A stretch of 64,000 nucleotides of DNA, taken from positions 496,001-560,000 of the forward strand of contig NZ_LT671418.1 in NCBI RefSeq assembly GCF_900130075.1. The letters run 5' to 3'. The stretch's first letter is position 1. Each line of letters opens with the position of its first letter. This stretch comes from Herminiimonas arsenitoxidans (lineage in GTDB: Bacteria > Pseudomonadota > Gammaproteobacteria > Burkholderiales > Burkholderiaceae_D). This document shows positions 1 to 64,000 of this stretch, in pieces. The position numbers and the translations under genes are program-made. The notes beneath the pieces are model-generated. The model worked only from the letters and a program-made list of their open reading frames with translations, was not told the origin of the DNA and made no database searches.

Positions 1-1745
1 TTGGTTGTTTGTTCACCAATTGCGATTTTATATAAAGGATTGGCATCGTCAGTCTGGGATACATTCCTACGCTTCAAATCATAGTAAGCAAGGCTGGCAC
101 TGAGTCGCTTGTCGTCAGACAGAAACTTCACACCTATCTCTGCTTGTTTGCCTTCTTCGGGCTTGATTGGATTACCGCCGAAAGTGGTCTCAGTTTGCGG
201 CAGGAAGGAAGTGGCATAGCTGATGTAGGGAGCGACGTTTTGTGTGGCTTTGTACACAAAACCGACATGGCCGGTATTTGCACTATTCTCCGTATTTGTA
301 TTCGTATTCGCAGTTGCTGTGACTGTGGGTACAGACTTAAGTGGATACACCGTACTCAATCTGGCTTTATCGTGGCGTAGCGACATACTCATGCTCAACT
401 GCTCATTGAACTCAATGTAATCACGTAGATATAGCCCGTTCTGGGCAAGAGTAATGTCAGCGATTCCTATATCGTTCTGATAGCCGCATGCTGTAACAGC
501 ACGGCCGTAAACAGGGTTATAAATATTCTGGGCAGCGATAGAGCAACGTTTGCTGTCTTTGTAAAGCTTGTCGTACATCACATCAACGCCGACCATTACA
601 TTGTGTTTGAGTCCGCCCCAATTGAATGTCTTCGCGATATTCGTGTCGAGGCCGTCAGAGCGTCCCGAAAAATTTTGACTTAGAACATTTCGACTGAAAT
701 TCCCGGCTGCATTCGGAGCGCTGGTTATGTTCGCGAGTTGACCCGTCATGTCCATATCCAGATGACGGTAGGTTTGATTCAGCGTCCATCCATTGTCAAA
801 GCGATGAGTCAGCACATAGCCTATGGATTTTTGCTCTGCATCATATGGTGCGACGGTGTAATCGCCGGTAAAGAAGCTCTGTGGCACGGATATGCCATTG
901 TTCACCAATGACGTGGCGGCAACGGGAAGTCCCTGTTGACGTACGTAATTACGCTGATTGATCGCTGCCAGAATGGTGAAGTCTGTTCTTGCACCGAGGT
1001 CCAGGGAAATAGACGGCGCGATGTAGCGATTCCTGTACCACACGCCATCGGTCGGATCATCGGAGTTCATTGCCATGCCATTGACACGGAATGCGGCTTT
1101 TCCATTTTCGGAATTCAGCGGCCGTCCAAAATCAAAAGTACCTTGCAGGTATCCATAATTGCCCACTGTGAATCCGACTTGATTAAACGCTTCAGCGCGC
1201 GGGCGCTTGCTAATCACATTGACGGTCCCACCTGGTGTGACTTGTCCGAAGTAAATGGACGCAGGGCCTTTGACGACCTCGATACGTTCTGCTCCATATA
1301 TTTCCTGTGCCACCCAGTTGGCTTGCCCGATTCTGAGTCCATCGAGATACATCGTATCGGAAGCACTTTGACCCCGGATCATGAAGTCATCCCAGCCACG
1401 ACGACCAAGTGTTGAGGAAGTCACGCCAGCGACAGTTTCAATTGCCTCGTCCAAGGTTGTGGCCTGCCTGGCATCCATGAGTTCGCGCGTGACGACGGAA
1501 ATTGATTGCGGTGTTTCAAACAAAGGCTTGTCAGATTTAGTCGTTGAAACAGTCTGAGTAGAAAACCCATCCTGATTGACACCTATAACTTGAATCTGAG
1601 GCAGAACAGAGTGTTCTGCTGCAGTTTGCTGAGAATCACTCTCCTGAGCATTTGCCGAAGAAATGACGCCAGTAGTAGAAAGAAGGAAAAGTGCGAGTCG
1701 AATTGCTGTGATAGAAGGGCGAAGTTGCAAGTTGGAAACGTACAT
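1..1745 (-). CDS. TonB-dependent siderophore receptor (C-terminus off window)
   Basis: This is an outer membrane ferric-siderophore receptor of the FhuA/FpvA type that takes up substrate using TonB energy. Translating the minus strand from the ATG at 1745 gives an unbroken frame of 581 codons running off the left edge, so the C-terminal barrel strands are missing. Residues 1-34 form a signal peptide ending near SSANA. The plug follows, with the typical stretches FETPQSISVVTRE, the DEAIETVAGV segment, MIRGQ and RIEVVKGPASIYFGQ, and then barrel-like sequence rich in aromatic residues. A near-consensus Fur box lies just upstream, so iron repression is likely. The siderophore cannot be named from the sequence. 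The family call is firm. Confidence 0.93.
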   Translation of the reverse strand, partial: MYVSNLQLRPSITAIRLALFLLSTTGVISSANAQESDSQQTAAEHSVLPQIQVIGVNQDGFSTQTVSTTKSDKPLFETPQSISVVTRELMDARQATTLDEAIETVAGVTSSTLGRRGWDDFMIRGQSASDTMYLDGLRIGQANWVAQEIYGAERIEVVKGPASIYFGQVTPGGTVNVISKRPRAEAFNQVGFTVGNYGYLQGTFDFGRPLNSENGKAAFRVNGMAMNSDDPTDGVWYRNRYIAPSISLDLGARTDFTILAAINQRNYVRQQGLPVAATSLVNNGISVPQSFFTGDYTVAPYDAEQKSIGYVLTHRFDNGWTLNQTYRHLDMDMTGQLANITSAPNAAGNFSRNVLSQNFSGRSDGLDTNIAKTFNWGGLKHNVMVGVDVMYDKLYKDSKRCSIAAQNIYNPVYGRAVTACGYQNDIGIADITLAQNGLYLRDYIEFNEQLSMSMSLRHDKARLSTVYPLKSVPTVTATANTNTNTENSANTGHVGFVYKATQNVAPYISYATSFLPQTETTFGGNPIKPEEGKQAEIGVKFLSDDKRLSASLAYYDLKRRNVSQTDDANPLYKIAIGEQTT

Positions 1746-1763
1746 TCAAAAACTCAATTAATT

Positions 1764-1782
1764 AATAATGATTCTCATTATC
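1764..1782 (-). promoter_or_regulatory. Fur box upstream of the siderophore receptor
   Basis: The 19 bases AATAATGATTCTCATTATC match 16 of 19 positions of the classical Fur consensus GATAATGATAATCATTATC. They lie 19 bp upstream of the receptor start codon, where bound Fur would block the promoter. The role is inferred from the match and from the gene it precedes. Confidence 0.85.
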
Positions 1783-1989
1783 GTTTATTTGAGGTTGGAC
1801 GGAAAGCAATTTAATGTCATTTGTTGCAAGTGCCACGCATGACAGGCTACTCGCTGCTAGCTATTGCGTGAATGACATCTAGTGCTGGGAAGGTATACAT
1901 CAGATCAGAAGCACGGACACCAGAGGTGTCCGCGTCTGTTTTAGTACTGAGGGTTATTGCGTCAAATATTAATTACTTGTGCTGCAGCA

Positions 1990-2637
1990 TCAATCTTTTT
2001 CTCTAGCCAGCATCAGGAACTCATTTCTGAGTCCGAGGTTGGTGCGCATTTCACCCAATAGTGCCGATGTGATGGTTTCTTCACCCGGTGTGCGGATGCC
2101 GCGGCTTTCCATACACATGTGGCGGCAGCGGATGACGACGCCAACGGATAACGGCTGTACGTGTTCCATCAATGTATCTGCAATCTGGATGGTCAGACGT
2201 TCCTGTACTTGCAGGCGCTTGGCAAAGCAGTCGACCAGTCGTGTCAGTTTAGAGAGTCCGACAATTTTGCCGTTCGGTGTGTAGCCGATAGTGGCAGTAC
2301 CGAAGAAGGGGGCAAGGTGATGTTCGCAATGGCTGTACACAGGAATGCCGCGCACAACGATCAATTCGTTGTACTGCTCGGCACCATCTTCAAAGACTTT
2401 GAGGATTTCTGCAGGATCTTGATCGTAGCCTGAGGTCCAGTGCTTCCATGCTTTCTCTACGCGTTTAGGCGTTTCGAGCAAGCCTTGGCGATCTGGGTTT
2501 TCACCAAGATGGCTTAACAGTCGACGCCAATCGTGTGTTGAAAAATTTTCGTGTTCCATATCCGTTGCGCTGTGCACCAGTGATGCTTCATTCGATAGAT
2601 GTTCGTCGGGGAAAGGTGTTTTTTTCATTTTATGCAT
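1990..2637 (-). CDS. folE: GTP cyclohydrolase I
   Basis: FolE converts GTP to 7,8-dihydroneopterin triphosphate, the first step of folate and tetrahydropterin synthesis, as a cytosolic homodecamer. The 215-residue protein has the family signature SHCEHHLAPF at 102-111. The zinc ligands are C104, H107 and C175 (in RCRHMC), so this is the zinc-dependent FolE type. The catalytic C-terminal region contains SRGIRTPGEETITSALLG. The first 30 residues are poorly conserved-looking, and a later start cannot be excluded. The gene stands alone, with a short hairpin at 1914-1932 beyond its stop. Confidence 0.95.
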   Translation of the reverse strand: MHKMKKTPFPDEHLSNEASLVHSATDMEHENFSTHDWRRLLSHLGENPDRQGLLETPKRVEKAWKHWTSGYDQDPAEILKVFEDGAEQYNELIVVRGIPVYSHCEHHLAPFFGTATIGYTPNGKIVGLSKLTRLVDCFAKRLQVQERLTIQIADTLMEHVQPLSVGVVIRCRHMCMESRGIRTPGEETITSALLGEMRTNLGLRNEFLMLAREKD

Positions 2638-2917
2638 TCAGGCGATGTGTTCGCCGGTATTGGATAGGTAATCATATTGCAGCGCTTTTTTCACATACTA
2701 GTTGAAATTGGCACATTGCATCGTCCACCGTATTGTCGCTCAGAATGCTGTAACGGTTCTTGCGCTAGATGAAACCCTCTATTTCAGGCTACGAAATCAT
2801 TGCTGAAATGGCTGCGGTATACGTTGCAATGCAGTAAGGCGGTGGCAGTGTTTATACATTGTAAGTCTAGACAAACTGCCTATACTGAAAGCGGAGCAGG
2901 TCAGTAAAGGAGACATC

Positions 2918-3418
2918 ATGAGACATAGACTTTATTACTTTCTTCCAGATGTAAACAGTGCACATCGTGCACTTGATGACATGTTGCTCAATCGTATTGA
3001 GATAAGACATATCAGTTTTATTTCTGGTGGCGCATCTCTTCCACACGATATGCCGGAAGCCAATTTTCTGCTTAAAACGGATGTCTTGCATGGCGCAGCT
3101 GCCGGCATGATTATCGGTGCTTTGCTTGGTATGGCATTTGGTGGCTTATTGATTGGCTATTACGATCTGGGACCGGCAACGGTGCTGGTGACGACGATTA
3201 TGGGTGTCTTGTTTGGTGGTTGGGCATCGAGTATGGCCGCAGCGGCTATGCCAAATTCTCAACTGAGAAAGTTTTATCCCGAACTGGAAAAAGGCAAGAT
3301 CTTGATGATTGCAGATGTACCTTCTCGTCGTGTAGGGGAGATTGAAAAAATGCTCGCAGAACGTCATCCAGAGATGCACTTTAGAGGTGAAGAACCACAT
3401 ATTCCGGTTTTCCCTTGA
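2918..3418 (+). CDS. DUF1269-like glycine-zipper membrane protein
   Basis: This is a 166-residue protein preceded by a strong ribosome site (AAGGAG, 8 bases before the ATG). Two hydrophobic Gly/Ala-rich segments at about 59-82 and 87-108 look like a glycine-zipper hairpin in the membrane. They are flanked by a soluble N-terminal domain (MRHRLYYFLPDVNSAH) and a C-terminal domain (LMIADVPSRRVGEIEKML). The pattern resembles DUF1269 membrane proteins, small envelope or stress proteins of unknown function. No catalytic motif is visible. It precedes another small membrane protein in the same direction and may share a transcript with it. Confidence 0.6.
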   Translation: MRHRLYYFLPDVNSAHRALDDMLLNRIEIRHISFISGGASLPHDMPEANFLLKTDVLHGAAAGMIIGALLGMAFGGLLIGYYDLGPATVLVTTIMGVLFGGWASSMAAAAMPNSQLRKFYPELEKGKILMIADVPSRRVGEIEKMLAERHPEMHFRGEEPHIPVFP

Positions 3419-3571
3419 TGAGGTTTTAGGAACAGATTATTTGCAATAAAAATGTGATGGAAAGACTGGACTGTCTGTGGTGCGGACGTTAAGACGGCTG
3501 GTCGCTTGTGCGGGTAGTTACCGAGTCCGCAAGTATGACGATCGGTGACTGTTTTCTTTACGGAGGTTGCT

Positions 3572-4069
3572 ATGGAACTTCACATGCATTCGCATCGGTG
3601 GGAGCAACGCATGCCAGATTGGACTGTGGCAGCGGTTTCCGGATTTGCCGCAGGCGCGGTGTTGATGGTGCTGGAATTACTTTGGGCGACGATCATTATG
3701 GGTGATAGTCCTTGGGCTACATCACACATGGTGGCCGCAATTGTCATGGGACGTGATGTACTACAATCCACTGATTTCAGCGTGAGCGTCGTAGTGGCAG
3801 CACTGGTTACCCACTATGTATTAGGTATCGTCCTGACCTTGATTCTGGCTGCGATCATCGTGCCATTTCATTTGGATTCAAGCATAGGCATGGTGATGCT
3901 GACTGGTGCGGTATTCGGTCTAGCAGTTTATTTGTTTAACTTTTTTGGTATGGTGCATTTCTTCTCGTGGTTTGCCGAGATGCGTGGCTTCACCACAATG
4001 TTGGCTCATATAATTTTCGGTATTGTTGCCGCTGCTATGTACTGGAAATTGGAACAAACACACAAATAA
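3572..4069 (+). CDS. Small integral membrane protein of unknown function
   Basis: The ATG at 3572 is chosen because GGAGG lies 6 bases upstream; an in-frame GTG at 3545 has no such site. The 165-residue product has four predicted membrane segments, at roughly 15-40, 62-85, 93-115 and 133-155. The N-terminus is His/Met-rich (MELHMHSHRW). The sequence recalls proteins often annotated only as membrane proteins in betaproteobacteria. No transport or enzyme motif is visible. It follows the DUF1269-like gene and ends in a strong bidirectional terminator. Confidence 0.6.
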   Translation: MELHMHSHRWEQRMPDWTVAAVSGFAAGAVLMVLELLWATIIMGDSPWATSHMVAAIVMGRDVLQSTDFSVSVVVAALVTHYVLGIVLTLILAAIIVPFHLDSSIGMVMLTGAVFGLAVYLFNFFGMVHFFSWFAEMRGFTTMLAHIIFGIVAAAMYWKLEQTHK

Positions 4070-4115
4070 CGCACTTCGCTACTGCATGATCAGTTGATCA
4101 TGTCGCGCTTGTAAA

Positions 4116-4151
4116 AAACGGTGGCAGACCAATCACGGTCTGCCACCGTTT
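4116..4151. terminator. Bidirectional intrinsic terminator
   Basis: A perfect 15-bp stem (4116-4130 with 4137-4151, GC-rich core GGTGGCAGACC) closes a 6-base loop and is flanked by A-runs and T-runs on both strands. It sits between the convergent membrane protein gene and the reductase gene and can stop transcription from both. Confidence 0.88.
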
Positions 4152-4168
4152 CTTTATGTTCGCTTGCT

Positions 4169-4783
4169 TCAATAGCCAATGGTAAAGCGCTGACGCGTAT
4201 GTGCAGGTTTTTCCAGTTCATCGATAAAGGCGATAGCAAAATCCTTGAACGAAATCCAGCTTCTGCCTTTGGCATCGATCAGCAAGTCGTCTTTACCCAA
4301 ACGGAATGTGCCGGTGCGTGCTTCTTCGACGAATTCTGCTGATGGCGACAGGAAGGTCCAATCCAGCTCTTTTTCCTTCAACAGTGCATTGAGGAAAACA
4401 CCACCTGCGGTGGCTTCTGCTTTGTAAGCTTCTGGGAAGTCAGGCGTCTCGATCACTCGTACACCAGGGGCGACAAACAAACTGCCGGCACCACCAACAA
4501 CCAACAAGCGTTTCACGCCAGCTTTCTTTACCGGATTGATGATGGCATCAGCCGGAATGGTGGAGAAGTGTGCTGCACTGAACACTGCATCATGTCCGAC
4601 CACGGCTTGCTCCAACGCTGCTGCATCAAGTACGTCTACATTCTTTGTGGTGAGACCAGAGCGCGCTGCGAGCTTGGATGTATCACGTGCGATGGCAGTA
4701 ACGGTATGACCGCGACGCAGTGCTTCTTCCAGTAATTGACTGCCGGCACGACCGGTTGCACCGATGATTGCGATGTTGCTCAT
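4169..4783 (-). CDS. NAD(P)-binding atypical SDR family oxidoreductase
   Basis: This is a 204-residue Rossmann protein of the NmrA/atypical SDR class. The dinucleotide-binding motif GATGRAG lies at 8-14, next to the N-terminal beta strand MSNIAII, and R33-D34 after the second strand fits NADP(H) preference. Classical SDR catalytic YxxxK is not evident, which is normal for this subgroup. Such proteins are usually NAD(P)H-binding reductases or redox sensors. A LysR regulator is transcribed divergently 103 bp away, a layout that often means the regulator controls the enzyme. The substrate is unknown. Confidence 0.75.
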   Translation of the reverse strand: MSNIAIIGATGRAGSQLLEEALRRGHTVTAIARDTSKLAARSGLTTKNVDVLDAAALEQAVVGHDAVFSAAHFSTIPADAIINPVKKAGVKRLLVVGGAGSLFVAPGVRVIETPDFPEAYKAEATAGGVFLNALLKEKELDWTFLSPSAEFVEEARTGTFRLGKDDLLIDAKGRSWISFKDFAIAFIDELEKPAHTRQRFTIGY

Positions 4784-4886
4784 GTGTTTCTCCTAAAAGG
4801 TTGAATAACACTCGTAGCTTAGTTGCTTAAATCAGATGTAAAAAGCGTATTATTTGACATAGTTTGTTTCTAAAAACGGTCAAATC

Positions 4887-5789
4887 ATGGATCGCATCAC
4901 CGCAATGCAAGTGTTTGTCACGGTCGTTGATAGCGGCAGTCAGTCGGCTGCCGCGGATCAACTCGATTTGTCGCGCCCTGTCGTTTCGCGCTATCTGGCC
5001 GAACTGGAGGAGTGGGCCGGTGCACGCCTGCTGCATAGAACGACGCGCAAGCTTAGTTTGACCGCAGCCGGAGCGGAAATGTTGCCGCGCTGTCGCCAGA
5101 TGCTGGAGTTGGCTACGGATATGAAAACAGTAGTGGCGTTGCCGGCAGATGCGCCACAAGGTTTGCTTCGGATTACCGTCAGTACTTCTTTCGGGCAGAC
5201 GCATCTGGCCGAGGCCGTAGCAGAGTACGTGCAGCGTTATCCAGGCGTGACCGTTGACATGCTCTTGCTTGATCGCGTGGTTAATCTGGTCGAGGAACGT
5301 ATTGACCTAGCCATACGCATCAGTAAAGAGCTGGATCCTAATCTGATCGCACGTAGATTGACCGTCTGTCGTTCAGTGGTGTGTGCCTCGCCGGGCTATC
5401 TGCGTGAGCATGGCACACCGACGCAAGCTGAGCAGTTGACTCTGCATAACTGCCTGACGCATTCGCACTACGGCAGTGTGTGGTTGCTGGAGCGAGATAG
5501 TTTGCCTGTGAATGTCGCCGTAAAAGGCAATATCAGTGCAAATGATGCAAGTTCTTTATTGCAAGCTGCTTTGGCTGGAGCCGGAATTGCATTGCTGCCG
5601 ACATTCCTCGCCGCACCTTTTATCCGCTCAGGACAGTTACTTCCTTTGTTATCTGAATATCATCCACAGGAATTTGGCATGTTCGGAGTCTATGCATCAC
5701 GCAAGCACATGCCGGCAACTTTGCGCACGATGCTGGATTTTTTGGTCGAGCGTTTTACGGATGAGCCCGCTTGGGATAAATCAATCTGA
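4887..5789 (+). CDS. LysR family transcriptional regulator
   Basis: The 300-residue protein has the LysR layout: an N-terminal winged helix-turn-helix at 1-60 (VFVTVVDSGSQSAAADQLDLSRPVVSRYLAELEEW region) and a periplasmic-binding-protein-like effector domain from about 90 to 290. It is divergent from the SDR-like reductase at 4169-4783 and probably regulates that gene and itself. The effector is unknown. Confidence 0.9.
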   Translation: MDRITAMQVFVTVVDSGSQSAAADQLDLSRPVVSRYLAELEEWAGARLLHRTTRKLSLTAAGAEMLPRCRQMLELATDMKTVVALPADAPQGLLRITVSTSFGQTHLAEAVAEYVQRYPGVTVDMLLLDRVVNLVEERIDLAIRISKELDPNLIARRLTVCRSVVCASPGYLREHGTPTQAEQLTLHNCLTHSHYGSVWLLERDSLPVNVAVKGNISANDASSLLQAALAGAGIALLPTFLAAPFIRSGQLLPLLSEYHPQEFGMFGVYASRKHMPATLRTMLDFLVERFTDEPAWDKSI

Positions 5790-6118
5790 TCAGCGGACGA
5801 AATAGCGCGCTTTTTTATCCGGGAACCGGTAAGATTTGACATTGCTGCTTCGCAGCATTATTTTCATCTGAGGATGAATTATTTGCATGTGTGGCGTTAA
5901 ATCTCGAATGCTATGATCCCGGAGCCAGCAAAACTGGCTCTTATTTGACCGGTATTTATCCTGCACCGGCTGTCGCAAACGTCTGCCAATCCAGCACATG
6001 TAGCAATTTAGTATGCGTATTGCCTTTTTATGAGGCACTGCACCATCCGGCATGAGCAGAAGGCGAAATTTCGCTTTCTGTGCTTTCGGCCTGACAATTC
6101 TGAATTAACACATTAAAT
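5790..6118. other. Noncoding interval with hairpins
   Basis: No convincing gene is present in these 329 bases. It holds a small hairpin at 5922-5940 (7-bp stem GAGCCAG/CTGGCTC followed by TTATTT, a weak terminator for the LysR gene) and an imperfect palindrome at 6057-6080 (CAGAAGGCGAAATTTCGCTTTCTG with the two arms nearly matching) about 40 bp before the MFS gene. The latter could be an operator or a 5' leader hairpin. Confidence 0.45.
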
Positions 6119-7429
6119 ATGAGCTCCATTCCTCTTAGCAGTACCTCCAGCGTTCGCGAAAAGCTGGAAGATAGTATTTATGCCAAGGTAACCTTACGGT
6201 TGCTGCCTTTCTTGTTCCTTTGTTACGTTGCGGCTTATCTCGATCGCGTCAACGTGGGCTTTGCCAAGCTCAGCATGTTGAACGATTTGCAATTCAGCGA
6301 AACGGTTTACGGCCTCGGCGCCGGTATCTTCTTTATCGGTTACTTCCTGTTTGAAGTACCAAGCAACATCATCATGCACAAGGTCGGCGCACGTCGCTGG
6401 ATCGCCCGCATCATGATCACATGGTCCATCCTGTCTGCTGCGACTATGTTCGTGACGACGCCGACCATGTTCTATGTCATCCGCTTCCTGCTCGGCGTAG
6501 CAGAGGCTGGTTTCTTCCCAGGCATCGTGTTGTACCTGACTTACTGGTTCCCGACCTCGCGTCGCGGCCGCATGAACGCCTTGTTCATGATCGGTATCCC
6601 AGTTGCTGGTGTGGTCGGTGGCCCATTGTCCGGCTGGATCATGAATGCCTTCGCTGGTGTGCACGGTTGGCACGGCTGGCAATGGCTGTTCCTGCTGGAA
6701 GCCATTCCTTCGCTGATCCTCGGTGTCATGACTTTGTTCTATCTGCCTAACAGCATCCGTGCATCGTCATGGTTGTCGGACGATGAGAAAAAAGTACTGG
6801 AAGAAAATATCGCCAAAGACAATGCTGGCGATACCAAATCGCACTCGGTAGCGGGCGTCTTCACCAATCCAAAAGTTTGGCTGATGGCTGCAATCTACTT
6901 CTGCTGCATGATGGGTCTGTACGGCATCAGCTTCTACCTGCCAACTTTGGTTAAAGCTTCGGGCGTTAAAGATGCATTGAACGTTGGCCTGTTGACCGCG
7001 ATTCCATACACCTGCGGCGTGATCGCCACCTTGCTGGTTGCACGCAGCGCTGACCGTATGCGTGAGCGTCGTTGGCACTTTGCGATTGCAAGTGCATTGG
7101 GCGGCATTGGTTTGTTCCTGAGCACCATCTATGGTGACAACGTCGTGTTGGCGTTGATGGCATTGTCTTTGGGTACTGCCGGTATGCTGTCGACCATGCC
7201 TGTGTTCTGGACCTACCCAAGCGCAATCTTGGGTGGTGCTGCCGCAGCTGCTGGTATCGGCTTGATCAATTCGGTGGGTAACCTCGCAGGCTTCGTCAGC
7301 CCAACGATCGTTGGCTGGTTGAAAGACGTCACTGGCAGCACCAACGCCGGTATGTACTTTGTGGCTGGCGCTTTGATACTGGGCGCATGCCTGGCATTGT
7401 TGCAACCACGTTCACTGGTGAACAAGTAA
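6119..7429 (+). CDS. MFS transporter, anion:cation symporter type
   Basis: The 436-residue protein has about 12 membrane segments and the features of the anion:cation symporter (ACS) family of the major facilitator superfamily, which takes up organic anions such as phthalate, hexuronates or tartrate. The N-terminal segment FLCYVAAYLDRVNVGFAKL carries the conserved DRVN, and GVAEAGFFPG marks helix 4. RRGRMNALF stands in the loop 2-3-like region. It is monocistronic with a strong terminator and no neighbouring catabolic gene, so the substrate cannot be inferred. Confidence 0.88.
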   Translation: MSSIPLSSTSSVREKLEDSIYAKVTLRLLPFLFLCYVAAYLDRVNVGFAKLSMLNDLQFSETVYGLGAGIFFIGYFLFEVPSNIIMHKVGARRWIARIMITWSILSAATMFVTTPTMFYVIRFLLGVAEAGFFPGIVLYLTYWFPTSRRGRMNALFMIGIPVAGVVGGPLSGWIMNAFAGVHGWHGWQWLFLLEAIPSLILGVMTLFYLPNSIRASSWLSDDEKKVLEENIAKDNAGDTKSHSVAGVFTNPKVWLMAAIYFCCMMGLYGISFYLPTLVKASGVKDALNVGLLTAIPYTCGVIATLLVARSADRMRERRWHFAIASALGGIGLFLSTIYGDNVVLALMALSLGTAGMLSTMPVFWTYPSAILGGAAAAAGIGLINSVGNLAGFVSPTIVGWLKDVTGSTNAGMYFVAGALILGACLALLQPRSLVNK

Positions 7430-7453
7430 GCATCGCTGCTTGTTACTGGTTGA

Positions 7454-7481
7454 AAAAAAGCCCGCGTAAGCGGGCTTTTTT
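7454..7481. terminator. Intrinsic terminator after the MFS gene
   Basis: The hairpin AAAGCCCGC-GTAA-GCGGGCTTT (7457-7478) is followed by a T-run on the plus strand, 25 bases after the transporter stop codon. An A-run on the other side also lets it work on the minus strand. Confidence 0.9.
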
Positions 7482-7483
7482 AT

Positions 7484-7530
7484 TGTCGAATTCGCTTGAG
7501 TAGATATTTAATCGTGTCAGGAGGGATGCC
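7484..7530 (-). repeat. 47-nt degenerate copy of part of the coiled-coil gene
   Basis: This stretch matches 8540-8586, inside the coiled-coil gene, at 40 of 47 positions, including 17 identical bases at one end. Read on the minus strand it encodes PPDTIKYLLKRIRQ followed by a stop, against LPDTIKDLLKRIRQ in the intact gene. There is no start codon nearby, so it is a gene fragment or partial duplication. The rest of the 7531-7675 gap shows nothing recognisable. Confidence 0.6.
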
Positions 7531-7675
7531 AAACAAATGTTTCCACACGTGACTGTAAAAACAGTTAGTGCATTGCCGGCCGATCACCCACTTGACCGAG
7601 GCATATGGAAATCGTCAAGCTAAGCAAGCGTTTCTAGGACTAATTGCGTCCCAGAAATTGATTTTAGACTGTAAT

Positions 7676-8215
7676 TCACTTTTCAATCTCTTGTTCCTTA
7701 CACGGTGGTTTTGCATTCGTTTTCACGTTTACATAGGAACCGTCGGTTTTCAGATTCGCTACTGATACATAGCATTGTCCACCCAGCGGTAGACGCCCCC
7801 CGCGGTCGGTGCGAATTAAGTTAACTTTGACGATGTAATTTGCGTTTGCCTCTGGCGTAAAAAACACCGGTTTAGGAAAGCAGCTTGAACGATAGGTCGG
7901 ATCGTCGAAATAGTGACTTGCGCTAATGCCGACGACCTTATTCGATGGCACCTCGATTTTAATTTCGTAATTCGCTTTGTCATAAAGCAGGATGGAGTCA
8001 CGCTTCAACAGATAGCCGGCACGCTCGAACTTTCCACAAGATTGTGGCGTGTTATCAGTATTGACATAGAAGTGTGTATGCAGCTCAAAGTCTGATTCAA
8101 AGCTGACCTTAGCATTGTCGGGAGCAATTGGATTTTTGTAGTTTGGGGGAGGGGTTGTGTTGCAGGCTGCGCATAGGAAAATTAGCGCGCTTGTTAGGGC
8201 GATTCTGTGAAACAT
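7676..8215 (-). CDS. Putative lipoprotein of unknown function
   Basis: The ATG at 8215 is preferred over an upstream start because AAGG lies about 8 bases ahead and the product then begins with a lipoprotein signal (hydrophobic ALTSALIFLCAAC, candidate lipidated C18). The 179-residue protein has Pro-rich sequence after the Cys and then a beta-rich domain with four further Cys residues that may form disulfides. No family is recognised. It reads toward the MFS terminator and is preceded by the coiled-coil gene in the same direction. Confidence 0.55.
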   Translation of the reverse strand: MFHRIALTSALIFLCAACNTTPPPNYKNPIAPDNAKVSFESDFELHTHFYVNTDNTPQSCGKFERAGYLLKRDSILLYDKANYEIKIEVPSNKVVGISASHYFDDPTYRSSCFPKPVFFTPEANANYIVKVNLIRTDRGGRLPLGGQCYVSVANLKTDGSYVNVKTNAKPPCKEQEIEK

Positions 8216-8313
8216 TTCGTCTACCTTATTTGCGATTGGTTTCTTTATGGAAACATAAAGGTACAGATTAATGGCAGGCGATTGCATCCCATGAATATGG
8301 GATTTTGTTGTCG

Positions 8314-8790
8314 CTATACCGCCAACAAAGAAGCGGCAGCAATTTGCTGATCCTGAGTCAAATCCTGATCGCGCATTGTTTTTTCCAATTGACCGTAGGC
8401 TGAGGTAAGTGCGCCGCTCAGCGAGCTGATCGTGGCTTGCACCTGAAGTAGTTGTTTCTGCTTTTCTTCCGGGCTCAGTTTTTGATTCGCCATAATGGTA
8501 TTCAGCTTTTGCTGCTGTTCTTGTATTTGTTCTTTGATCTGTCGAATTCGCTTGAGCAGATCTTTGATGGTGTCAGGAAGGCTGCTGCTATCAATGTCTT
8601 GATTTTTTGTCGCTGCTTTTCCCTTTGCGGAGAGTATCTGTCCTAAGTCGGATATGGTGACTCTGGTACTGGCTGGTTTTTCATCCGCGTTGGCATCCGT
8701 CTCTGTTTCAACTTGTATCGGAGTGAGTTCTTGAGCTTGGGCAGCCGTGGACAATGTAATTGCAGTGTTATTAACGGATGTAACGTTCAT
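8314..8790 (-). CDS. Small Gln-rich coiled-coil protein (FlxA-like)
   Basis: The start at 8790 is supported by AAAAGG 8 bases upstream; longer versions of the frame run into a terminator. The 158-residue product has a disordered Thr/Ala/Glu-rich N-terminal half and, from about 70, a long helix LLKRIRQIKEQIQEQQQKLN with heptad-like spacing, followed by SPEEKQKQLLQVQATISSL. This resembles the FlxA-like coiled-coil family, which is poorly characterised. No signal peptide is seen. A 47-nt piece of this gene is repeated at 7484-7530. Confidence 0.5.
   Translation of the reverse strand: MNVTSVNNTAITLSTAAQAQELTPIQVETETDANADEKPASTRVTISDLGQILSAKGKAATKNQDIDSSSLPDTIKDLLKRIRQIKEQIQEQQQKLNTIMANQKLSPEEKQKQLLQVQATISSLSGALTSAYGQLEKTMRDQDLTQDQQIAAASLLAV
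8540..8586 (-). repeat. Parent copy of the 47-nt repeat
   Basis: This segment lies in frame in the coiled-coil gene, encodes the LPDTIKDLLKRIRQ region, and matches 7484-7530 at 40 of 47 positions. It is likely the source of the fragment, since it sits inside an intact reading frame. Confidence 0.6.
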
Positions 8791-8913
8791 CGGCGAACCT
8801 TTTAGGCTAAGAGCTGGTAAATCATTAACGGCAGGATCAAAATTAAGTTGAGAGCAGAAGGTGTTTGCTACGGTTTTCGACTTGCTTTGTCGGTTCTCAT
8901 CATTTGCTTGTTG

Positions 8914-8946
8914 TATGAAAAAAAGCCCGCGCATGCGGGCTTTTTA
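8914..8946. terminator. Intrinsic terminator after the PHP hydrolase operon
   Basis: The perfect palindrome AAAGCCCGC-GCAT-GCGGGCTTT region at 8918-8946 is flanked by A- and T-runs. It lies 36 bases beyond the stop codon of the minus-strand DUF3604 gene and can end that operon. Confidence 0.88.
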
Positions 8947-8981
8947 ATTGGATTTGAAGGTTGGACTTAAGACATTTCTCG

Positions 8982-11387
8982 TCAATCAATAGGCGTAACA
9001 AACATTGCAGATGACCATACCTTGCTGTCGTCTTGCTGGCGGCCGGTGAAGTAGACCGGGTGATGTCCGAAGGAAGTCTTTTTCAATTCGACTTCCAGTT
9101 CACCTTGTACCGTGACGGGTAGGGCTTGCTCGGTCAAACGTTCCAATGCGAGGAACAGTTCTGTTCCACCCAGCTCTTGCCTGAGAGCACCTTCCTGTAG
9201 TAAGGACGCGCCGCTGATCTCCCATTGGAAGGTCGGTACATGCTTGAATGGATTCGGCTGCAATGGATCACCGACCTTGATGTAGCTGTCTATCGTTCCT
9301 TCTATGCGTATCGTGCAGTTCTGCAGATTGGTGATGTCGATATCTATACTGTCGGCATCGCCATACGTGTCGCTACGGAATACGATGTCAGTCGTGCCTT
9401 CGCGCCAGCAGTTTTCTTCACCATGTTCAAAGCCATGTGACTGGAAGCGATTGATGGTGCCATTCAGTATCGTGATGCGACCACGCCATGAAGCCCAGCG
9501 ATAACGATCAGGTACGCGTGCGCCACCCCAGCGCAAACGTATCAGTCGATCCGAGTAGCCCAGCTCTTCATGCAGATTACGTTTCCAGATCAGCCCCGTG
9601 TGATCATAAGCAGCAATTTCATCCCAGCCTGCGCTACCGAGGAAGTTGTAGTTGAGCTTTAGCGGACCAGAGTGCGTAAACTCATCGCCCTGAATATGTT
9701 GGCCGGCGTTAACTAGCAAAGCAGTATGTTCGCCGGTGGTGGCCCAGGTATGACGTGCGCGCAGTGCGCGTCCTATGCTGCGTCTGTCCAGTGATTCGGC
9801 GATGACGCCTGTCAATCCGCCGTGTACGCCGAATACTTGTGTGCCTGGAGGTCCGCCACCCGGGCGACCGCGATGTTCGTCACCGCTGGCGGCAACGCCG
9901 ATGCGGTAACCGCGTGTGATGACATCTTGATAGAGCCAGCCGAAGTGACCCCAGCTTGATGCGATCTCGACCAGGCGTTCCAGTTCCGGATGATGCCAGT
10001 CAGGAATGTAGCGACGGCCACCGACGTGCGGCATGATCAGATGTTGCTCGGGATCGTCGATGTAGGCCGCCCACAGTTCTTCCACCGGCCAGCGTCCGGT
10101 TTCGACTGCGGAACCCTTCATGTCTTCATTCCACAGGAAGGTGCGATTGTGTTCGCCGCGTGCGTTGTACGGGAAGTCAGGGGCAGCATCGCCGAGGAAG
10201 ACTACATTGTGGTCGCCACCTGCAGTCGAGCTGCCGCACCATTCCTGCACTGGATAGCAAACAAAATGTCCGGGCTTGTTGAATTCTTCTACGGTATCTA
10301 CACCGAGTTGCCAGTTTTCATCAGTAATCTGGAAGTCGTTGGCGGTGTAGCCGAGCACATCGATGCCGCCGATGTCACGCGCATAAGCAGCGTTATAGGC
10401 TGGGCTATTGGTACCAACGGTGTCGCTGGCGTGTACGTGCAGGTCGGCATAGAAGGAACGTGGTGCCGGGAAGCGGTCGTCTATGCTCAAGTGTGCGATT
10501 GCTGGACGCATATACAAGTGTTCAGGTAATTCTGCGACCAGCCGCAGGTCGCCGCGATCACTCGGCAGGTCGTCGATACCTATGCTGGCCCAGCCTGTGT
10601 CTGGTAAAGCGTGTGTTTTTTCATAGACCACTGCATCGCCGGAATAGGCGCGCAGCAAAAGACTACCTGCTTGTGCATGGCAAGCGTTGCCCCAACGATC
10701 TTGCAGTGAAAAGCGGAAAGGTGCAGCCTGTCCGCTGCGTACAAAGCGCGGACCAGCGATCAGCAAGCGTGCCGCTGCACCGGGTGCCATGTCGATCACG
10801 ATGTCACCCGGGACAGCAGCGAAGCGCGAAGTGCCGAGTGGATCGACGTAGCAACGGAAACGGAAACGGTCTTCAGTAAAAGTCTGTACACGCGTGCCCG
10901 GACCGCCACCGCGTCTGTCGCCTATGCGCAGGATGATGTGGTCGCCGGCATTCAGATAGCCATCGACGACGTCGACGATGATGGCTTTCTGAAATGGGCG
11001 CTCATGGCCCTTTTGATCGAAGCGTACCGATAAGGATTGTACGGTCGCCGGACTTTGCCCCGGCACCAGTTTGCCGGACTGATATTCGGCGCTGATGTAA
11101 TTGGCGGCGGTCGGATCGCTGGTCTGGAACAAGGCCCAGTCCGAATAAAACTTGAAGGTAGCCTTGAACCAGCCGCCATCGGCGAGACCTGCTGCACCGA
11201 CTTCATAGTCGATGACGATTTCATTCCAGCTACCGGTTTCCAGTCGATTGACGTTGCAGCTGACACTGCCGACGAAAGGTAGTTTTTTGTTTTGTACATA
11301 CAAGCCTTCAGGCGCAAAGTGCGGTCCCAGCTTGCTACGCAAGGTTTGATATTGCTGCGAGAGATCGAGTGGATTACTTTTGCTCAT
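8982..11387 (-). CDS. PHP-like DUF3604 metallohydrolase
   Basis: This 801-residue cytosolic protein has no signal peptide. Residues 1-300 are beta-rich with an immunoglobulin-like look. A PHP/amidohydrolase-like domain follows, with candidate metal ligands in ADLHVHASD (H317, H319), GGDHN (H393), MPHVGG (H454) and SGDEH (D503, H505). Residues after 600 form a second beta-rich domain. This fits DUF3604 proteins, proposed metal-dependent hydrolases with no firmly assigned substrate. It is the last gene of an operon with a sulfonate/taurine/nitrate-type ABC importer and is divergent from a GntR regulator. The inferred role is intracellular hydrolysis of the imported compound. The reaction itself cannot be read from the sequence. 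Confidence 0.72.
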   Translation of the reverse strand: MSKSNPLDLSQQYQTLRSKLGPHFAPEGLYVQNKKLPFVGSVSCNVNRLETGSWNEIVIDYEVGAAGLADGGWFKATFKFYSDWALFQTSDPTAANYISAEYQSGKLVPGQSPATVQSLSVRFDQKGHERPFQKAIIVDVVDGYLNAGDHIILRIGDRRGGGPGTRVQTFTEDRFRFRCYVDPLGTSRFAAVPGDIVIDMAPGAAARLLIAGPRFVRSGQAAPFRFSLQDRWGNACHAQAGSLLLRAYSGDAVVYEKTHALPDTGWASIGIDDLPSDRGDLRLVAELPEHLYMRPAIAHLSIDDRFPAPRSFYADLHVHASDTVGTNSPAYNAAYARDIGGIDVLGYTANDFQITDENWQLGVDTVEEFNKPGHFVCYPVQEWCGSSTAGGDHNVVFLGDAAPDFPYNARGEHNRTFLWNEDMKGSAVETGRWPVEELWAAYIDDPEQHLIMPHVGGRRYIPDWHHPELERLVEIASSWGHFGWLYQDVITRGYRIGVAASGDEHRGRPGGGPPGTQVFGVHGGLTGVIAESLDRRSIGRALRARHTWATTGEHTALLVNAGQHIQGDEFTHSGPLKLNYNFLGSAGWDEIAAYDHTGLIWKRNLHEELGYSDRLIRLRWGGARVPDRYRWASWRGRITILNGTINRFQSHGFEHGEENCWREGTTDIVFRSDTYGDADSIDIDITNLQNCTIRIEGTIDSYIKVGDPLQPNPFKHVPTFQWEISGASLLQEGALRQELGGTELFLALERLTEQALPVTVQGELEVELKKTSFGHHPVYFTGRQQDDSKVWSSAMFVTPID

Positions 11388-11434
11388 GATATTTCCTGAT
11401 TTCTATTAATTGCTATTCGGAGATCCAGTGCCGC

Positions 11435-12190
11435 TTAGTGACTGCGCCAGCGTTGATAGCGGCGTTCTATGCGTCGGAAGACCAGACTTTCGGCCAGCCA
11501 TGCGATGAGGCCGATCAGTACGATGCCGAGCAATACCTGGCTGGCATTGCCGATCTGTCCGCCGGTGGAAACCATCCAACCTATGCCGTGTGATGCGCCT
11601 ATCATTTCCGCCGCTACCAGTGCGCGCCAGGCCTGACTGAAGCCGACGCGTAGCGCGGTAGTGAAGGCGGGCAGGGTGGCGGGGAAATAGACGTGCACCA
11701 GCAACTGGATACGATTTGCGCCGAGAATGCGTGCGGCGCGTACTTCACCACCGCGTATCGCCTGCACACCATCCTGTATCGCCAGCGTCATCGGGCATAC
11801 GGCGGCGATGAAGATGACGACGATGATGGATAGATAACCGATGCCGAAGATGATCATGGTCAGCGGTGCCCACGCAATCGGCGGGATCGCCATGAACAGG
11901 CCATTCAACGGCGTGATGAAATCGCGCACATTGCGTGAGATGCCGGCCGCAGTACCGACGATGACGGCGACCACGATGGCCGCACCGAAGCCGCCCAGCT
12001 CTTCCAGCAAACTCGCGCCGAGGTGTGCCCACAGCTTGCCGCTTTCCAGCCAGCGCCATCCTTCCTGTGCCACTTCCCATGGTTGCGGCAAGATGTAGGA
12101 CGGGAAGCGGCTGGCTGCTAGACTCCACGCTAGGATGAGTGCAGGTAAGGCAGCCCAGCCCCACGACGGTTTTAAACCCAATATACGCAT
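11435..12190 (-). CDS. ABC transporter permease, SsuC/TauC type
   Basis: The inner membrane permease has 251 residues and about six membrane segments. The EAA-type loop that contacts the ATPase is seen around AARILGANRIQLLVHVYFPATLP. It belongs to the nitrate/sulfonate/taurine family together with the next two genes. It starts 8 bases after the binding protein gene and is translated with it. The N-terminal segment WGWAALPALILAWSLAASRF is hydrophobic. The substrate is not defined by the permease sequence. Confidence 0.88.
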   Translation of the reverse strand: MRILGLKPSWGWAALPALILAWSLAASRFPSYILPQPWEVAQEGWRWLESGKLWAHLGASLLEELGGFGAAIVVAVIVGTAAGISRNVRDFITPLNGLFMAIPPIAWAPLTMIIFGIGYLSIIVVIFIAAVCPMTLAIQDGVQAIRGGEVRAARILGANRIQLLVHVYFPATLPAFTTALRVGFSQAWRALVAAEMIGASHGIGWMVSTGGQIGNASQVLLGIVLIGLIAWLAESLVFRRIERRYQRWRSH

Positions 12191-12198
12191 GCGCGTCC

Positions 12199-13212
12199 TT
12201 AGCGTTTGGCTGGCGCTTTTTCAGCGCGCTGTTGCCATGTGGTGTCGATGATTTCCGTTGCGCGCAAATCCTTGTTCAGGAAGCCGAGCGCACGCGAGTA
12301 GTTCATCAATTGCTGGATGAACTGCACATCGTTTTGCTGGATGCGATCGGACCAGCCTATGCGTTTACGCGCTTCTTTGACGACTTCGATCGGTTTGATT
12401 TCACGACCATCGACAGTTTTGACGGTTGGGATTTCGAAGGCTTCGGCGATGATCTGGTTCGCTTCATCAGGATGCTTGTTCAGGAAGTCGATGGCACGAC
12501 GATGCGCGCGCAGGACTTTGACGATGTCATCAGGACGTTGCGCCAGCGTACGCGGCATTGCCATCACGATGTACCAAGGGTATTGCGGGATAGCCTTGTT
12601 AATGTCGAGAACCAGGCGAGTGTTACCACGCAGCAGTGCAGTGGCGATGAATGGTTCCCACGTGAAGGCGGCATCGACCAGGTTGCGATCAAGTGCCGCA
12701 GGCATATTCCCGGCGGGCATATTAACGATGGTAGTGTCACGGTCAGGTTCGAGGCCTGCCGCTTCCTTCAAAACGTAGCCGCGCAACAAGACATCCATAC
12801 CGCTGCCTTTGGCGACACCGGCTATCTTCTTGCCCTTGAGGTCGGCGACTGTGCGGATAGAACTGTTTGCCTGTGTAATCACTGCAGCCTGGCCGTAATT
12901 GACTTTGGCCAGGATGCGGCTGTTGAGGCCGCGTGCATACCATTGGAATACTGGCGGCGCGCCTATGTATGCCATATCTAGGTCGCCGGCTGACAAAGCT
13001 TGTTGCAGGATGGGGCCGTCGCCGAAGGATTTGATTTCGACATTGACGCCTTCTTCCTTGAAGTAGCCTTTGCGATCTGCAATCACTGCGGGTGCATTGG
13101 CCATCGCGTAGACCCAGCCGATGCGGATAGGTTTTTCCTGCGCTTGCGCGGTAGCGGCGCTGACCGATGCCAGCGCTAGTGAGAGTGTTATCAGCAGCTT
13201 TACAGGTTTCAT
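12199..13212 (-). CDS. ABC transporter substrate-binding protein, SsuA/TauA type
   Basis: The 337-residue periplasmic binding protein has a cleavable signal peptide (MKPVKLLITLSLALASVSAA, cut near AQAQE). The mature start KPIRIGWVYAMANAPAVIADRKGYF is typical of aliphatic sulfonate, taurine and nitrate binding proteins. It continues with the two-lobe pattern GDGPILQQALSAGDLDMAYIGAPP. The start codon overlaps the ATPase stop (ATGA), indicating translational coupling. The ligand is unknown; the gene partner at 8982 suggests a compound that needs hydrolysis after uptake. Confidence 0.88.
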   Translation of the reverse strand: MKPVKLLITLSLALASVSAATAQAQEKPIRIGWVYAMANAPAVIADRKGYFKEEGVNVEIKSFGDGPILQQALSAGDLDMAYIGAPPVFQWYARGLNSRILAKVNYGQAAVITQANSSIRTVADLKGKKIAGVAKGSGMDVLLRGYVLKEAAGLEPDRDTTIVNMPAGNMPAALDRNLVDAAFTWEPFIATALLRGNTRLVLDINKAIPQYPWYIVMAMPRTLAQRPDDIVKVLRAHRRAIDFLNKHPDEANQIIAEAFEIPTVKTVDGREIKPIEVVKEARKRIGWSDRIQQNDVQFIQQLMNYSRALGFLNKDLRATEIIDTTWQQRAEKAPAKR

Positions 13213-14042
13213 AGCGTACTTTCAGAAAGAAGTGGGAAGGAGTGCGCGTCTTCAACTGCAACGGCGTTCGGGAAATCTGCAGTGGAAATGGTGTCCATCA
13301 GGCTGCTGCTGTATTCATGGAATTGCGGCAGGCGTCGCGTCTCGCGATGGATGCGTGGGCGTGGCAAGTCGATAGAGAAGCTGTGCCTCACGCCTTGCGG
13401 TGCCTTGCCAAGCACGACTACGCGATCAGCGAGGAAGACTGCTTCGTCGATGTCATGCGTAATGAAGACCACGGTTTGTTTGAGCGAAGACCAGAGCCGC
13501 AGCAATTCTTCGTTCATGCTTTGGCGCGAGATGGCATCCAAGGCGGCGAAGGGTTCATCCATCAACAGCAATGTCGGTTCCATCGCTAAGGTGCGCGCCA
13601 GCGAGATGCGTTGCTGCATGCCGCCTGACAGCTGATGCGGCAGGCGCTGTGCGGCATCTGCCAGGCCAACCAGTGCCAGCGCTTCACGCGCTTTCTGTTC
13701 ACGTTCGATACGGGTGACGTCGGCTCGCATACGCAAACCAAAAGCTACATTGTCGAGAGCATTCAGCCATGGGAAGAGTTGCGGCGACTGGAATACATAG
13801 CCGAGTTCCTGCATCTCTGGCCGAGCCTTGTGTTCATTGACCTGGATGCTGCCTCTCTGCGGCTGCAGGAAACCCGACAGCAGGTTGAGCAAGGTGCTTT
13901 TACCGCAACCAGACGGGCCGAGCAGGGCGAGGAATTCGCCGGGCTTTGCTTCTATCGAGAAGTCGCGGAATACCGTCTGCCCGTTTTCATAGGCAAAGTT
14001 GATATGGTCGACTCGAAGATGAGCCATCTGTTTCTCGTACAT
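13209..14042 (-). CDS. ABC transporter ATP-binding protein, SsuB/TauB type
   Basis: The 277-residue ATPase energises the importer. It has Walker A GPSGCGKST near residue 43, the Q-loop in YVFQSPQLFPWLNALDNVAFGL, the signature LSGGMQQRISLARTLA, Walker B LLLMDEPFAALD and switch His in VFITHDIDEA. These are the hallmarks of nitrate/sulfonate/taurine ATPases. A start at the sixth codon (MAHLRVDHINF) is also possible. This is the first gene of the operon, facing the GntR gene across a 215-bp region with a 12-bp palindrome. Confidence 0.9.
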   Translation of the reverse strand: MYEKQMAHLRVDHINFAYENGQTVFRDFSIEAKPGEFLALLGPSGCGKSTLLNLLSGFLQPQRGSIQVNEHKARPEMQELGYVFQSPQLFPWLNALDNVAFGLRMRADVTRIEREQKAREALALVGLADAAQRLPHQLSGGMQQRISLARTLAMEPTLLLMDEPFAALDAISRQSMNEELLRLWSSLKQTVVFITHDIDEAVFLADRVVVLGKAPQGVRHSFSIDLPRPRIHRETRRLPQFHEYSSSLMDTISTADFPNAVAVEDAHSFPLLSESTL

Positions 14043-14123
14043 GACTGGTATCCGTTGAACAATGAGGAATAGCCCGGTGTAAAAAATGCATCACAAGCAT
14101 GCTGCTTGTCAGGATTTTTGTCA

Positions 14124-14135
14124 TAATACGTATTA
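14124..14135. promoter_or_regulatory. Candidate GntR/HutC operator
   Basis: The perfect 12-bp palindrome TAATACGTATTA lies between the divergent ABC-transporter operon and the GntR gene. HutC-type regulators bind short palindromes containing GT-TA-AC elements, so this is the natural operator candidate. This is inferred from position and symmetry only. Confidence 0.5.
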
Positions 14136-14257
14136 ATACAAGTTAGGCGAACGAAGACTTTTGCATATCCTTATTCGTTTTCTTTTTTGTCAGGCAGCGA
14201 TCTATCGTGAATAATCGCTATTCCTTTACTACTAACAATGAATATTGAGTCAACCGC

Positions 14258-15004
14258 ATGCATGCCAGTGATACTTTGATCCGTAAGAACGTCACCTCGA
14301 TGTATGAGCAAATCGCTGCGCAATTGCGTGAAGAGGTGCTGGGAGGTGCGTTTGAGCCATCCGGCAAGCTGCCATCGGAAGCAGCGCTGGTAGAACGCTT
14401 CGGCGTCAGCCGCGTCACCGTGCGCTTGGCATTGGGACGACTGGAAGAAGAGAGTGTTGTCGAGCGTAAGCAGGGCAAAGGTACGTATGCGGCTGGCAAG
14501 CAGGTGCGGCATGCACTGGATGCCTTGCGCAGCTTTCATGATTCGCTATTGATGCAAGGCTTGAAGCCAAAGATGAAATTGCTGGCGCTGGACCTGGTGC
14601 CGGTGCCGGAACAATTAACGGAGCGCTTTGGCAAGAAGGTGAAGGAATGTACCTTTCTGCAGCGCCTGCATCTGGTCGACGATGAGCCGATTGCCGTTGG
14701 CGCCAGTTATTTGCCGGCACCAGTTGCTGCGATGGATTGGAATGAGGCAGAGCGTCAGCCTAACTACGCGATCCTCAAGAGTCTCGATGGGCGCGGTGTA
14801 GCGCGCGCAGACGTGTCGATAGGTGCGCAATTGGCGGATCGCGAACTGGGCAAGCTCTTGAAAGTGAAGACCGGCAGCGCCGTGTTGGTGATGACACGGA
14901 CATCCACATCGGTCAGCGGCGCATGCTGTGATTACTCGGTCTTCTATATACGGCCTGAACGTTACGAATTCGTCGCGAGTTGTAGCTTTTCTTCTGCAGT
15001 CTGA
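14258..15004 (+). CDS. GntR family regulator, HutC subfamily (UTRA domain)
   Basis: The 248-residue regulator has an N-terminal winged helix (YEQIAAQLREEVLGGAF, LPSEAALVERFGVSRVTVRLAL) and a UTRA effector domain from about 85 to 240 of the HutC type. Members sense the pathway substrate or an intermediate. It is transcribed away from the ABC importer/DUF3604 operon and is the likely repressor of it. No clear ribosome site precedes the ATG, so the start is somewhat uncertain; M15 is an alternative. Confidence 0.88.
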   Translation: MHASDTLIRKNVTSMYEQIAAQLREEVLGGAFEPSGKLPSEAALVERFGVSRVTVRLALGRLEEESVVERKQGKGTYAAGKQVRHALDALRSFHDSLLMQGLKPKMKLLALDLVPVPEQLTERFGKKVKECTFLQRLHLVDDEPIAVGASYLPAPVAAMDWNEAERQPNYAILKSLDGRGVARADVSIGAQLADRELGKLLKVKTGSAVLVMTRTSTSVSGACCDYSVFYIRPERYEFVASCSFSSAV

Positions 15005-15066
15005 TCGGGCTGTGTTTCTGCGTCAGGGCATCGGTCAAATAGATTTCACGGTGTCTGAACGCTTTT

Positions 15067-15576
15067 TCACAATGTCGGCGGATCCTCTCTCAGGAAGACC
15101 GGAAAATCCATTACCGGAGGGCGGGAACCAACTTGGTACAGGAGATCAGCGACATATCCCCGATGATAGGTTTTGTGGTTAACAACATGAAGCAACATAT
15201 CACCCCGTGTCATGATTCCCGATCCACCATCTACGAAATTGAACGCAACAGCTTCATCATGCATTTGCTCAGAAAGAGTATCTGCATAATTCACGTACCA
15301 CACATCGATTTCGGTTTGAGCACTGCATAATTCCGGGAAGGTAGGTACAAGCTCTGTAATTCGTGATGTGAATCCATGAAGTTTGCTCTCCAAATGCGCC
15401 TTCCAGATGAGATCGACGACATAAGAATGGTTCAAAGTATTGAGTATGCTGCCGAATCCAGTTTTTCGTATGGCATTAACTTCCGCAGCTGGCAGGGTCT
15501 TGAGTAAATCGAATAGGCGCAAATTTGCCCATGCGCTGTAACGTGTGAGTACTCGAATATTTCTAGTAACGGACAT
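15067..15576 (-). CDS. DinB-like four-helix metal-binding protein
   Basis: The 169-residue protein has the DinB/YfiT-like fold pattern. An early motif RYSAWANLRLFDLL is followed by NHSYVVDLIWKAHLE, with one metal His, and HVVNHKTYHRGYVADLL carries the two late metal His residues. The family includes thiol-dependent transferases and damage-inducible proteins of unclear role. The start at 15576 is chosen because AGGTG lies just upstream; two upstream Met codons lack a site. It is convergent with the GntR gene, and AlkB lies beyond it in the opposite direction. Confidence 0.8.
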   Translation of the reverse strand: MSVTRNIRVLTRYSAWANLRLFDLLKTLPAAEVNAIRKTGFGSILNTLNHSYVVDLIWKAHLESKLHGFTSRITELVPTFPELCSAQTEIDVWYVNYADTLSEQMHDEAVAFNFVDGGSGIMTRGDMLLHVVNHKTYHRGYVADLLYQVGSRPPVMDFPVFLREDPPTL

Positions 15577-15759
15577 AAGCACCTGCATTAAAAATTGCGT
15601 ATAAAACAATACCTCATCACTCCTAAAAAGTGCGAGAAGTTACAGTCAGAACCGTGAATATATACCGGTGTCTATGACTGATGGTTGCTTTGCGGTACAT
15701 CGGCAAGAGTTCTTGTGCAGAGTCATAATGTTGTGTGACTTCGCAGGTGTGGCGGATGA

Positions 15760-16425
15760 ATGGATAGGTGTTTGGATTTGGACTTATTTGACGAAATAGA
15801 GCGGGGGCGAACTTGGCGTGAAGAGCTATGTGTCGGCGCGGTGGTGCTGCGCGGCTACGCTTTGTCGGCTGAGAATGAGCTGTTAAAAGCTGTTGAAGAC
15901 GTGATCATGCAAGCGCCGTTACGGCACATGAACACACCCGGCGGTTTTCGCATGTCGGTAGCGATGACGAACTGTGGTCACTATGGTTGGGTCACCGATA
16001 GAAGTGGCTATCGTTACGATGCGCTTGATCCGGAGAGTGGCAAGAAGTGGCCGTCCATTCCGGATGTCTTTCTTGCATTGGCACAAAGTGCTGCGCTGCA
16101 AGCCGGATTTGAGAATTTCGAGCCGGATGCATGTTTGATCAATCGCTATGATCCTGGTGCGCGCATGTCGCTGCATCAGGATAAAGATGAGCGGGATTTC
16201 AGTCAGCCCATTGTTTCTGTTTCACTTGGCATCCCAGCCGTATTTTTGTTTGGCGGGATGAGGCGCGAAGATAAAGCCATGCGGATTCCTTTAACGCATG
16301 GCGACGTGGTGGTGTGGGGAGGAGCAGGCAGACTTCGTTATCACGGCGTTCTGCCATTGAAGATGGCAAGCCATCCCTTGCTTGGTGAACATCGCATCAA
16401 TCTGACCTTGCGCAAAGCACGTTGA
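15760..16425 (+). CDS. alkB: Alpha-ketoglutarate-dependent DNA repair dioxygenase AlkB
   Basis: AlkB removes methyl groups from 1-methyladenine and 3-methylcytosine in DNA and RNA using Fe(II), oxygen and 2-oxoglutarate. The 221-residue protein matches the E. coli length. Iron ligands H139, D141 and H195 are present, and the 2-oxoglutarate-binding pattern RINLTLRKAR (R212, N214, R218) ends the protein. The substrate-lid region NRYDPGARMSLHQDKDE is typical of bacterial AlkB. It stands alone, with a small hairpin after its stop; no ada gene is seen nearby. Confidence 0.95.
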   Translation: MDRCLDLDLFDEIERGRTWREELCVGAVVLRGYALSAENELLKAVEDVIMQAPLRHMNTPGGFRMSVAMTNCGHYGWVTDRSGYRYDALDPESGKKWPSIPDVFLALAQSAALQAGFENFEPDACLINRYDPGARMSLHQDKDERDFSQPIVSVSLGIPAVFLFGGMRREDKAMRIPLTHGDVVVWGGAGRLRYHGVLPLKMASHPLLGEHRINLTLRKAR

Positions 16426-16435
16426 TCAATTTAAA

Positions 16436-16455
16436 CATACGCTAAAAAGCGTATG
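16436..16455 (+). terminator. Hairpin after alkB
   Basis: A perfect 8-bp stem CATACGCT/AGCGTATG with an AAAA loop lies 10 bases after the alkB stop. No T-run follows, so it may stabilise the mRNA end or be a weak terminator. Confidence 0.45.
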
Positions 16456-16612
16456 AAGTTAGTCGTCTGAAATTGTTTTATGAGATGTTTTTTAGAGTAC
16501 AGTCGGTTGCGGTGATTGGTTTTTCTTGTCTACTGCAAGAGCTTCTCTACAGCAATTGTTTGAATTTTTGCTGCACCCTAAAAGTTAAAAAAACAATGAC
16601 AGGAGACGTATC

Positions 16613-17833
16613 ATGAAAAAGTTAATTGGTTTAATCCCGCTACTTGTCGCTTCGACGACCTTCACTCCAAGCAGCTTTGCCAACCCGCCCACCAAGCTTG
16701 ATATTGGTACGGCTCGCGAAATTTACGATGGCTCTCTTTATCCAGACAAAGCTGTTCGAACCTATCAAAACACCAATAAAATTTTCCCGACACGCGTGAT
16801 TAAGGCGGGAGGCAAGCCATCTCCGCTGCCTTTGAGTGACAAGCAATTAACTTCTTTGACTTTCACCTCAGAGGGGAAGAAATATGATTTGCCAGATTAT
16901 GTAGCTTTAAACCGAGTGGTTGGCTTACTCGTGCTGAAGGATGGCAAGATCGCCTATGAACACTACGATTACGGTTTAAAACCAGATACAAGATGGATGT
17001 CCATGTCGGTAGCAAAATCCTTCGTGTCTACGTTGGTTGGTGCTGCAATTAAAGATGGCTATATCAGCAGTGTGGACGATCCGGTAGTGAAGTACTTGCC
17101 GCAACTTGCTGGCAGCGCTTATCAAGATGTGTCCATCAAGGATGTGCTCATGATGGCTTCTGGAGTGAAGTGGAATGAAACCTATACTGACCCAAGCTCG
17201 GACCGCAGGAAATTGCTGGAGCTGCAAATTGCAAGCAATCAGAAGGGCGGTATTTTTGATATTCTGAAAACCTTGCCCAAAGCTTCTGAGCCGGGGAAAA
17301 ACTTTAATTACAGTACTGGTGAAACGGTATTGATTGGTGAAATTGTGCAGGCCGCAACTAAGATGCACCTGGCAGACTATCTTTCTAAGAAGGTGTGGGT
17401 TCCAGTAGGAATGCAGGCGGATGCTTATTGGTGGCTGGACTCTCCAAATGGTCATGAGGTTGGTGGTAGCGGCATTCTCGCTGTGATGCGTGACTTTGCA
17501 CGCTTCGGACAATTCATTCTCAACGGTGCAGAAGTGAATGGTAAAAAAATTGTTCCGGATAATTGGCTAGCCGAAGCAACGACTGCAAAGCCAATTAGCG
17601 GTGTCACCGGCAAGAATGGATATGGCTATCAATGGTGGACGATGAAACCTGACGCCGGGAAGGTGCATGAACAGGCATTCATGGGTAGAGGCATTCATGG
17701 ACAATATCTGTATATCAATCAGGAGGAGAAGGTCGTGGTTGTTGCGTTAAGTGCTCGTTCCAAGCCTACGGGTAGAAATACGATAGAGGATCTTGATTTC
17801 TTGGCCGCGGTAGTTGAAAAGCTGAGAAATTAA
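16613..17833 (+). CDS. Periplasmic serine hydrolase, beta-lactamase/CubicO family
   Basis: The 406-residue exported enzyme begins with a signal peptide (MKKLIGLIPLLVASTTFTPS, cut near SSFA-NPP). The class C beta-lactamase/D-alanyl carboxypeptidase-like domain has the nucleophile motif SVAK at S132-K135 and the second motif YST at Y233. The final HGQYLYI stretch replaces the KTG box. CubicO-type enzymes are mostly esterases, amidases or peptidases; real antibiotic resistance is not implied. The ATG is preceded by AGGAGACG. It is a single gene with its own terminator. Confidence 0.85.
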   Translation: MKKLIGLIPLLVASTTFTPSSFANPPTKLDIGTAREIYDGSLYPDKAVRTYQNTNKIFPTRVIKAGGKPSPLPLSDKQLTSLTFTSEGKKYDLPDYVALNRVVGLLVLKDGKIAYEHYDYGLKPDTRWMSMSVAKSFVSTLVGAAIKDGYISSVDDPVVKYLPQLAGSAYQDVSIKDVLMMASGVKWNETYTDPSSDRRKLLELQIASNQKGGIFDILKTLPKASEPGKNFNYSTGETVLIGEIVQAATKMHLADYLSKKVWVPVGMQADAYWWLDSPNGHEVGGSGILAVMRDFARFGQFILNGAEVNGKKIVPDNWLAEATTAKPISGVTGKNGYGYQWWTMKPDAGKVHEQAFMGRGIHGQYLYINQEEKVVVVALSARSKPTGRNTIEDLDFLAAVVEKLRN

Positions 17834-17858
17834 GATAAAGAATTGATGGCCGATCAGT

Positions 17859-17897
17859 AAAAAAAGCCCTCCATTAGAAATAATGGTGGGCTTTTTT
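17859..17897. terminator. Intrinsic terminator after the serine hydrolase
   Basis: A hairpin of AAAGCCC-T-CCATTA paired with TAATGG-T-GGGCTTT, one T-T mismatch and a GAAA loop, is followed by a T-run. It lies between convergent genes and can serve both. Confidence 0.85.
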
Positions 17898-17942
17898 GCA
17901 GATACTCAGCTCGCTTCATCGATAGGATAAAACGAATAGTTT

Positions 17943-18470
17943 TTATTTCTCGGCAGCTGCCTTCAGATTGGCAAGGCCGATGGCAAAATCATCGCCGACC
18001 ATTTTATCCATGCTGAAAAATACGCTCATCAGTTTCGACATATAGTTGGCCGGGCCATACATTGCCCACGTCACTTGCGTGGAATCGCCTTGCGGCTGCA
18101 AAGTAAATTCCGCCGTGTTGTGCGCTTCGAATGGTGACAGGAAATCGAGTTTGATCACGATCCGCGATGGTGGCGATGATTCAGTGATTTCCATTCGTCC
18201 CTTGCCGACATTCTTATTGCCATCCCATTCATAAATCGCGCCTTTGCCGCTGGCTGCGCCGCTATGCGTACGTTTCATGTCTGGATCTTTTTTCTCATAC
18301 GGCGACCATGTGGTCCAGCTATGCAAATCGTTGATGAGTGCGAACACTTTTTCCGGAGCTGCTTTGATGGTGGTCGTACGCTCGACGCGGAAAGTATCCG
18401 GCTTGGTTGCGGCAAAGATAAGGATAGCGGCGAGTATGACTACGACGACAATGGCGAGGATTTTGAACAT
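17943..18470 (-). CDS. SRPBCC family protein with N-terminal membrane anchor
   Basis: The 175-residue protein has one N-terminal transmembrane helix (residues 3-22) and then a START/polyketide-cyclase-like ligand-binding domain. The domain start VERTTTIKAAPEKVFALIND and the DLHSWTTWSPYEKKDP segment are typical. Ligand and function are unknown. A GGAG ribosome site precedes the ATG. It is the last gene of a minus-strand run of small enzymes that may be controlled by the TetR regulator at 20312. Confidence 0.8.
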   Translation of the reverse strand: MFKILAIVVVVILAAILIFAATKPDTFRVERTTTIKAAPEKVFALINDLHSWTTWSPYEKKDPDMKRTHSGAASGKGAIYEWDGNKNVGKGRMEITESSPPSRIVIKLDFLSPFEAHNTAEFTLQPQGDSTQVTWAMYGPANYMSKLMSVFFSMDKMVGDDFAIGLANLKAAAEK

Positions 18471-18510
18471 ATAAGGCTCCGGCTTGGTGGGAGGTGTGGG
18501 TTATTGGGAT

Positions 18511-18939
18511 TCAGACTTGGCCAGCTTCTAGTTTGGTGCGCAGGCGCTCTTCTTGTTCGCGCAATTCCGGAGTGAGTTCTGCGCCGAAATCTTCCATTTC
18601 GAATATCTGGCGGATTTCAATTTCCGATTCGGCACCGGTTGGGTTCGGGCAGCGTTTGACCCACTCGATGGCTTCTTCTTTCGATTTCACTTTCCAGATC
18701 CAGAAGCCGGCAACGAGTTCTTTGGTTTCAGGGAAGGGGCCGTTAACAACTGTGCGTTTGTCTCCGGAAAATTTGACGCGCGCTCCTTTTGAACTTGGCT
18801 GCAAGCCATCGCCGGATAGCATGATGCCGGCGTTCACCAGCTCTTCATTAAACTTGCCCATTTCAGTCAAGAGTTGCTCATCCGGCATGGCGCCAGTTTC
18901 AGAATTTTTGTCTGCTTTAATAATGATCATGAATCGCAT
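18511..18939 (-). CDS. YciI-like (DGPF domain) protein
   Basis: The 142-residue protein belongs to the YciI/DGPF family. It starts MRFMIIIKADKNSE and contains the family stretch VVNGPFPETKELVAGFWIW, in place of the DGPF motif that names the group. Members are dimeric alpha-beta proteins, often paired with extracytoplasmic sigma factors or with VOC and SRPBCC genes as here. The biochemical role is unknown. AGGAG precedes the ATG at good distance. Confidence 0.82.
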   Translation of the reverse strand: MRFMIIIKADKNSETGAMPDEQLLTEMGKFNEELVNAGIMLSGDGLQPSSKGARVKFSGDKRTVVNGPFPETKELVAGFWIWKVKSKEEAIEWVKRCPNPTGAESEIEIRQIFEMEDFGAELTPELREQEERLRTKLEAGQV

Positions 18940-18983
18940 GCTTGTGCTCCTGTTTAGTGATGATTGTTATTTGTGTTTTCGTC

Positions 18984-19457
18984 TTATTCTTGCGGACACA
19001 TTTTCTTGGCCGCTTGCTGCAGTTCTTCCGGGCTCACATCGCGTATATGTGTGGCGATGGACCATGAATGGCCGAACGGATCTTCCAGCACGCCATAACG
19101 GTCGCCCCAGAAAGTATCTTCCATAGGATGTTTCGCTTTTGCTCCTGCTGCAATCGCGCGTGTGAAGACGGCATCGGCATTCTCCACATACAGATGTATG
19201 GTGACTGGGCTGCCTTTAAGCGACTTTGGCCCGAGCGCGCTGAACTCAGGGTACTCATCCATCAGCATGATTGATGAGTCGCCTATGCGCAGATGCGCAT
19301 GCATGATCTTGCCGCCTGGGCCGGGCAAAATGGCGGCGTCTGTCGCATGAAAGGCTTTTTTATAAAACTCGATGGCATCAGCGGCATTAGCGCAAACCAG
19401 ATGCGGAGTGATGCTATGCATTCCTTCCGGAATCGGTTTGACTGGTGGCTTGTTCAT
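18984..19457 (-). CDS. VOC family protein, PhnB-like
   Basis: The 157-residue protein has the PhnB-type glyoxalase/bleomycin-resistance fold. The first strand reads HSITPHLVCANAADAIEFYK, followed by ARLRIGDSSIMLMDEYPE-like sequence and the closing DPFGHSWSIATH. Family members bind metals or small ligands as dimers, and this subgroup has no defined reaction. AGGAGA lies upstream of the ATG. It belongs to the same small-enzyme cluster as its neighbours. Confidence 0.85.
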   Translation of the reverse strand: MNKPPVKPIPEGMHSITPHLVCANAADAIEFYKKAFHATDAAILPGPGGKIMHAHLRIGDSSIMLMDEYPEFSALGPKSLKGSPVTIHLYVENADAVFTRAIAAGAKAKHPMEDTFWGDRYGVLEDPFGHSWSIATHIRDVSPEELQQAAKKMCPQE

Positions 19458-19495
19458 GGTTGTTCTCCTCGTATATCAAGCGAATGATCCCTTGT

Positions 19496-19747
19496 TCATG
19501 CAGTCTGGATTCTCGGTTCAGGCAGTTTGTTGACTGGTTCTGCTGGAATCTCTCGTTTCTTTTCGTGTTGCTCTATCAAGATGATCAATCTTTGCATTTC
19601 CTCTTGATCTTGCTCGGATGTTGCGGATGCCCACAATTGATCGAAGCGCTCGATCATCTGTAAATACTCGATTTCGCGCATCTGCTCTGCTTGCGCGCTA
19701 CGCGCATTTGTTTCGTTTAGTGTCTTTGCGTCAGATGAAAGTGTCAT
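19496..19747 (-). CDS. Small acidic helical protein resembling the N-terminal part of HigA antitoxins
   Basis: The 83-residue product from the ATG at 19747 contains EYLQMIERFDQLWASATSEQ followed by MQRLIILIEQHEKKREIP. This resembles the segment before the helix-turn-helix of HigA-like antitoxins, but the DNA-binding domain is absent and no toxin gene adjoins. It may be a truncated antitoxin relic or a small stand-alone protein. The resemblance is judged by eye. The gene lies between the SnoaL-like and VOC genes in the same direction. Confidence 0.45.
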   Translation of the reverse strand: MTLSSDAKTLNETNARSAQAEQMREIEYLQMIERFDQLWASATSEQDQEEMQRLIILIEQHEKKREIPAEPVNKLPEPRIQTA

Positions 19748-19781
19748 GACTATGTTTGTAGTCGCGTAAGCAGGAGCTGTC

Positions 19782-20225
19782 TTATGGTTGCAGATCGAAG
19801 AGTGCCTTGCCGCTTTCCATATCGAACGGTGCGGAAAAGTGTTCATGTACGATTTTCCACTTGCCGTTGATCTTGCGATATCCGGTCGTCATGCGCATCC
19901 ATGAAGTGTTTTCCTTGCCGTCCTTGTCTTTACCACCGCAGAGATTAAGGCAATGGCTGAATGCCACATCATCGCCAGCCGAAATATGTATGTCATGAAA
20001 TTTGAAGCTCATCTCGGAACACATAGTCATACACATCTGCCAATGCTTTCTGTATACATCCGAACCCTTGAATTGCAAGGCAAGAACGGCATCGTAGGCG
20101 ATGACATCGGGGGCATAGTGCGCCATGGTTGCGTCGAGATCACCGGTGGTGACGGCCTTCAACCAGCTATCAAGAAGTGCGCGGATTTCTGCTTCTGCTG
20201 AGGTAGTTTTAGTCTCCTGGCTCAT
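19782..20225 (-). CDS. SnoaL-like / nuclear transport factor 2-fold protein
   Basis: The start at 20225 has GGAGAA 5 bases upstream and is preferred to an upstream frame extension. The 147-residue protein has the SnoaL-like cone fold pattern: IRALLDSWLKAVTTGDLDAT, MAHYAPDVIAYDA and the final WKIVHEHFSAPF. Such proteins are ketosteroid-isomerase-like enzymes or binding proteins without an assigned reaction. It is the first gene of the minus-strand cluster, divergent from the TetR regulator across a region with a palindromic operator. Confidence 0.8.
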   Translation of the reverse strand: MSQETKTTSAEAEIRALLDSWLKAVTTGDLDATMAHYAPDVIAYDAVLALQFKGSDVYRKHWQMCMTMCSEMSFKFHDIHISAGDDVAFSHCLNLCGGKDKDGKENTSWMRMTTGYRKINGKWKIVHEHFSAPFDMESGKALFDLQP

Positions 20226-20285
20226 ACTGTTTCTCCTATGGAAGGTAGTTATTGTGTACAGTGTCCATAAATAATAGTACAACTA

Positions 20286-20300
20286 GTGTACGGCGTACAC
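20286..20300. promoter_or_regulatory. Candidate TetR operator
   Basis: A perfect 15-bp palindrome GTGTACGGCGTACAC (centre G) lies 11 bp before the TetR start codon and 60 bp before the divergent SnoaL-like gene. A partial copy, TGTGTACAGTG, occurs at 20254. The position fits autoregulation and control of the divergent cluster. Confidence 0.65.
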
Positions 20301-20311
20301 ATTTATTCAAG

Positions 20312-20974
20312 ATGACGAAAAAAATAGTAGTTCCGCAACGCAAGACTTACCGCCATGGGGATTTGTACCGGGCTTTACTGGAGGCGGGAACGCAGCTGGC
20401 GCAGGTCGGTGGGCCGACCGCAGTCGTATTACGTGAAGCCACGCGGCAGGCCGGAGTAGCACCGAATGCAGCGTACCGGCATTTCGCCGATCGCAATGCC
20501 CTGTTGCAGGCGGTGTGCTATGTCGCACAATCGCAACTGGCACTGGCAATAGAGACAGAGATGAAGGCTTGTGTGGATACAGGCAACGCCGTCGATATGG
20601 CACGGGCGCATGTACGTGCAGTCGGTACCGGCTACCTGCGTTTTGCGCGGGCTGAGCCGGGCCTGTTCCGTACCGCGTTTTCGGTGCATGAAGATTTGCA
20701 GCAGGCGAAGACGCCAGCGATGGCGGGTGAAAGTGGACTTACACCGTTTCAATTACTGGGTTCTGCGCTGGATGAATTGGTGGCGGCCGGTGCGATGGCT
20801 CATGAGCGACGAGCAGGGGCAGAATTTCTTGCGTGGTCCGCTGTTCATGGCCTGGCGATGTTATCGATAGACGGACCTTTGCGCAGCCTGAACAACGAGC
20901 AGGCGGAAGCGGTAGGGCAGCGTCTGATCGACATGGTGGAACACGGGATGCCGCTAGCGCGTGGATGGGGCTAA
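20312..20974 (+). CDS. TetR/AcrR family regulator (WHG-type C-terminal domain)
   Basis: The ATG at 20312 is preferred; the longer frame starts with TTG inside the operator region. The 220-residue protein has a TetR helix-turn-helix (LREATRQAGVAPNAAYRHFADRNALLQAV region). A ligand domain follows, with YLRFARAEPGLFRTAFS and the AWSAVHGLAMLSIDGPL segment that matches the WHG pattern. It is probably a repressor of the divergent SnoaL-to-SRPBCC cluster and of itself. The inducer is unknown. Confidence 0.87.
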   Translation: MTKKIVVPQRKTYRHGDLYRALLEAGTQLAQVGGPTAVVLREATRQAGVAPNAAYRHFADRNALLQAVCYVAQSQLALAIETEMKACVDTGNAVDMARAHVRAVGTGYLRFARAEPGLFRTAFSVHEDLQQAKTPAMAGESGLTPFQLLGSALDELVAAGAMAHERRAGAEFLAWSAVHGLAMLSIDGPLRSLNNEQAEAVGQRLIDMVEHGMPLARGWG

Positions 20975-21008
20975 GTAAAGATAGGCGCGTGCAGATAGAA
21001 GAGTAATT

Positions 21009-21227
21009 CTAAAATTTAGGCGTGCGCAAAGGATCAAGCAAATGTCTGAGTGCATTGTGATCAAGCTCATACATCAACGCGATCAAACTACCCAACTCGC
21101 CGGATGGAAATCCTTCGCGCGCAAACCAGCCGAGATAATGCCCCGGTAAATCGGCCAGCAAGCGATCTTTGTATTTGCCGTAAGGCATGGTACGAGTGAC
21201 TAAGAGCTGTAAGTGTTCTGCTTGCAT
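21009..21227 (-). CDS. DUF3820 family protein
   Basis: The 72-residue protein shows the compact DUF3820 pattern: TMPYGKYKDRLLADLPGHYL, then WFAREGFPSGELGSLIALMYEL and a short tail. This small domain is widespread in proteobacteria with no proven function. It is convergent with the TetR gene and lies upstream of, and opposite to, the feo operon. Full-length for the family. Confidence 0.8.
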   Translation of the reverse strand: MQAEHLQLLVTRTMPYGKYKDRLLADLPGHYLGWFAREGFPSGELGSLIALMYELDHNALRHLLDPLRTPKF

Positions 21228-21440
21228 CGACTGTGTTCAAGATTCGTTGAGATATTGATCGCGCATGATAGACGGCATGCGTATTTTTTGCTGCAGCGAA
21301 TTTATTTTAGATGGCAATAAGAGACCGTTCGATGCCTTCCTGAAATGTGTATGAGCTTTCTCGTTGTCGAACAGGCAAGCAGAATAGTAAACATGTATTT
21401 GAAAATCACGGCATAGCCCATCCTCTCTGAGAAATTGGAA

Positions 21441-21459
21441 TATAATGAGAATCATTGTT
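21441..21459 (+). promoter_or_regulatory. Fur box at the feo promoter
   Basis: TATAATGAGAATCATTGTT matches 15 of 19 positions of the Fur consensus and itself contains a perfect TATAAT -10 element. It ends 17 bases before the chosen feoA start codon. Fur with iron would directly block the promoter. Confidence 0.82.
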
Positions 21460-21476
21460 ATTTGTATTGGCTTTGT

Positions 21477-21716
21477 GTGAATCTTTCAGAACTCCTTCCC
21501 TTTACTCCCGCAGTGGTCGATGACGTCGTGAATATCGCGGGCGATGACCCGATTGCCAAGCGTTTGCGCGAACTCGGTTTTGTCTCAGGCGAACCAGTAC
21601 GCATCGTGGCGCGTGGTCCGATCGGCGCTGATCCTTTATTAGTGCAAATTGGCTTCACACGTTTTGCCCTGCGTCGCTCCGAAGCACAACGCGTGCACAT
21701 TCATCTCGCCAGTTAA
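21477..21716 (+). CDS. feoA: Ferrous iron transport protein A
   Basis: FeoA is a small cytosolic SH3-like protein that assists FeoB in Fe(II) uptake. The GTG at 21477 is chosen because an in-frame ATG at 21435 lies upstream of and partly in the Fur box and would be untranscribed. The 79-residue product has the FeoA core IAKRLRELGFVSGEPVRIV and DPLLVQIGFTRFALRRSEA. It is followed 12 bases later by feoB. The length fits the family. Confidence 0.88.
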   Translation: MNLSELLPFTPAVVDDVVNIAGDDPIAKRLRELGFVSGEPVRIVARGPIGADPLLVQIGFTRFALRRSEAQRVHIHLAS

Positions 21717-21728
21717 TTTTTAAATCTC

Positions 21729-23564
21729 ATGCCTATTTCCCGTATCGCGCTTGTCGGTAATCCGAACTGTGGCAAGACTGCCTTATTCAATCAACTGACG
21801 GGTAGCCGTCAGAAGGTTGCGAACTATGCCGGCGTAACGGTAGAGCGCAAAGAAGGGCGCTTTACTGCGCCATCCGGTCGTGTCTTCACCTTGCTGGATT
21901 TGCCCGGCGCTTACAGCCTGGACGCAACCAGTCCGGATGAAGTCATCACACGCGATATCTGTTTGGGTCGCAGGGCTGGCGAATCCGTGCCGGAACTGAT
22001 CGTTTGCGTGGTGGATGCGACCAATCTGCGTTTGCATCTGCGCTTCGTACTTGAAGTCAAACGACTCGGACGCCCGATGGTGTTGGCATTGAACATGATG
22101 GATGCGGCACGCAAGCGCGGTGTCAGCATTGATCGTGAAGAGCTGCAGCGTCAGCTCGGCATGGATGTGATTGAAACCGTTGCGATTCATAGCGGCGGCG
22201 CGAAAGATCTGGTGGCGCATCTGGACACGATAGTCGTGTCGGAAGCCGTTCCTCCAACGGAAGGTACTGCCGCTGAATTGCACGCACAAGTGCGCACCAT
22301 CCTTGCTGCTGCAGTGACGATGCCGACTGCAACGTCGAAAATCGATGATGTAATTGATCGTTGGGTCTTGCATCCAGTCTTTGGCTTGGCGATTTTGGCT
22401 GTTGTGATGTTCTTTATTTTCCAGGCTGTGTTTTCCTGGGCTGAGCCTTTGATGGATGGCATTACCGAAGGCGTGACTTTTGTCGGACAGTGGTTTGCCA
22501 CGACCTTGCCGGATGGTTTGTTACGCAGCTTGGTTGTCGATGGCTTGTTTGCGGGGCTGGGTGCGGTGCTGGTGTTCTTGCCGCAAATTCTGATTCTCTT
22601 CCTCTTCATTCTGGTGCTGGAAGAATCGGGTTATCTGCCGCGCGCAGCCTTCTTGCTCGATCGTTTAATGTTCAAGGCTGGTTTGACCGGACGTTCTTTC
22701 ATTCCTTTGCTGTCTAGTTTTGCCTGCGCGATTCCCGGCATCATGGCGACACGTAGTATTCAAGATCCGCGTGATCGCCTGACAACGATATTGGTTGCGC
22801 CTTTGATGACTTGCTCGGCGCGCTTGCCGGTGTACACCTTGTTGATCGCTGCATTCATCCCAAGCACGACGGTTTGGAGCGTCTTTAATTTGCAGGGCAT
22901 AGTTTTGTTCATTCTGTATATCGCGGGCATCGTTAGCGCGATGGCGGTGGCATGGTTCATCAAACGCATGCGCAAAGACAAGAGCGAACATGCCTTGCTG
23001 ATGGAGTTGCCGTCTTATCGCATGCCTGGCGTACGCAACGTTGCTATCGGTTTGTGGGAGCGCGCGCTTATCTTCTTGCGCCGTGTGACGACCATCATCT
23101 TGTCGCTGACGGTTTTGCTGTGGTTCCTGTCGACTTTCCCTGGCCCACCAGAAGGCGCAACGCTGCCGGCTATTGATTACAGCTTGGCAGGTCAGATCGG
23201 ACGTTTGATGGAACCTGTGTTTGCACCTATTGGTTTCAACTGGCAAATCTGTATTGCGCTGATTCCAGGTCTGGCAGCGCGTGAAGTTGCTGTGGCTGCT
23301 TTGGGTACTGTGTATGCGATGTCAGGTAGCGAAGACGCTGTCGCAGCGCAATTGGGCCCAGTGATTGCTGCGCAATGGTCGTTGGCTACCGCGCTCGCTT
23401 TGCTGGCCTGGTATGTGTTTGCACCACAGTGCATGTCTACACTGGCTGTGATCCGACGCGAAACGAATTCCTGGCGTACAGTGGCGGTTTCCGCTGGCTA
23501 CATGTTTGGTTTGGCGTATCTGGCTTCATTCTTGACTTACCAAATTGCAAAGGCACTGACATGA
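21729..23564 (+). CDS. feoB: Ferrous iron transporter B (GTPase permease)
   Basis: FeoB moves Fe(II) across the inner membrane. The 611-residue protein has an N-terminal G domain with GNPNCGKT at 10-17 and DLPGAYSLD (G3), and ALNMMDAARKRG (G4). A helical spacer and about ten membrane segments follow, with Gate-type sequence FACAIPGIMATRS and the second repeat LIPGLAAREV. The length is shorter than E. coli FeoB (773) but normal for betaproteobacteria. The stop overlaps the start of the next gene (ATGA). Confidence 0.95.
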   Translation: MPISRIALVGNPNCGKTALFNQLTGSRQKVANYAGVTVERKEGRFTAPSGRVFTLLDLPGAYSLDATSPDEVITRDICLGRRAGESVPELIVCVVDATNLRLHLRFVLEVKRLGRPMVLALNMMDAARKRGVSIDREELQRQLGMDVIETVAIHSGGAKDLVAHLDTIVVSEAVPPTEGTAAELHAQVRTILAAAVTMPTATSKIDDVIDRWVLHPVFGLAILAVVMFFIFQAVFSWAEPLMDGITEGVTFVGQWFATTLPDGLLRSLVVDGLFAGLGAVLVFLPQILILFLFILVLEESGYLPRAAFLLDRLMFKAGLTGRSFIPLLSSFACAIPGIMATRSIQDPRDRLTTILVAPLMTCSARLPVYTLLIAAFIPSTTVWSVFNLQGIVLFILYIAGIVSAMAVAWFIKRMRKDKSEHALLMELPSYRMPGVRNVAIGLWERALIFLRRVTTIILSLTVLLWFLSTFPGPPEGATLPAIDYSLAGQIGRLMEPVFAPIGFNWQICIALIPGLAAREVAVAALGTVYAMSGSEDAVAAQLGPVIAAQWSLATALALLAWYVFAPQCMSTLAVIRRETNSWRTVAVSAGYMFGLAYLASFLTYQIAKALT

Positions 23565-23857
23565 ATATTTATGGCTTTGTGCAAGAAGTGATTATCGGCG
23601 CGATCGTACTGTTCAGTGCGCTTTACGTTCTGCGTAAGCTGATGCCGAAGTGGATGCGCGCGCGTCAATTGGCACTGGCGACGATGCTGAGCAAGCCGTC
23701 GCGTTCTTTTTTGCTGCGTAGTTTGGGTGGTTTTTTGATGCCGGGCGAAAGCGCGGGCGGTGGTTGCGGCAGTGGATGCAGCACTTGTTCAACTTGCGCT
23801 TCCAACCCTGAAGCAGAGCCGGAAGTAAAACCGCTGGAATTCCAGCGGCATATTTAA
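23561..23857 (+). CDS. Small Cys-rich membrane protein coupled to FeoB
   Basis: This 98-residue protein overlaps the feoB stop by four bases and is therefore translationally coupled to it. It has an N-terminal membrane helix (VQEVIIGAIVLFSALYVL), then a basic segment, and a C-terminal CGSGCSTCSTC motif with four cysteines. The position is that of FeoC in enterobacteria, but the sequence is unlike winged-helix FeoC. The cysteines could bind iron or an Fe-S cluster. The role as a FeoB accessory is inferred from position. Confidence 0.72.
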   Translation: MNIYGFVQEVIIGAIVLFSALYVLRKLMPKWMRARQLALATMLSKPSRSFLLRSLGGFLMPGESAGGGCGSGCSTCSTCASNPEAEPEVKPLEFQRHI

Positions 23858-23903
23858 GAAGTTTGATCTAACAAAGACGTTTCTGTTTGACCCTAGGCAA
23901 GAC

Positions 23904-24728
23904 TTACTTGATGGTTAGTTTTGCCATTACTTCCTGACGATGTTCTTTCGTCAGAAAACGATGCAAGTTATTTGCATCAGCCGTCCGATTTGCGCTTCCA
24001 CTAGCATTTAACAAGACCATGATCGCATCGCGTCCCGCGGTGCGTACGCGCATGATGATGCAGCGACCAGCTTCCTGTGTATAACCAGTTTTGGACAAAT
24101 AGATGGTCCAGTTCTTGTCGCCTACCAGTTTATTGGTGTTGTGATAGTGGCGCATGGAGCCGTTTACGTCGATCAAGTCATTACTGACGGTCGTGATTCT
24201 TTCGATGTCTGGATACTTGGATGCGGCAAGGGCTAATTTGGCCAGATCGCTTGCCGTTGATGTGTTGTACGGTGACAGACCGGTTGGCTCTTCTATATTC
24301 GTGCGACGCAAATTCAGCAAATGCGCTTTGTTGCGTACTGCCAGCTTGAAATGTTCTAGGCCACCCGGATAAGTGCGCGCCAACGCATGGGCAGCGCGGT
24401 TATCGGAGGACATCAGTGCTAGCTCCAGCAAAGCGTGACGCGACAATACTGCACCAACTGGAACCCGTGAGGAGCTGAACTTGAGTGTATCGACATCTTC
24501 TTCGCTGACCACAATGCGCTCATGCATATCGAGGCGTGCATCGAGGATCACCATTGCGGTCATCAATTTGGTCAGGGAAGCAATCGGTACGATGTCTGTT
24601 GCATTCTTCTCGAACAGGACCTTGCCGGAACTTTCGTCTATCACGATGGCATGTTTGGAACCAACTGACATTGCGGATGCAGATGCTGCTGCGGTGATGG
24701 TGATAGCGAGAAGCAGAGACTTGATCAT
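23904..24728 (-). CDS. pbpG: D-alanyl-D-alanine endopeptidase, PBP7 type
   Basis: The 274-residue periplasmic enzyme has a short signal peptide (ending near SASAM). It shows the three low-molecular-weight penicillin-binding motifs: SLTK at S51-K54, SDN at S108-N110 and KTG at K213-G215. The spacing and length match the PBP7/8 class that cleaves peptidoglycan cross-links. It lies convergent to the feo operon and upstream of a small unknown gene. The exact specificity within the family (endopeptidase or carboxypeptidase) is not certain. Confidence 0.88.
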   Translation of the reverse strand: MIKSLLLAITITAAASASAMSVGSKHAIVIDESSGKVLFEKNATDIVPIASLTKLMTAMVILDARLDMHERIVVSEEDVDTLKFSSSRVPVGAVLSRHALLELALMSSDNRAAHALARTYPGGLEHFKLAVRNKAHLLNLRRTNIEEPTGLSPYNTSTASDLAKLALAASKYPDIERITTVSNDLIDVNGSMRHYHNTNKLVGDKNWTIYLSKTGYTQEAGRCIIMRVRTAGRDAIMVLLNASGSANRTADANNLHRFLTKEHRQEVMAKLTIK

Positions 24729-24949
24729 ATACGCTCGAGTGAATTTCTTTGAGCGAGAATAATAGCGTCGTTTGTGTGTGGAAGGTTGTGGTTATCTTGC
24801 ACTGGCAAGACTATTTTTTGTAACGGATATCAATTTGCTCAGACTTTATTCAGAGGATGAATAAGCTTCTTCAAATTGTTGATCGCCATAGCGGCACATT
24901 TTGAGTGAACACTGTGCAGCACAGGCGATCATTTATAAGGGAGTAGAAC

Positions 24950-25189
24950 TTATTTCTTAGGCAGATTTGGATCAACTGTGTGAGCCACTGCTGCAAACAT
25001 ATCGGCAACAGTTTCGAACTTGTTTTTTCCAAGGTACTCGGCTTCACGCATCAGATGCATGGCGAGCGCCGTATTACTTTCATCCGATGATCCCTTCAAG
25101 GTGCGTCCCAGGTGACGGCAAAAAGACAGAATTTCACTTCTGCTATAGGTTTCTTCGGTCGGTGCAGTTTCTGTCTGCTGATCGCTCAT
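24950..25189 (-). CDS. Small hypothetical protein
   Basis: The ATG at 25189 has AGGAG 6 bases upstream. The 79-residue acidic protein has an unordered Thr/Glu-rich beginning and a helical body RSEILSFCRHLGRTLKGSS with NTALAMHLMREAEYLG. No family is recognised and there is no signal peptide or membrane segment. It stands alone on the minus strand. Confidence 0.6.
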   Translation of the reverse strand: MSDQQTETAPTEETYSRSEILSFCRHLGRTLKGSSDESNTALAMHLMREAEYLGKNKFETVADMFAAVAHTVDPNLPKK

Positions 25190-25604
25190 GGATACTCCTG
25201 TTGATTGAATATAGGTAAGAGGCAAATAGTATCGAATCAAGGCGGGGTTTGTCTCTATATGAGGCAAATATTCATTTCTTGATTTGATTCTTACATTCGT
25301 TTTAAATTAATGTTTAACATTTAATATGAATTATAACTATTTGATTTATTAGTAATTAATTTAATTAAATTTGCCATGCTGAAGGCTTTGAATATTGCTG
25401 GAGTGAAAAACGATGTTGGTGCATGAATTGCTTTGTATAGATCCATCATGGCTAGCAAAATCGCTGCGATCAGCAAAAAAGAGCGCTGCACCATGCAAGA
25501 AATGACGTGAAAAATCTGTTTGTAATGACAAGAAAGTGAACGTTCTTGTCTTAGCTATGCCCAACCGTGCTGGACAAGTATTTATATAGAGAAAAAGGGG
25601 CCTA
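25190..25604. other. AT-rich noncoding interval before opgD
   Basis: This 415-bp gap contains no convincing gene. About 25270-25375 is strongly AT-rich with runs of TTAA and TTAATT. A perfect 8-bp inverted repeat GACAAGAA/TTCTTGTC (25527-25534 and 25543-25550) lies 55 bp before opgD and could be an operator or leader hairpin. Confidence 0.5.
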
Positions 25605-27188
25605 ATGCATCGTCGTGATTTACTCAAAGCTTCCGCTGCACTCACACTGGCCGGATTTTATGCGCCATCGCTGTATGCAGCGGCAAATACATCTTCCAAA
25701 CTGAAAACCTTAGGCAAGCCAGTCGCATTCGATTACGCATGGTTGAAAGGCCAAGCCCGTGATCTGGCTAGCAAGCCTTATCACTTGCCACCGAATCCTG
25801 TACCTGCTGCGGTGACGTCGCTCGATTGGGATCAGTATCAGGCCATCAGTTATCGCGATGATCATGCATTGTGGGCTGGAGATAAATTACGTTTTCAAGC
25901 CAAGTTTTTTCACCTCGGCATGTATGCCAATCAGTCGGTCAAAATTCATGAAGTAAGCGACGGCAAAGCGGTCGAGCTGGCTTACGATCCTGAGATGTTC
26001 AATTACGGCAAGAGCGGTCTGAAGGGCAAAGACATGCCTAAGGATCTCGGCTTTGCCGGCTTCCGCGTCAATTTTCATACCGATCTGGTACGTGACATCA
26101 CAGCATTCTTAGGTGCGAGTTATTTCAGAGCCGTTGGCAGCGATTGGCAATACGGTTTGTCGGCACGTGGCTTGGCGATTGATTGCGGCATGGAGCGGCC
26201 GGAAGAATTTCCGCGCTTTAGCGAGTTCTGGCTGGAGCGTCCAGCCAAGCAATCGAACTCTCTAGTCGTCTACGCATTACTCGATTCTCCTAGTATTTCC
26301 GGTGCTTATCGTTTCGAGATCGCGCCGGGCGCGACGACGTTGATGGATGTCGATGTCGCCTTGTATCCGCGTAAAACGATAGAACGCATGGGTATCGCAC
26401 CACTGACCAGCATGTTCCTGATGGGTGAGAACGACAGACGCATCAGCAATGACTGGCGACCTGAGATACACGATTCCGACGGTTTGGAAATGTGGACTGG
26501 CAGTGGAGAATGGATTTGGCGGCCTTTGCTCAACCCTGAACATTTACGCTTCAATGCGTACGCTGACGAGAATCCTCGCGGCTTCGGCTTGGTACAGCGT
26601 GATCGCAACTTCGATCATTATCAGGACGATGGCGTGTTTTACGAAAGACGTCCGAGCTTGTGGGTGGAGCCGAAATCTGGTTGGGGCAAGGGTTCGATTC
26701 AACTGGTCGAGATCCCAACTGTCGATGAAACCTTCGATAACATCGTCGCCTTCTGGAATCCGGAAGCCAAGCCACAGCCAGGACAAGAACTGTTGTTCGG
26801 CTACAAATTACATTGGGGCGCAAAAACACCGGTCGCGCCGAAAGCGGCTACCGTCGTGGCGACACGCACCGGCATAGGTGGTGTGATTGGTAAAAAGCGT
26901 ACGTATTTCTCGTGGCGTTTCGCGATTGATTTTGCCGGTGGTGATCTTGCTTTGCTCGGCAAAGACGTCAAGGTGGTGCCAATCATTTCAACGACGCATG
27001 GCACGATTGAAATCACATCTGCACGTCCGCTGCACGAGATCAAAGGCTATCGCGCCATGTTTGATTTGAAAGTGCCTGATGATGTCAAAGGTCCTATCGA
27101 TCTGCGGCTTTATCTTGCTGCGGATGGTCAGCCTTTATCGGAAACATGGCTATATCAGTGGACGCCACCGGAGCATCGCAGCTTCTGA
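25605..27188 (+). CDS. opgD: Glucan biosynthesis protein D
   Basis: OpgD is a periplasmic glycoside-processing enzyme for osmoregulated periplasmic glucans, controlling their linear backbone size. The 527-residue protein starts with a twin-arginine signal (MHRRDLLKAS, then hydrophobic AALTLAGFYAPS). The body shows the OpgD/OpgG layout, with FAGFRVNFHTDLVRDITAFL, YFRAVGSDWQYGLSARGLAI and WRPLLNPEHLRFNAY. A strong AAGGGG site precedes the ATG. No opgG, opgH or glucosyltransferase adjoins, so it is a stand-alone paralogue. Confidence 0.9.
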   Translation: MHRRDLLKASAALTLAGFYAPSLYAAANTSSKLKTLGKPVAFDYAWLKGQARDLASKPYHLPPNPVPAAVTSLDWDQYQAISYRDDHALWAGDKLRFQAKFFHLGMYANQSVKIHEVSDGKAVELAYDPEMFNYGKSGLKGKDMPKDLGFAGFRVNFHTDLVRDITAFLGASYFRAVGSDWQYGLSARGLAIDCGMERPEEFPRFSEFWLERPAKQSNSLVVYALLDSPSISGAYRFEIAPGATTLMDVDVALYPRKTIERMGIAPLTSMFLMGENDRRISNDWRPEIHDSDGLEMWTGSGEWIWRPLLNPEHLRFNAYADENPRGFGLVQRDRNFDHYQDDGVFYERRPSLWVEPKSGWGKGSIQLVEIPTVDETFDNIVAFWNPEAKPQPGQELLFGYKLHWGAKTPVAPKAATVVATRTGIGGVIGKKRTYFSWRFAIDFAGGDLALLGKDVKVVPIISTTHGTIEITSARPLHEIKGYRAMFDLKVPDDVKGPIDLRLYLAADGQPLSETWLYQWTPPEHRSF

Positions 27189-27208
27189 TCCAGGCTCCTG
27201 ACGTGACA

Positions 27209-27240
27209 CAACATTTGCCAATTCGATCAGGCAAATGTTG
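27209..27240 (+). terminator. Hairpin after opgD
   Basis: A perfect 11-bp stem CAACATTTGCC/GGCAAATGTTG with a 10-base loop lies 20 bases after the opgD stop. It is AT-rich with no long T-run, so termination is plausible but not certain. Confidence 0.55.
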
Positions 27241-27311
27241 CAATGAATCAAGTTTTCGCTGGCGGTGCAGATTACAATAGGTATTCCACCTCATAATCTG
27301 GTCACCAGCCT

Positions 27312-28493
27312 ATGCTGACACTTGCTTCGATCCTGATTACCACAGCGTTGCTCAGTCTCGTCATGGCGATCGTGTTGGGATCGCTGCTGCGCTCTAATGT
27401 GCCTGGAGTACGGGAGTGGTTTGCGTCAAACTTGATGGTGGTCATTTCGCTGCCTTTGCTGGCATTACGCGATCTGATCCCTGATTTCATCTCCATTGTC
27501 ATTGCCAATTCCGTACTGGCTCTGGCGGCTGCCTATTATTACGTGGGCTGCGCGCGGTTTGTAAGGCAGCCGTCGCGCTGGAGCCTGCTGTTAGGCAGCA
27601 TTGCCTTGATTGCACTGAGTTTGATCATCTGGCGCTATGCCATTAACAGTATCCCGGCAAGGGTGCTGATCATGACGATCTTCTTCGCTGTGGTCTGTAT
27701 TTCTGCCAGCGTGTTACTGCTGCGTTACAAGCCTCCGCATCGCAATCCGTACAATTATTGGTTCGCCGCCATCCTCCCTTTGGTCTTTGCGGTGTGCCAA
27801 CTGATACGTGGTATTTATTTCATCACGCTGAACGAACCATCGACCACGATGATGTTCAATAGCTTTTGGAATATCGTATTGATGGTAGTCGGCGCGGTGA
27901 CCTTGCCGACCATGACGATGGCGGCGGTGATGTTGACGCATGATGCGATGCTGGCCAATCTGGAGGATGCCGCCAATCATGACCATCTGACTGAAGCTTT
28001 GTCACGCAAGCGGCTGGAGGAGGTGGCACGTGAGCACATCATGCGAGCGACTAATTTTGGTCGACCATTGTCGCTATTGATCATTGATCTCGACCATTTC
28101 AAACGCATTAACGATACCTACGGCCATGCTGGTGGCGATGAAGTATTGCGTGAATTCACTCGCATTACGCGCGCATCTTTGCGCGATGGCGATGCCTTGG
28201 GTCGTCTGGGTGGAGAAGAATTCGGCGTGTTGCTGCCTAATACTGATACAGCAGGTGCATTTGCCATTGCAAAACGCTTGCGCGAACAATCGGAGGTGCA
28301 TCTTGTTACCGGCACGTTTGGCGAATGCCATTACAGCGTGAGTATCGGCATCGCGACTTGGCAAGAGGGCGAAACTTTCGATCGTTTGAGTGCGCGTGCA
28401 GACAGAGCTTTGTATAGCGCTAAAAATTCCGGGCGCAATCGCGTGCTGGCAGATGAGCAGTCTATGGATGAGAGTGTCGCCGCTGCAGCTTAG
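27312..28493 (+). CDS. Membrane-bound diguanylate cyclase (GGDEF)
   Basis: The 393-residue protein has an N-terminal module of about six to seven hydrophobic helices (residues 1-205) and a C-terminal GGDEF domain. The signature is GGEEF in LGRLGGEEFGVLLP, and DLDHFKRINDTYGHAGGDEVL carries the metal and substrate contacts; RxxD for the inhibitory site is not clear. It should make cyclic di-GMP from two GTP in response to a membrane signal. It is in its own transcription unit. Confidence 0.92.
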   Translation: MLTLASILITTALLSLVMAIVLGSLLRSNVPGVREWFASNLMVVISLPLLALRDLIPDFISIVIANSVLALAAAYYYVGCARFVRQPSRWSLLLGSIALIALSLIIWRYAINSIPARVLIMTIFFAVVCISASVLLLRYKPPHRNPYNYWFAAILPLVFAVCQLIRGIYFITLNEPSTTMMFNSFWNIVLMVVGAVTLPTMTMAAVMLTHDAMLANLEDAANHDHLTEALSRKRLEEVAREHIMRATNFGRPLSLLIIDLDHFKRINDTYGHAGGDEVLREFTRITRASLRDGDALGRLGGEEFGVLLPNTDTAGAFAIAKRLREQSEVHLVTGTFGECHYSVSIGIATWQEGETFDRLSARADRALYSAKNSGRNRVLADEQSMDESVAAAA

Positions 28494-28547
28494 CAAGTGC
28501 TGATGCGGCAGGTTTTCAATTGGCAAGCTACAAGGTAAGATTACGCC

Positions 28548-29225
28548 ATGATCGATCTCTCTCTGATGGGGCGCCTTGCATTTACGCATGCGACGCCTAC
28601 TAAATCCCCGTTGCAACCTGGTCGCAATTTTCTCGGTATTGCCGAGGAGCGCGATGCTGTGTTGTATGTTCCAACTGGTCTGGAGCCAAATGTTGCCGTT
28701 CCCTTGCTGGTCATGTTTCATGGTGCAGGTGGTAGTGCGGAAAAGGTTTTACCTTTTCTTGAAGAACATGCGGAGCGTAATAAATTCCTTTTACTAACGC
28801 CGCAATCCTTGTATCCGACATGGGATATTGTGATTGGCGGTAATGGGCCGGATATTCAGCGCTTGGGACTGGCATTGGCCGAAGTCGCATCGCGTTATCT
28901 GATCGACCCAGAGCATTTTGGTTTTGCCGGCTTCTCCGATGGTGGCAGTTATTCGCTGTCGACTGGCATTACGAATGGCGATATCGTCAGTCATGTCATT
29001 GTGTTCTCTGGTGGGTTCATGTCTGTCTTCATGCAAGAAGGCGCCCCCAAGGTATTTATCTCGCATGGACTGGTTGATGAACAATTACCGATAGAAACCA
29101 GCGCGCGGCCACATGTGGCTAAGTTGAAAGCCGCCGGTTATGAAGTCGAATTCGTCGAATTTAACGGTAATCACTCGATTCAGCCGCCTATCGTTGCATT
29201 GGCTGTCGATTTCTTTTTGAAGTAA
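28548..29225 (+). CDS. Alpha/beta hydrolase of the phospholipase/carboxylesterase type
   Basis: The 225-residue protein has an alpha/beta hydrolase fold. The oxyanion region is VMFHGAGGS, the nucleophile S130 lies in GFSDGGSYS, and the acid and base are D177 (in SHGLVDEQLP) and H209 (in FNGNHS). The pattern fits the phospholipase/carboxylesterase family of small cytosolic esterases. No signal peptide is seen. It begins 54 bases after the GGDEF gene and may share a transcript. The substrate is unknown. Confidence 0.82.
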   Translation: MIDLSLMGRLAFTHATPTKSPLQPGRNFLGIAEERDAVLYVPTGLEPNVAVPLLVMFHGAGGSAEKVLPFLEEHAERNKFLLLTPQSLYPTWDIVIGGNGPDIQRLGLALAEVASRYLIDPEHFGFAGFSDGGSYSLSTGITNGDIVSHVIVFSGGFMSVFMQEGAPKVFISHGLVDEQLPIETSARPHVAKLKAAGYEVEFVEFNGNHSIQPPIVALAVDFFLK

Positions 29226-29420
29226 GGCAGACTAATCGCGTTAATAATGGAACCGATGATGCGATGCGCCATCCAATCATTTTTCGCTATCTGAATAATC
29301 AATTTATTGAACTTGCCGCTTGTTGGGGCTTGGTTCAAAATGCAAGAGCGTACTTTCAAGCATGCCGAAATAATTCGGATGTGGTCCGTCAATAACTGAG
29401 CAATAACCGAGGAGTGATTT

Positions 29421-29999
29421 ATGAAGAAACCCGTTAAAGCTGCTAAAGCACCGAAAGCCACCAAGGCAAGTACAGTGGCCGAGATCAAACGCAGACAGCG
29501 TGCACCACTGATCACACCTAGCGATATGGGCGTTAAAGCGACCAAGGATATTTCTGCTGCGATGAATGGCGTGCTGGCCGATGTGTTCGCGCTCTATCTG
29601 AAAACGAAAAACTTTCATTGGCACATGAGCGGTCCGCATTTCCGCGACTACCATCTACTGCTGGACGAACAAGCTGTGCAGATTTACGCGATGACGGATC
29701 TGATTGCAGAACGTATTCGTAAAGTGGGTGGCATGACTTTGCGCTCTATCGGTCATATTGCTCGTACCCAACGCATCAAGGATAACGATGCGGATTACGT
29801 CGAACCTAACGACATGCTGGCTGAATTGCGTGAAGATAACAAACTGCTGACTTCGCGTTTGCGTGAAGCACATGGCGTGTGCGATGAGCATCACGATATC
29901 GGTACCACCAGCTTGATCGAAGTCTGGATCGACGAAACTGAACAACGTACATGGTTCTTGTTCGAAGCAGGTCGTAGCGCTGATTCGACTGGTCACTAA
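29421..29999 (+). CDS. dps: DNA starvation/stationary phase protection protein Dps
   Basis: Dps is a ferritin-like dodecamer that oxidises Fe(II) with hydrogen peroxide and shields DNA. The 192-residue protein has a Lys/Ala-rich N-terminal tail (MKKPVKAAKAPKATK) that can bind DNA. The ferroxidase signature KTKNFHWHMSGPHFRDYHLL with the following DEQAVQIYAMTDLIAERI is complete. A GGAG site precedes the ATG, and a strong terminator follows. It is a single gene. Confidence 0.95.
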   Translation: MKKPVKAAKAPKATKASTVAEIKRRQRAPLITPSDMGVKATKDISAAMNGVLADVFALYLKTKNFHWHMSGPHFRDYHLLLDEQAVQIYAMTDLIAERIRKVGGMTLRSIGHIARTQRIKDNDADYVEPNDMLAELREDNKLLTSRLREAHGVCDEHHDIGTTSLIEVWIDETEQRTWFLFEAGRSADSTGH

Positions 30000-30024
30000 T
30001 TTGTTTCGTTAGTCGTAGCTATCC

Positions 30025-30057
30025 AAAAATACCTCCGTGCGCGGAGGTATTTTTTTT
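30025..30057 (+). terminator. Intrinsic terminator after dps
   Basis: The hairpin AATACCTCCG-TGCG-CGGAGGTATT is followed by a run of T. It begins 26 bases after the dps stop and also reads as a terminator toward the dmeF end on the opposite strand. Confidence 0.9.
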
Positions 30058-30068
30058 GCCTGAATAAA

Positions 30069-31004
30069 TCAGATGCGCGTGATTTCGACAGTGATGTGCG
30101 CCAGCTCTTCGTGGATAGCGAGTTGCTTGCGAAAGTACTCAGGACTGGCATCTTCAGTAACAGCAAGGGCGAGTATGCAAGCATATTTTTGTTTGCCCAC
30201 ACGCCATACGTGCAAGTCGCTGATGCGCGCAGGAATAGGGCTGGCAGCGATGACTTCCTTGATTTCTGCGACAACCGGCGCATTCATTTCTGCATCGAGA
30301 AGAACGCGGCTGCTATCTTTAATCAAGCCGTAAGCCCACACAGAAACCAGTGCCGCACCAAATATTCCCATTGCCGGATCCAGCCAGCTCGCGCCCCACA
30401 GCTTTCCACCAAACAAGGCGATGATCGCCAATACAGATGTCGCGGCATCCGCAATCACGTGCATATAAGCCGAGCGCAGATTTAAGTCGTGATGGTGATG
30501 TCCCTCATGAGGATGCGCATGTTCGTGACTGTGATCATGATGGTGATGATCATCTTTCAGTAGATAAGCACAAGCAAGATTGACCAGCAAACCAATCATG
30601 GCAATCGCGATGGCTTGATCGTAATGCACGGCAGATGGGTACATTAGACGTTCTATCGATTGATAGAGCATCAAGGCAGCAACTAGGAGCAGCAATATCG
30701 CACTGGTATAGCCGCCGAGTATTTCTATCTTCCAAGTGCCGAAGGCAAATCGCGAGTCGTGTGCGTAGCGCCGCGCCAGAACGTAAGCGAGAACAGACAA
30801 GCCTAGCGCCAGCGAATGCGAGCTCATGTGCCAGCCATCCGCCAACAAAGCCATGGAATTGAAGGCGTAGCCGCTGATGATTTCCGCCACCATCATGATG
30901 GTCGTGAGTACCAAAGCCCACGCTGTTTTCTTTTCCGCGATTGGATTGCCACGGTCGAAGATGTGGTCGTGTGCCAGATCGTCGGATGTATTTAATGCAC
31001 TCAT
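30069..31004 (-). CDS. dmeF: CDF family metal exporter, DmeF type
   Basis: This cation diffusion facilitator exports divalent metals in exchange for protons across the inner membrane. The ATG at 31004 is preferred over an upstream one that lies next to the operator. The 311-residue protein has six membrane segments with the HxxxD-type pairs GWHMSSHSLALG and DAATSVLAIIALFG, and a His-rich cytosolic loop (HHHHDHSHEHAHPHEGHHHH) between helices 4 and 5. DmeF proteins with such loops handle cobalt and nickel. The divergent DmeR gene supports that assignment. Confidence 0.87.
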   Translation of the reverse strand: MSALNTSDDLAHDHIFDRGNPIAEKKTAWALVLTTIMMVAEIISGYAFNSMALLADGWHMSSHSLALGLSVLAYVLARRYAHDSRFAFGTWKIEILGGYTSAILLLLVAALMLYQSIERLMYPSAVHYDQAIAIAMIGLLVNLACAYLLKDDHHHHDHSHEHAHPHEGHHHHDLNLRSAYMHVIADAATSVLAIIALFGGKLWGASWLDPAMGIFGAALVSVWAYGLIKDSSRVLLDAEMNAPVVAEIKEVIAASPIPARISDLHVWRVGKQKYACILALAVTEDASPEYFRKQLAIHEELAHITVEITRI

Positions 31005-31029
31005 GAACGGATATCCTGAAAATTTCATA

Positions 31030-31044
31030 TACTATACCCCAGTA
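31030..31044. promoter_or_regulatory. DmeR/RcnR-type operator
   Basis: TACTATACCCCAGTA reads TACTGGGGTATAGTA on the other strand, with a G/C tract framed by TACT and AGTA. This is the layout of RcnR-type operators. It lies between the divergent dmeF and dmeR genes and can control both. Confidence 0.7.
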
Positions 31045-31076
31045 TATATTAAACAGACTTGCAGGAGAATTCGTCC

Positions 31077-31349
31077 ATGTCACACGTTAAGGAAAACAAA
31101 AAATTGTTGGCCCGCATACGCCGCATGAAAGGGCAGGTCATTGCCCTGGAAAAAGCGTTGGAAGGTGATAGTGATTGCGGCGCGGTGTTACAGCAAATTG
31201 CTGCGATTCGTGGCGCTGCAAATGGATTGATGGGCGAAGTACTGGAAAGCCACATCAGGGAACACCTGGGCGAAAATGCAGCATCGGCACAGGAACGGCA
31301 AGACGACATTGAACAAGTTGTCAGTGTTTTACGTTCTTATTTGAAATAA
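31077..31349 (+). CDS. dmeR: Metal-sensing repressor, RcnR/DmeR type (CsoR family)
   Basis: The 90-residue all-helical repressor belongs to the CsoR/RcnR/FrmR family. With the ATG at 31077, the residues H3, C34, H59 and H63 give the HCHH fingerprint of cobalt/nickel sensors, not the C-H-C pattern of copper sensors. The helices read RIRRMKGQVIALEKALEGD and AAIRGAANGLMGEVLESHI. Ligand binding would release the operator that precedes dmeF and dmeR. GGAG lies 13 bases upstream; spacing is somewhat long. FrmR formaldehyde sensors are a weaker alternative, given the DmeF neighbour. Confidence 0.87.
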   Translation: MSHVKENKKLLARIRRMKGQVIALEKALEGDSDCGAVLQQIAAIRGAANGLMGEVLESHIREHLGENAASAQERQDDIEQVVSVLRSYLK

Positions 31350-31416
31350 AGACTAGCCGAGAAATTGTGCAAGAAACACATAACGCGGCGCGAAAATGTC
31401 GTGCTAAACTTCCGCG

Positions 31417-31827
31417 ATGAATCGCATTTTCAAAACATTTATGTTGTGGCTGCTTGTACTGGCACTGCCAGTGCAAGGTTTTGCTGCGACTATGCAAATG
31501 TCTTGTGCGCCGGAGATGCATCATAGTGTTGTGACACCTGCGTCCGATACGCACGCTCATCATGGCAACATGGATGCGCATGTCGATATGGATATGACGT
31601 CTTCCCACACAGCGCAAAGTGATTCCAAAACACCATTCGATCAACCGTCGAATATGAAGTGCAGTGCTTGTGCCGCATGTTGCATGGGTATTGCGGCACT
31701 TCCGGCCACGCTGGATTTGCCTATCGCAGCCAGCGGCTCTGCAGTTATTTTTTCATCTCCAGCCACATTCTTCCTTGGCCATATCCCTGACGGGATCAAG
31801 CGGCCGCCCAAATCTATTCTCGTTTAA
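31417..31827 (+). CDS. Periplasmic His/Met-rich copper-cluster protein
   Basis: The 136-residue exported protein has a signal peptide (MLWLLVLALPVQGFAA). The mature part is rich in His and Met (MHHSVVTP, HAHHGNMDAHVDMDMTSSH) and carries a cluster of Cys in MKCSACAACCMG. It resembles short DUF2946-like proteins of copper loci. A copper-binding role is inferred from composition and from the five genes that follow. It is the first gene of the cassette and starts 68 bases after dmeR. Confidence 0.55.
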   Translation: MNRIFKTFMLWLLVLALPVQGFAATMQMSCAPEMHHSVVTPASDTHAHHGNMDAHVDMDMTSSHTAQSDSKTPFDQPSNMKCSACAACCMGIAALPATLDLPIAASGSAVIFSSPATFFLGHIPDGIKRPPKSILV

Positions 31828-31928
31828 TTTGCTGCGCTGAACCTGTTTGACAGGTTTTGCCTGCCGATGCGCACGCGTAATCATTACGCGCGCTCTGTTC
31901 GCATCCATTCCATTAAAACGAGAATGTT
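31828..31928. repeat. Inverted repeats in the copper-cassette leader
   Basis: The 101-base gap holds a short hairpin (AACCTGT/ACAGGTT at 31844-31859) and a perfect 8-bp inverted repeat CGCGTAAT-C-ATTACGCG (31874-31890). They could be part of an internal promoter or an mRNA element; no gene is present. Confidence 0.4.
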
Positions 31929-32261
31929 ATGAACCTTCCATATTGCGTGCCCTTGATCGTGCTCGCATCCTTTACCGCTGTCAGCCATGCTCAGTCATTG
32001 CCGCCAGAGATGAACCCGGCTGCTCCGTCCTTGAGCGGAGCGCAGCCCGCATATCAATCTGCTTTTGAACAATACCGATTTGCACCAGAACAAAAACAGC
32101 CTCCGGACAAGGTATGGCGCGCAGTCAACGATGAACTTGGTGGCCTGAAAGGGCATGTCGATCACATCAAAGACACGCCAGCGAATGCACCAGCCATGCC
32201 ATCCTCATCGATGTCGCATGGCGGACATGGCATGCATCACTCCGCAGGAGATAAGCCATGA
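31929..32261 (+). CDS. Periplasmic protein of the copper cassette
   Basis: The 110-residue exported protein has a signal peptide (MNLPYCVPLIVLASFTAVSHA) and a low-complexity Pro/Gln mature part. Its C-terminus contains SMSHGGHGMHHSAGDKP, a Met/His motif that commonly binds copper. The stop overlaps the start of the outer membrane factor gene (ATGA), so it is co-translated with it. The family is not recognised. A periplasmic copper chaperone or adapter for the efflux protein is a reasonable guess. Confidence 0.6.
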   Translation: MNLPYCVPLIVLASFTAVSHAQSLPPEMNPAAPSLSGAQPAYQSAFEQYRFAPEQKQPPDKVWRAVNDELGGLKGHVDHIKDTPANAPAMPSSSMSHGGHGMHHSAGDKP

Positions 32262-33679
32262 GCACACTATTTTTACCTATGCGTACTATGGCGATCGTCG
32301 TTTCCGCTGTTGTACTGACTGGTTGCGCCAGTTTCTCAAAAGATGGCGGCATGGACAGCGTTGCAGCCATGACCAAGGAACGTACCGGCCAAGCTCCACA
32401 ACGCATCAAAACTGAGAGCGAACGTGCGGAGTCAGAACAAGCCGTGCGTGAACTGCTTGCCCAACCTCTGACAGCGGAGAATGCAGTCAGAATCGCGCTG
32501 CTTAACAACAAAGGTTTGCAGGCTTCGCTGGCCGAACTGGGTGTGGCTGAATCGGATCTGGTGCAGGCTGGACGCATGCGCAATCCCGGTTTTTCATTCG
32601 GGCGCTTACGTAATGACGCAGGTAATGAACAAGAAACTGAACGCAGCATCATGTTCGATCTGATCGGTTTGTTGACCATGCCTATGCGCAGCAAGATAGA
32701 AGGGCAACGCTTTGAGCAGGTAAAACTGCAAGTGTCAAACGATGCAGTCAAGCTGGCTGCCGATACGCGTCGTGCCTATTTCTATGCAGTCGCGGCACAG
32801 CAAACGGCGCGCTTCATGGAGCAAGCGAAGGATGCAGCAGAAGCTGGAGCCGAACTCGGGCAGCGCATGCAAAAGGTCGGTAACTGGAACAAGCTCGATG
32901 CCGCACGCGAGCAAATGTTCTATGCAGATACAACAGCACAGCTTGCTCGTAGCCGACAAGAGGTGAACAGTACGCGCGAGCAACTCACGCGCATGCTGGG
33001 CTTGTGGCAGGCCGGCGCTACATTCGTTCTGCCGGAACAATTGCCGGCATTGCCGAAAGCACCGCAAGAGGTAGGTAATCTTGAGGTGCAAGCTATGGAG
33101 CAGCGTCTGGATGTGCAAATAGCCAAGAGCAATACTGAAGCCACTGCAACTGCACTCGGTCTGACCAAGGCAACGCGTTTCGTCAATGTGCTGGATGTCG
33201 GCTACATGAACAAGAGTGAAACTGGCAAGTCGCGCAGCAACGGCTATGAAATCAGTCTGGAATTGCCTTTGTTCGATTGGGGCACAGCCAGATCGACCAA
33301 AGCGGAAGCCTTCTACATGCAAGCAGTCAATCGCACTGCAGATACCGCCATCCGTGCCCGCTCGGAAGTGCGTGAAGCTTATACGTCTTATCGCACTGCT
33401 TACGATCTCTCCAAACATTATCGTGATGAGATCGTGCCGCTGCGCAAAAAGATTTCAGATGAAATGCTGCTGCGCTACAACGGCATGCTGGCCAGCGTAT
33501 TCGAGTTGTTAGTCGATGCGCGTCTGCAAATTGGTGCCGTCAACGCCGCCATCGAAGCACAACGCAACTATTGGCTGGCTGATACCGATTTGCAAATGGC
33601 GATCAATGGTAGCGGCGGCAATCGCAGCGCGCAGGCAGGCAATGCCGCGGCAGCTCCATCTGCGCAAGCAGAACACTGA
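32258..33679 (+). CDS. Outer membrane efflux lipoprotein, TolC/CusC family
   Basis: The 473-residue protein is an outer membrane factor of the TolC family that forms the exit channel of efflux systems. The lipobox LTGC at about 19-22 predicts a lipoprotein. Two TolC-type repeats are visible (ARGVAESDLVQAGRMRNPGF-like and the later NAAIEAQRNYWLADTDLQMA). The position before a multicopper oxidase suggests metal efflux. No RND or fusion partner (CusA or CusB) is in this cassette, so partners must be encoded elsewhere. Confidence 0.85.
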   Translation: MSTLFLPMRTMAIVVSAVVLTGCASFSKDGGMDSVAAMTKERTGQAPQRIKTESERAESEQAVRELLAQPLTAENAVRIALLNNKGLQASLAELGVAESDLVQAGRMRNPGFSFGRLRNDAGNEQETERSIMFDLIGLLTMPMRSKIEGQRFEQVKLQVSNDAVKLAADTRRAYFYAVAAQQTARFMEQAKDAAEAGAELGQRMQKVGNWNKLDAAREQMFYADTTAQLARSRQEVNSTREQLTRMLGLWQAGATFVLPEQLPALPKAPQEVGNLEVQAMEQRLDVQIAKSNTEATATALGLTKATRFVNVLDVGYMNKSETGKSRSNGYEISLELPLFDWGTARSTKAEAFYMQAVNRTADTAIRARSEVREAYTSYRTAYDLSKHYRDEIVPLRKKISDEMLLRYNGMLASVFELLVDARLQIGAVNAAIEAQRNYWLADTDLQMAINGSGGNRSAQAGNAAAAPSAQAEH

Positions 33680-33691
33680 TAAGGAATGTAT

Positions 33692-34969
33692 ATGGTTACT
33701 CGTAGAAATTTTCTGGCGAGCGCAACGACGATGCTCGGCGCCGGTTTTGTCAGCAAGGCAGGAGCAGCATCGATACCTGAAGCGCAAATTATTCAACATG
33801 CCAAGACTATGCCGCCGCCAGCACCAACTAGCGGACGTCCTTACAATCCGGTCGTGACTTTAAATGGCTGGAGTGCGCCGTGGCGCATGAAAAACGGCTG
33901 GAAGGAATTCCATCTGATTGCCGAGCCTGTGATTCGTGAACTGGCTCCCGGCATGAAGGCGACTTTGTGGGGTTATAACGGCTCCAGTCCAGGGCCGACG
34001 ATAGAAGTAGTGGAGGGCGATAAGGTCCGCATCTTCGTCACCAATAAATTACCTGAACATACGACGATACATTGGCATGGCCAACGTTTGCCGAACGGCA
34101 TGGATGGTGTGGGCGGCATGACGCAACCGCACATTCCGGTAGGGAAAACGTATGTCTACGAGTTCGAAGCAAAACGTCCCGGCACCTTCATGTATCATCC
34201 TCACGCCGACGAAGTGACGCAAATGGCGATGGGCATGATGGGCTTCTGGGTCACGCATCCAAAGAATTCTGAAATGTACAAAGTAGACCGCGACTTTGTC
34301 TTTTTACTGAACGCGTACGACATAGAACCTGGCAGCAGCACGCCACGGATCAACACCATGCTGGACTTCAATCTGTGGACTTGGAACAGTCGTGTATTCC
34401 CTGGCATCGATCCTTTGGTTTGCCGGCAGGGTGACCGTGTACGTATTCGTTTTGGTAATTTGACGATGACGAATCATCCTATACACATCCACGGCCATGA
34501 ATTTGAAGTGACAGGCACTGATGGTGGTTGGGTGCCGCCATCGGCGCGTTGGCCGGAAGTGACTACCGATGTCGCTGTTGGGCAGATGCGTGCGATCGAG
34601 TTCGATGCAACCGATCTTGGCGACTGGGCCTTCCATTGTCACAAAGGGCATCACACGATGAATGCCATGGGTCACAGTGTGCCAACGATGATAGGTGTGG
34701 ATCAGCGCAATATCGCCAGCAAGATTATCCGCATCATTCCTGATTACATGGTGATGGGCGAGCGCGGTATGGCCGATATGGCGGAGATGGAAATGCCTAT
34801 CCCGGATAACACGCTACCGATGATGACTGGCACCGGACCGTTTGGCCCGATCGAGATGGGCGGCATGTTCTCTATGGTCAAAATACGCAAGGACCAAAAG
34901 CCCGGCGATTATAAAGATCCCGGTTGGTACAAGCATCCCAAGGGTAGCGTTGCTTACGAATTGAAATGA
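33692..34969 (+). CDS. Periplasmic multicopper oxidase
   Basis: This exported copper enzyme (425 residues from the preferred ATG at 33692) starts with a twin-arginine signal (MVTRRNFLASATTMLGAG). It has all four copper-binding motifs: HWHG at 127-130, YHPH at 168-171, HPIHIHGH at 262-269, and the HCH-x3-H-x4-M set at 315-326 for the type 1 and trinuclear copper. Length and motifs fit a two/three-domain oxidase for Cu(I), as in copper tolerance. Met-rich segments MADMAEMEMP and EMGGMFSM near the end could bind Cu(I). AAGG lies 8 bases ahead of the start. Confidence 0.88.
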   Translation: MVTRRNFLASATTMLGAGFVSKAGAASIPEAQIIQHAKTMPPPAPTSGRPYNPVVTLNGWSAPWRMKNGWKEFHLIAEPVIRELAPGMKATLWGYNGSSPGPTIEVVEGDKVRIFVTNKLPEHTTIHWHGQRLPNGMDGVGGMTQPHIPVGKTYVYEFEAKRPGTFMYHPHADEVTQMAMGMMGFWVTHPKNSEMYKVDRDFVFLLNAYDIEPGSSTPRINTMLDFNLWTWNSRVFPGIDPLVCRQGDRVRIRFGNLTMTNHPIHIHGHEFEVTGTDGGWVPPSARWPEVTTDVAVGQMRAIEFDATDLGDWAFHCHKGHHTMNAMGHSVPTMIGVDQRNIASKIIRIIPDYMVMGERGMADMAEMEMPIPDNTLPMMTGTGPFGPIEMGGMFSMVKIRKDQKPGDYKDPGWYKHPKGSVAYELK

Positions 34970-34997
34970 ATCATTGAACTAAAAGTTTGGAGAAAAA

Positions 34998-35504
34998 ATG
35001 AAAAAATTTATTCTGACTGCATTGTTGTTTGCCTCTTCACTGGCGCTGGCACATGGTGATGGTATGCATGAGAAAAAGGCTTTTGATCTATCCAAGGCCG
35101 AGCAAAAAGAATTCGGCATTGCCGGCGATCCAGAGAAAGCGCATAGAACCATCAAGCTTGTGATGAGTGATGATATGCGCTTCACACCAAGCAAGATCAA
35201 GGTCAAGGAAGGCGAGACCATCAAGTTTATTGTGAAGAACAAAGGCAAGCTCATGCATGAAGTGGTCATTGGCACGATGGAGCAACTGAAAGAACACGCT
35301 GCCATGATGCGTAAATTCCCGACGATGGAGCATGAAGCGCCGTATATGGCCCATGTCAAACCGGGAGCTTATGCGGAAATCGTATGGACCTTTAACCGGC
35401 CGGGCGAATTCGACTTCGCCTGCCTGATCGCTGGTCATTTTGAAGCGGGCATGGTTGGAAAGATCCATGTCGGCGAGAAAAACAGACGTAATTTCTTCAA
35501 CTGA
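34998..35504 (+). CDS. Cupredoxin-like periplasmic protein
   Basis: The 168-residue exported protein has a signal peptide (MKKFILTALLFASSLALA) and an N-terminal HGDGMHEKK. A cupredoxin domain follows: MRFTPSKIKVKEGETIKFIV with MHEVVIG, then FDFACLIAGHFEAGM, which supplies type 1 copper ligands H, C, H and M in the usual spacing. It could carry copper or electrons to the multicopper oxidase. AGGAG-like sequence precedes the ATG. It starts 28 bases after the oxidase. Confidence 0.83.
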   Translation: MKKFILTALLFASSLALAHGDGMHEKKAFDLSKAEQKEFGIAGDPEKAHRTIKLVMSDDMRFTPSKIKVKEGETIKFIVKNKGKLMHEVVIGTMEQLKEHAAMMRKFPTMEHEAPYMAHVKPGAYAEIVWTFNRPGEFDFACLIAGHFEAGMVGKIHVGEKNRRNFFN

Positions 35505-35539
35505 TAGCGACTATTTATTTAATTTTCGGGAATGAAATC

Positions 35540-35899
35540 ATGAAAAATTTGACTGGAATGGTCGTTGCGATAGCCTTCGCATGGACTGGTTTATCGTCGG
35601 CGCATGCTCAAGATGAACACGCACATGCAGGTCATGCCGCGATGGCAGAGAAGGGCAGCGCATCTGATAGCGCAATGAGCGAAGGCGAAGTAAGAAAAAT
35701 CAATAAGGAAACCGGGAAAATCACGATCAAGCACGGCCCGCTCGCCAACCTGGATATGCCGGGAATGACGATGTTGTTCCGCGTACAAGATCCTGTGATG
35801 CTTGATCAAGTCAAAGAAGGCGACAAAATCCGCTTTGTCGCTAACAAGATAGACGGTGTATTTACCGTGACCAAGATCGAGCTTAAAGAGGCGCAATGA
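35540..35899 (+). CDS. CusF-like periplasmic copper-binding protein
   Basis: The 119-residue protein has a signal peptide, a His-rich mature N-terminus (EDEHAHAGHAA region) and a small beta-barrel domain of the CusF type. The domain core is ITIKHGPLANLDMPGMTMLF, with His and two Met that bind Cu(I) in CusF. The tryptophan of E. coli CusF is replaced by Leu or Phe. It acts as a metallochaperone in the periplasm. It is the last gene of the copper cassette and is followed by a strong terminator. Confidence 0.82.
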   Translation: MKNLTGMVVAIAFAWTGLSSAHAQDEHAHAGHAAMAEKGSASDSAMSEGEVRKINKETGKITIKHGPLANLDMPGMTMLFRVQDPVMLDQVKEGDKIRFVANKIDGVFTVTKIELKEAQ

Positions 35900-35975
35900 T
35901 CTTGTAAGGCCATATCATCACGCTCTATTCAGATGCTTGTGATGATGTCTTGATTAGATAGCTGTACATTTTTAC

Positions 35976-36005
35976 GGGCTTAGTCATTGATCAGTGACTA
36001 AGCCC
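35976..36005. terminator. Bidirectional terminator between copper cassette and deaminase
   Basis: An 11-bp perfect stem GGGCTTAGTCA/TGACTAAGCCC closes an 8-base loop and is followed by T-rich sequence on the plus strand. It separates convergent genes. Confidence 0.85.
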
Positions 36006-36020
36006 ATTTCTTTTGAGCAT

Positions 36021-36479
36021 TTACAAAGCGTCTGATGCGTTGTCGTACAACTGCGCGGCAGTCAATCCAAGATCAAGTCGCGTCAGTGGCAAGGGCGGTG
36101 GAGCCAATGGCAATTGCAGCTTTTGATAAACCACTTCGCTCGACAAACCATAAGGCGCAGCATCGTCGTTATCAAATGCGTAGTAAACCTCATCGACGCC
36201 GGTTAATACCATGGCCGCGAGACACATAGGGCAAGGATGGCCGCTGGCATATACGACAGCTCCCTTCATGCTAGGACGCGCCAGAACACGACTGGCGACA
36301 CGTATCGCTTCCATTTCGGCATGTGTGGTTGGATCGTGACTATGCACAATATCATTAACGCCAGTGGAGATGATTTCTCCATCCATCACCAGCACTGCGC
36401 CAAATGGGCGAGCGCCGCGTATGCGATTCTGCGAGGCTAGGTGTACTGCTTCGCGCAAGAATTGTTTGTGTTTTTGCAT
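36021..36479 (-). CDS. Nucleoside/purine deaminase of the cytidine deaminase superfamily
   Basis: The 152-residue cytosolic deaminase starts at the ATG at 36479, which has AGGA upstream. The zinc site is H53AE55 with PCPMC at 82-86. The sequence RPFGAVLVMDGEIISTG and the DPTTHAEMEAI stretch fit the guanine deaminase/tRNA-adenosine deaminase-like group. Its target (free base, nucleoside or tRNA) is not fixed by the sequence, so it is left unnamed. The gene is on its own, divergent from kdp. Confidence 0.85.
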   Translation of the reverse strand: MQKHKQFLREAVHLASQNRIRGARPFGAVLVMDGEIISTGVNDIVHSHDPTTHAEMEAIRVASRVLARPSMKGAVVYASGHPCPMCLAAMVLTGVDEVYYAFDNDDAAPYGLSSEVVYQKLQLPLAPPPLPLTRLDLGLTAAQLYDNASDAL

Positions 36480-36628
36480 GTCGAATCCTGTTCTAAAGTT
36501 CTGCGAATAGCCGATCTTATCTTGCACACGGGCAGTGTGTACAGCCACTGTCAGGAAAACGTTTTCTGCATCGTTTTCATCAGCTTAAGCGCGCTTTATC
36601 CCTTCTTTACCGGCTCTACGCCTCTATT

Positions 36629-36645
36629 TTTACACTTTGTTTACA
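36629..36645 (+). promoter_or_regulatory. Candidate KdpE binding site
   Basis: Two TTTACA hexamers at 36629-36634 and 36640-36645 are 11 bp apart, one helical turn. The second is followed by GCCCG, much like the E. coli KdpE box TTTACACCCCG. The pair lies 82 bp before the first kdp start codon. Assignment is by sequence resemblance. Confidence 0.5.
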
Positions 36646-36726
36646 GCCCGCATTCAAGTCTTTACTAAATTTTTAGACCGTTTTGACTACGCTTCTAATC
36701 ATCACAAACCTGTATGGGGAAGATGG

Positions 36727-36819
36727 ATGGACATAGTGTATTTAGCTGCAATCGTGGTGTTTTTTCTGGTGACTTTCGCATTCGCGATTGGGTGCAGCAA
36801 GTTGGGAGAACGGCCATGA
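36727..36819 (+). CDS. 30-residue membrane protein preceding kdpF
   Basis: The ATG at 36727 follows GGGGAAG by a normal distance and encodes MDIVYLAAIVVFFLVTFAFA plus IGCSKLGERP, a single membrane helix with a short basic tail. Its stop overlaps the kdpF start (ATGA), so it is translationally coupled to the kdp operon. It is not KdpF, which is the next gene. It might be an additional small subunit or regulator of the Kdp complex. The function is unknown. Confidence 0.65.
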   Translation: MDIVYLAAIVVFFLVTFAFAIGCSKLGERP

Positions 36820-36905
36820 ACATGTTTTATGTCGTCGGCGCGGTCGTTGCTATCGGCCTGCTGATTTATTTGGTCGCAGCATTATTGAATGCGGAGGATT
36901 TGTAA
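36816..36905 (+). CDS. kdpF: K+-transporting ATPase subunit F
   Basis: KdpF is a tiny single-helix subunit that stabilises the KdpFABC potassium pump. The 29-residue product MNMFYVVGAVVAIGLLIYLV... ends in AALLNAEDL, the usual length. The start is preceded by GGGAGA. The stop is directly followed by kdpA without a gap, and its start overlaps the upstream mini-gene. Confidence 0.85.
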   Translation: MNMFYVVGAVVAIGLLIYLVAALLNAEDL

Positions 36906-38708
36906 ATGACTACGCAATCAATCATGTTGCTTGCCGTTTTTCTCGTTGTCTTGTTGGCGCTGTCTTATCCGCTCGGGATTTATCTGGCCAAGGTCGGGGG
37001 CAATGAAGATATACGCGGCTTGGGCTGGCTGGCAAAAGTAGAGAACTTCCTTTACCGCCTGGCTGGCACCAGCAAGCACGCCGAAATGGGCTGGAAGGGC
37101 TATGCGATCGCTTTGCTGGTATTCAATGCAGTAGGTACGCTCTTCGTCTATGGCGTACAGCGTTTGCAGGCATGGTTGCCGCTCAATCCACAGGCTTTCG
37201 GCAACGTCAGTCCGGACTCTTCATTCAATACGGCAGTCAGTTTTGTCGCCAATACCAACTGGCAAGGCTACGGTGGCGAATCGACGATGAGCTACCTGAC
37301 GCAGATGCTGGCGTTGACTGGACAGAATTTTTTCTCGGCAGCGACTGGTATCGCCGTCATTTATGCATTGATCCGTGGTTTTACCAATCGCTCGGTTAAG
37401 TCGATAGGCAACTTCTGGGTTGATCTGACGCGTTCGACCTTGTACGTGCTTTTGCCGTTGTCCGTCATCGTCGCTGTGGTGTTGATGGGCCAGGGCGTGA
37501 TTCAGAATTTTTCTGCATATAAAGATGTGTCGCTGATTGATCCGATTACGTATCAGCAGCCTAAGGTAGGCGCTGATGGTCAGGCCATGCAAGATGAAAA
37601 AGGCGCACCAATACTGGAAACCTTGACTGCTAAAACGCAAACCTTGGCTATGGGCCCGGTTGCTTCGCAAGAAGCGATCAAGATGCTCGGCACCAATGGC
37701 GGTGGCTTCTTCAATGCGAACTCGGCACATCCTTACGAGAACCCGACTGCGTTCAGCAACCTGATTGAAATGTTGGCGATCTTCCTGATTCCGGCAGCTT
37801 TGTGTTTTGCCTTTGGTCGCATGGTGGGTGATATGCGACAAGGTTGGGCAATATTGGGCGCAATGACCTTGATGTTTGTCGTACTGACATCGGTCGTGAT
37901 GAGTGCCGAGCAGCAGGCGTATCCAAGTTTTGCCGCGATGAATATCGATCAGACGGCCAGCCCATTGCAATCGGGCGGCAATATGGAAGGCAAGGAAGCG
38001 CGCTTCGGCATTAGCGCCTCGACCTTGTTTGCTGCAGTGACGACAGCGGCTTCATGTGGTGCGGTCAACTCCATGCATGACTCGTTCACGCCATTGGGCG
38101 GCATGGTGCCTACCGTATTGATGCAGTTGGGTGAAGTCGTGTTTGGCGGCGTTGGTACCGGTTTGTACGGCATGCTGATTTTCGCGATTCTGGCAGTGTT
38201 TATTGCTGGCTTGATGATAGGCCGCACGCCGGAATATCTGGGCAAGAAAATCCAGGCGTATGAAATGAAGATGGCATCGCTGGTGATACTGGTCACACCT
38301 ACCTTGGTACTGGTCGGTACAGCGATTGCAGTGATGGTGGATCCCGGCAAGGCAGGCATCTTGAATCCTGGTGCGCATGGTTTCTCGGAAATCCTGTACG
38401 CCTTCACTTCGGCTGCCAATAACAACGGCAGCGCGTTTGCAGGGCTTTCTGCCAATACGCCTTTCTATAACGTGATGCTCGCCATTGCGATGTGGTTTGG
38501 ACGCTTTGCGGTCATCGTGCCTGTGCTGGCGATTGCCGGTTCACTGGCAGCGAAGAAACGTCTCGAAGTTAATGCCGGCACGATGCCTACACATGGCCCC
38601 TTGTTCATCGTATTGCTGGTCGGCACGGTGGTGCTGGTCGGCGTGCTGAACTATGTTCCTGCGCTCGCTCTTGGTCCGGTCGTCGAGCATCTGCAACTTT
38701 TCAAATAA
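36906..38708 (+). CDS. kdpA: K+-transporting ATPase subunit A
   Basis: KdpA is the potassium-binding channel-like subunit of the KdpFABC P-type ATPase in the inner membrane. The 600-residue protein has about ten membrane helices and pore-loop motifs of the SKT type, including [20 protein letters not shown] and [16 protein letters not shown]. The size matches the family (E. coli 557) with a few extra residues in the loops. It begins immediately after kdpF. A hairpin with an 8-bp stem occupies the gap before kdpB. Confidence 0.96.
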
Positions 38709-38715
38709 CTATTAC

Positions 38716-38743
38716 GGGACAGCACTGAATACGGCGCTGTCCC
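38716..38743 (+). other. Intercistronic hairpin kdpA-kdpB
   Basis: An 8-bp stem GGGACAGC/GCTGTCCC with a 12-base loop lies between the kdpA stop and the kdpB start. It could affect mRNA processing or stability. No T-run follows, so it is not a strong terminator. Confidence 0.5.
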
Positions 38744-38766
38744 CGACAAATTAAAGAGAATCCATT

Positions 38767-40863
38767 ATGCGTATGTCAGAACCAAAGACAGCCAACATGA
38801 CGCGCAAGAACCTGTCGCTGTTCGATTCGAAATTGATAGGCCCAGCCATCATCGATTCGTTCAAGAAACTGAATCCGCGCGCGCAGTGGCGTAGCCCTGT
38901 CATGTTTGTCGTTTATGTCGGTAGCATCATTACGACGCTGCTGTTTATCCAATCCATCACCGGCCAGGGCGAAGCCAGTCCAGGCTTTATTCTGGCAACA
39001 TCGGTGTGGTTGTGGTTCACCGTCTTGTTTGCAAACTTTGCAGAATCGCTGGCTGAAGGACGCAGCAAGGCACAAGCGGCATCGCTGCGCGCCTTGAAAC
39101 AAACCGCTCTTGCGAAAAAACTGGCGATACCTAAACACGGTACTTCCTGGTTGCCTGCTTCACCTTCCGATTTACGCAAAGGCGATACCGTCTTAGTGGA
39201 AGCCGGCGATGTGATTCCGGTAGATGGTGAAGTGATCGAAGGCGTAGCGTCAGTAGACGAGAGCGCCATTACGGGTGAATCGGCTCCTGTGATCCGCGAA
39301 TCTGGTGGTGACTTTTCTGCTGTTACTGGTGGCACACGTGTGCTGTCCGATTGGCTGGTGGTGCGTATCTCCGTTAATCCGGGTGAAGCTTTTATCGACC
39401 GTATGATCGCCATGGTCGAAGGTGCCAAACGTCAAAAAACACCGAATGAAATCGCGCTGACGATTTTATTGGTGGCATTGAGCATCGTGTTCCTTATCGT
39501 GACGGTTACCTTGTTGCCCATGTCCTTGTTCTCGGTCGAAGCTGCCAAGGCTGGCACGCCGATCACCATTACAGTTCTGATCGCCTTGCTGGTCTGCCTG
39601 ATTCCTACCACTATCGGCGGCCTGTTATCAGCCATCGGTGTGGCAGGCATGAGCCGCATGATGCAGGCGAATGTGATTGCAACATCTGGTCGTGCGGTAG
39701 AAGCAGCCGGCGACGTCGATGTGTTGTTGCTGGATAAAACCGGCACCATCACATTGGGTAATCGCCAGGCATCCGAATTTTATCCAGCGCCAGGCGTGAC
39801 ACAGATACAACTGGCTGATGTCGCGCAACTGGCATCACTGGCCGATGAAACGCCGGAAGGCCGTAGCATCGTGATTCTGGCCAAACAGAAATTCAATATC
39901 CGCGAACGCGATATCGCAGCCTTGCATGCCAGCTTTGTTCACTTCAGTGCGCAGACACGCATGAGTGGTGTCGATCTGGGCGATCGCGCGATCCGTAAAG
40001 GTTCGGTCGATGCGGTGAAAAAACACGTAGAAGCCTTGGGTCGCAGCTTCCCTGAAGAAGTGTCGCATCTGGTAGATGACATCTCGCGTCGTGGTAGTAC
40101 ACCTCTAGTGGTGATTGATGATGGTCGCGTCATGGGTGCGATTGAACTGAAGGACATCGTCAAGGGTGGCATCAAGGAACGTTTTGCGGAACTGCGTCGC
40201 ATGGGTATCAAAACCGTGATGATCACCGGCGATAACAAGCTGACTGCGGCAGCGATTGCGGCAGAAGCTGGCGTGGACGACTTTCTGGCAGAGGCAACAC
40301 CGGAAGATAAACTCAAACTGATACGCGATTACCAAGCGCAAGGCAGGTTGGTTGCGATGACCGGCGACGGTACCAACGATGCGCCAGCATTGGCGCAGGC
40401 TGACGTTGCGGTGGCGATGAATTCCGGTACGCAAGCGGCGAAAGAGGCCGGCAATATGGTTGATCTGGATTCCAATCCGACCAAATTGCTGGAGATCGTC
40501 GAAATTGGCAAGCAGATGTTGATGACACGCGGCTCTTTGACCACGTTCTCGATTGCCAATGACGTGGCCAAGTATTTCGCGATTATTCCGGCGGCTTTCG
40601 TGACAACGTATCCGCAATTGAAGGCGCTGGATGTAATGCAGTTGAGCAGCCCATCGTCGGCCATCATGTCTGCGGTCATCTTCAATGCCTTGATTATCGT
40701 AGTGCTGATTCCATTGGCATTGAAAGGTGTGAAGTACCGTGCAGTTGGTGCAGCTACGCTGTTACGTCGCAATATGCTGATTTATGGTCTGGGTGGGATT
40801 CTGGTCCCGTTTGTCGGGATCAAGCTGATCGATATGATTTTAAGCATCCTCAATCTGGTTTAA
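38767..40863 (+). CDS. kdpB: K+-transporting P-type ATPase subunit B
   Basis: KdpB is the ATP-hydrolysing subunit of the Kdp pump. The 698-residue protein has the phosphorylation motif DKTGTIT with D323, the actuator motif TGES ([11 protein letters not shown]), and the hinge [16 protein letters not shown]. About seven membrane helices frame these domains. The length matches other KdpB proteins (E. coli 682). It is followed by a hairpin and then kdpC. Confidence 0.97.
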
Positions 40864-40871
40864 AAACAGTA

Positions 40872-40906
40872 TGAAGCAGAGCACGGATTTCTCATGCTCT
40901 GCTTCA
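40872..40906 (+). other. Intercistronic hairpin kdpB-kdpC
   Basis: A perfect 12-bp stem TGAAGCAGAGCA/TGCTCTGCTTCA closes an 11-base loop in the 65-base gap between kdpB and kdpC. It has no T-run, suggesting an mRNA processing or stabilising element. Confidence 0.6.
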
Positions 40907-40928
40907 CATTACTTAGGAAGCAATTGAT

Positions 40929-41501
40929 ATGAAATCCACTTTTCGTCCCGCATTGGTTTTATTCGCCATGCTGACACTTATCTGCGGTGTGCTGTATCCG
41001 TATGCAGTTACCGGCATAGGCAAGGTCGCTTTTTCCAGTCAGGCTGATGGCAGCTTGGTAACGCGTGATGGCCAAGTTGTTGGTTCTTCGCTGATCGGGC
41101 AGGCATTTACTTCGCCACAATATTTCTGGAGCCGTCCTTCGGCAACTGGTCCTATGCCAAATAATGCAAGTGCATCGGGTGGCTCGAATCTTGGCCCAAC
41201 CAATCCAGCTTTGGCTGATGCAGTTAAAAGCCGTGTCGATGCCTTGAAAGCGGCTGATCCGACTAATACGGCAGCGATTCCAGTTGATCTGGTCACAGCA
41301 TCAAGCAGTGGACTGGATCCAGACATCAGTATCGCCGCTGCCTATTACCAGATCGGCCGTATTGCACGTGAGCGCAAGATGGCCACGGAAGAAGTAAAAG
41401 CCTTGATCGACAAGAATAGCCAAACGCCGTACCTCGGTTTCTTTGGCGAACCGCGTGTGAATGTACTCGCTCTGAATCTGGCGCTGGATCAGCGGCACTA
41501 A
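40929..41501 (+). CDS. kdpC: K+-transporting ATPase subunit C
   Basis: KdpC is a single-helix periplasmic-facing subunit that improves ATP affinity of the Kdp pump. The 190-residue protein has an N-terminal membrane helix (LFAMLTLICGVLYPYAVTG) and the KdpC body with GSSLIGQAFTSPQYFWSRPS and SSSGLDPDISIAAAYYQ. The length is typical. A GAAGCAATTG stretch near the ATG gives a moderate ribosome site. It is followed by kdpD. Confidence 0.95.
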   Translation: MKSTFRPALVLFAMLTLICGVLYPYAVTGIGKVAFSSQADGSLVTRDGQVVGSSLIGQAFTSPQYFWSRPSATGPMPNNASASGGSNLGPTNPALADAVKSRVDALKAADPTNTAAIPVDLVTASSSGLDPDISIAAAYYQIGRIARERKMATEEVKALIDKNSQTPYLGFFGEPRVNVLALNLALDQRH

Positions 41502-41509
41502 GCCTGGGT

Positions 41510-41528
41510 CCTTAGTGTCAAACTAAGG
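41510..41528 (+). other. Intercistronic hairpin kdpC-kdpD
   Basis: A 7-bp stem CCTTAGT/ACTAAGG with a short loop lies 8 bases after the kdpC stop. With the other two kdp hairpins it marks each junction between the pump genes and the sensor kinase gene. Confidence 0.45.
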
Positions 41529-41605
41529 CAATATGTATGTTCAGGTACGTCGATGGGCGTGCCTGGATGTGTCACAATCGATCTCCGTTAATCGGACTCT
41601 TTTAC

Positions 41606-44353
41606 ATGCCATCAAGCGAATACCAACGTCCCGATCCCGATGCCTTGCTGGCACACATGCAGGCGCAGGAGCGGCGCGCGTCCCGGGGCAAGCTTCGCAT
41701 CTACTTCGGCGCCTCGGCCGGTGTCGGAAAAACCTACGCGATGTTGAATGCCGCCCGCAAGATGCAGGCGGAGCATCACGATGTCGTCGTCGGCCTGATA
41801 GAAACGCATGGCCGCAAGGAAACCGCTGCCTTGCTGGACGGGCTGGAAATCCTGCCGCGCAAGTCCGTCGATTACCGCGATAAAACCATTACAGAATTTG
41901 ACATCGATGCAGCTCTGGCGCGCAAACCTGCGTTGATACTGGTCGATGAACTGGCGCACTCGAACGCTCCCGGCTCACGTCATCCCAAGCGTTGGCAAGA
42001 TGTCGATGAGTTGCTGAGCGCTGGCATCGATGTATACACCGCAGTCAATGTGCAGCATCTGGAGAGCTTGAACGATGTCATCGGCGGCATCACCGGCATC
42101 CGCGTGGCGGAAACCTTGCCTGATACCGTATTCGATCAAGCGGATGAAATCGTGCTGGTTGATATTCCAGCCGATGATTTACTCACGCGTCTGAAAGAAG
42201 GCAAAGTCTATCAAGCGCAGCAAGCAGAGCGCGCCTCGCGTAACTTCTTCCGCAAAGGCAATTTGATCGCACTGCGCGAACTGGCTTTGCGCCGTACTGC
42301 TGATCGTGTCGAAGATGACGTGCAAGCGTACAGAATAGAAAAATCCATCAACGCGATATGGAAGACAGATTCCGATCTGTTGGCCTGCATCGGGCCGCGT
42401 GGTGCCGAGCATGTGATCCGCAGCACGGCGCAATTGGCAAGCCAGTTGAATGCGAAATGGCATGCCGTTTATGTGGAAACACCGCAGTTGCAACGCCTGT
42501 CGCCCGCACGACGCGAAGGCATACTGAAAACTTTAAAGTTGGCGCAGGACTTGGGTGCAACTACAGCCGTCTTGCCCGGCAACGATATCGCGCAAGAAAT
42601 CGTCAATTACGCGCGCAGCCATAATTTCTCCCGCATCATCCTCGGACGCAATCATTCCAATTTACCGTGGCGTGCGCCGCATTCCAAGCGAATAGCCGCT
42701 TATGCGCCGGATATCGACCTGATCGAAACCGGCGAGCGCAATGGCAAAGAAGCATCCGTAGCACAGACATCGCGCGATGGCGATAGAGCGATACAAGAAG
42801 ACGAAGTTGTCGCGCCAGGGAAGTCGAAGTATTTGCCTTACGTCTGGACGGTAGCAGCCTGTATTTTTACGGCGGTGGTGACTACGCCGATGATGCCGCA
42901 TTTCGATTTGGCGAATATCGTGATGCTGTTCCTGTTGATGGAAGTGCTGATCGCGATACGCTTTGGCCGTGGTCCTGCGGTTTTGGCTGCCTTCCTCAGC
43001 GTTGCGGTATTCGACTTCTTCTTTGTGACGCCTCGTTTTTCATTTGCGATCAGCGATGTGCAGTATCTGGTGACTTTTTCCGTATTGCTGGTGGTTGGTT
43101 TGATCGTTGGTCAACTGACTTCAGGTTTGCGCTTTCAAGCGAAAATTGCCTCGCATCGTGAAGGACGCGCACGTGCCTTGTATGAATTCGCACGCGAACT
43201 GTCGGGTGCCTTGCAAGCCGAACAAGTGTTCGAAACGACACAATCGTTTATCCAGCGTACGTTCCGAGCTAAAGCAATATTGTTGCTACCGGATGATGTC
43301 GCACGTTTGCAGACGCCTAGACATGGTGATGTCGATAAGAACGATGAGCTGGATATAGGCATTGCGCAATGGGCGTTTGATCGCGCAACACCAGCCGGGA
43401 TGGGAACGGATACGTTGCCGGGTAGTAGCTATTTTTATCTGCCTCTGGTTGCACCTATGCGCACACGTGGCGTACTGGCGATCAAGCCGGAAAATCGGCG
43501 CTGGATACTGATACCGGAACAACGACAGCAACTTGATACCTTCGCAGCACTGGCCGCGATTGCGCTGGAACGTGTGCATTACATTGAAGTAGCACAAGAT
43601 GCCTTGCTGAAGATGGAGTCGGAACGTTTACGCAATTCCTTGCTGGCGGCGATTTCACACGATCTACGCACGCCGTTGACGGCATTGGTTGGTTTGTCCG
43701 AGTCGCTCACGATGTCCAAGCCGCCATTGGCTGCGACGCAGAAAGAGCTGGCAGATGCCTTGCACGAAGAAGCTTTACGTATGGGCAATCTGGTTTCCAA
43801 CTTGCTGGATATGGCGCGCATCCAGAGTGGTGAAGTCAAACTCAATTTGCAATGGCTGCAGTTTGAAGAAGTGGTTGGCAGCGCATTGCGTGCCAGCCAG
43901 TCTGTCCTGACCAAACATGAAGTGCAAACCAAACTGGCGCGTGACTTGCCGCTGGTTCTGTTCGATGCGGTATTGATAGAGCGTGTGCTGTGCAATCTGG
44001 TGGAAAATGCGAGCAAGTACACGCCGCCCGGTTCGCGCATCGTGATTGCAGCAGAAGTCGGCGGCCAGTATCTTGATGTCGCAGTCTACGATAATGGGCC
44101 AGGATTGCCAGCTGGCCAGGAAGAAAGTATCTTTGAAAAATTTACTCGTGGTGAGCGTGAATCAGCGACGCCGGGAGTCGGCCTGGGGTTGGCAATTTGC
44201 CGCGCCATTATTGAGGCGCATCATGGAGCTATCCGGGCAGGGCGTTCACCGGAAGGTGGCGCATCTATCATCTTCACATTGCCTTTAGGCACGCCTCCAG
44301 CCATGCCGGACATGGATGAAAGCGAAATGAATATTCAAGATCCAACACCATGA
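41606..44353 (+). CDS. kdpD: Sensor histidine kinase KdpD
   Basis: KdpD senses low potassium or turgor and phosphorylates KdpE. The ATG at 41606 gives the usual start before PDPDALLAHMQAQE; a start 69 bases upstream is possible but atypical. The 915-residue protein has an N-terminal KdpD domain with the P-loop GASAGVGKTYAML, a USP-like domain, four membrane helices near 410-510, a GAF-like region, and a kinase core. The phosphorylated His is H685 in SHDLRTPLTAL, and the ATP site shows NLVENASKYTPPG and GVGLGLAIC. It overlaps kdpE by four bases. Confidence 0.96.
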   Translation: MPSSEYQRPDPDALLAHMQAQERRASRGKLRIYFGASAGVGKTYAMLNAARKMQAEHHDVVVGLIETHGRKETAALLDGLEILPRKSVDYRDKTITEFDIDAALARKPALILVDELAHSNAPGSRHPKRWQDVDELLSAGIDVYTAVNVQHLESLNDVIGGITGIRVAETLPDTVFDQADEIVLVDIPADDLLTRLKEGKVYQAQQAERASRNFFRKGNLIALRELALRRTADRVEDDVQAYRIEKSINAIWKTDSDLLACIGPRGAEHVIRSTAQLASQLNAKWHAVYVETPQLQRLSPARREGILKTLKLAQDLGATTAVLPGNDIAQEIVNYARSHNFSRIILGRNHSNLPWRAPHSKRIAAYAPDIDLIETGERNGKEASVAQTSRDGDRAIQEDEVVAPGKSKYLPYVWTVAACIFTAVVTTPMMPHFDLANIVMLFLLMEVLIAIRFGRGPAVLAAFLSVAVFDFFFVTPRFSFAISDVQYLVTFSVLLVVGLIVGQLTSGLRFQAKIASHREGRARALYEFARELSGALQAEQVFETTQSFIQRTFRAKAILLLPDDVARLQTPRHGDVDKNDELDIGIAQWAFDRATPAGMGTDTLPGSSYFYLPLVAPMRTRGVLAIKPENRRWILIPEQRQQLDTFAALAAIALERVHYIEVAQDALLKMESERLRNSLLAAISHDLRTPLTALVGLSESLTMSKPPLAATQKELADALHEEALRMGNLVSNLLDMARIQSGEVKLNLQWLQFEEVVGSALRASQSVLTKHEVQTKLARDLPLVLFDAVLIERVLCNLVENASKYTPPGSRIVIAAEVGGQYLDVAVYDNGPGLPAGQEESIFEKFTRGERESATPGVGLGLAICRAIIEAHHGAIRAGRSPEGGASIIFTLPLGTPPAMPDMDESEMNIQDPTP

Positions 44354-45048
44354 GCGAATCCGCACCAATAGCATTGCTGGTTGAAGATGAGCCACAGATC
44401 CGGCGCTTCGTACGCGCCGCGATGGAAGAAGAGGGCTGGCAAGTTTTTGAGACCGAGACAATCAAGCGTGGCTTGATTGACGCCGGTACGCGTAAGCCGA
44501 ATCTGATCATTCTCGATCTCGGCCTGCCGGATGGCGATGGCATAGACTTCATACTGGATATCCGCAAATGGTCACCAGTGCCGATTATCGTGCTCTCGGC
44601 GCGTACCAGTGAAACCGACAAGATCAAGGCACTCGATGCAGGCGCTGACGATTACCTGGTCAAGCCTTTTGGCGTAGGGGAATTGCTGGCGCGCGTACGT
44701 TCGACGGTTAGACGGCATCGTCGTTTGGATACCGACGTACAAGGAGCGATACAGTTTGGTGACGTCAAGGTAGACCTGAACGCAAGGCTGGTAACCAAGG
44801 CCAATCAGATGGTGCATCTGACACCAACTGAATATCGTCTGCTGACTGTACTGGTCGCGAACGCGGGACGCGTCGTGACGAATCCGCAATTGCTGCGCGA
44901 AGTGTGGGGGCCATCGCATTCAGAAAGCGGCCATTACCTACGCATCTATATGGGACATTTACGGCAGAAGCTGGAAGATGATCCTGCCCAGCCACGCTAT
45001 TTGTTAACCGAAACTGCGGTTGGCTATCGCTTGCTGCTGCCTATCTAA
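44350..45048 (+). CDS. kdpE: Response regulator KdpE
   Basis: KdpE is the OmpR-family transcription factor that turns on the kdp genes. The 232-residue protein has a receiver domain with acidic E12-D13, phospho-acceptor D56 (LIILDLGLPDGDG), and K106 region VKPFGVGELLARVR. The C-terminal winged helix follows, with LTPTEYRLLTVLVANAGRVV and REVWGPSHSESGHYLR. The start overlaps kdpD. It is the end of the kdp operon and converges with the hupE/ureJ gene. Confidence 0.96.
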   Translation: MSESAPIALLVEDEPQIRRFVRAAMEEEGWQVFETETIKRGLIDAGTRKPNLIILDLGLPDGDGIDFILDIRKWSPVPIIVLSARTSETDKIKALDAGADDYLVKPFGVGELLARVRSTVRRHRRLDTDVQGAIQFGDVKVDLNARLVTKANQMVHLTPTEYRLLTVLVANAGRVVTNPQLLREVWGPSHSESGHYLRIYMGHLRQKLEDDPAQPRYLLTETAVGYRLLLPI

Positions 45049-45120
45049 GGTGGCATCGTTTCAATGCAGTCGTATTCGATCTGCATTGAAACACTACACA
45101 GCTAGACAATAATTACGTTC

Positions 45121-45735
45121 TCAAGCCGCGGTCAGTAGGTAAGTCCCGACTGCAGCAATCCCAACACCACCGATACGCACAACCTTGTCCGCCATTTGCT
45201 TGCCGGCAAACAAACCGATCAGCAAACCAGTTGCGTGCAATATTGCGGTGGCGAGTATAAAGCCAGCGCCGTACAGTGCAGCCGACGAACCATGCGGCAA
45301 CTCCGTACCATGCGCATAACCGTGAAACAGTGCGAACACGGAAACGATTACAGTGCTGGCCCACAGCGGCATCTTGATCGCGAACGCAATCAACAGACCG
45401 AGTACGGCAACGGAAGCGGCAATGCCGGTTTCAATCGCAGGAATTTGCACGCCGCCGATTGCCAGCAAGGCACCAGCTACCATCATCAAGGGAAATGCCA
45501 GCGGCAATACCCACAAGGCGGAACGCTTGTTTTGAGCAGCCCACAAACCAACCGCCAGCATCGCCAGCAAATGATCGATGCCGGAGAACGGATGCGAGAA
45601 GCCCGAGCTAAAGCTCATGGTGCTGCTCATCATCGCTTCAGGATGATCTGGATGGGCCAGTGCGCTGCCGACGGCGAGCAAGGTGATGGCAAACGTGGCT
45701 GCACGTGCAGCGGTTTTGTTAGAGATGCGGAACAT
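45121..45735 (-). CDS. ureJ: HupE/UreJ family nickel permease-like protein
   Basis: The start at 45735 has AAGGAA 6 bases upstream and yields a signal peptide (AARAATFAITLLAVGSALA) before HPDHPEAMM. The 204-residue protein has about six membrane segments, with HPFSGIDHLLAMLAVGLWAA and FALFHGYAHGTELPHG, the metal-binding-like motifs of HupE/UreJ. It probably brings nickel to the urease maturation system. It is the last gene of the urease operon, 63 bases after ureG. Confidence 0.87.
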   Translation of the reverse strand: MFRISNKTAARAATFAITLLAVGSALAHPDHPEAMMSSTMSFSSGFSHPFSGIDHLLAMLAVGLWAAQNKRSALWVLPLAFPLMMVAGALLAIGGVQIPAIETGIAASVAVLGLLIAFAIKMPLWASTVIVSVFALFHGYAHGTELPHGSSAALYGAGFILATAILHATGLLIGLFAGKQMADKVVRIGGVGIAAVGTYLLTAA

Positions 45736-45798
45736 GTGTTTTTCCTTCAGATAAATCGGTCTAGTTGCTATGCGGATAGCAAGCACGGAATATAAAAA

Positions 45799-46434
45799 TC
45801 AAACTTTCTGCTTCTCATCCAGCAAGCCTTGCTTGCGTATGTATTCGATGACTGTTTCCACACCGTCGCCACTACGCAAATTGGTGAAGACGAAAGGACG
45901 GTCGCCGCGCATCCGTTTTGCATCCTGCGCCATGATGTCCAGATTGGCGCCGACGTAGGGTGCGAGGTCAGTCTTGTTGATGATCAGTAAATCGGAACGC
46001 GTGATGCCGGGGCCGCCTTTGCGCGGGATTTTTTCGCCGCCGGCAACGTCGATTACGTAGATCGTCAAATCGGATAATTCTGGACTGAAGGTTGCTGCCA
46101 GATTATCGCCACCGGATTCCACCAGGATCAAATCGAGATCAGGGAAGTCGGCGCTCATGCGTGCAATCGCTTCCAGATTGATCGAGGCATCTTCACGGAT
46201 CGCAGTGTGCGGGCAGCCGCCGGTTTCTACGCCCATCAGACGTTCTGCCGGCAGCGCATCGGCGCGCAGCAGGATTTCCATGTCTTCCTTGGTGTAGATG
46301 TCATTGGTGATGACGGCCATGTCGTAACGGTCACGCATGCGCTTGCACAGCATTTCGCACAGCGCGGTCTTGCCGGAGCCAACCGGGCCGCCGATGCCGA
46401 CACGTAATGGATTGGATGTGGAGGAGTTGCTCAT
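45799..46434 (-). CDS. ureG: Urease accessory GTPase UreG
   Basis: UreG is the GTPase that, with UreD/F/H and UreE, loads nickel into urease. The 211-residue protein has the P-loop GGPVGSGKT at 15-23, the metal-binding CPH (in [17 protein letters not shown]), and the GD and [11 protein letters not shown] motif for guanine. The ATG at 46434 is used; a longer TTG start without a clear site exists. It is next to ureF in the usual order. Conservation is high. Confidence 0.95.
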
Positions 46435-46482
46435 AGTTTTATCAATCAAAAATTTAAATCAGAAACGAAATCAGGAGCGAGG

Positions 46483-47163
46483 TTAGGAACGATACAGACG
46501 ACTGTATTGCACTTCATGTTGCATAGACAGCAGCGATAATCCGGGTGACCAATTCGATAATTCTTCATCTGGTAATTGCTGTGCCAGTTGCGCAGCACCT
46601 TCCAGTTCTGCTTGTAGTGACAAGAGCAAGCGTTGTCCGGCAACTTGTCCTAGCGGTACAGATTTGACGCATACCAGTACTTGATTCTCGGCCCAGGAAA
46701 ACAGCATGCCGAGCAAGGCAGCTTCAGGCGGCACCTTCAAGGTAACTGCCGCATAAGCCAATGCAGTTGGCAATGGCACCTCGGTTTGCGCTTGTAGCAG
46801 CGCCAGCAATTCGGCATCGCCTAGTTGCAGGTCGCTGCACAGTTTTCCTAGTGAGTAGCCCATCTGTATGGTTTCGGCACGAAATTCTGCGGTGTCGCGT
46901 GCGGCAATAAAGCGTTCTGTCCATAGGCTCACAGCAACTGCATCGCGATCTGAAAACGCCTGCAGCAAACGCCACAGCACAGGCGCCTCAAAACGAGCGA
47001 CCACTTCATGCAGTACATCGACAATCCAGCGTTTGGCGCTGGCTTCGTCCTTGACGGTGCCGTTTTCTATTGCCGCTTCCAACCCTTGCGAATAGCTGTA
47101 CGCGCCTATCGGCAGCGATGGGCTACTCAGTTGCAAGAGATGGAGCAGGGCTTGCGCTTGCAT
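46483..47163 (-). CDS. ureF: Urease accessory protein UreF
   Basis: UreF is part of the UreD-UreF-UreG complex that activates apo-urease with nickel and CO2. The 226-residue all-helical protein starts with LLQLSSPSLPIGAYSYSQGL, the conserved UreF opening. The C-terminus is complete. It begins 3 bases after the ureE stop, so ribosome handover is expected. The role follows the well-studied Klebsiella urease system. Confidence 0.93.
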   Translation of the reverse strand: MQAQALLHLLQLSSPSLPIGAYSYSQGLEAAIENGTVKDEASAKRWIVDVLHEVVARFEAPVLWRLLQAFSDRDAVAVSLWTERFIAARDTAEFRAETIQMGYSLGKLCSDLQLGDAELLALLQAQTEVPLPTALAYAAVTLKVPPEAALLGMLFSWAENQVLVCVKSVPLGQVAGQRLLLSLQAELEGAAQLAQQLPDEELSNWSPGLSLLSMQHEVQYSRLYRS

Positions 47164-47166
47164 GTC

Positions 47167-47691
47167 TTATTCCGATTTGTCGCTGGGACGATGTATCTTT
47201 TGGCGCAGAGGAATCGGCGCCAGTGGATGATGGCCATCGTCGCCGTGATGGTGATGACCGCCGCCGTAGGCGCCGGATTCCGGTTCGAAGGCTGCCAGTT
47301 CTTCCTGCACTTTCGCGCCCAGGCCTTCCAGCATTTCCTTCAAGACAGCGTCTTTGCGTATGCGCAAAAAGCCGTTGCCGTTTTCATTGCCGATTTGTGC
47401 TTGCGTATGGCGATTGCCGAGATGGAAGGCGCAACGCAATAGATGGTGTGGCGTCTGGCCTTCGACACGATACGTCGGTTCTTTGGCAGCAGTGATTTTC
47501 ACGACACGGCCATCGTCGCCGCGCAGAATATCGCCGTCGCGCAGGATGGTGCCGCGTACGGTGAAAACAGCAACTTCTTCGCCGGAGCTCATGGTGGCGC
47601 GCAAGCGACTTTTTTCGCGCTGGTCGTAGGGCAGTATCAGCTCGCCATCTATGCGTTCGGCTTGGTCTATTTTGGTGTTTAGGGTCAGCAT
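47167..47691 (-). CDS. ureE: Urease accessory nickel chaperone UreE
   Basis: UreE delivers nickel to urease. The 174-residue protein has the peptide-binding and metal-binding domains in order (RATMSSGEEVAVFTVRGTIL, then YHLGNRHTQAQIGNENGNGF-like sequence) and a His-rich tail (GGHHHHGDDGHH) for nickel. Length is a little above the family average because of the tail. It sits between ureC and ureF, as in many betaproteobacteria. Confidence 0.93.
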   Translation of the reverse strand: MLTLNTKIDQAERIDGELILPYDQREKSRLRATMSSGEEVAVFTVRGTILRDGDILRGDDGRVVKITAAKEPTYRVEGQTPHHLLRCAFHLGNRHTQAQIGNENGNGFLRIRKDAVLKEMLEGLGAKVQEELAAFEPESGAYGGGHHHHGDDGHHPLAPIPLRQKIHRPSDKSE

Positions 47692-47699
47692 GGTTGTTC

Positions 47700-49400
47700 T
47701 TAAAATAAAAAGTAACGTTGTGCCAGCGGCAAAATCTTGGCCGGTTCACATATCAGCAACTCGCCATCGGCGCGCACTTCATAGGTTTCTGGATCGACTT
47801 CCATCTTCGGCGTAGCACCGTTGTGGATCATGTCGCGCTTGCGCAGATTGCGCATATTCTTGACTGCAACCACAGGTTTGTTCAGCTTCAGCATGTCGCC
47901 GATGCCAGCATCAAAGGCTGATTGCGAGACAAAGGTCATCGACGTTTTCAAGCCGCCGCCGTAAGCGCCGAACATCATGCGGTAATGCACAGGTTGCGGT
48001 GTCGGGATAGATGCATTCGGATCGCCCATCTGCGCTGCTGCGATCATGCCGCTTTTCAAAATCATCGATGGTTTGACGCCGAAAAAGGCTGGCTTCCACA
48101 ACACGATGTCGGCGACTTTACCGACTTCCAACGAACCGACCACGTGCGAAATGCCGTGCGTGATCGCCGGATTGATCGTGTACTTGGCGATATAGCGCTT
48201 GACGCGGAAATTGTCGTTGCGCGATGGATCTTCCGACAGCGAGCCACGCTGCACCTTCATCTTGTGTGCAGTTTGCCAGGTGCGCATGATGACTTCACCT
48301 ACACGTCCCATTGCCTGCGAATCGGATGACATCATCGAGATTGCACCTATGTCATGCAGGATGTCTTCGGCAGCGATCGTTTCGCGTCGTATCCGCGATT
48401 CTGCAAAGGCAACGTCTTCTGCAATCGCCGAATCGAGATGGTGGCAGACCATCAACATGTCCAGATGTTCATCCAGCGTGTTGATGGTGAAAGGACGAGT
48501 CGGGTTGGTCGAAGACGGCAAGACATTGTCCTGGCCGACGGCCGCGATGATGTCTGGCGCATGCCCGCCGCCTGCTCCTTCGGTATGGAAGGTATGGATG
48601 GTGCGGTCCTTGAATGCTGCCAGTGTGTGTTCGAGGAAGCCACCTTCGTTCAGCGTGTCGCTATGGATGGCAACCTGCACATCGAGACGATCGGCCACTG
48701 ATAGGCAATTGTCGATAGCGGCTGGCGTCGAACCCCAGTCTTCATGCAACTTGAGACCGATGGCACCAGCATGTACCTGTTCTTCCAGCGGCGTCGGCAA
48801 ACTGACATTGCCCTTGCCCAGAAAGCCCAGATTCATAGGGAAGGCATCCGCTGCCGAGAGCATTGAATGAATGTGCCATGGTCCTGGTGTACAAGTCGTT
48901 GCCGCGGTGCCGACTGCAGGGCCGGTGCCGCCACCCAACATGGTGGTAACGCCGCTCATCAGCGCTTCTTCGATTTGCTGCGGGCAGATGAAATGGATAT
49001 GCGAATCGATGCCGCCAGCAGTGACGATCATGCCTTCACCGGCGATGATCTCGGTTGCACCGCCGATGGCCATCGTGACATCCGGCTGTATATCGGGATT
49101 GCCGGCTTTGCCGATGCCGGCGATCTTGCCACCCTTGAGGCCGATGTCGGCCTTGACGATGCCCCAATGATCGACGATCAAGGCATTGGTGATGACGGTA
49201 TCCATCACGTCTTTATAGTTGCGCTGCGATTGGCCCATGCCGTCACGGATTACCTTGCCACCGCCGAACTTTACTTCTTCACCATAGGTGGTGAAATCTT
49301 TCTCGACTTCGATGAACAATTCGGTATCTGCCAGACGCAGACGATCGCCTGTAGTCGGTCCGAATATTTCAGCGTAAGCCTGACGCGATATCTTGCTCAT
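47700..49400 (-). CDS. ureC: Urease alpha subunit
   Basis: UreC holds the dinuclear nickel active site that hydrolyses urea to ammonia and carbamate. The 566-residue protein has all ligands in the standard numbering: H134, H136, carbamylated K217 (in [11 protein letters not shown]), H246, H272 and D360; H320 in the flap MVCHHLD assists catalysis. It matches the length of the Klebsiella enzyme. Its start overlaps the ureB stop by one base (TAATG). It is clearly intact. Confidence 0.98.
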
Positions 49401-49723
49401 TATTTGCTTTCCTTCTTGTCCAGCGTGCCCATGACTTTGGCATTGAAGCCGTAAACCTTGCGGTCACCGGCAAGTGCAACCAGTTCTACCGTGCGTTGCT
49501 GACCGGGCTCGAAACGGACTGCCGTGCCAGCTGTGATATTCAGGCGCATGCCGTAAGCGATTTCGCGCTCGAATTGCAATGCGGGATTGGTTTCGTAAAA
49601 GTGAAAATGCGAACCGACCTGGATAGGACGGTCGCCGCTGTTGGCAACGCGGACGGTGGCAGTAGCACGCCCGACATTGAGTTCGATATCGCCGGGTTCA
49701 ACCAGCATTTCTCCTGGGATCAT
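49400..49723 (-). CDS. ureB: Urease beta subunit
   Basis: UreB is a small structural subunit of the urease trimer of trimers. The 107-residue protein starts [19 protein letters not shown] and has [13 protein letters not shown], the family signature. AGGAG precedes the ATG. It is a separate gene between ureA and ureC. The length is as expected. Confidence 0.97.
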
Positions 49724-49733
49724 GTCTGGCTCC

Positions 49734-50036
49734 TTAAGGAATAGGGTGGTGAACGGTCACCAGCTTGCTGCCGTCAGGGAAGGTCGCTTCGACCTGAATG
49801 TCGGGAATCATTTCAGCCACGCCTTCCATTACATCGGCGCGCGTCAGTATCTTGGCACCGTCAGACATCAATTCCGCCACGGTCTTGCCATCACGTGCGC
49901 CTTCCATGATGGCGGCCGTAATCAGCGCAATCGCTTCCGGATAATTCAATTTCAGGCCGCGTGCCATGCGTCGTTCCGCCAGTAGTGCGGCGGTAAAGAT
50001 CAGCAATTTGTCTTTTTCTCTTGGTGTCAGTTGCAT
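49734..50036 (-). CDS. ureA: Urease gamma subunit
   Basis: UreA is the smallest structural urease subunit. The 100-residue protein begins [20 protein letters not shown] and contains [20 protein letters not shown], both standard. GGAG lies 6 bases upstream of the start. It follows ureD by 18 bases. Confidence 0.97.
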
Positions 50037-50054
50037 AAATTCTCCAAAGCTTAC

Positions 50055-50942
50055 TTAGGTGTTCCAGATGCGCGGTACTACCGCATCGCGTTGCATTAAT
50101 TCAGGACGTATACGTTGCCATGCACGCGTCATCCACAGTCTGGCCGTTTCACTGGAGTGACCGAGGTAGCGCGCTACCAGTACCTGTTTGATTTGTGTCG
50201 CGCCGCTGCGGCCGTCTTGCGCAATCTCGGCTGATTCTTCTCGCAGTGCATTGAGGAAAGCGCCATTCATGGTTTTTCCGACGGCAATCAAGGTGGCACA
50301 GACGGTATAGCCGGCTAGTGATAAAGGGCTGGTCATCGATGTGCTCTTGGCCTGCAGAGCGCCTTGTTCAAACCACAGTAATTTGCCATCGCGCCGTATG
50401 CTGGTGCGTTGCGCGATGCGGCCGTTGTCGAAGGATTCGCCCGAGGCTGTGCGGCCAAAGCAGAGAATTTCACCGCCTATGTACAGTGCGTCGGCAGCCA
50501 GGGATACATTGTGTTCCAGCCTGACGTCGGCATCGTTGAAGAAAATGGTTTCTTGCGGTAGCCACTCCAACTTTGCCTGCGTGCCGACTTCCAGTGTGAC
50601 TTGCTGTTGTGACAGATGGCCGTTGGAGCGATACCACTTGCCTGCACCGGGTGTCGTCAGCAGCGCATGCGCGCAGTCGCCGACACGGGCGTTGATCGTT
50701 AATTGATCGCCACCGACGATGCCGCCGGGCGGATGCACGATAATGGCGTGACAAACGGCAGGGTGTTCCGGATACAGCGGTTTTTGCACACGCAAAGGGC
50801 CGTAGTGACTGCGTTCGGTCATGCGTGTGGTACCTGCATCGTCGGTAAATCCGAGTGACAGCCGCGCCTGATTGTGACGAGCAGACGCAGGATGCGCGTT
50901 GCTCGTATCAGCGGGAGTGACTGGATCATTGATGCGTTTCAT
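50055..50942 (-). CDS. ureD: Urease accessory protein UreD
   Basis: UreD binds apo-urease and acts as the scaffold for UreF-UreG in nickel insertion. The 295-residue protein has the PPGGIVGGDQLTINA segment and LLTTPGAGKWYRSNG, both typical. It begins the urease part of the block, 109 bases after the urtE stop in transcription order. The ribosome site is weak, so a different start is possible by a few codons. Confidence 0.93.
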   Translation of the reverse strand: MKRINDPVTPADTSNAHPASARHNQARLSLGFTDDAGTTRMTERSHYGPLRVQKPLYPEHPAVCHAIIVHPPGGIVGGDQLTINARVGDCAHALLTTPGAGKWYRSNGHLSQQQVTLEVGTQAKLEWLPQETIFFNDADVRLEHNVSLAADALYIGGEILCFGRTASGESFDNGRIAQRTSIRRDGKLLWFEQGALQAKSTSMTSPLSLAGYTVCATLIAVGKTMNGAFLNALREESAEIAQDGRSGATQIKQVLVARYLGHSSETARLWMTRAWQRIRPELMQRDAVVPRIWNT

Positions 50943-51051
50943 GAAAAATGTTGATCTCTAGTGAAGTGCAAAGTCGGCCGAATGAAGTACTTTTATAGCA
51001 AACTTATTATAAAAAGGTAGGCACCATCACGGGAACAGGCTGATGTAATTT

Positions 51052-51750
51052 TTATACAGCCAGGTGTTTTTTAACGTTTTCATCATCCATTTGATCCTGG
51101 GTGCCGGAGGCAACCACTTCACCGCGTGACATGACGATAAAAGTATCGGCCAGCTCACGGGCAAAATCGAAATATTGCTCGCACAGCAAGATGCCGATGT
51201 CGCCGCGTTCACGCAGCAGCTTGATGACGCGGCCTATGTCCTTGATGATGGATGGCTGTATGCCTTCGGTCGGTTCATCCAGAATGATGAGCTTGGGTTC
51301 GGCCAGCAGAGCGCGGGCAATCGCCAGTTGCTGCTGTTGCCCGCCGGATAGATCGCCGCCGCGTCTATGTAACATTTCCTTCAGTACCGGAAACAGTTCG
51401 TAGACTTCGCCCTTGATCACCGAGACTTTCTTGCCGGATTTGGTCGCCATACCCATCAACAGGTTTTCTTCTACGGTCAGACGGGCAAAGATTTCACGAC
51501 CTTGTGGTACGTAGGCGATGCCAAGTGCGGCGCGTTGATGCGGCTTCATTTTGGTGATGTCACGACCTTCGAGACTGACATTGCCAGCGGCAACCGGCAG
51601 CACACCCATCAGACATTTCAGTAGCGTGGTTTTGCCGACGCCGTTGCGACCGAGCAGGGACAGGCATTTGCCTTTTTCGACATTGAGCGACACGCCGCGC
51701 AAGGTGTGGGCGGCGCCGTAATATTGATTGAGTTGATTAACTTGCAGCAT
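51052..51750 (-). CDS. urtE: Urea ABC transporter ATP-binding protein UrtE
   Basis: UrtE is one of two ATPases of the high-affinity urea importer UrtABCDE. The start at 51750 gives 232 residues; upstream in-frame sequence belongs to the urtD gene overlap. Walker A GRNGVGKTTLL, signature LSGGQQQQLAIARALL, Walker B LIILDEPTEGIQP are complete, and they match the LivF-like branched-chain type. It begins four bases after the urtD stop and precedes the urease genes, which receive its substrate. Confidence 0.94.
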   Translation of the reverse strand: MLQVNQLNQYYGAAHTLRGVSLNVEKGKCLSLLGRNGVGKTTLLKCLMGVLPVAAGNVSLEGRDITKMKPHQRAALGIAYVPQGREIFARLTVEENLLMGMATKSGKKVSVIKGEVYELFPVLKEMLHRRGGDLSGGQQQQLAIARALLAEPKLIILDEPTEGIQPSIIKDIGRVIKLLRERGDIGILLCEQYFDFARELADTFIVMSRGEVVASGTQDQMDDENVKKHLAV

Positions 51751-51754
51751 GTTC

Positions 51755-52609
51755 TTATCTTCCCAAATACACTTCGATGACGCGTTCATCTGATTGCACC
51801 TGCTGCATCGTGCCTTCAGCCAGCACCGAACCTTCATGCAGCACGGTGACCTTGCCGCCTTGCGCAATTTCTTCGACAAAGCCCATGTCATGCTCAACCA
51901 CCATAATGGAATGCTTGCCGCGTAGCTCGTTCAGCAACTCGGCTGTTCGTGCGGTTTCTGCATCGGACATGCCAGCTACCGGTTCATCCAGCAGCAGCAA
52001 TTGCGGTTCCTGCATTAGCAACATACCGATTTCCAGCCATTGCTTTTGGCCGTGCGAAAGCAGGCCAGCGATGCGATGCTCCTGGCCGTTCAGACGTATC
52101 AGCGTAAGAATTTCTTCTATCTTGCCTATCTGCTCCGAATTCAGACGGGCGAATAAGGTCGTTTTCACACGCTTGTCCATCTTCATCGCCAGTTCCAGAT
52201 TCTCGAAGACGGTATGCTGCTCGAACACTGTCGGTCGCTGGAACTTGCGACCTATGCCAGCGTGCGCGATTTCATATTCGGTCATCTTGGTCAAATCGAT
52301 GCTTTGGCCGAAGAATGCAGTGCCAGCCGTTGGTCGCGTTTTGCCGGTGATCACATCCATCATCGTGGTCTTGCCCGCACCATTGGGTCCGATAATGCAG
52401 CGTAGTTCACCGACCGAGATATCCAGATTCAGATTGTTGATGGCCTTGAAGCCGTCGAAAGAGACGGTGATATTTTCCAGATACAGGATGACGCCGTGCG
52501 CGGTGTCCAGACCTTCTGGCTTCAGGCGCGAGTAGGTGACGCCGTGATCGGCGTGTTCATTGTTGTCGACGCGGTCGGATGGTTCGGCCGGATTATAGAG
52601 TTCGCTCAT
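51755..52609 (-). CDS. urtD: Urea ABC transporter ATP-binding protein UrtD
   Basis: UrtD is the LivG-like ATPase of the urea importer. The 284-residue protein has a 40-residue N-terminal extension before ILYLENITVSFDGFKAINN. Walker A is GPNGAGKTTMMD, signature LSHGQKQWLEIGMLL and Walker B LLLLDEPVAGMSD. The start overlaps the urtC stop by four bases. It works with UrtE at the two UrtB/UrtC cytosolic faces. Confidence 0.94.
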   Translation of the reverse strand: MSELYNPAEPSDRVDNNEHADHGVTYSRLKPEGLDTAHGVILYLENITVSFDGFKAINNLNLDISVGELRCIIGPNGAGKTTMMDVITGKTRPTAGTAFFGQSIDLTKMTEYEIAHAGIGRKFQRPTVFEQHTVFENLELAMKMDKRVKTTLFARLNSEQIGKIEEILTLIRLNGQEHRIAGLLSHGQKQWLEIGMLLMQEPQLLLLDEPVAGMSDAETARTAELLNELRGKHSIMVVEHDMGFVEEIAQGGKVTVLHEGSVLAEGTMQQVQSDERVIEVYLGR

Positions 52610-53712
52610 ACTGCGGCCTCTTCATTCTTTTGTTTCTTGAGTTTTTTGACCAGACCGAGGATGCCTTGTGGCATGAACAGCGTGACCAGGATGAAGATCA
52701 ATCCCAGCGCGTACAGCCACAGATCAGGGAAGGCAGCGGTAAACCAGCTCTTCAAGCCGTTGACGGTAAATGCACCGATAATGGGGCCGAGCAAGGAGCC
52801 GCGCCCACCGACTGCCGCCCAGATCACCATTTCTATCGAATTGGCGGGCGACATTTCTGACGGATTGATGATGCCGACTTGCGGTACGTACAGCGCACCC
52901 GCAATGCCGCACAACACGGCGGACAAGGTCCACACGAACAGCTTGAACCACAGGGGGTTGTAGCCGATGAACATCAAGCGCGATTCCGAATCACGCACGC
53001 CTTGCAGAACGCGTCCCAACTTGGAAGTGACAATTGCACGGCACAGCAGCAGGGCACCGAGCAGGAAAGCCAGCGTGACCAGATACAGCACAGCCTTGGT
53101 TGAAGGGGCAGTAATCGTAAAGCCGAGTATGCGTTTGAAGTCGGTGAAGCCGTTGTTGCCGCCGAAGCCGGTATCGTTGCGGAAGAACAGCAACATGAAG
53201 GCGAAGGTCATCGCTTGCGTGATGATGGAAAAGTACACGCCCTTGATGCGCGAGCGGAAGGCGAAGTAGCCAAAGATAAATGCAAGCAGACCCGGCACCA
53301 ATACCACCAGCAACATCGCGAACCAAAAGTGTTCCGTCATCCACCAGTACCATGGATATTCCTTCCAGTTCAGGAAGACCATGAAGTCAGGCAGATTGCT
53401 CTGATATACGCCGTCACGACCGATGGCACGCATCAGATACATGCCGTGTGCGTAACCACCGAGTGCGAAGAACACGCCGTGACCCAGTGAGAGGATGCCG
53501 GTGTAACCCCACACCAGATCCAGCGCTAAAGCTGCCATCGCGTAGCACATGAACTTGCCGACCAGTGCGATGGTGTAGCTGGAAATATGCAGCACATGAC
53601 CAGCCGGAAAGCACAGATTCAAAATAGGCAGCAAAGCCAGCACGATGGCGCAGAAGACGATGCCTATCCAGGCCGGACGTGAAAAGAGGGAAGGTTTCAA
53701 GATAGGACTCAT
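52606..53712 (-). CDS. urtC: Urea ABC transporter permease UrtC
   Basis: UrtC is an inner membrane permease of the urea importer, of the LivM type. The 368-residue protein has about ten membrane helices and the ATPase-contact loop VRDSESRLMFIGYN, similar to branched-chain amino acid permeases. The start overlaps the urtB stop by four bases. The N-terminal soluble stretch is short. Confidence 0.93.
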   Translation of the reverse strand: MSPILKPSLFSRPAWIGIVFCAIVLALLPILNLCFPAGHVLHISSYTIALVGKFMCYAMAALALDLVWGYTGILSLGHGVFFALGGYAHGMYLMRAIGRDGVYQSNLPDFMVFLNWKEYPWYWWMTEHFWFAMLLVVLVPGLLAFIFGYFAFRSRIKGVYFSIITQAMTFAFMLLFFRNDTGFGGNNGFTDFKRILGFTITAPSTKAVLYLVTLAFLLGALLLCRAIVTSKLGRVLQGVRDSESRLMFIGYNPLWFKLFVWTLSAVLCGIAGALYVPQVGIINPSEMSPANSIEMVIWAAVGGRGSLLGPIIGAFTVNGLKSWFTAAFPDLWLYALGLIFILVTLFMPQGILGLVKKLKKQKNEEAAV

Positions 53713-55325
53713 TCCACGCTCCTGCCTTTGAGTGCAAACAGGCCTTGAGGGCGTTTTTGGATAAAGACAATGATGAAGACCAGAATCGAGATCTTTGCCA
53801 GCACTGCGCCGGCGACCGGTTCGAGGAATTTATTGACCTCACCCAGACCGAATGCGGCAATCACGGTGCCGGCCAACTGACCGACGCCACCCAGCACCAC
53901 CACCATAAAGGAATCAACGATATAACCTTGACCAAGATCGGGGCCGACATTGCCGAGCTGCGACAACGCGACACCGCCGAGTCCGGCGATGCCGCAACCG
54001 AGGCCAAAGGTCATCATGTCTATCTTGCCGGTGGAGACGCCGACGCAAGCTGCCATGCGACGGTTCTGCATCACGGCACGCACGAACAGACCGAGGCGGG
54101 TCTTGTTCAGGATCAGCCACACTGCCAGCACCACGAATAGCGCGAAGAAGATGATGACTATACGGTTATACGACAGCACCAGAGAACCGAGCACCGTGAT
54201 GCCGCCGGACATCCAGCTGGGGTTCGCAACTTCTACGTTTTGTGCGCCGAAGATGGAACGCACCGTTTGCATCAATATCAGGCTGATGCCCCAGGTACAG
54301 AGCAGCGTTTCCAAAGGGCGGCCATATAGCCAGCGTATGACCAGACGTTCTAATGCGATACCGACTGCGCCGGCTACGATGAAGGCGGCGGGCAGGGCGA
54401 CCAGCAGATAGGCGTCGATGGCTTCAGGAAAATATTTGCGAAAGACGAGTTGGCAAACGTAAGTGGTGTACGCACCTATCATCAGCAATTCGCCGTGCGC
54501 CATATTGATGATGCCCATCAGGCCGAAGGTGATTGCGAGTCCCAGCGCAGCCAGCAACAAGACGCTGCCTAGCGAAACGCCGTAAAACAGTTTGCCGACG
54601 AATTCGGTAATGGTCAGATGACGATTCAATGCAGAGAGTGTGCGCGTTGCTTCACTGCGTACAGCTTCATCAGGTTCGACGTAACTGCCGTCGGGATTCT
54701 TCACCAGCATTTGTTCCAGCAGTGGCTTCAGGCTGGCATTGGTCGTGCTGGCGAGCGTCTTGACTGCTGCCTGGCGCGTAGCGGCATCAGGCGCATGCAG
54801 ATTGGCAGTAGCGACGACTTGTTGCAGCAGTTCCTTGATGGCTGGATCGCTTTCTTTTTCCAGCGCTTTATTGATCAGCGGAATTTGCTCGGGATCGGCT
54901 GTTTTCAGCAAGTCGGTAGCGGCAGTCAGACGCGCCTTTCTATCCTGAGAAAACAATTGCAGACCAGAGAGTGCGCTCTCGACCACACCACGCAGACGAT
55001 TGTTGACGGTGATGCCTTCTGCATCATCCGGTGCAGGGCCGGTTTTGTCGGTAGCGGGATTGAAGGCTTCGGTATCTTCAATGATATATACGTCGCCAGC
55101 AGGCGTTGCGTACAGCGCGTCGTTGTTGATCGCGTTCAGTATCTTGCGCGCATCTTCATTTGCGAGTGCGGCGATTTGCGTGACCGCAGCGATACGCGCG
55201 TCAGGATCATCACCTGCCAGCGGCTTGAGCAAGGCTGGATCGATGGCTGCATACGCGCTGATCGCTTGCATGCATAACCAGGCACTGAGCAAGCCGGTAG
55301 CGAGAATTCTGGAGAACAGTCTCAT
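53709..55325 (-). CDS. urtB: Urea ABC transporter permease UrtB with N-terminal extension
   Basis: UrtB is the LivH-type permease of the urea importer. The 538-residue protein has a signal peptide (ILATGLLSAWLCMQAISAYAA) and a roughly 200-residue helical-repeat-like periplasmic domain (residues 27-230) before about eight membrane segments. The long form is known from proteobacterial urea transporters. The permease core shows GLAITFGLMGIINMAHGELLM. The ATG at 55325 is preferred; the longer frame starts with TTG. A hairpin lies before its start. Confidence 0.92.
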   Translation of the reverse strand: MRLFSRILATGLLSAWLCMQAISAYAAIDPALLKPLAGDDPDARIAAVTQIAALANEDARKILNAINNDALYATPAGDVYIIEDTEAFNPATDKTGPAPDDAEGITVNNRLRGVVESALSGLQLFSQDRKARLTAATDLLKTADPEQIPLINKALEKESDPAIKELLQQVVATANLHAPDAATRQAAVKTLASTTNASLKPLLEQMLVKNPDGSYVEPDEAVRSEATRTLSALNRHLTITEFVGKLFYGVSLGSVLLLAALGLAITFGLMGIINMAHGELLMIGAYTTYVCQLVFRKYFPEAIDAYLLVALPAAFIVAGAVGIALERLVIRWLYGRPLETLLCTWGISLILMQTVRSIFGAQNVEVANPSWMSGGITVLGSLVLSYNRIVIIFFALFVVLAVWLILNKTRLGLFVRAVMQNRRMAACVGVSTGKIDMMTFGLGCGIAGLGGVALSQLGNVGPDLGQGYIVDSFMVVVLGGVGQLAGTVIAAFGLGEVNKFLEPVAGAVLAKISILVFIIVFIQKRPQGLFALKGRSVE

Positions 55326-55406
55326 GGTTTTTTCATGGTGTAGCAAGACGGAATGTCCTGGCCGCGGATCGTGAGATCAGTGCGGAATGCGTCAGGTATG
55401 AGATGT

Positions 55407-55441
55407 ATTGCACCGGATGGATAACAATCATCCGGCGCAAT
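55407..55441 (-). other. Intercistronic stem-loop between urtA and urtB
   Basis: A 13-bp stem with one mismatch (ATTGCACCGGATG/CATCCGGCGCAAT) and a 9-base loop lies between the urtA stop and the urtB start. Such structures often protect the upstream message and raise the amount of binding protein relative to the permeases. Confidence 0.65.
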
Positions 55442-55484
55442 ACCTACTTGCTAGACACGGTTGCTCTGCAACCGTTGGCGTCGA

Positions 55485-56738
55485 TTACAACTTTTGCTTG
55501 GACTCGTTACCTGGAATGTATGGGCTCCAAGGTTGCGCACGGATGGTGGTTTTGGTTTTATTCACTACGTTGAACTGACCATCAGCCTTGATCTCGCCGA
55601 TCATCACTGGTTTGTGCAAGTGGTGATTGGTTTTGTCCATTTCCAGTGTGTAGCCGGATGGTGCCTTGAAGGTTTGGCCAGCCATTGCTGCGATCACTTT
55701 GTCGGTATCGGTGGACTTGGCTTTTTCTACTGCTTGCTTCCACATATAGAGGCCGACGTAGGTTGCTTCCATCGGATCGTTGGTCACTACCGTGTTTGCG
55801 TTAGGCAGTTTTTTCGCTACTGCATAGGCTTTCCATTTTTTGATGAAGGCTGCATTGACTGGATTCTTCACCGATTCAAAGTAGTTCCATGCTGCCAGAT
55901 GGCCGACCAGTGGTTTGGTATCGACGCCGCGCAATTCTTCTTCACCGACCGAGAATGCAACGACAGGAACGTCGGTCGCTTTCAAGCCTGCATTACCCAA
56001 TTCCTTGTAGAAAGGCACGTTGGAGTCGCCATTGATGGTGGAGATGACCGCTGTCTTGCCGCCTGCTGCGAACTTCTTGATGTTGGCGACGATGGTTTGG
56101 TAATCGGAGTGGCCGAACGGTGTGTAGACCTCATCGATATCGGCATCCTTCACACCTTTGCTATGCAGGAAGGAACGTAGAATCTTGTTGGTAGTGCGTG
56201 GGTAGACATAGTCAGTACCGAGCAGGACGAAGCGCTTGGCGCCGCCGCCTTCTTTCGACATCAGGTATTCGGTAGCGGGGATGGCTTGCTGATTAGGTGC
56301 TGCGCCGGTGTAGAAGACGTTTTTCTCGAGTTCTTCACCTTCGTATTGAACTGGGTAGAACAGCAGGCTGTTGAGTTCCTTGAAGACTGGCAGTACAGAT
56401 TTGCGTGAAACCGAAGTCCAGCAACCGAAGACGACGGATACCTTGTCTTGCGAGATCAACTGTCGTGCTTTTTCCGCGAACAAAGGCCAGTTGGATGCTG
56501 GATCAACGATGACAGCTTCCAGCTTCTTGCCCATGACGCCGCCATTGGCATTGATTTCATCGATCGTCATCAGCGCCACGTCTTTCAACGAGGTTTCGGA
56601 GATGGCCATGGTGCCGGAGAGCGAATGCAGGATGCCGACCTTGATAGTGTCAGCGGCAAAAGCGGTGGGAAGCCAGGAAGAAGCTGCTAGTGTGAACGCG
56701 CCAAGTGCTGTTGCTTTTAGGATAGTGCGACGTGACAT
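55485..56738 (-). CDS. urtA: Urea ABC transporter substrate-binding protein UrtA
   Basis: UrtA is the periplasmic urea-binding protein. The 417-residue protein has a twin-arginine-like signal (MSRRTILKATALGAFTLAA, cut near AFAAD) and a branched-chain type binding domain starting DTIKVGILHSLSGTMAISE. The sequence SVVFGCWTSVSRKSVLPVF is typical of urea binders. It is the first gene of the urt-ure block. AGGAG precedes the start. A sigma-54-like element lies upstream. Confidence 0.95.
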   Translation of the reverse strand: MSRRTILKATALGAFTLAASSWLPTAFAADTIKVGILHSLSGTMAISETSLKDVALMTIDEINANGGVMGKKLEAVIVDPASNWPLFAEKARQLISQDKVSVVFGCWTSVSRKSVLPVFKELNSLLFYPVQYEGEELEKNVFYTGAAPNQQAIPATEYLMSKEGGGAKRFVLLGTDYVYPRTTNKILRSFLHSKGVKDADIDEVYTPFGHSDYQTIVANIKKFAAGGKTAVISTINGDSNVPFYKELGNAGLKATDVPVVAFSVGEEELRGVDTKPLVGHLAAWNYFESVKNPVNAAFIKKWKAYAVAKKLPNANTVVTNDPMEATYVGLYMWKQAVEKAKSTDTDKVIAAMAGQTFKAPSGYTLEMDKTNHHLHKPVMIGEIKADGQFNVVNKTKTTIRAQPWSPYIPGNESKQKL

Positions 56739-56804
56739 GAAGTGCTCCTACAGTGAAAGGAAGAATCAATGAGAGTAACGAACCGCCTTGTTGCTTTAGC
56801 AGAA

Positions 56805-56820
56805 TGCATGCCAATTGCCG
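56805..56820 (-). promoter_or_regulatory. Candidate sigma-54 promoter for urtA
   Basis: Read on the minus strand the sequence is CGGCAATTGGCATGCA, with GG and GC elements 10 bases apart, as in sigma-54 promoters (TGGCAC-N5-TTGCA). It lies about 67 bases before urtA. The match is partial, so this is tentative; nitrogen control of urea uptake makes it plausible. Confidence 0.35.
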
Positions 56821-57147
56821 GGAGCAGCAAAGATGCCGGTTAGCCCTGATTTACAAGATTTGGAGCAAGCGACATGCATTGCACGCACCGTTTAGGTGAT
56901 GATCAATGTGGCAATGGTGCGGGTAAAATAAATGCGCCCTTAAATGGGGCGCATATTTGGGCGTACGTATGCAGGGGTGCTTTTTAGAGAGGGAAATTGA
57001 TGTGCGTTAACTTTTTGTGAAATTTTGGACAAGAATTTGCACCGTTGCAGATAGACACAGCAACCGCATAATCAATGCCAGCAACGCATCAGGCGTCAAA
57101 GTGGTGCGTGTAATAAAGCCTTATCTATCTGCCATATCGATGCTGGA
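56821..57147. other. Noncoding interval upstream of urtA
   Basis: Apart from the terminator at 56922-56954 these 327 bases hold no recognised gene or repeat. The region around 57000-57147 codes for nothing convincing on either strand. Confidence 0.5.
56922..56954 (-). terminator. Intrinsic terminator after the HD gene
   Basis: An 8-bp stem ATGCGCCC/GGGCGCAT with a 7-base loop is followed on the minus strand by TTTATTTT. It lies 194 bases beyond the HD gene stop. Confidence 0.7.
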
Positions 57148-57801
57148 TCACGTATTCTGCGTGCCCCATTCGGCAATGAAGGTATCGCGGAAGTCATATA
57201 TCCATTCCAATCGTTGTTCACCCAATTTGCGACCGGCATCGGTTTGCATGCTGGCAGGAAGTTTGGCCAGCTTGACTTCGATGTGATCCAGCGCATAACG
57301 CCTGTCATCCAGTTCGCGTCGAGATCCAATCGGATCATCAGAATGCGCAAGCTCGCTACCCATGCGACCAGCGATGTAAAACAGTCGCGCCAATCCAACT
57401 GCACCCAAGGCATCGAGCCTGTCGGCATCCTGCACGATGCGCGCTTCTATCGTGAGTGGTGTGATGTTGGCAGAAAAACTGTGCGCTTCAATGGCGTGCG
57501 CAAGAGGTGCCAATTTATCCGATGGGAAATTCATCGCCTCCAATTGACGGCAGGCGAGTTGCGCGGCTTGTCGTGATGCCAGATGGCGATCAGGATCATT
57601 CTTGGCCAGATTAACTAAATCATGCAGATAGCACGCCGCTTGTACGACGAGCGCATCTGCTTCCGGATGGTCGGTCAGCAGCGTTTGTGCGGTTTGCCAG
57701 ACTCTGTGCAAATGATTGATGTCATGCGCGCCGTCGTTCCCGGCGGCTTCTGTGGCTAGCGTAATAAAACGCTGCTGCCATGTATGGGATGCGAGATTCA
57801 T
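57148..57801 (-). CDS. HD domain phosphohydrolase
   Basis: The 217-residue cytosolic protein has the HD metal-dependent phosphohydrolase motifs: HDINHLHRVW with the first His, CYLHDLVNLAK with the HD pair, and VQDADRLDALGAVGLAR near 125. The layout matches the YedJ/YpgQ group, which acts on nucleotides or related phosphates. No signal or membrane segment is seen. It is a single gene on the minus strand with a terminator 190 bases downstream. The substrate is unknown. Confidence 0.87.
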   Translation of the reverse strand: MNLASHTWQQRFITLATEAAGNDGAHDINHLHRVWQTAQTLLTDHPEADALVVQAACYLHDLVNLAKNDPDRHLASRQAAQLACRQLEAMNFPSDKLAPLAHAIEAHSFSANITPLTIEARIVQDADRLDALGAVGLARLFYIAGRMGSELAHSDDPIGSRRELDDRRYALDHIEVKLAKLPASMQTDAGRKLGEQRLEWIYDFRDTFIAEWGTQNT

Positions 57802-58000
57802 ATTGTGTAGTTGTCGTGATGGCTGAGTGCGGATACGAGAGGCTTCTTTTGTATCGACTCTGAAAGCTGATGGCTAAGCATGATACCAGCAGCATCACAC
57901 TGTATTGGAGAGTATTGGCCAGCTTGCGATACGCAAGTGTTAGCGGCATTTACTTGCGGAGAAATTGACTGTTGAGTGCAAGACTGAATTGGAAACGAAC

Positions 58001-58032
58001 TAAAAAATCAGACGGCGGGTGCCGTCTGATTT
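58001..58032 (-). terminator. Intrinsic terminator after the DUF3300 gene
   Basis: A perfect 12-bp stem AAATCAGACGGC/GCCGTCTGATTT with a GGGT loop is followed on the minus strand by a run of T. It lies 13 bases after the stop codon of the DUF3300 gene. Confidence 0.92.
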
Positions 58033-58044
58033 GGTCCAAGTACT

Positions 58045-59745
58045 TTAGCGTTCTTTTCGCTCTTCTTGTTTAGCAGGATGCGGGCGTTCTTGCGCATGCT
58101 GTTGAGTCTGTGGATGGGGCTGTTGAGCTTGTGGATGTGGTGCCTGCATATGCTGCGGCTGCGGTTGTGGACGTGATTGTTCTGGACGTGGTTGTTGCTG
58201 TGCAGAGTGTTGCTGCACTTGTGGATGAAATTGTTGCTGCTGTTGCTGTTGCTGTTGCATTTGCGGTCTGACCTGCGGTTCAGGGTTAGAGCGCACAGCT
58301 CTGTTTTCTCTCTCCATATGTTGCTGTTGGTGCATCTCGTTTTGTTGACCACCAGTCGAACGCAGCGTATTTGGCGAAGGCGCCGTATGCACAGGATTTT
58401 GCTGTCTGTTCTCTGTACTCAAGGTATGTTGCTGTCCGTTTGAATGCTGGAACCCAGTGGAATTCAGGCGTTGTCCGGTTTCGGACTGAGGACGTTCAAC
58501 GCCGCGATTATTGGCATGCGGTGGCACATCTCGCGTTTGTGCTGAATGTAGCGTGTTTGTATTGTGCTGCGGGCCAGGTCCAGTCTGTGCTGGACGTGCA
58601 CCTTGATGTGTATCAGCAGCATTGAAGTGCGGCATGGTCATGGGGCCGTTTTGCGGTTGCGTATGCGTGCCAAAGTTTTGCGGATGAACATTCTGTGCAC
58701 CACCGCTGAAGTTAGGACGACTTGCATTATTGTTGACTGCAGGAACATTGTTGTTCGGTCCACCAAAGTTGTTGGTGATGTGTGAAGAATTATTGTTGCG
58801 GTTAATGATGGTCGTCGATTTCGTTATATAGGTCGAATTGTTATAGGTCACAGCGGGGCGATTCCAGCCATTGCCACCACCATAATCCGGACCGGAACCA
58901 GGGCCGCGACCGCCCCAGTTCATGCCCCAGGAATGCCAGCCCCAGCCATCATGATGGCTGATGGCATTGCCAACCAGGATGCCAATGCCGAAGGAGATGA
59001 TGCCGGTCGTGATCAAGTTGCCGGAGCTGTAGCCAGGGTTGTACGCGTAACTTGGATAAACAGGAATCGGCGCGCCATAGACAACCGCAGGATTGTAATG
59101 AGGCACATAGACCATATCCGGTTGCGCTGATTCAATCACGATGGTTTGCGATGGTGGCGCTATGACCGAATAGCCTGATTCATCCGCGTAGCCAGGCGGT
59201 GGTGCTGGACGCGGGTTGGATGTCACGCGCATTTGCTGAGAATTTTTAAGATTACCGGCTTGTTGCGCACGCAAGCGCATAGTCTGTATGGCGTTCATCA
59301 CATCGTTAGGATCGTTGGCATAGGCTTCGCCAAGCGCTGTCGTCCATTGGATGTTATTTGCCATCTGCGCGAGTACGGCAGGGAAGGCGGTCAATGATTT
59401 GACGCTGACGTCCCAAGGTTGCAGATTTGCCGCATTTTGCAATGCGTCACCTTTCAATGTTGGGTTTTGCCCTAGCCATTGATTGGCTGCGGTAATTTGA
59501 TCAGGATAGGTCGCGCCGGCCAAAACTTGTGCAACCAGTTTGTCAGGAAACAATGCTATCGGTGCGACCATCTGCGATAACTGATCAGCAGTTGGTGGTG
59601 TGTAAGGCGCTGGTGTGGGTGTCGGCGTAGTAGCAACGGGAGGTGTTGCCGGAGTTTCTGCTTTGTTGCAGCCTGCAAGAGCAAGCAGACTAATAACCAG
59701 TGATGAGGCTACCAAAGTGGAGAAGTTGTTGTTATTCGCTTTCAT
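58045..59745 (-). CDS. DUF3300 lipoprotein with Gln/His/Pro-rich tail
   Basis: This exported protein (566 residues from the ATG at 59745) has a lipoprotein signal (SSLVISLLALAGC). The DUF3300 domain at about 50-260 includes QLSQMVAPIALFPDKLVAQV and MVYVPHYNPAVVYGAP. A glycine-rich membrane-like segment (about 240-260) and an Asn/Gly stretch follow. The last 200 residues are a low-complexity tail of Gln, His and Pro with a run of nine Gln. The family's function is unknown. The tail is probably disordered. AGGTG precedes the start. Confidence 0.82.
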   Translation of the reverse strand: MKANNNNFSTLVASSLVISLLALAGCNKAETPATPPVATTPTPTPAPYTPPTADQLSQMVAPIALFPDKLVAQVLAGATYPDQITAANQWLGQNPTLKGDALQNAANLQPWDVSVKSLTAFPAVLAQMANNIQWTTALGEAYANDPNDVMNAIQTMRLRAQQAGNLKNSQQMRVTSNPRPAPPPGYADESGYSVIAPPSQTIVIESAQPDMVYVPHYNPAVVYGAPIPVYPSYAYNPGYSSGNLITTGIISFGIGILVGNAISHHDGWGWHSWGMNWGGRGPGSGPDYGGGNGWNRPAVTYNNSTYITKSTTIINRNNNSSHITNNFGGPNNNVPAVNNNASRPNFSGGAQNVHPQNFGTHTQPQNGPMTMPHFNAADTHQGARPAQTGPGPQHNTNTLHSAQTRDVPPHANNRGVERPQSETGQRLNSTGFQHSNGQQHTLSTENRQQNPVHTAPSPNTLRSTGGQQNEMHQQQHMERENRAVRSNPEPQVRPQMQQQQQQQQQFHPQVQQHSAQQQPRPEQSRPQPQPQHMQAPHPQAQQPHPQTQQHAQERPHPAKQEERKER

Positions 59746-59995
59746 GTTGCGCACCTGTCAGCTTGTATGATGGCGGGCCGCACATGCGGTCCTGTCCCGA
59801 TGTATGTTCAACGCCTGGAATTGCTGCAGAGTTGACCCTGATCTTGTTACGGACTGTAACAGCGATGTAGAGGTTGCTACCGTGCAATCAAGTACAAATG
59901 TTGATGAGTCTTTATTAAGACTCTATCGATGACAAGACAGTTCCTAGAAGCATATTACGAATAGGTAATGTAGGCTGATCACCTTGCCTTAAAAG

Positions 59996-60874
59996 CTATA
60001 CCCGCAAATCTGCAACTTCCTGCAATATCCCTGCAAGTTTGTCCTTGCCTGCAGATGACATAGGCGTCATAGGCAGACGCAAGTTATCGTTCATTTTTCC
60101 TTGTATTGCCAATGCGGCTTTGATCGGGCCTGGATTTGGTTCTGAAAACAGTAGTCGTATGAGCGGCAACAGCGCATGGAAGATGATGGATGCCTGCTCG
60201 GTTTGTCCTGCACGCATCAAATCAACGATGCGTACAAAAAGATCGGGGCGTATATGCGCACCTGCCGAGATCGCGCCATGTCCACCTAGCTCAAGTGTAG
60301 TTAGGAGCAGGGCATCATCGCCTGATAGTACTTTCAATGAAGTATTGTTGATAATCTTCATTAACTGTGAAACATCGCCGCTACTTTCTTTGATAGCGAT
60401 AAAGTGCGGATCCATCGCCAATGTGGCGACAGTCGATGCGTCGATATTGACGCCGGTACGCGCAGGGATGTTGTAGATGATGATGGGTAGATCAGTCTGC
60501 GATGCGACCGCTTGAAAGTGCCACAGTATGCCTTCTTGCGATGGACGTACATAGGATGGCGCAGAGAGTAAATAAGCTGCGGGCGCATAGTGGTTGTAGC
60601 TTTTTACTTTTTCAGCGACTACGCGTGTATTGCTGCCGCTGACTCCCATCGCGACAGGGCAACGCGCGCCTACGGCTTCGATAATTGCACATAGCAATGT
60701 TGCCTGTTCGTGCTCACTTAATGCGGCTGCTTCACCCGTTGTACCGCAGACGACTATCCCATGAATACCCTTGTCAACCAGATCAGCCGCGAGGCGCTGC
60801 GCTGCATCGAGTGCGACTTCGCCATTATGGAATGGCGTCACGATAGGAACCCAAATGCCTTCAAAAGCTGTCAT
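59996..60874 (-). CDS. dapA: 4-hydroxy-tetrahydrodipicolinate synthase homologue
   Basis: DapA condenses pyruvate with aspartate semialdehyde, a committed step of lysine and diaminopimelate synthesis. The 292-residue TIM-barrel protein has the Schiff base lysine K162 (in FIAIKESSGD), Y134 (IIYNIPART), GTTGE at 44-48 and Y108. All match the DapA active site. The usual R138 in the substrate loop is present (PARTGV). It may be a second copy or an aldolase-like paralogue, since no other lysine gene adjoins. Length is right for a complete enzyme. Confidence 0.85.
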   Translation of the reverse strand: MTAFEGIWVPIVTPFHNGEVALDAAQRLAADLVDKGIHGIVVCGTTGEAAALSEHEQATLLCAIIEAVGARCPVAMGVSGSNTRVVAEKVKSYNHYAPAAYLLSAPSYVRPSQEGILWHFQAVASQTDLPIIIYNIPARTGVNIDASTVATLAMDPHFIAIKESSGDVSQLMKIINNTSLKVLSGDDALLLTTLELGGHGAISAGAHIRPDLFVRIVDLMRAGQTEQASIIFHALLPLIRLLFSEPNPGPIKAALAIQGKMNDNLRLPMTPMSSAGKDKLAGILQEVADLRV

Positions 60875-60910
60875 TACTTTTCTTTCTGATGCTGAAAATA
60901 GATTTACGCA

Positions 60911-61432
60911 TTAGCCGTGCGTGATTTGACCAAACTCTGCGCTGGGTAAGGCGCGCATCACGGCATCCATGACCATATCGCTTGCCGGATTGCTCATGCA
61001 TAGCCATACCTTGATCTTTGTCGCGTGTGCGATAGGCTGTGTGCGTATGAAGACTATCCATTCGCCGCAGGTACGCATGACGAGATGCCGTAGTTCTGCA
61101 ACACAATCAGCGCTGATCGTCAGCAGCATCAGACATTCATTGTTCTTTGCCTGTATTGGATGCCCGGCAGCATCTGTCGATTGAGTATTTTTTGTTGCTG
61201 CAGAATCGTAGATAGATGAGACAGAGTTCGATGATGGCTTCAATGCAAGCTCATTCATGCGATCAAGTTTTGATGATGTATGCGATGCAGTGGAGGGCGT
61301 AAAAGAGGGCGCAGCGATGGACTTGCCGGTTTCAGAATGGGTGATGCTTAAAGAGTTTGTTGTCGACTGGTTTGCTAGCGAGCTGAAATGTCGTATTGCT
61401 GATTGCGTGTGCATCAAGGTCAAGCGATTCAT
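60911..61432 (-). CDS. Hypothetical protein with Ser/Thr-rich N-terminus
   Basis: The ATG at 61432 has AGGTTCTC ahead of it. The 173-residue product has a low-complexity Ser/Thr-rich first 95 residues and a compact C-terminal part (CLMLLTISADCVAELRHLVM and HATKIKVWLCMSNPASDM) with alternating strands and helices that faintly recall an ACT-like fold. No family is recognised. It lies 36 bases upstream of dapA in the same direction and is probably co-transcribed with it. Confidence 0.55.
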   Translation of the reverse strand: MNRLTLMHTQSAIRHFSSLANQSTTNSLSITHSETGKSIAAPSFTPSTASHTSSKLDRMNELALKPSSNSVSSIYDSAATKNTQSTDAAGHPIQAKNNECLMLLTISADCVAELRHLVMRTCGEWIVFIRTQPIAHATKIKVWLCMSNPASDMVMDAVMRALPSAEFGQITHG

Positions 61433-61563
61433 GAGAACCTGCTTCGTCGTTATGATGACAAGCAGATTAGCAGCCTGAATATAAAAATTTTCTAAAAGAT
61501 TAGGGCTAATGTGTAAACGAAATATATAAACGCGTACTTGTGGCCTGATTCTCTATCTGCTTG

Positions 61564-61599
61564 TTAAACGGGCTTGAGTCGTGATGACCCAAGCCCGTT
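61564..61599 (-). terminator. Terminator after the sodium:solute symporter gene
   Basis: A 10-bp stem AACGGGCTTG/CAAGCCCGTT with further inner pairing lies 26 bases beyond the symporter stop. The T-run on the minus strand is short (TTT). Confidence 0.65.
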
Positions 61600-61624
61600 C
61601 ATCAATGATGACAACGATAGCAAT

Positions 61625-63133
61625 TTAGCGTGTCAGCGTCTCCAGTGCTGGTTTGTTTGCACCGCGTTCGCCCAGCACCAATTGCACCACTACAGCGACG
61701 GCAATATTCAGTGCCAATGCCAGCAAGCCTGTATAGATCGTATAGCCGGAACCACCTAGCATCAATGTATGTACAGGTTTGATGCCATCCGAGAAGGCCA
61801 GCCAACTACCGCCTGCCATACCAATCGCCCAACCAGCCAACAGAGCTGGAGCGCGGAACCAGCAGAAGAACAGGCCGAATACGACGGCAGGGAATGTTTG
61901 CAATATCCATACACCGCCCAGCAATTGCAGATCGAGAGCGAACTGGGTAGGCAGGAACAGGATGAAAACCAGGGCACCGACTTTGACCACCAACGATACG
62001 ATTTTTGCCACTTGCTGCTCACCGGCTGGCGTGATGGCTGGATTGACATAAGGTTTCCAGAAGTTACGTGTGAACAAATTAGATGCACCGATAGACATCA
62101 CCGCTGCTGGCACCAATGCACCGATCGCAATGGCTGCGAAGGCGAAACCAGTGAACCAGCTTGGGAACAATGCGTTGAACAATGCAGGCACCACATCATT
62201 GTTGCTTGTGATCTTGATGCCAGCAGCGTGTCCCATGAAGCCCAGCAGTGCGATCAAGCCAAGCAGCACGGTATAGGCTGGCAGGAAGACTGCATTTTTC
62301 CTGATCGTGTCAGCACTTTTTGCTGCAAAAATACCGGTCAGCGTATGCGGATACATGAACGCCGCCATCGCAGAACCGAGTGCCAGCGTGGCAAACGGCA
62401 GGATCTGTTGCGGCTGCAGGAAAAGTCCGGTGGCACCACCTTTGGCAGCGAAGGCTGCGCCGGCGGAAGAGAACACTGCGCCGTAGCCACCGAGTCTCAT
62501 CGGTACCAACACAATGGCAACCAGCACCACGATGTAAATCATCAAATCCTTCACGAACGCAATCAGGGCTGGTGCGCGCAAGCCTGCTGAATAAGTGTAG
62601 AGCGCGAGAATGATGAACGCTGCGGCCAAAGGTAATTCACCTGTCAGACCGAGCGCCTTGATAACCACTTCCATACCGACCAACTGCAACGCGATGTACG
62701 GCATGGTGGCGATGACGCCAGTGATTGCTACTGCAAATTCCAGCGTGCGTGAACTATAGCGTCCGTACACGACGTCAGCAGCAGTAACATGCCCAGCACG
62801 ATGCGCCGCATTCCACAGTTTCGGCATGATGGCGAACACGATAGGGTAGACGATGATCGTATAGGGAAGAGCGAAGAAACCATACGCGCCGACTGCATAA
62901 ACCAGTGCTGGTACGGCGATGACGGTGTATGCGGTATAGAAATCACCGCCGACGAGGAACCACGTAATCCAGGTACCGAAGTTACGCCCACCCAGACCCC
63001 ATTCATCCAGATGCGCACCCTTATTCGCTTTACCACTTTGCCAGCGTGAAGCGGCAAAGCCCATCGCGGTGACCAATATGAAGAAAAAGACAAAGACGGC
63101 CAGTGCCGTCCAGTTAATTTTGCTGTCCATCAT
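61625..63133 (-). CDS. Sodium:solute symporter, MctP-like
   Basis: The 502-residue protein is a sodium:solute symporter with about 13 membrane helices. The opening NWTALAVFVFFFILVTAMGFAA and the GRNFGTWITWFLVGGDFYTAY segment fit the monocarboxylate (lactate, pyruvate, alanine) type. It is preceded and overlapped by a small DUF3311 gene, the usual partner of MctP. The start is the first of two ATGs next to the DUF3311 stop. The exact substrate is inferred from this pairing. Confidence 0.88.
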   Translation of the reverse strand: MMDSKINWTALAVFVFFFILVTAMGFAASRWQSGKANKGAHLDEWGLGGRNFGTWITWFLVGGDFYTAYTVIAVPALVYAVGAYGFFALPYTIIVYPIVFAIMPKLWNAAHRAGHVTAADVVYGRYSSRTLEFAVAITGVIATMPYIALQLVGMEVVIKALGLTGELPLAAAFIILALYTYSAGLRAPALIAFVKDLMIYIVVLVAIVLVPMRLGGYGAVFSSAGAAFAAKGGATGLFLQPQQILPFATLALGSAMAAFMYPHTLTGIFAAKSADTIRKNAVFLPAYTVLLGLIALLGFMGHAAGIKITSNNDVVPALFNALFPSWFTGFAFAAIAIGALVPAAVMSIGASNLFTRNFWKPYVNPAITPAGEQQVAKIVSLVVKVGALVFILFLPTQFALDLQLLGGVWILQTFPAVVFGLFFCWFRAPALLAGWAIGMAGGSWLAFSDGIKPVHTLMLGGSGYTIYTGLLALALNIAVAVVVQLVLGERGANKPALETLTR

Positions 63134-63309
63134 TCATCTCCTCTGCTTTTGCCGTGGCGATACACGATCCAGATCAGCAGCGAAGTGATCGGTACCCATG
63201 CCAGTTGGTACCAGTAGAAAAATGGAAAGCCGAAGAGAGTAGGGAATTCGTGGTTATAGAACGGCAGCCACAATAAGCCGATAAACGGCAGTAATAGCAG
63301 GGCCCACAT
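63130..63309 (-). CDS. DUF3311 small membrane protein
   Basis: This 59-residue gene was found by direct reading between the symporter and the AraC gene. It starts at 63309 with a strong AGGAG site and encodes MWALLLLPFIGLLWLPFYNH followed by a second helix (YQLAWVPITSLLIWIVY) and a basic tail KSRGDE. The stop overlaps the symporter start (ATGA). DUF3311 proteins are two-helix companions of sodium:solute symporters and may be needed for stability. Confidence 0.88.
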   Translation of the reverse strand: MWALLLLPFIGLLWLPFYNHEFPTLFGFPFFYWYQLAWVPITSLLIWIVYRHGKSRGDE

Positions 63310-63601
63310 GTTGATCTCCTTTGGTGGTTAAACCCGAGCATCTTCTTTATGGTTACGCCGGTGCGATGAGAGCTTGCAGGAGGTAACGTGTATGGATTGG
63401 ACAGCAAGTAATAGTCCGAATTCCATTCCGCTTTGCTTGTATGCAAATTAAATTTTGGTAATGTTTTCCCTGCGGAGATGTAGATTGTTTGCGAGAAAAC
63501 TTTCTACTATTTTCTTAACGCTTTGCGATCACAATCTTTGCAAAAGTATTGTGATGAGTAATTTGTTTTACGAGATTGGATGTGGATAACAACTATATTA
63601 A
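63310..63601. other. Noncoding interval between DUF3311 and AraC genes
   Basis: These 292 bases contain no convincing gene. Upstream of DUF3311 they presumably hold its promoter; no operator or palindrome was recognised. Confidence 0.4.
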
Positions 63602-64000
63602 TCAGGAAGCCAATCGCATCCGTTTAATGTCTCGTACTGGTGGCGCACCAAACAAGCGCGTGTATTCGCGACTGAACTGAGATGCACTCTCATATCCCAC
63701 ACGCACCGCTGCGCTGCTCGCATCAATGTCTTCGTTGAGCATCAATTGTCGAGCATCCTGCAAACGCAGATTTTTTAAATATTGCAGTGGGCTCATGCCT
63801 GTTACCACACGAAAATGCTGGCGAAAAGTTGAAGGACTCATGTGTGCTTTGGTCGCCAGATCATCCATGGTGACTTCTTCCTTATAGTTCTGCTTCAGCC
63901 ATGAAAGCACCTTGGCAACCTGATGGCTAGGGGAGCCAACTGCAACCATGTGCCGTAACGAAGGGCCGTGTTCGCCTTTCAACAATCGAACAACAATCTC
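63602..64000 (-). CDS. AraC family transcriptional regulator (N-terminus off window)
   Basis: The reading frame enters from the right edge without a start (first residues EIVVRLLKGEHGPSLRHMV) and ends at 63602, giving 132 residues. The two helix-turn-helix units of the AraC domain are complete: MDDLATKAHMSPSTFRQHFR and SAAVRVGYESASQFSREYTR, with MSPLQYLKNLRLQDARQLML between. The missing part is probably the cupin-like sensor domain of the AraC_N type. Target genes are unknown. Confidence 0.9.
   Translation of the reverse strand, partial: EIVVRLLKGEHGPSLRHMVAVGSPSHQVAKVLSWLKQNYKEEVTMDDLATKAHMSPSTFRQHFRVVTGMSPLQYLKNLRLQDARQLMLNEDIDASSAAVRVGYESASQFSREYTRLFGAPPVRDIKRMRLAS

What the first reader, a model, noticed from the sequence alone, without database searches (positions are those of the whole stretch)
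8982..15004. Uncharacterised import-and-hydrolyse pathway: DUF3604 hydrolase, TauABC-like transporter and HutC regulator
A GntR/HutC regulator is divergent from an operon ATPase-binding protein-permease-DUF3604. The transporter belongs to the sulfonate/taurine/nitrate class, but no monooxygenase (ssuD, tauD) is present; instead there is an 801-residue PHP-like metallohydrolase with full candidate metal ligands (H317, H319, H393, H454, D503, H505). This points to a substrate that is imported intact and cleaved hydrolytically in the cytosol. The sequence shows the genes and motifs; the pathway is inference.
Basis: partly seen in the sequence, partly recalled or inferred. Interest (0 to 1): 0.75.

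Follow-up and report, generated by a model that had tools for sequence, protein, structure and literature searches.

The report
Import-coupled hydrolase operon, unknown substrate
A small bacterial gene set pairs a dedicated nutrient importer and its own on/off switch with an unstudied enzyme that probably needs metal; relatives keep the enzyme but swap the importer between three unrelated kinds, which points to a real uptake-and-cut pathway for a small acidic compound that is not yet identified.

Summary

Of 74 distinct relatives (at least 48% identity), 66 carry an importer within 5.5 kb, of three unrelated families: Tau/Ssu-type ABC (26), DASS sodium-anion symporter (33) or TctCBA (7). Five of the other eight show a different or partial transporter.

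A palindrome, TAATACGTATTA, lies between regulator and operon in 16 of 26 distinct divergent pairs, under ABC and DASS operons alike. It occurs once in each of the nine genomes or records (of 21) that hold it, always at this operon. The module looks self-contained; its substrate is probably a small organic anion.

Sulfite-handling genes lie beside it in several lineages, suggesting an organosulfonate. That test was post hoc, and a prospective set of 17 loci (16 new) gave none. Sulfur is a lead, not a result. Confidence: import-coupled hydrolase 0.75; sulfite-releasing 0.35.

The parts
8982..11387 (-). PHP-fold DUF3604 protein, 801 aa, probable metallohydrolase; no signal peptide visible by eye; last gene of the operon
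11435..12190 (-). ABC permease, Tau/Ssu/nitrate class
   Evidence: PF00528; best NCBIfam TauC 150 bits, below its cut-off 342
12199..13212 (-). periplasmic binding protein, SsuA subfamily, with a signal-peptide-like N-terminus by eye
   Evidence: TIGR01728 167.8 bits, cut-off 163.5; nearest solved chain SsuA 2x26, E 1.8e-13
13209..14042 (-). ABC ATPase, Tau/nitrate class; first gene of the operon
   Evidence: PF00005; TauB-like 228.6 bits, below cut-off 357
14258..15004 (+). GntR/UTRA regulator, divergent
   Evidence: PF00392 and PF07702; HutC equivalog not met (105 of 220 bits)
14118..14141 (.). putative operator: 24-bp inverted repeat TTGTNNTAATACGTATTANNACAA with the perfect 12-bp core TAATACGTATTA at 14124-14135
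   Evidence: core exact in 17 of 27 GntR-divergent intergenic regions (16 of 26 distinct), 0 in 200 shuffled sets; only exact site in the whole genome G000; window scan; protein binding not tested
8920..8945 (.). candidate intrinsic terminator (11-bp stem) 36 bp after the hydrolase stop codon; the scan reports it on the + strand, the stem itself is symmetric
   Evidence: 1 found, 0.2 expected in shuffles

Best explanation
The locus is a self-contained uptake-and-cleave module for one small organic anion. The binding protein and ABC importer bring the compound intact into the cytosol (inferred from family). There the DUF3604 protein, a PHP-fold protein with N-terminal beta-sandwich domains, hydrolyses it with bound metal (fold and ligand motifs shown, metal and reaction inferred). 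The divergent GntR/UTRA protein represses the operon from the TAATACGTATTA palindrome until the compound or its product appears (site conservation shown; binding, ligand and sign of control inferred). In relatives the importer is replaced by a DASS sodium-anion symporter or a TctCBA transporter. The compound should therefore suit Tau/Ssu-type ABC, DASS and TTT importers alike, which fits a carboxylate, sulfonate or sulfo-carboxylate. The confidence given here (0.75) is for this import-coupled module. My most likely specific reading within it is an organosulfonate whose breakdown gives sulfite; I put that part at 0.35.
For: Importer census: of 74 distinct loci, 26 Tau/Ssu-type ABC, 33 DASS, 7 TctCBA, 8 none or unclear. 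Of the 8, two have other permease and ATPase genes directly downstream (L023, L037), two a divergent DASS paralogue (L020, L025), one an ABC ATPase at a contig end (L124), one is cut by a contig end (L121), and two Azospirillum loci have only GntR and the enzyme. Operator core exact in 17 of 27 intergenic regions (16 of 26 distinct) under ABC and DASS operons alike, and exactly once in each of the 9 of 21 genomes or records that hold it; the pattern read backwards, as control, was found in one genome only. PHP fold with the DxHxH, E, H and DxH motifs intact. For sulfur: TauE/SafE next gene downstream on the same strand in Janthinobacterium; a weakly QmoC-like gene, then AprB and AprA, on the same strand downstream in a Hyphomicrobiaceae locus; a DASS gene beside AprA/AprB-like genes in L024; SoxC plus cytochrome c in Methylosinus; TauE within 7 kb in 6 of 38 records against 0.69 expected.
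Against: I found no biochemistry for this subfamily in the papers searched. The sulfur families were picked after seeing neighbours. The only prospective set (17 loci from the class search, 16 of them new because L130 repeats L028) had 0 hits to the 14-marker set and none to a TauE model; pooled, with assumed copy numbers, the TauE excess weakens to P about 0.001 and aprA to 0.027. The sulfite-oxidase family PF03404 lies beside the enzyme in 1 of 18 records only. The window has no hit to the marker set, and no sulfur gene is annotated near the Klebsiella and Pantoea copies read. Two Azospirillum loci lack any importer. The exact core is absent in 10 of 27 regions: six have 1-2 mismatches, four have none.
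Confidence: 0.75

Rival explanations
1. Same module, but the substrate holds no sulfur: a carboxylate with a carbamate, ester or amide bond, cut as CehA cuts carbamates. The product feeds general carbon and nitrogen metabolism.
For: Solved relatives of the DASS protein are dicarboxylate, citrate and SLC13A1-type carriers (names only), and most TTT systems in the table of PMC5812351 carry carboxylates (passages). The enzyme shares the PHP core and a similar histidine spacing with carbamate hydrolase CehA, whose H313, H315, H453 and H495 matter (PMC8292978, passages; compare H317, H319, H454, H505). The prospective set shows no marker-set sulfur neighbours.
Against: The binding protein passes the sulfonate subfamily model, narrowly. 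Sulfite-handling genes of several unrelated types adjoin the module in several lineages. CehA/McbA model not reached (14.6 of 80 bits).
Confidence: 0.45
2. Phosphoester or phosphonate hydrolase: a phosphorus-scavenging module, as the PHP fold was first named for phosphoesterases (recalled).
For: The best structural matches are titled predicted PHP phosphoesterases. The binding protein also matches the phosphonate-binding Pfam family, 61.9 bits.
Against: The regulator does not reach the PhnF model (107.7 of 156.8 bits). I recognised no phosphorus genes beside the operon by eye; this was not searched systematically. DASS importers are not known to me for phosphonates (recalled).
Confidence: 0.1
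3. The enzyme does not act on the imported compound; it repairs or detoxifies a metabolite, and the transporter is a neighbour by chance.
For: The two Azospirillum loci read have regulator and enzyme without importer.
Against: 66 of 74 loci have an importer within 5.5 kb, from three unrelated families, and one conserved site precedes the whole block.
Confidence: 0.06

Closest known systems
CehA / McbA carbamate hydrolases (NF038032)
   Same: shared PHP-type core (weak profile match over residues 314-578); essential histidines of CehA at nearly the same positions (PMC8292978 passages)
   Different: NF038032 not reached (14.6 of 80 bits). In the passages seen, several of those hydrolases have signal peptides, one is shown to be periplasmic, and cehA is flanked by insertion sequences (one copy by a TonB-dependent receptor); no ABC, DASS or TTT importer is mentioned there. 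This one looks cytosolic by sequence and is importer-coupled
PHP-family proteins 2anu (TM0559) and 3e38 (BVU_3505)
   Different: both entries are titled as predicted function only; 16-18% identity; their gene neighbourhood was not checked
TauABC / SsuABC sulfonate importers
   Same: class of ABC importer; SsuA subfamily model passed narrowly
   Different: taurine models and SsuC equivalog not met; no TauD or SsuD in the operon
SlcHFG (TTT) sulfolactate and TphC terephthalate importers (PMC5812351, passages)
   Same: a TctCBA-type importer takes the same place in 7 of 74 relatives
   Different: not present in the window; substrate of the relatives unknown

Membership tests
DUF3604 (PF12228) | curated gathering score 20.4 | tested here: met
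   36.9 bits in two stretches
PHP superfamily | fold of the catalytic domain | tested here: met
PHP superfamily | metal-ligand motifs (DxHxH, E, H, DxH; motif names recalled) | tested here: met
   H317, H319, E382, D392, H454, D503 and H505 in 32 of 32 sequences; H393 in 30 of 32
PHP superfamily | bound metals and hydrolase activity | not testable with these tools
   needs purified protein
CehA/McbA metallohydrolase (NF038032) | curated cut-off 80 bits | tested here: not met
   14.6 bits, E 0.016
Taurine importer TauABC | equivalog cut-offs | tested here: not met
   TauB 228.6 of 357, TauC 150.2 of 342, taurine-binding protein 49.3 of 304
SsuA subfamily (TIGR01728) | subfamily cut-off 163.5 for the binding protein | tested here: met
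   167.8 bits, a narrow pass
HutC regulator (TIGR02018) | equivalog cut-off 220 | tested here: not met
   105.1 bits; GntR and UTRA Pfam domains met
Sulfite-releasing sulfonate pathway | a sulfite-disposal gene in or beside the operon | tested here: inconclusive
   present in several lineages; no marker hit in 17 of 17 loci of the prospective set nor in the window
Sulfite-releasing sulfonate pathway | sulfite released from a sulfonate by the enzyme | not testable with these tools
   needs an assay

The most novel reading that the evidence does not exclude
The DUF3604 enzyme is a PHP-fold, metal-dependent desulfonating hydrolase. It frees sulfite from an imported sulfonate or sulfo-carboxylate in one step, without oxygen, flavin, thiamine or radical cofactor. 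Heterotrophs use it to scavenge sulfur under a GntR switch, and aprA-bearing (probably sulfur-oxidising) bacteria use it to feed sulfite to APS reductase or Soe under a CRP/FNR switch.
Probability: 0.2. Interest if true: 0.85.

Novelty: new variant of a known kind. Interest (0 to 1): 0.52.

Why it matters
DUF3604 has almost no literature in the library held (one paper contains the word). A candidate dedicated operator, a dedicated importer and a single enzyme make this one of the simplest places to find what such an enzyme does: the ligand of the binding protein should be its substrate. Three unrelated importers in front of one enzyme also narrow the chemistry. If sulfite is the product, it would be a desulfonation route unlike the oxygenases, lyases and thiamine enzymes that I know of (recalled), present in soil and plant-associated bacteria, on plasmids, and in aprA-bearing bacteria.

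Tried and rejected
Horizontal acquisition by composition: operon GC 0.56 against 0.515 for the window, but third-position GC 0.58-0.70 against a median of 0.59 for long ORFs; not claimed. The patchy distribution (2 of 13 listed genomes of the genus, 5 of 245 of the family at about 50% identity or more) still leaves transfer open.

Sequence search of solved structures with the enzyme or its profile: no hit. The first Foldseek list was dominated by beta-sandwich proteins with overall TM-scores of 0.18 or less (query-normalised) and was not used; the re-alignment gave the PHP match.

Longest-ORF gene calling failed in high-GC loci and was replaced by codon-usage scoring; it failed again for L092, which was not used for neighbours. 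Listings were cut, so genes named by eye come from the parts shown.

AprA co-occurrence: over the cut-off in 20 of 33 genomes, that is 20 of 22 handles with CRP or PBP-like genes (18 of 20 after removing two genomes that appear twice with identical coordinates) and 0 of 11 without. Background in the order is 55 of 250. AprA is also present in HYD-negative members of one such family (G677, G719, G791), so this is a lineage trait and not proof of a joint pathway. My Fisher test used an approximate table and is not relied on.

TauE in Rugamonas L003/L005 sits in what looks like a sulfide-detoxification block (recalled type) with its own direction, so it is weak support, though G144 (the L005 genome) is one of the 6 of 38. 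In the Janthinobacterium locus L008 a gene that looks by eye like an IS110 transposase lies between permease and hydrolase. The APS-reductase-like proteins of L024 are mixed: alpha 378 of 641.75 by aprA but 584.5 of 557 by NF005331, beta 93.6 of 135.65. The QmoC-like protein of L031 is far below its cut-off (38.7 of 300) and has no Pfam hit. Poisson counts assume random placement; families were chosen post hoc; match lists were cut, so near matches are lower bounds; the pooled values use assumed copy numbers for the 17 loci. In the prospective loci I noticed by eye a DsrE-like (L134), a rhodanese-like (L135) and a metE-like gene (L128); they are outside the marker set and not counted. Several of the 17 loci are cut by contig ends.

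Distant loci L084-L087, L089 and L090 (28-37% identity) were fetched but their importers were not classified.

GntR operator of the GTNTAGAC type (recalled for HutC/PhnF): not found; plain TAGAC in 5 of 27 only.

Literature: DUF3604; PHP domain, sulfonate, desulfonation: 15 of 198 listed; listings only, except passages of PMC8292978 and PMC5812351.
Full report
OBSERVATION. The first two operon genes overlap by 4 bp and the other gaps are 8 and 47 bp. A candidate terminator follows the last gene (8920-8945), so the operon seems to end with the hydrolase.

THE IMPORTER IS SWAPPED, THE ENZYME STAYS. I collected relatives from genome contigs (34 loci), plasmids (56 records at E 1e-5 and 60 at E 1; 15 stretches read), and genome searches in family, phylum, order and class. 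Of 80 loci with at least 48% identity to the window enzyme, 74 are distinct. Within 5.5 kb, 26 have the Tau/Ssu-type ABC importer, 33 a DASS sodium-anion symporter (PF00939 212-217 bits and TIGR00785 208-210 of 198.6 on two examples), 7 a TctCBA importer, and 8 were none or unclear. Of these 8, L023 and L037 carry another permease and ATPase downstream, L020 and L025 a divergent DASS paralogue, L124 (with an ABC ATPase) and L121 are cut by contig ends, and the two Azospirillum loci lack an importer. Relatives at 28-33% identity also have importer genes beside or near them: ABC in Agrobacterium vitis, TctCBA in Pseudosulfitobacter and Sulfitobacter, and an oligopeptide-type ABC one gene away in Chelativorans; six other distant loci were not classified. 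Non-homologous importers in front of one enzyme are strong evidence that the enzyme acts on what is imported. The chemistry common to the three classes is a small organic anion: solved relatives of the DASS protein are dicarboxylate, citrate and SLC13A1-type carriers (names only; SLC13A1 is recalled as a sulfate carrier), TTT systems include citrate, terephthalate and sulfolactate (PMC5812351 passages), and the binding protein passes the SsuA sulfonate subfamily narrowly.

ONE SWITCH, ONE SITE. The intergenic region holds a perfect palindrome TAATACGTATTA (14124-14135) inside the 24-bp repeat TTGTNNTAATACGTATTANNACAA. It is exact in 17 of 27 GntR-divergent intergenic regions; L004 and L091 are the same locus, so 16 of 26 distinct. 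These include ABC-type operons (window, L004, L007, L027, L038, L040, L073) and DASS-type operons (Burkholderia, Paraburkholderia). Six more have 1-2 mismatches; L006 (39 bp only), L039, L041 and L042 have none. None of 200 shuffled sets contained it. In a search of 21 genomes or records the exact core occurred in 9, once in each, and each place lies at this operon; the pattern read backwards was found once in all. I read this as a dedicated operator with a single-site regulon in those genomes: the importer and the enzyme are probably all that this regulator controls there. Binding itself is not shown.

TWO REGULATORY VERSIONS. In the census 30 loci have the GntR gene: 18 with ABC, 10 with DASS and the two Azospirillum loci. 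In 33 others the gene beside the operon is a CRP/FNR-type regulator (by eye) and/or a binding-protein-like gene without a visible signal peptide (PF13531 on one example): 19 DASS, 7 TTT, 4 ABC, 3 unclear. Eleven had neither within reach. The CRP version lives in genomes with dissimilatory APS reductase: aprA over cut-off in 20 of 22 handles (18 of 20 distinct genomes) against 0 of 11 for the rest, with 55 of 250 in the order as background. It is a lineage trait, since enzyme-negative members of one family also have aprA.

THE SULFUR LEAD. Several unrelated sulfite-handling systems adjoin the module: a TauE/SafE sulfite exporter as the next gene downstream on the same strand in Janthinobacterium (open frame 53 bp and called start about 190 bp after the hydrolase; PF01925 111 bits); a weakly QmoC-like gene, AprB and AprA in the same direction after the enzyme in a Hyphomicrobiaceae locus (AprA 982 of 641.75, AprB 190 of 135.65, QmoC 38.7 of 300 bits); DASS next to AprA/AprB/HdrA-like genes in L024, on the strand opposite to the enzyme; a molybdopterin enzyme with FeS and DmsC-type subunits in L035, with close relatives in L029 and L036 (likeness to SoeABC recalled); SoxC and cytochrome c in Methylosinus; sfnB, sfnG and msuE in Rhizobium etli. 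Under random placement, TauE within 7 kb was seen in 6 of 38 records against 0.69 expected (P 8e-5; 0.004 without the lineage where I first saw it), luciferase-type monooxygenases in 6 of 20 against 1.16 (P 0.001), and aprA in 2 of 33 against 0.16 (P 0.012). Against this: the families were chosen after seeing neighbours; PF03404 lies near the enzyme in 1 of 18 records only; 17 loci from the class search (16 new), examined with the same 14 markers, gave none; the window has no marker hit and the Klebsiella and Pantoea loci read show no annotated sulfur gene. Pooled, with assumed copy numbers, TauE falls to P about 0.001 and aprA to 0.027. I therefore keep sulfur as a lead at 0.35.

VERDICT. What is added is the exchange of three importer families, a candidate operator with a single genomic site, the corrected ligand set, the PHP fold, and a testable sulfur lead with its negative control. 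What is not known is the substrate. In the library searched, the word DUF3604 occurs in one paper (listing only); this is a statement about that library alone.

Noticed in passing
L024:6399-6863; also L078, L080, L081 and L128: A 154-194 aa, secreted-looking protein lies upstream of the DASS gene in several CRP-type loci; the L024 copy has no Pfam or NCBIfam hit. Possibly a periplasmic partner of the symporter.
   Followed up: partly
L035:11360-12274 and relatives (cluster 7): A binding-protein-like protein (PF13531) without a visible signal peptide is kept beside the CRP-type version of the module; it may be a cytosolic ligand sensor.
   Followed up: partly
L012:7400-8962, L031:7311-8885: In these DASS proteins the first substrate motif (SNT in known members, recalled) seems to read ANA followed by R, hinting at a changed anion preference.
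   Followed up: no
L038, L040, L096: The complete GntR-ABC-hydrolase block sits on Klebsiella and Pantoea plasmids; the Klebsiella copy lies between two IS5 elements with IS110 genes beyond, which suggests that the module moves as a unit.
   Followed up: partly
L008:7385-8368: A gene that looks by eye like an IS110 transposase lies between permease and hydrolase in Janthinobacterium sp. CG3.
   Followed up: no
L028:11398-12117, L030:11090-11809: A class I SAM methyltransferase gene directly follows the hydrolase gene in two gammaproteobacterial loci (Pfam on the L028 copy).
   Followed up: no
window 14093-14109: A hairpin followed by T runs on both strands lies between the candidate operator and the ATPase gene, in the leader of the operon (2 found, 0.1 expected); attenuation is possible.
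   Followed up: no
L102: A haloarchaeal DUF3604 gene (28% identity) sits among phosphosulfolactate synthase, a sulfite exporter, CoA transferase and acyl-CoA dehydrogenase genes.
   Followed up: no
L035 and L036, genes about 3-6 kb upstream of the DASS gene: By eye, ectoine-biosynthesis-like genes (ectB, ectA, ectC, ectD) lie upstream of the module; not confirmed with a family search.
   Followed up: no
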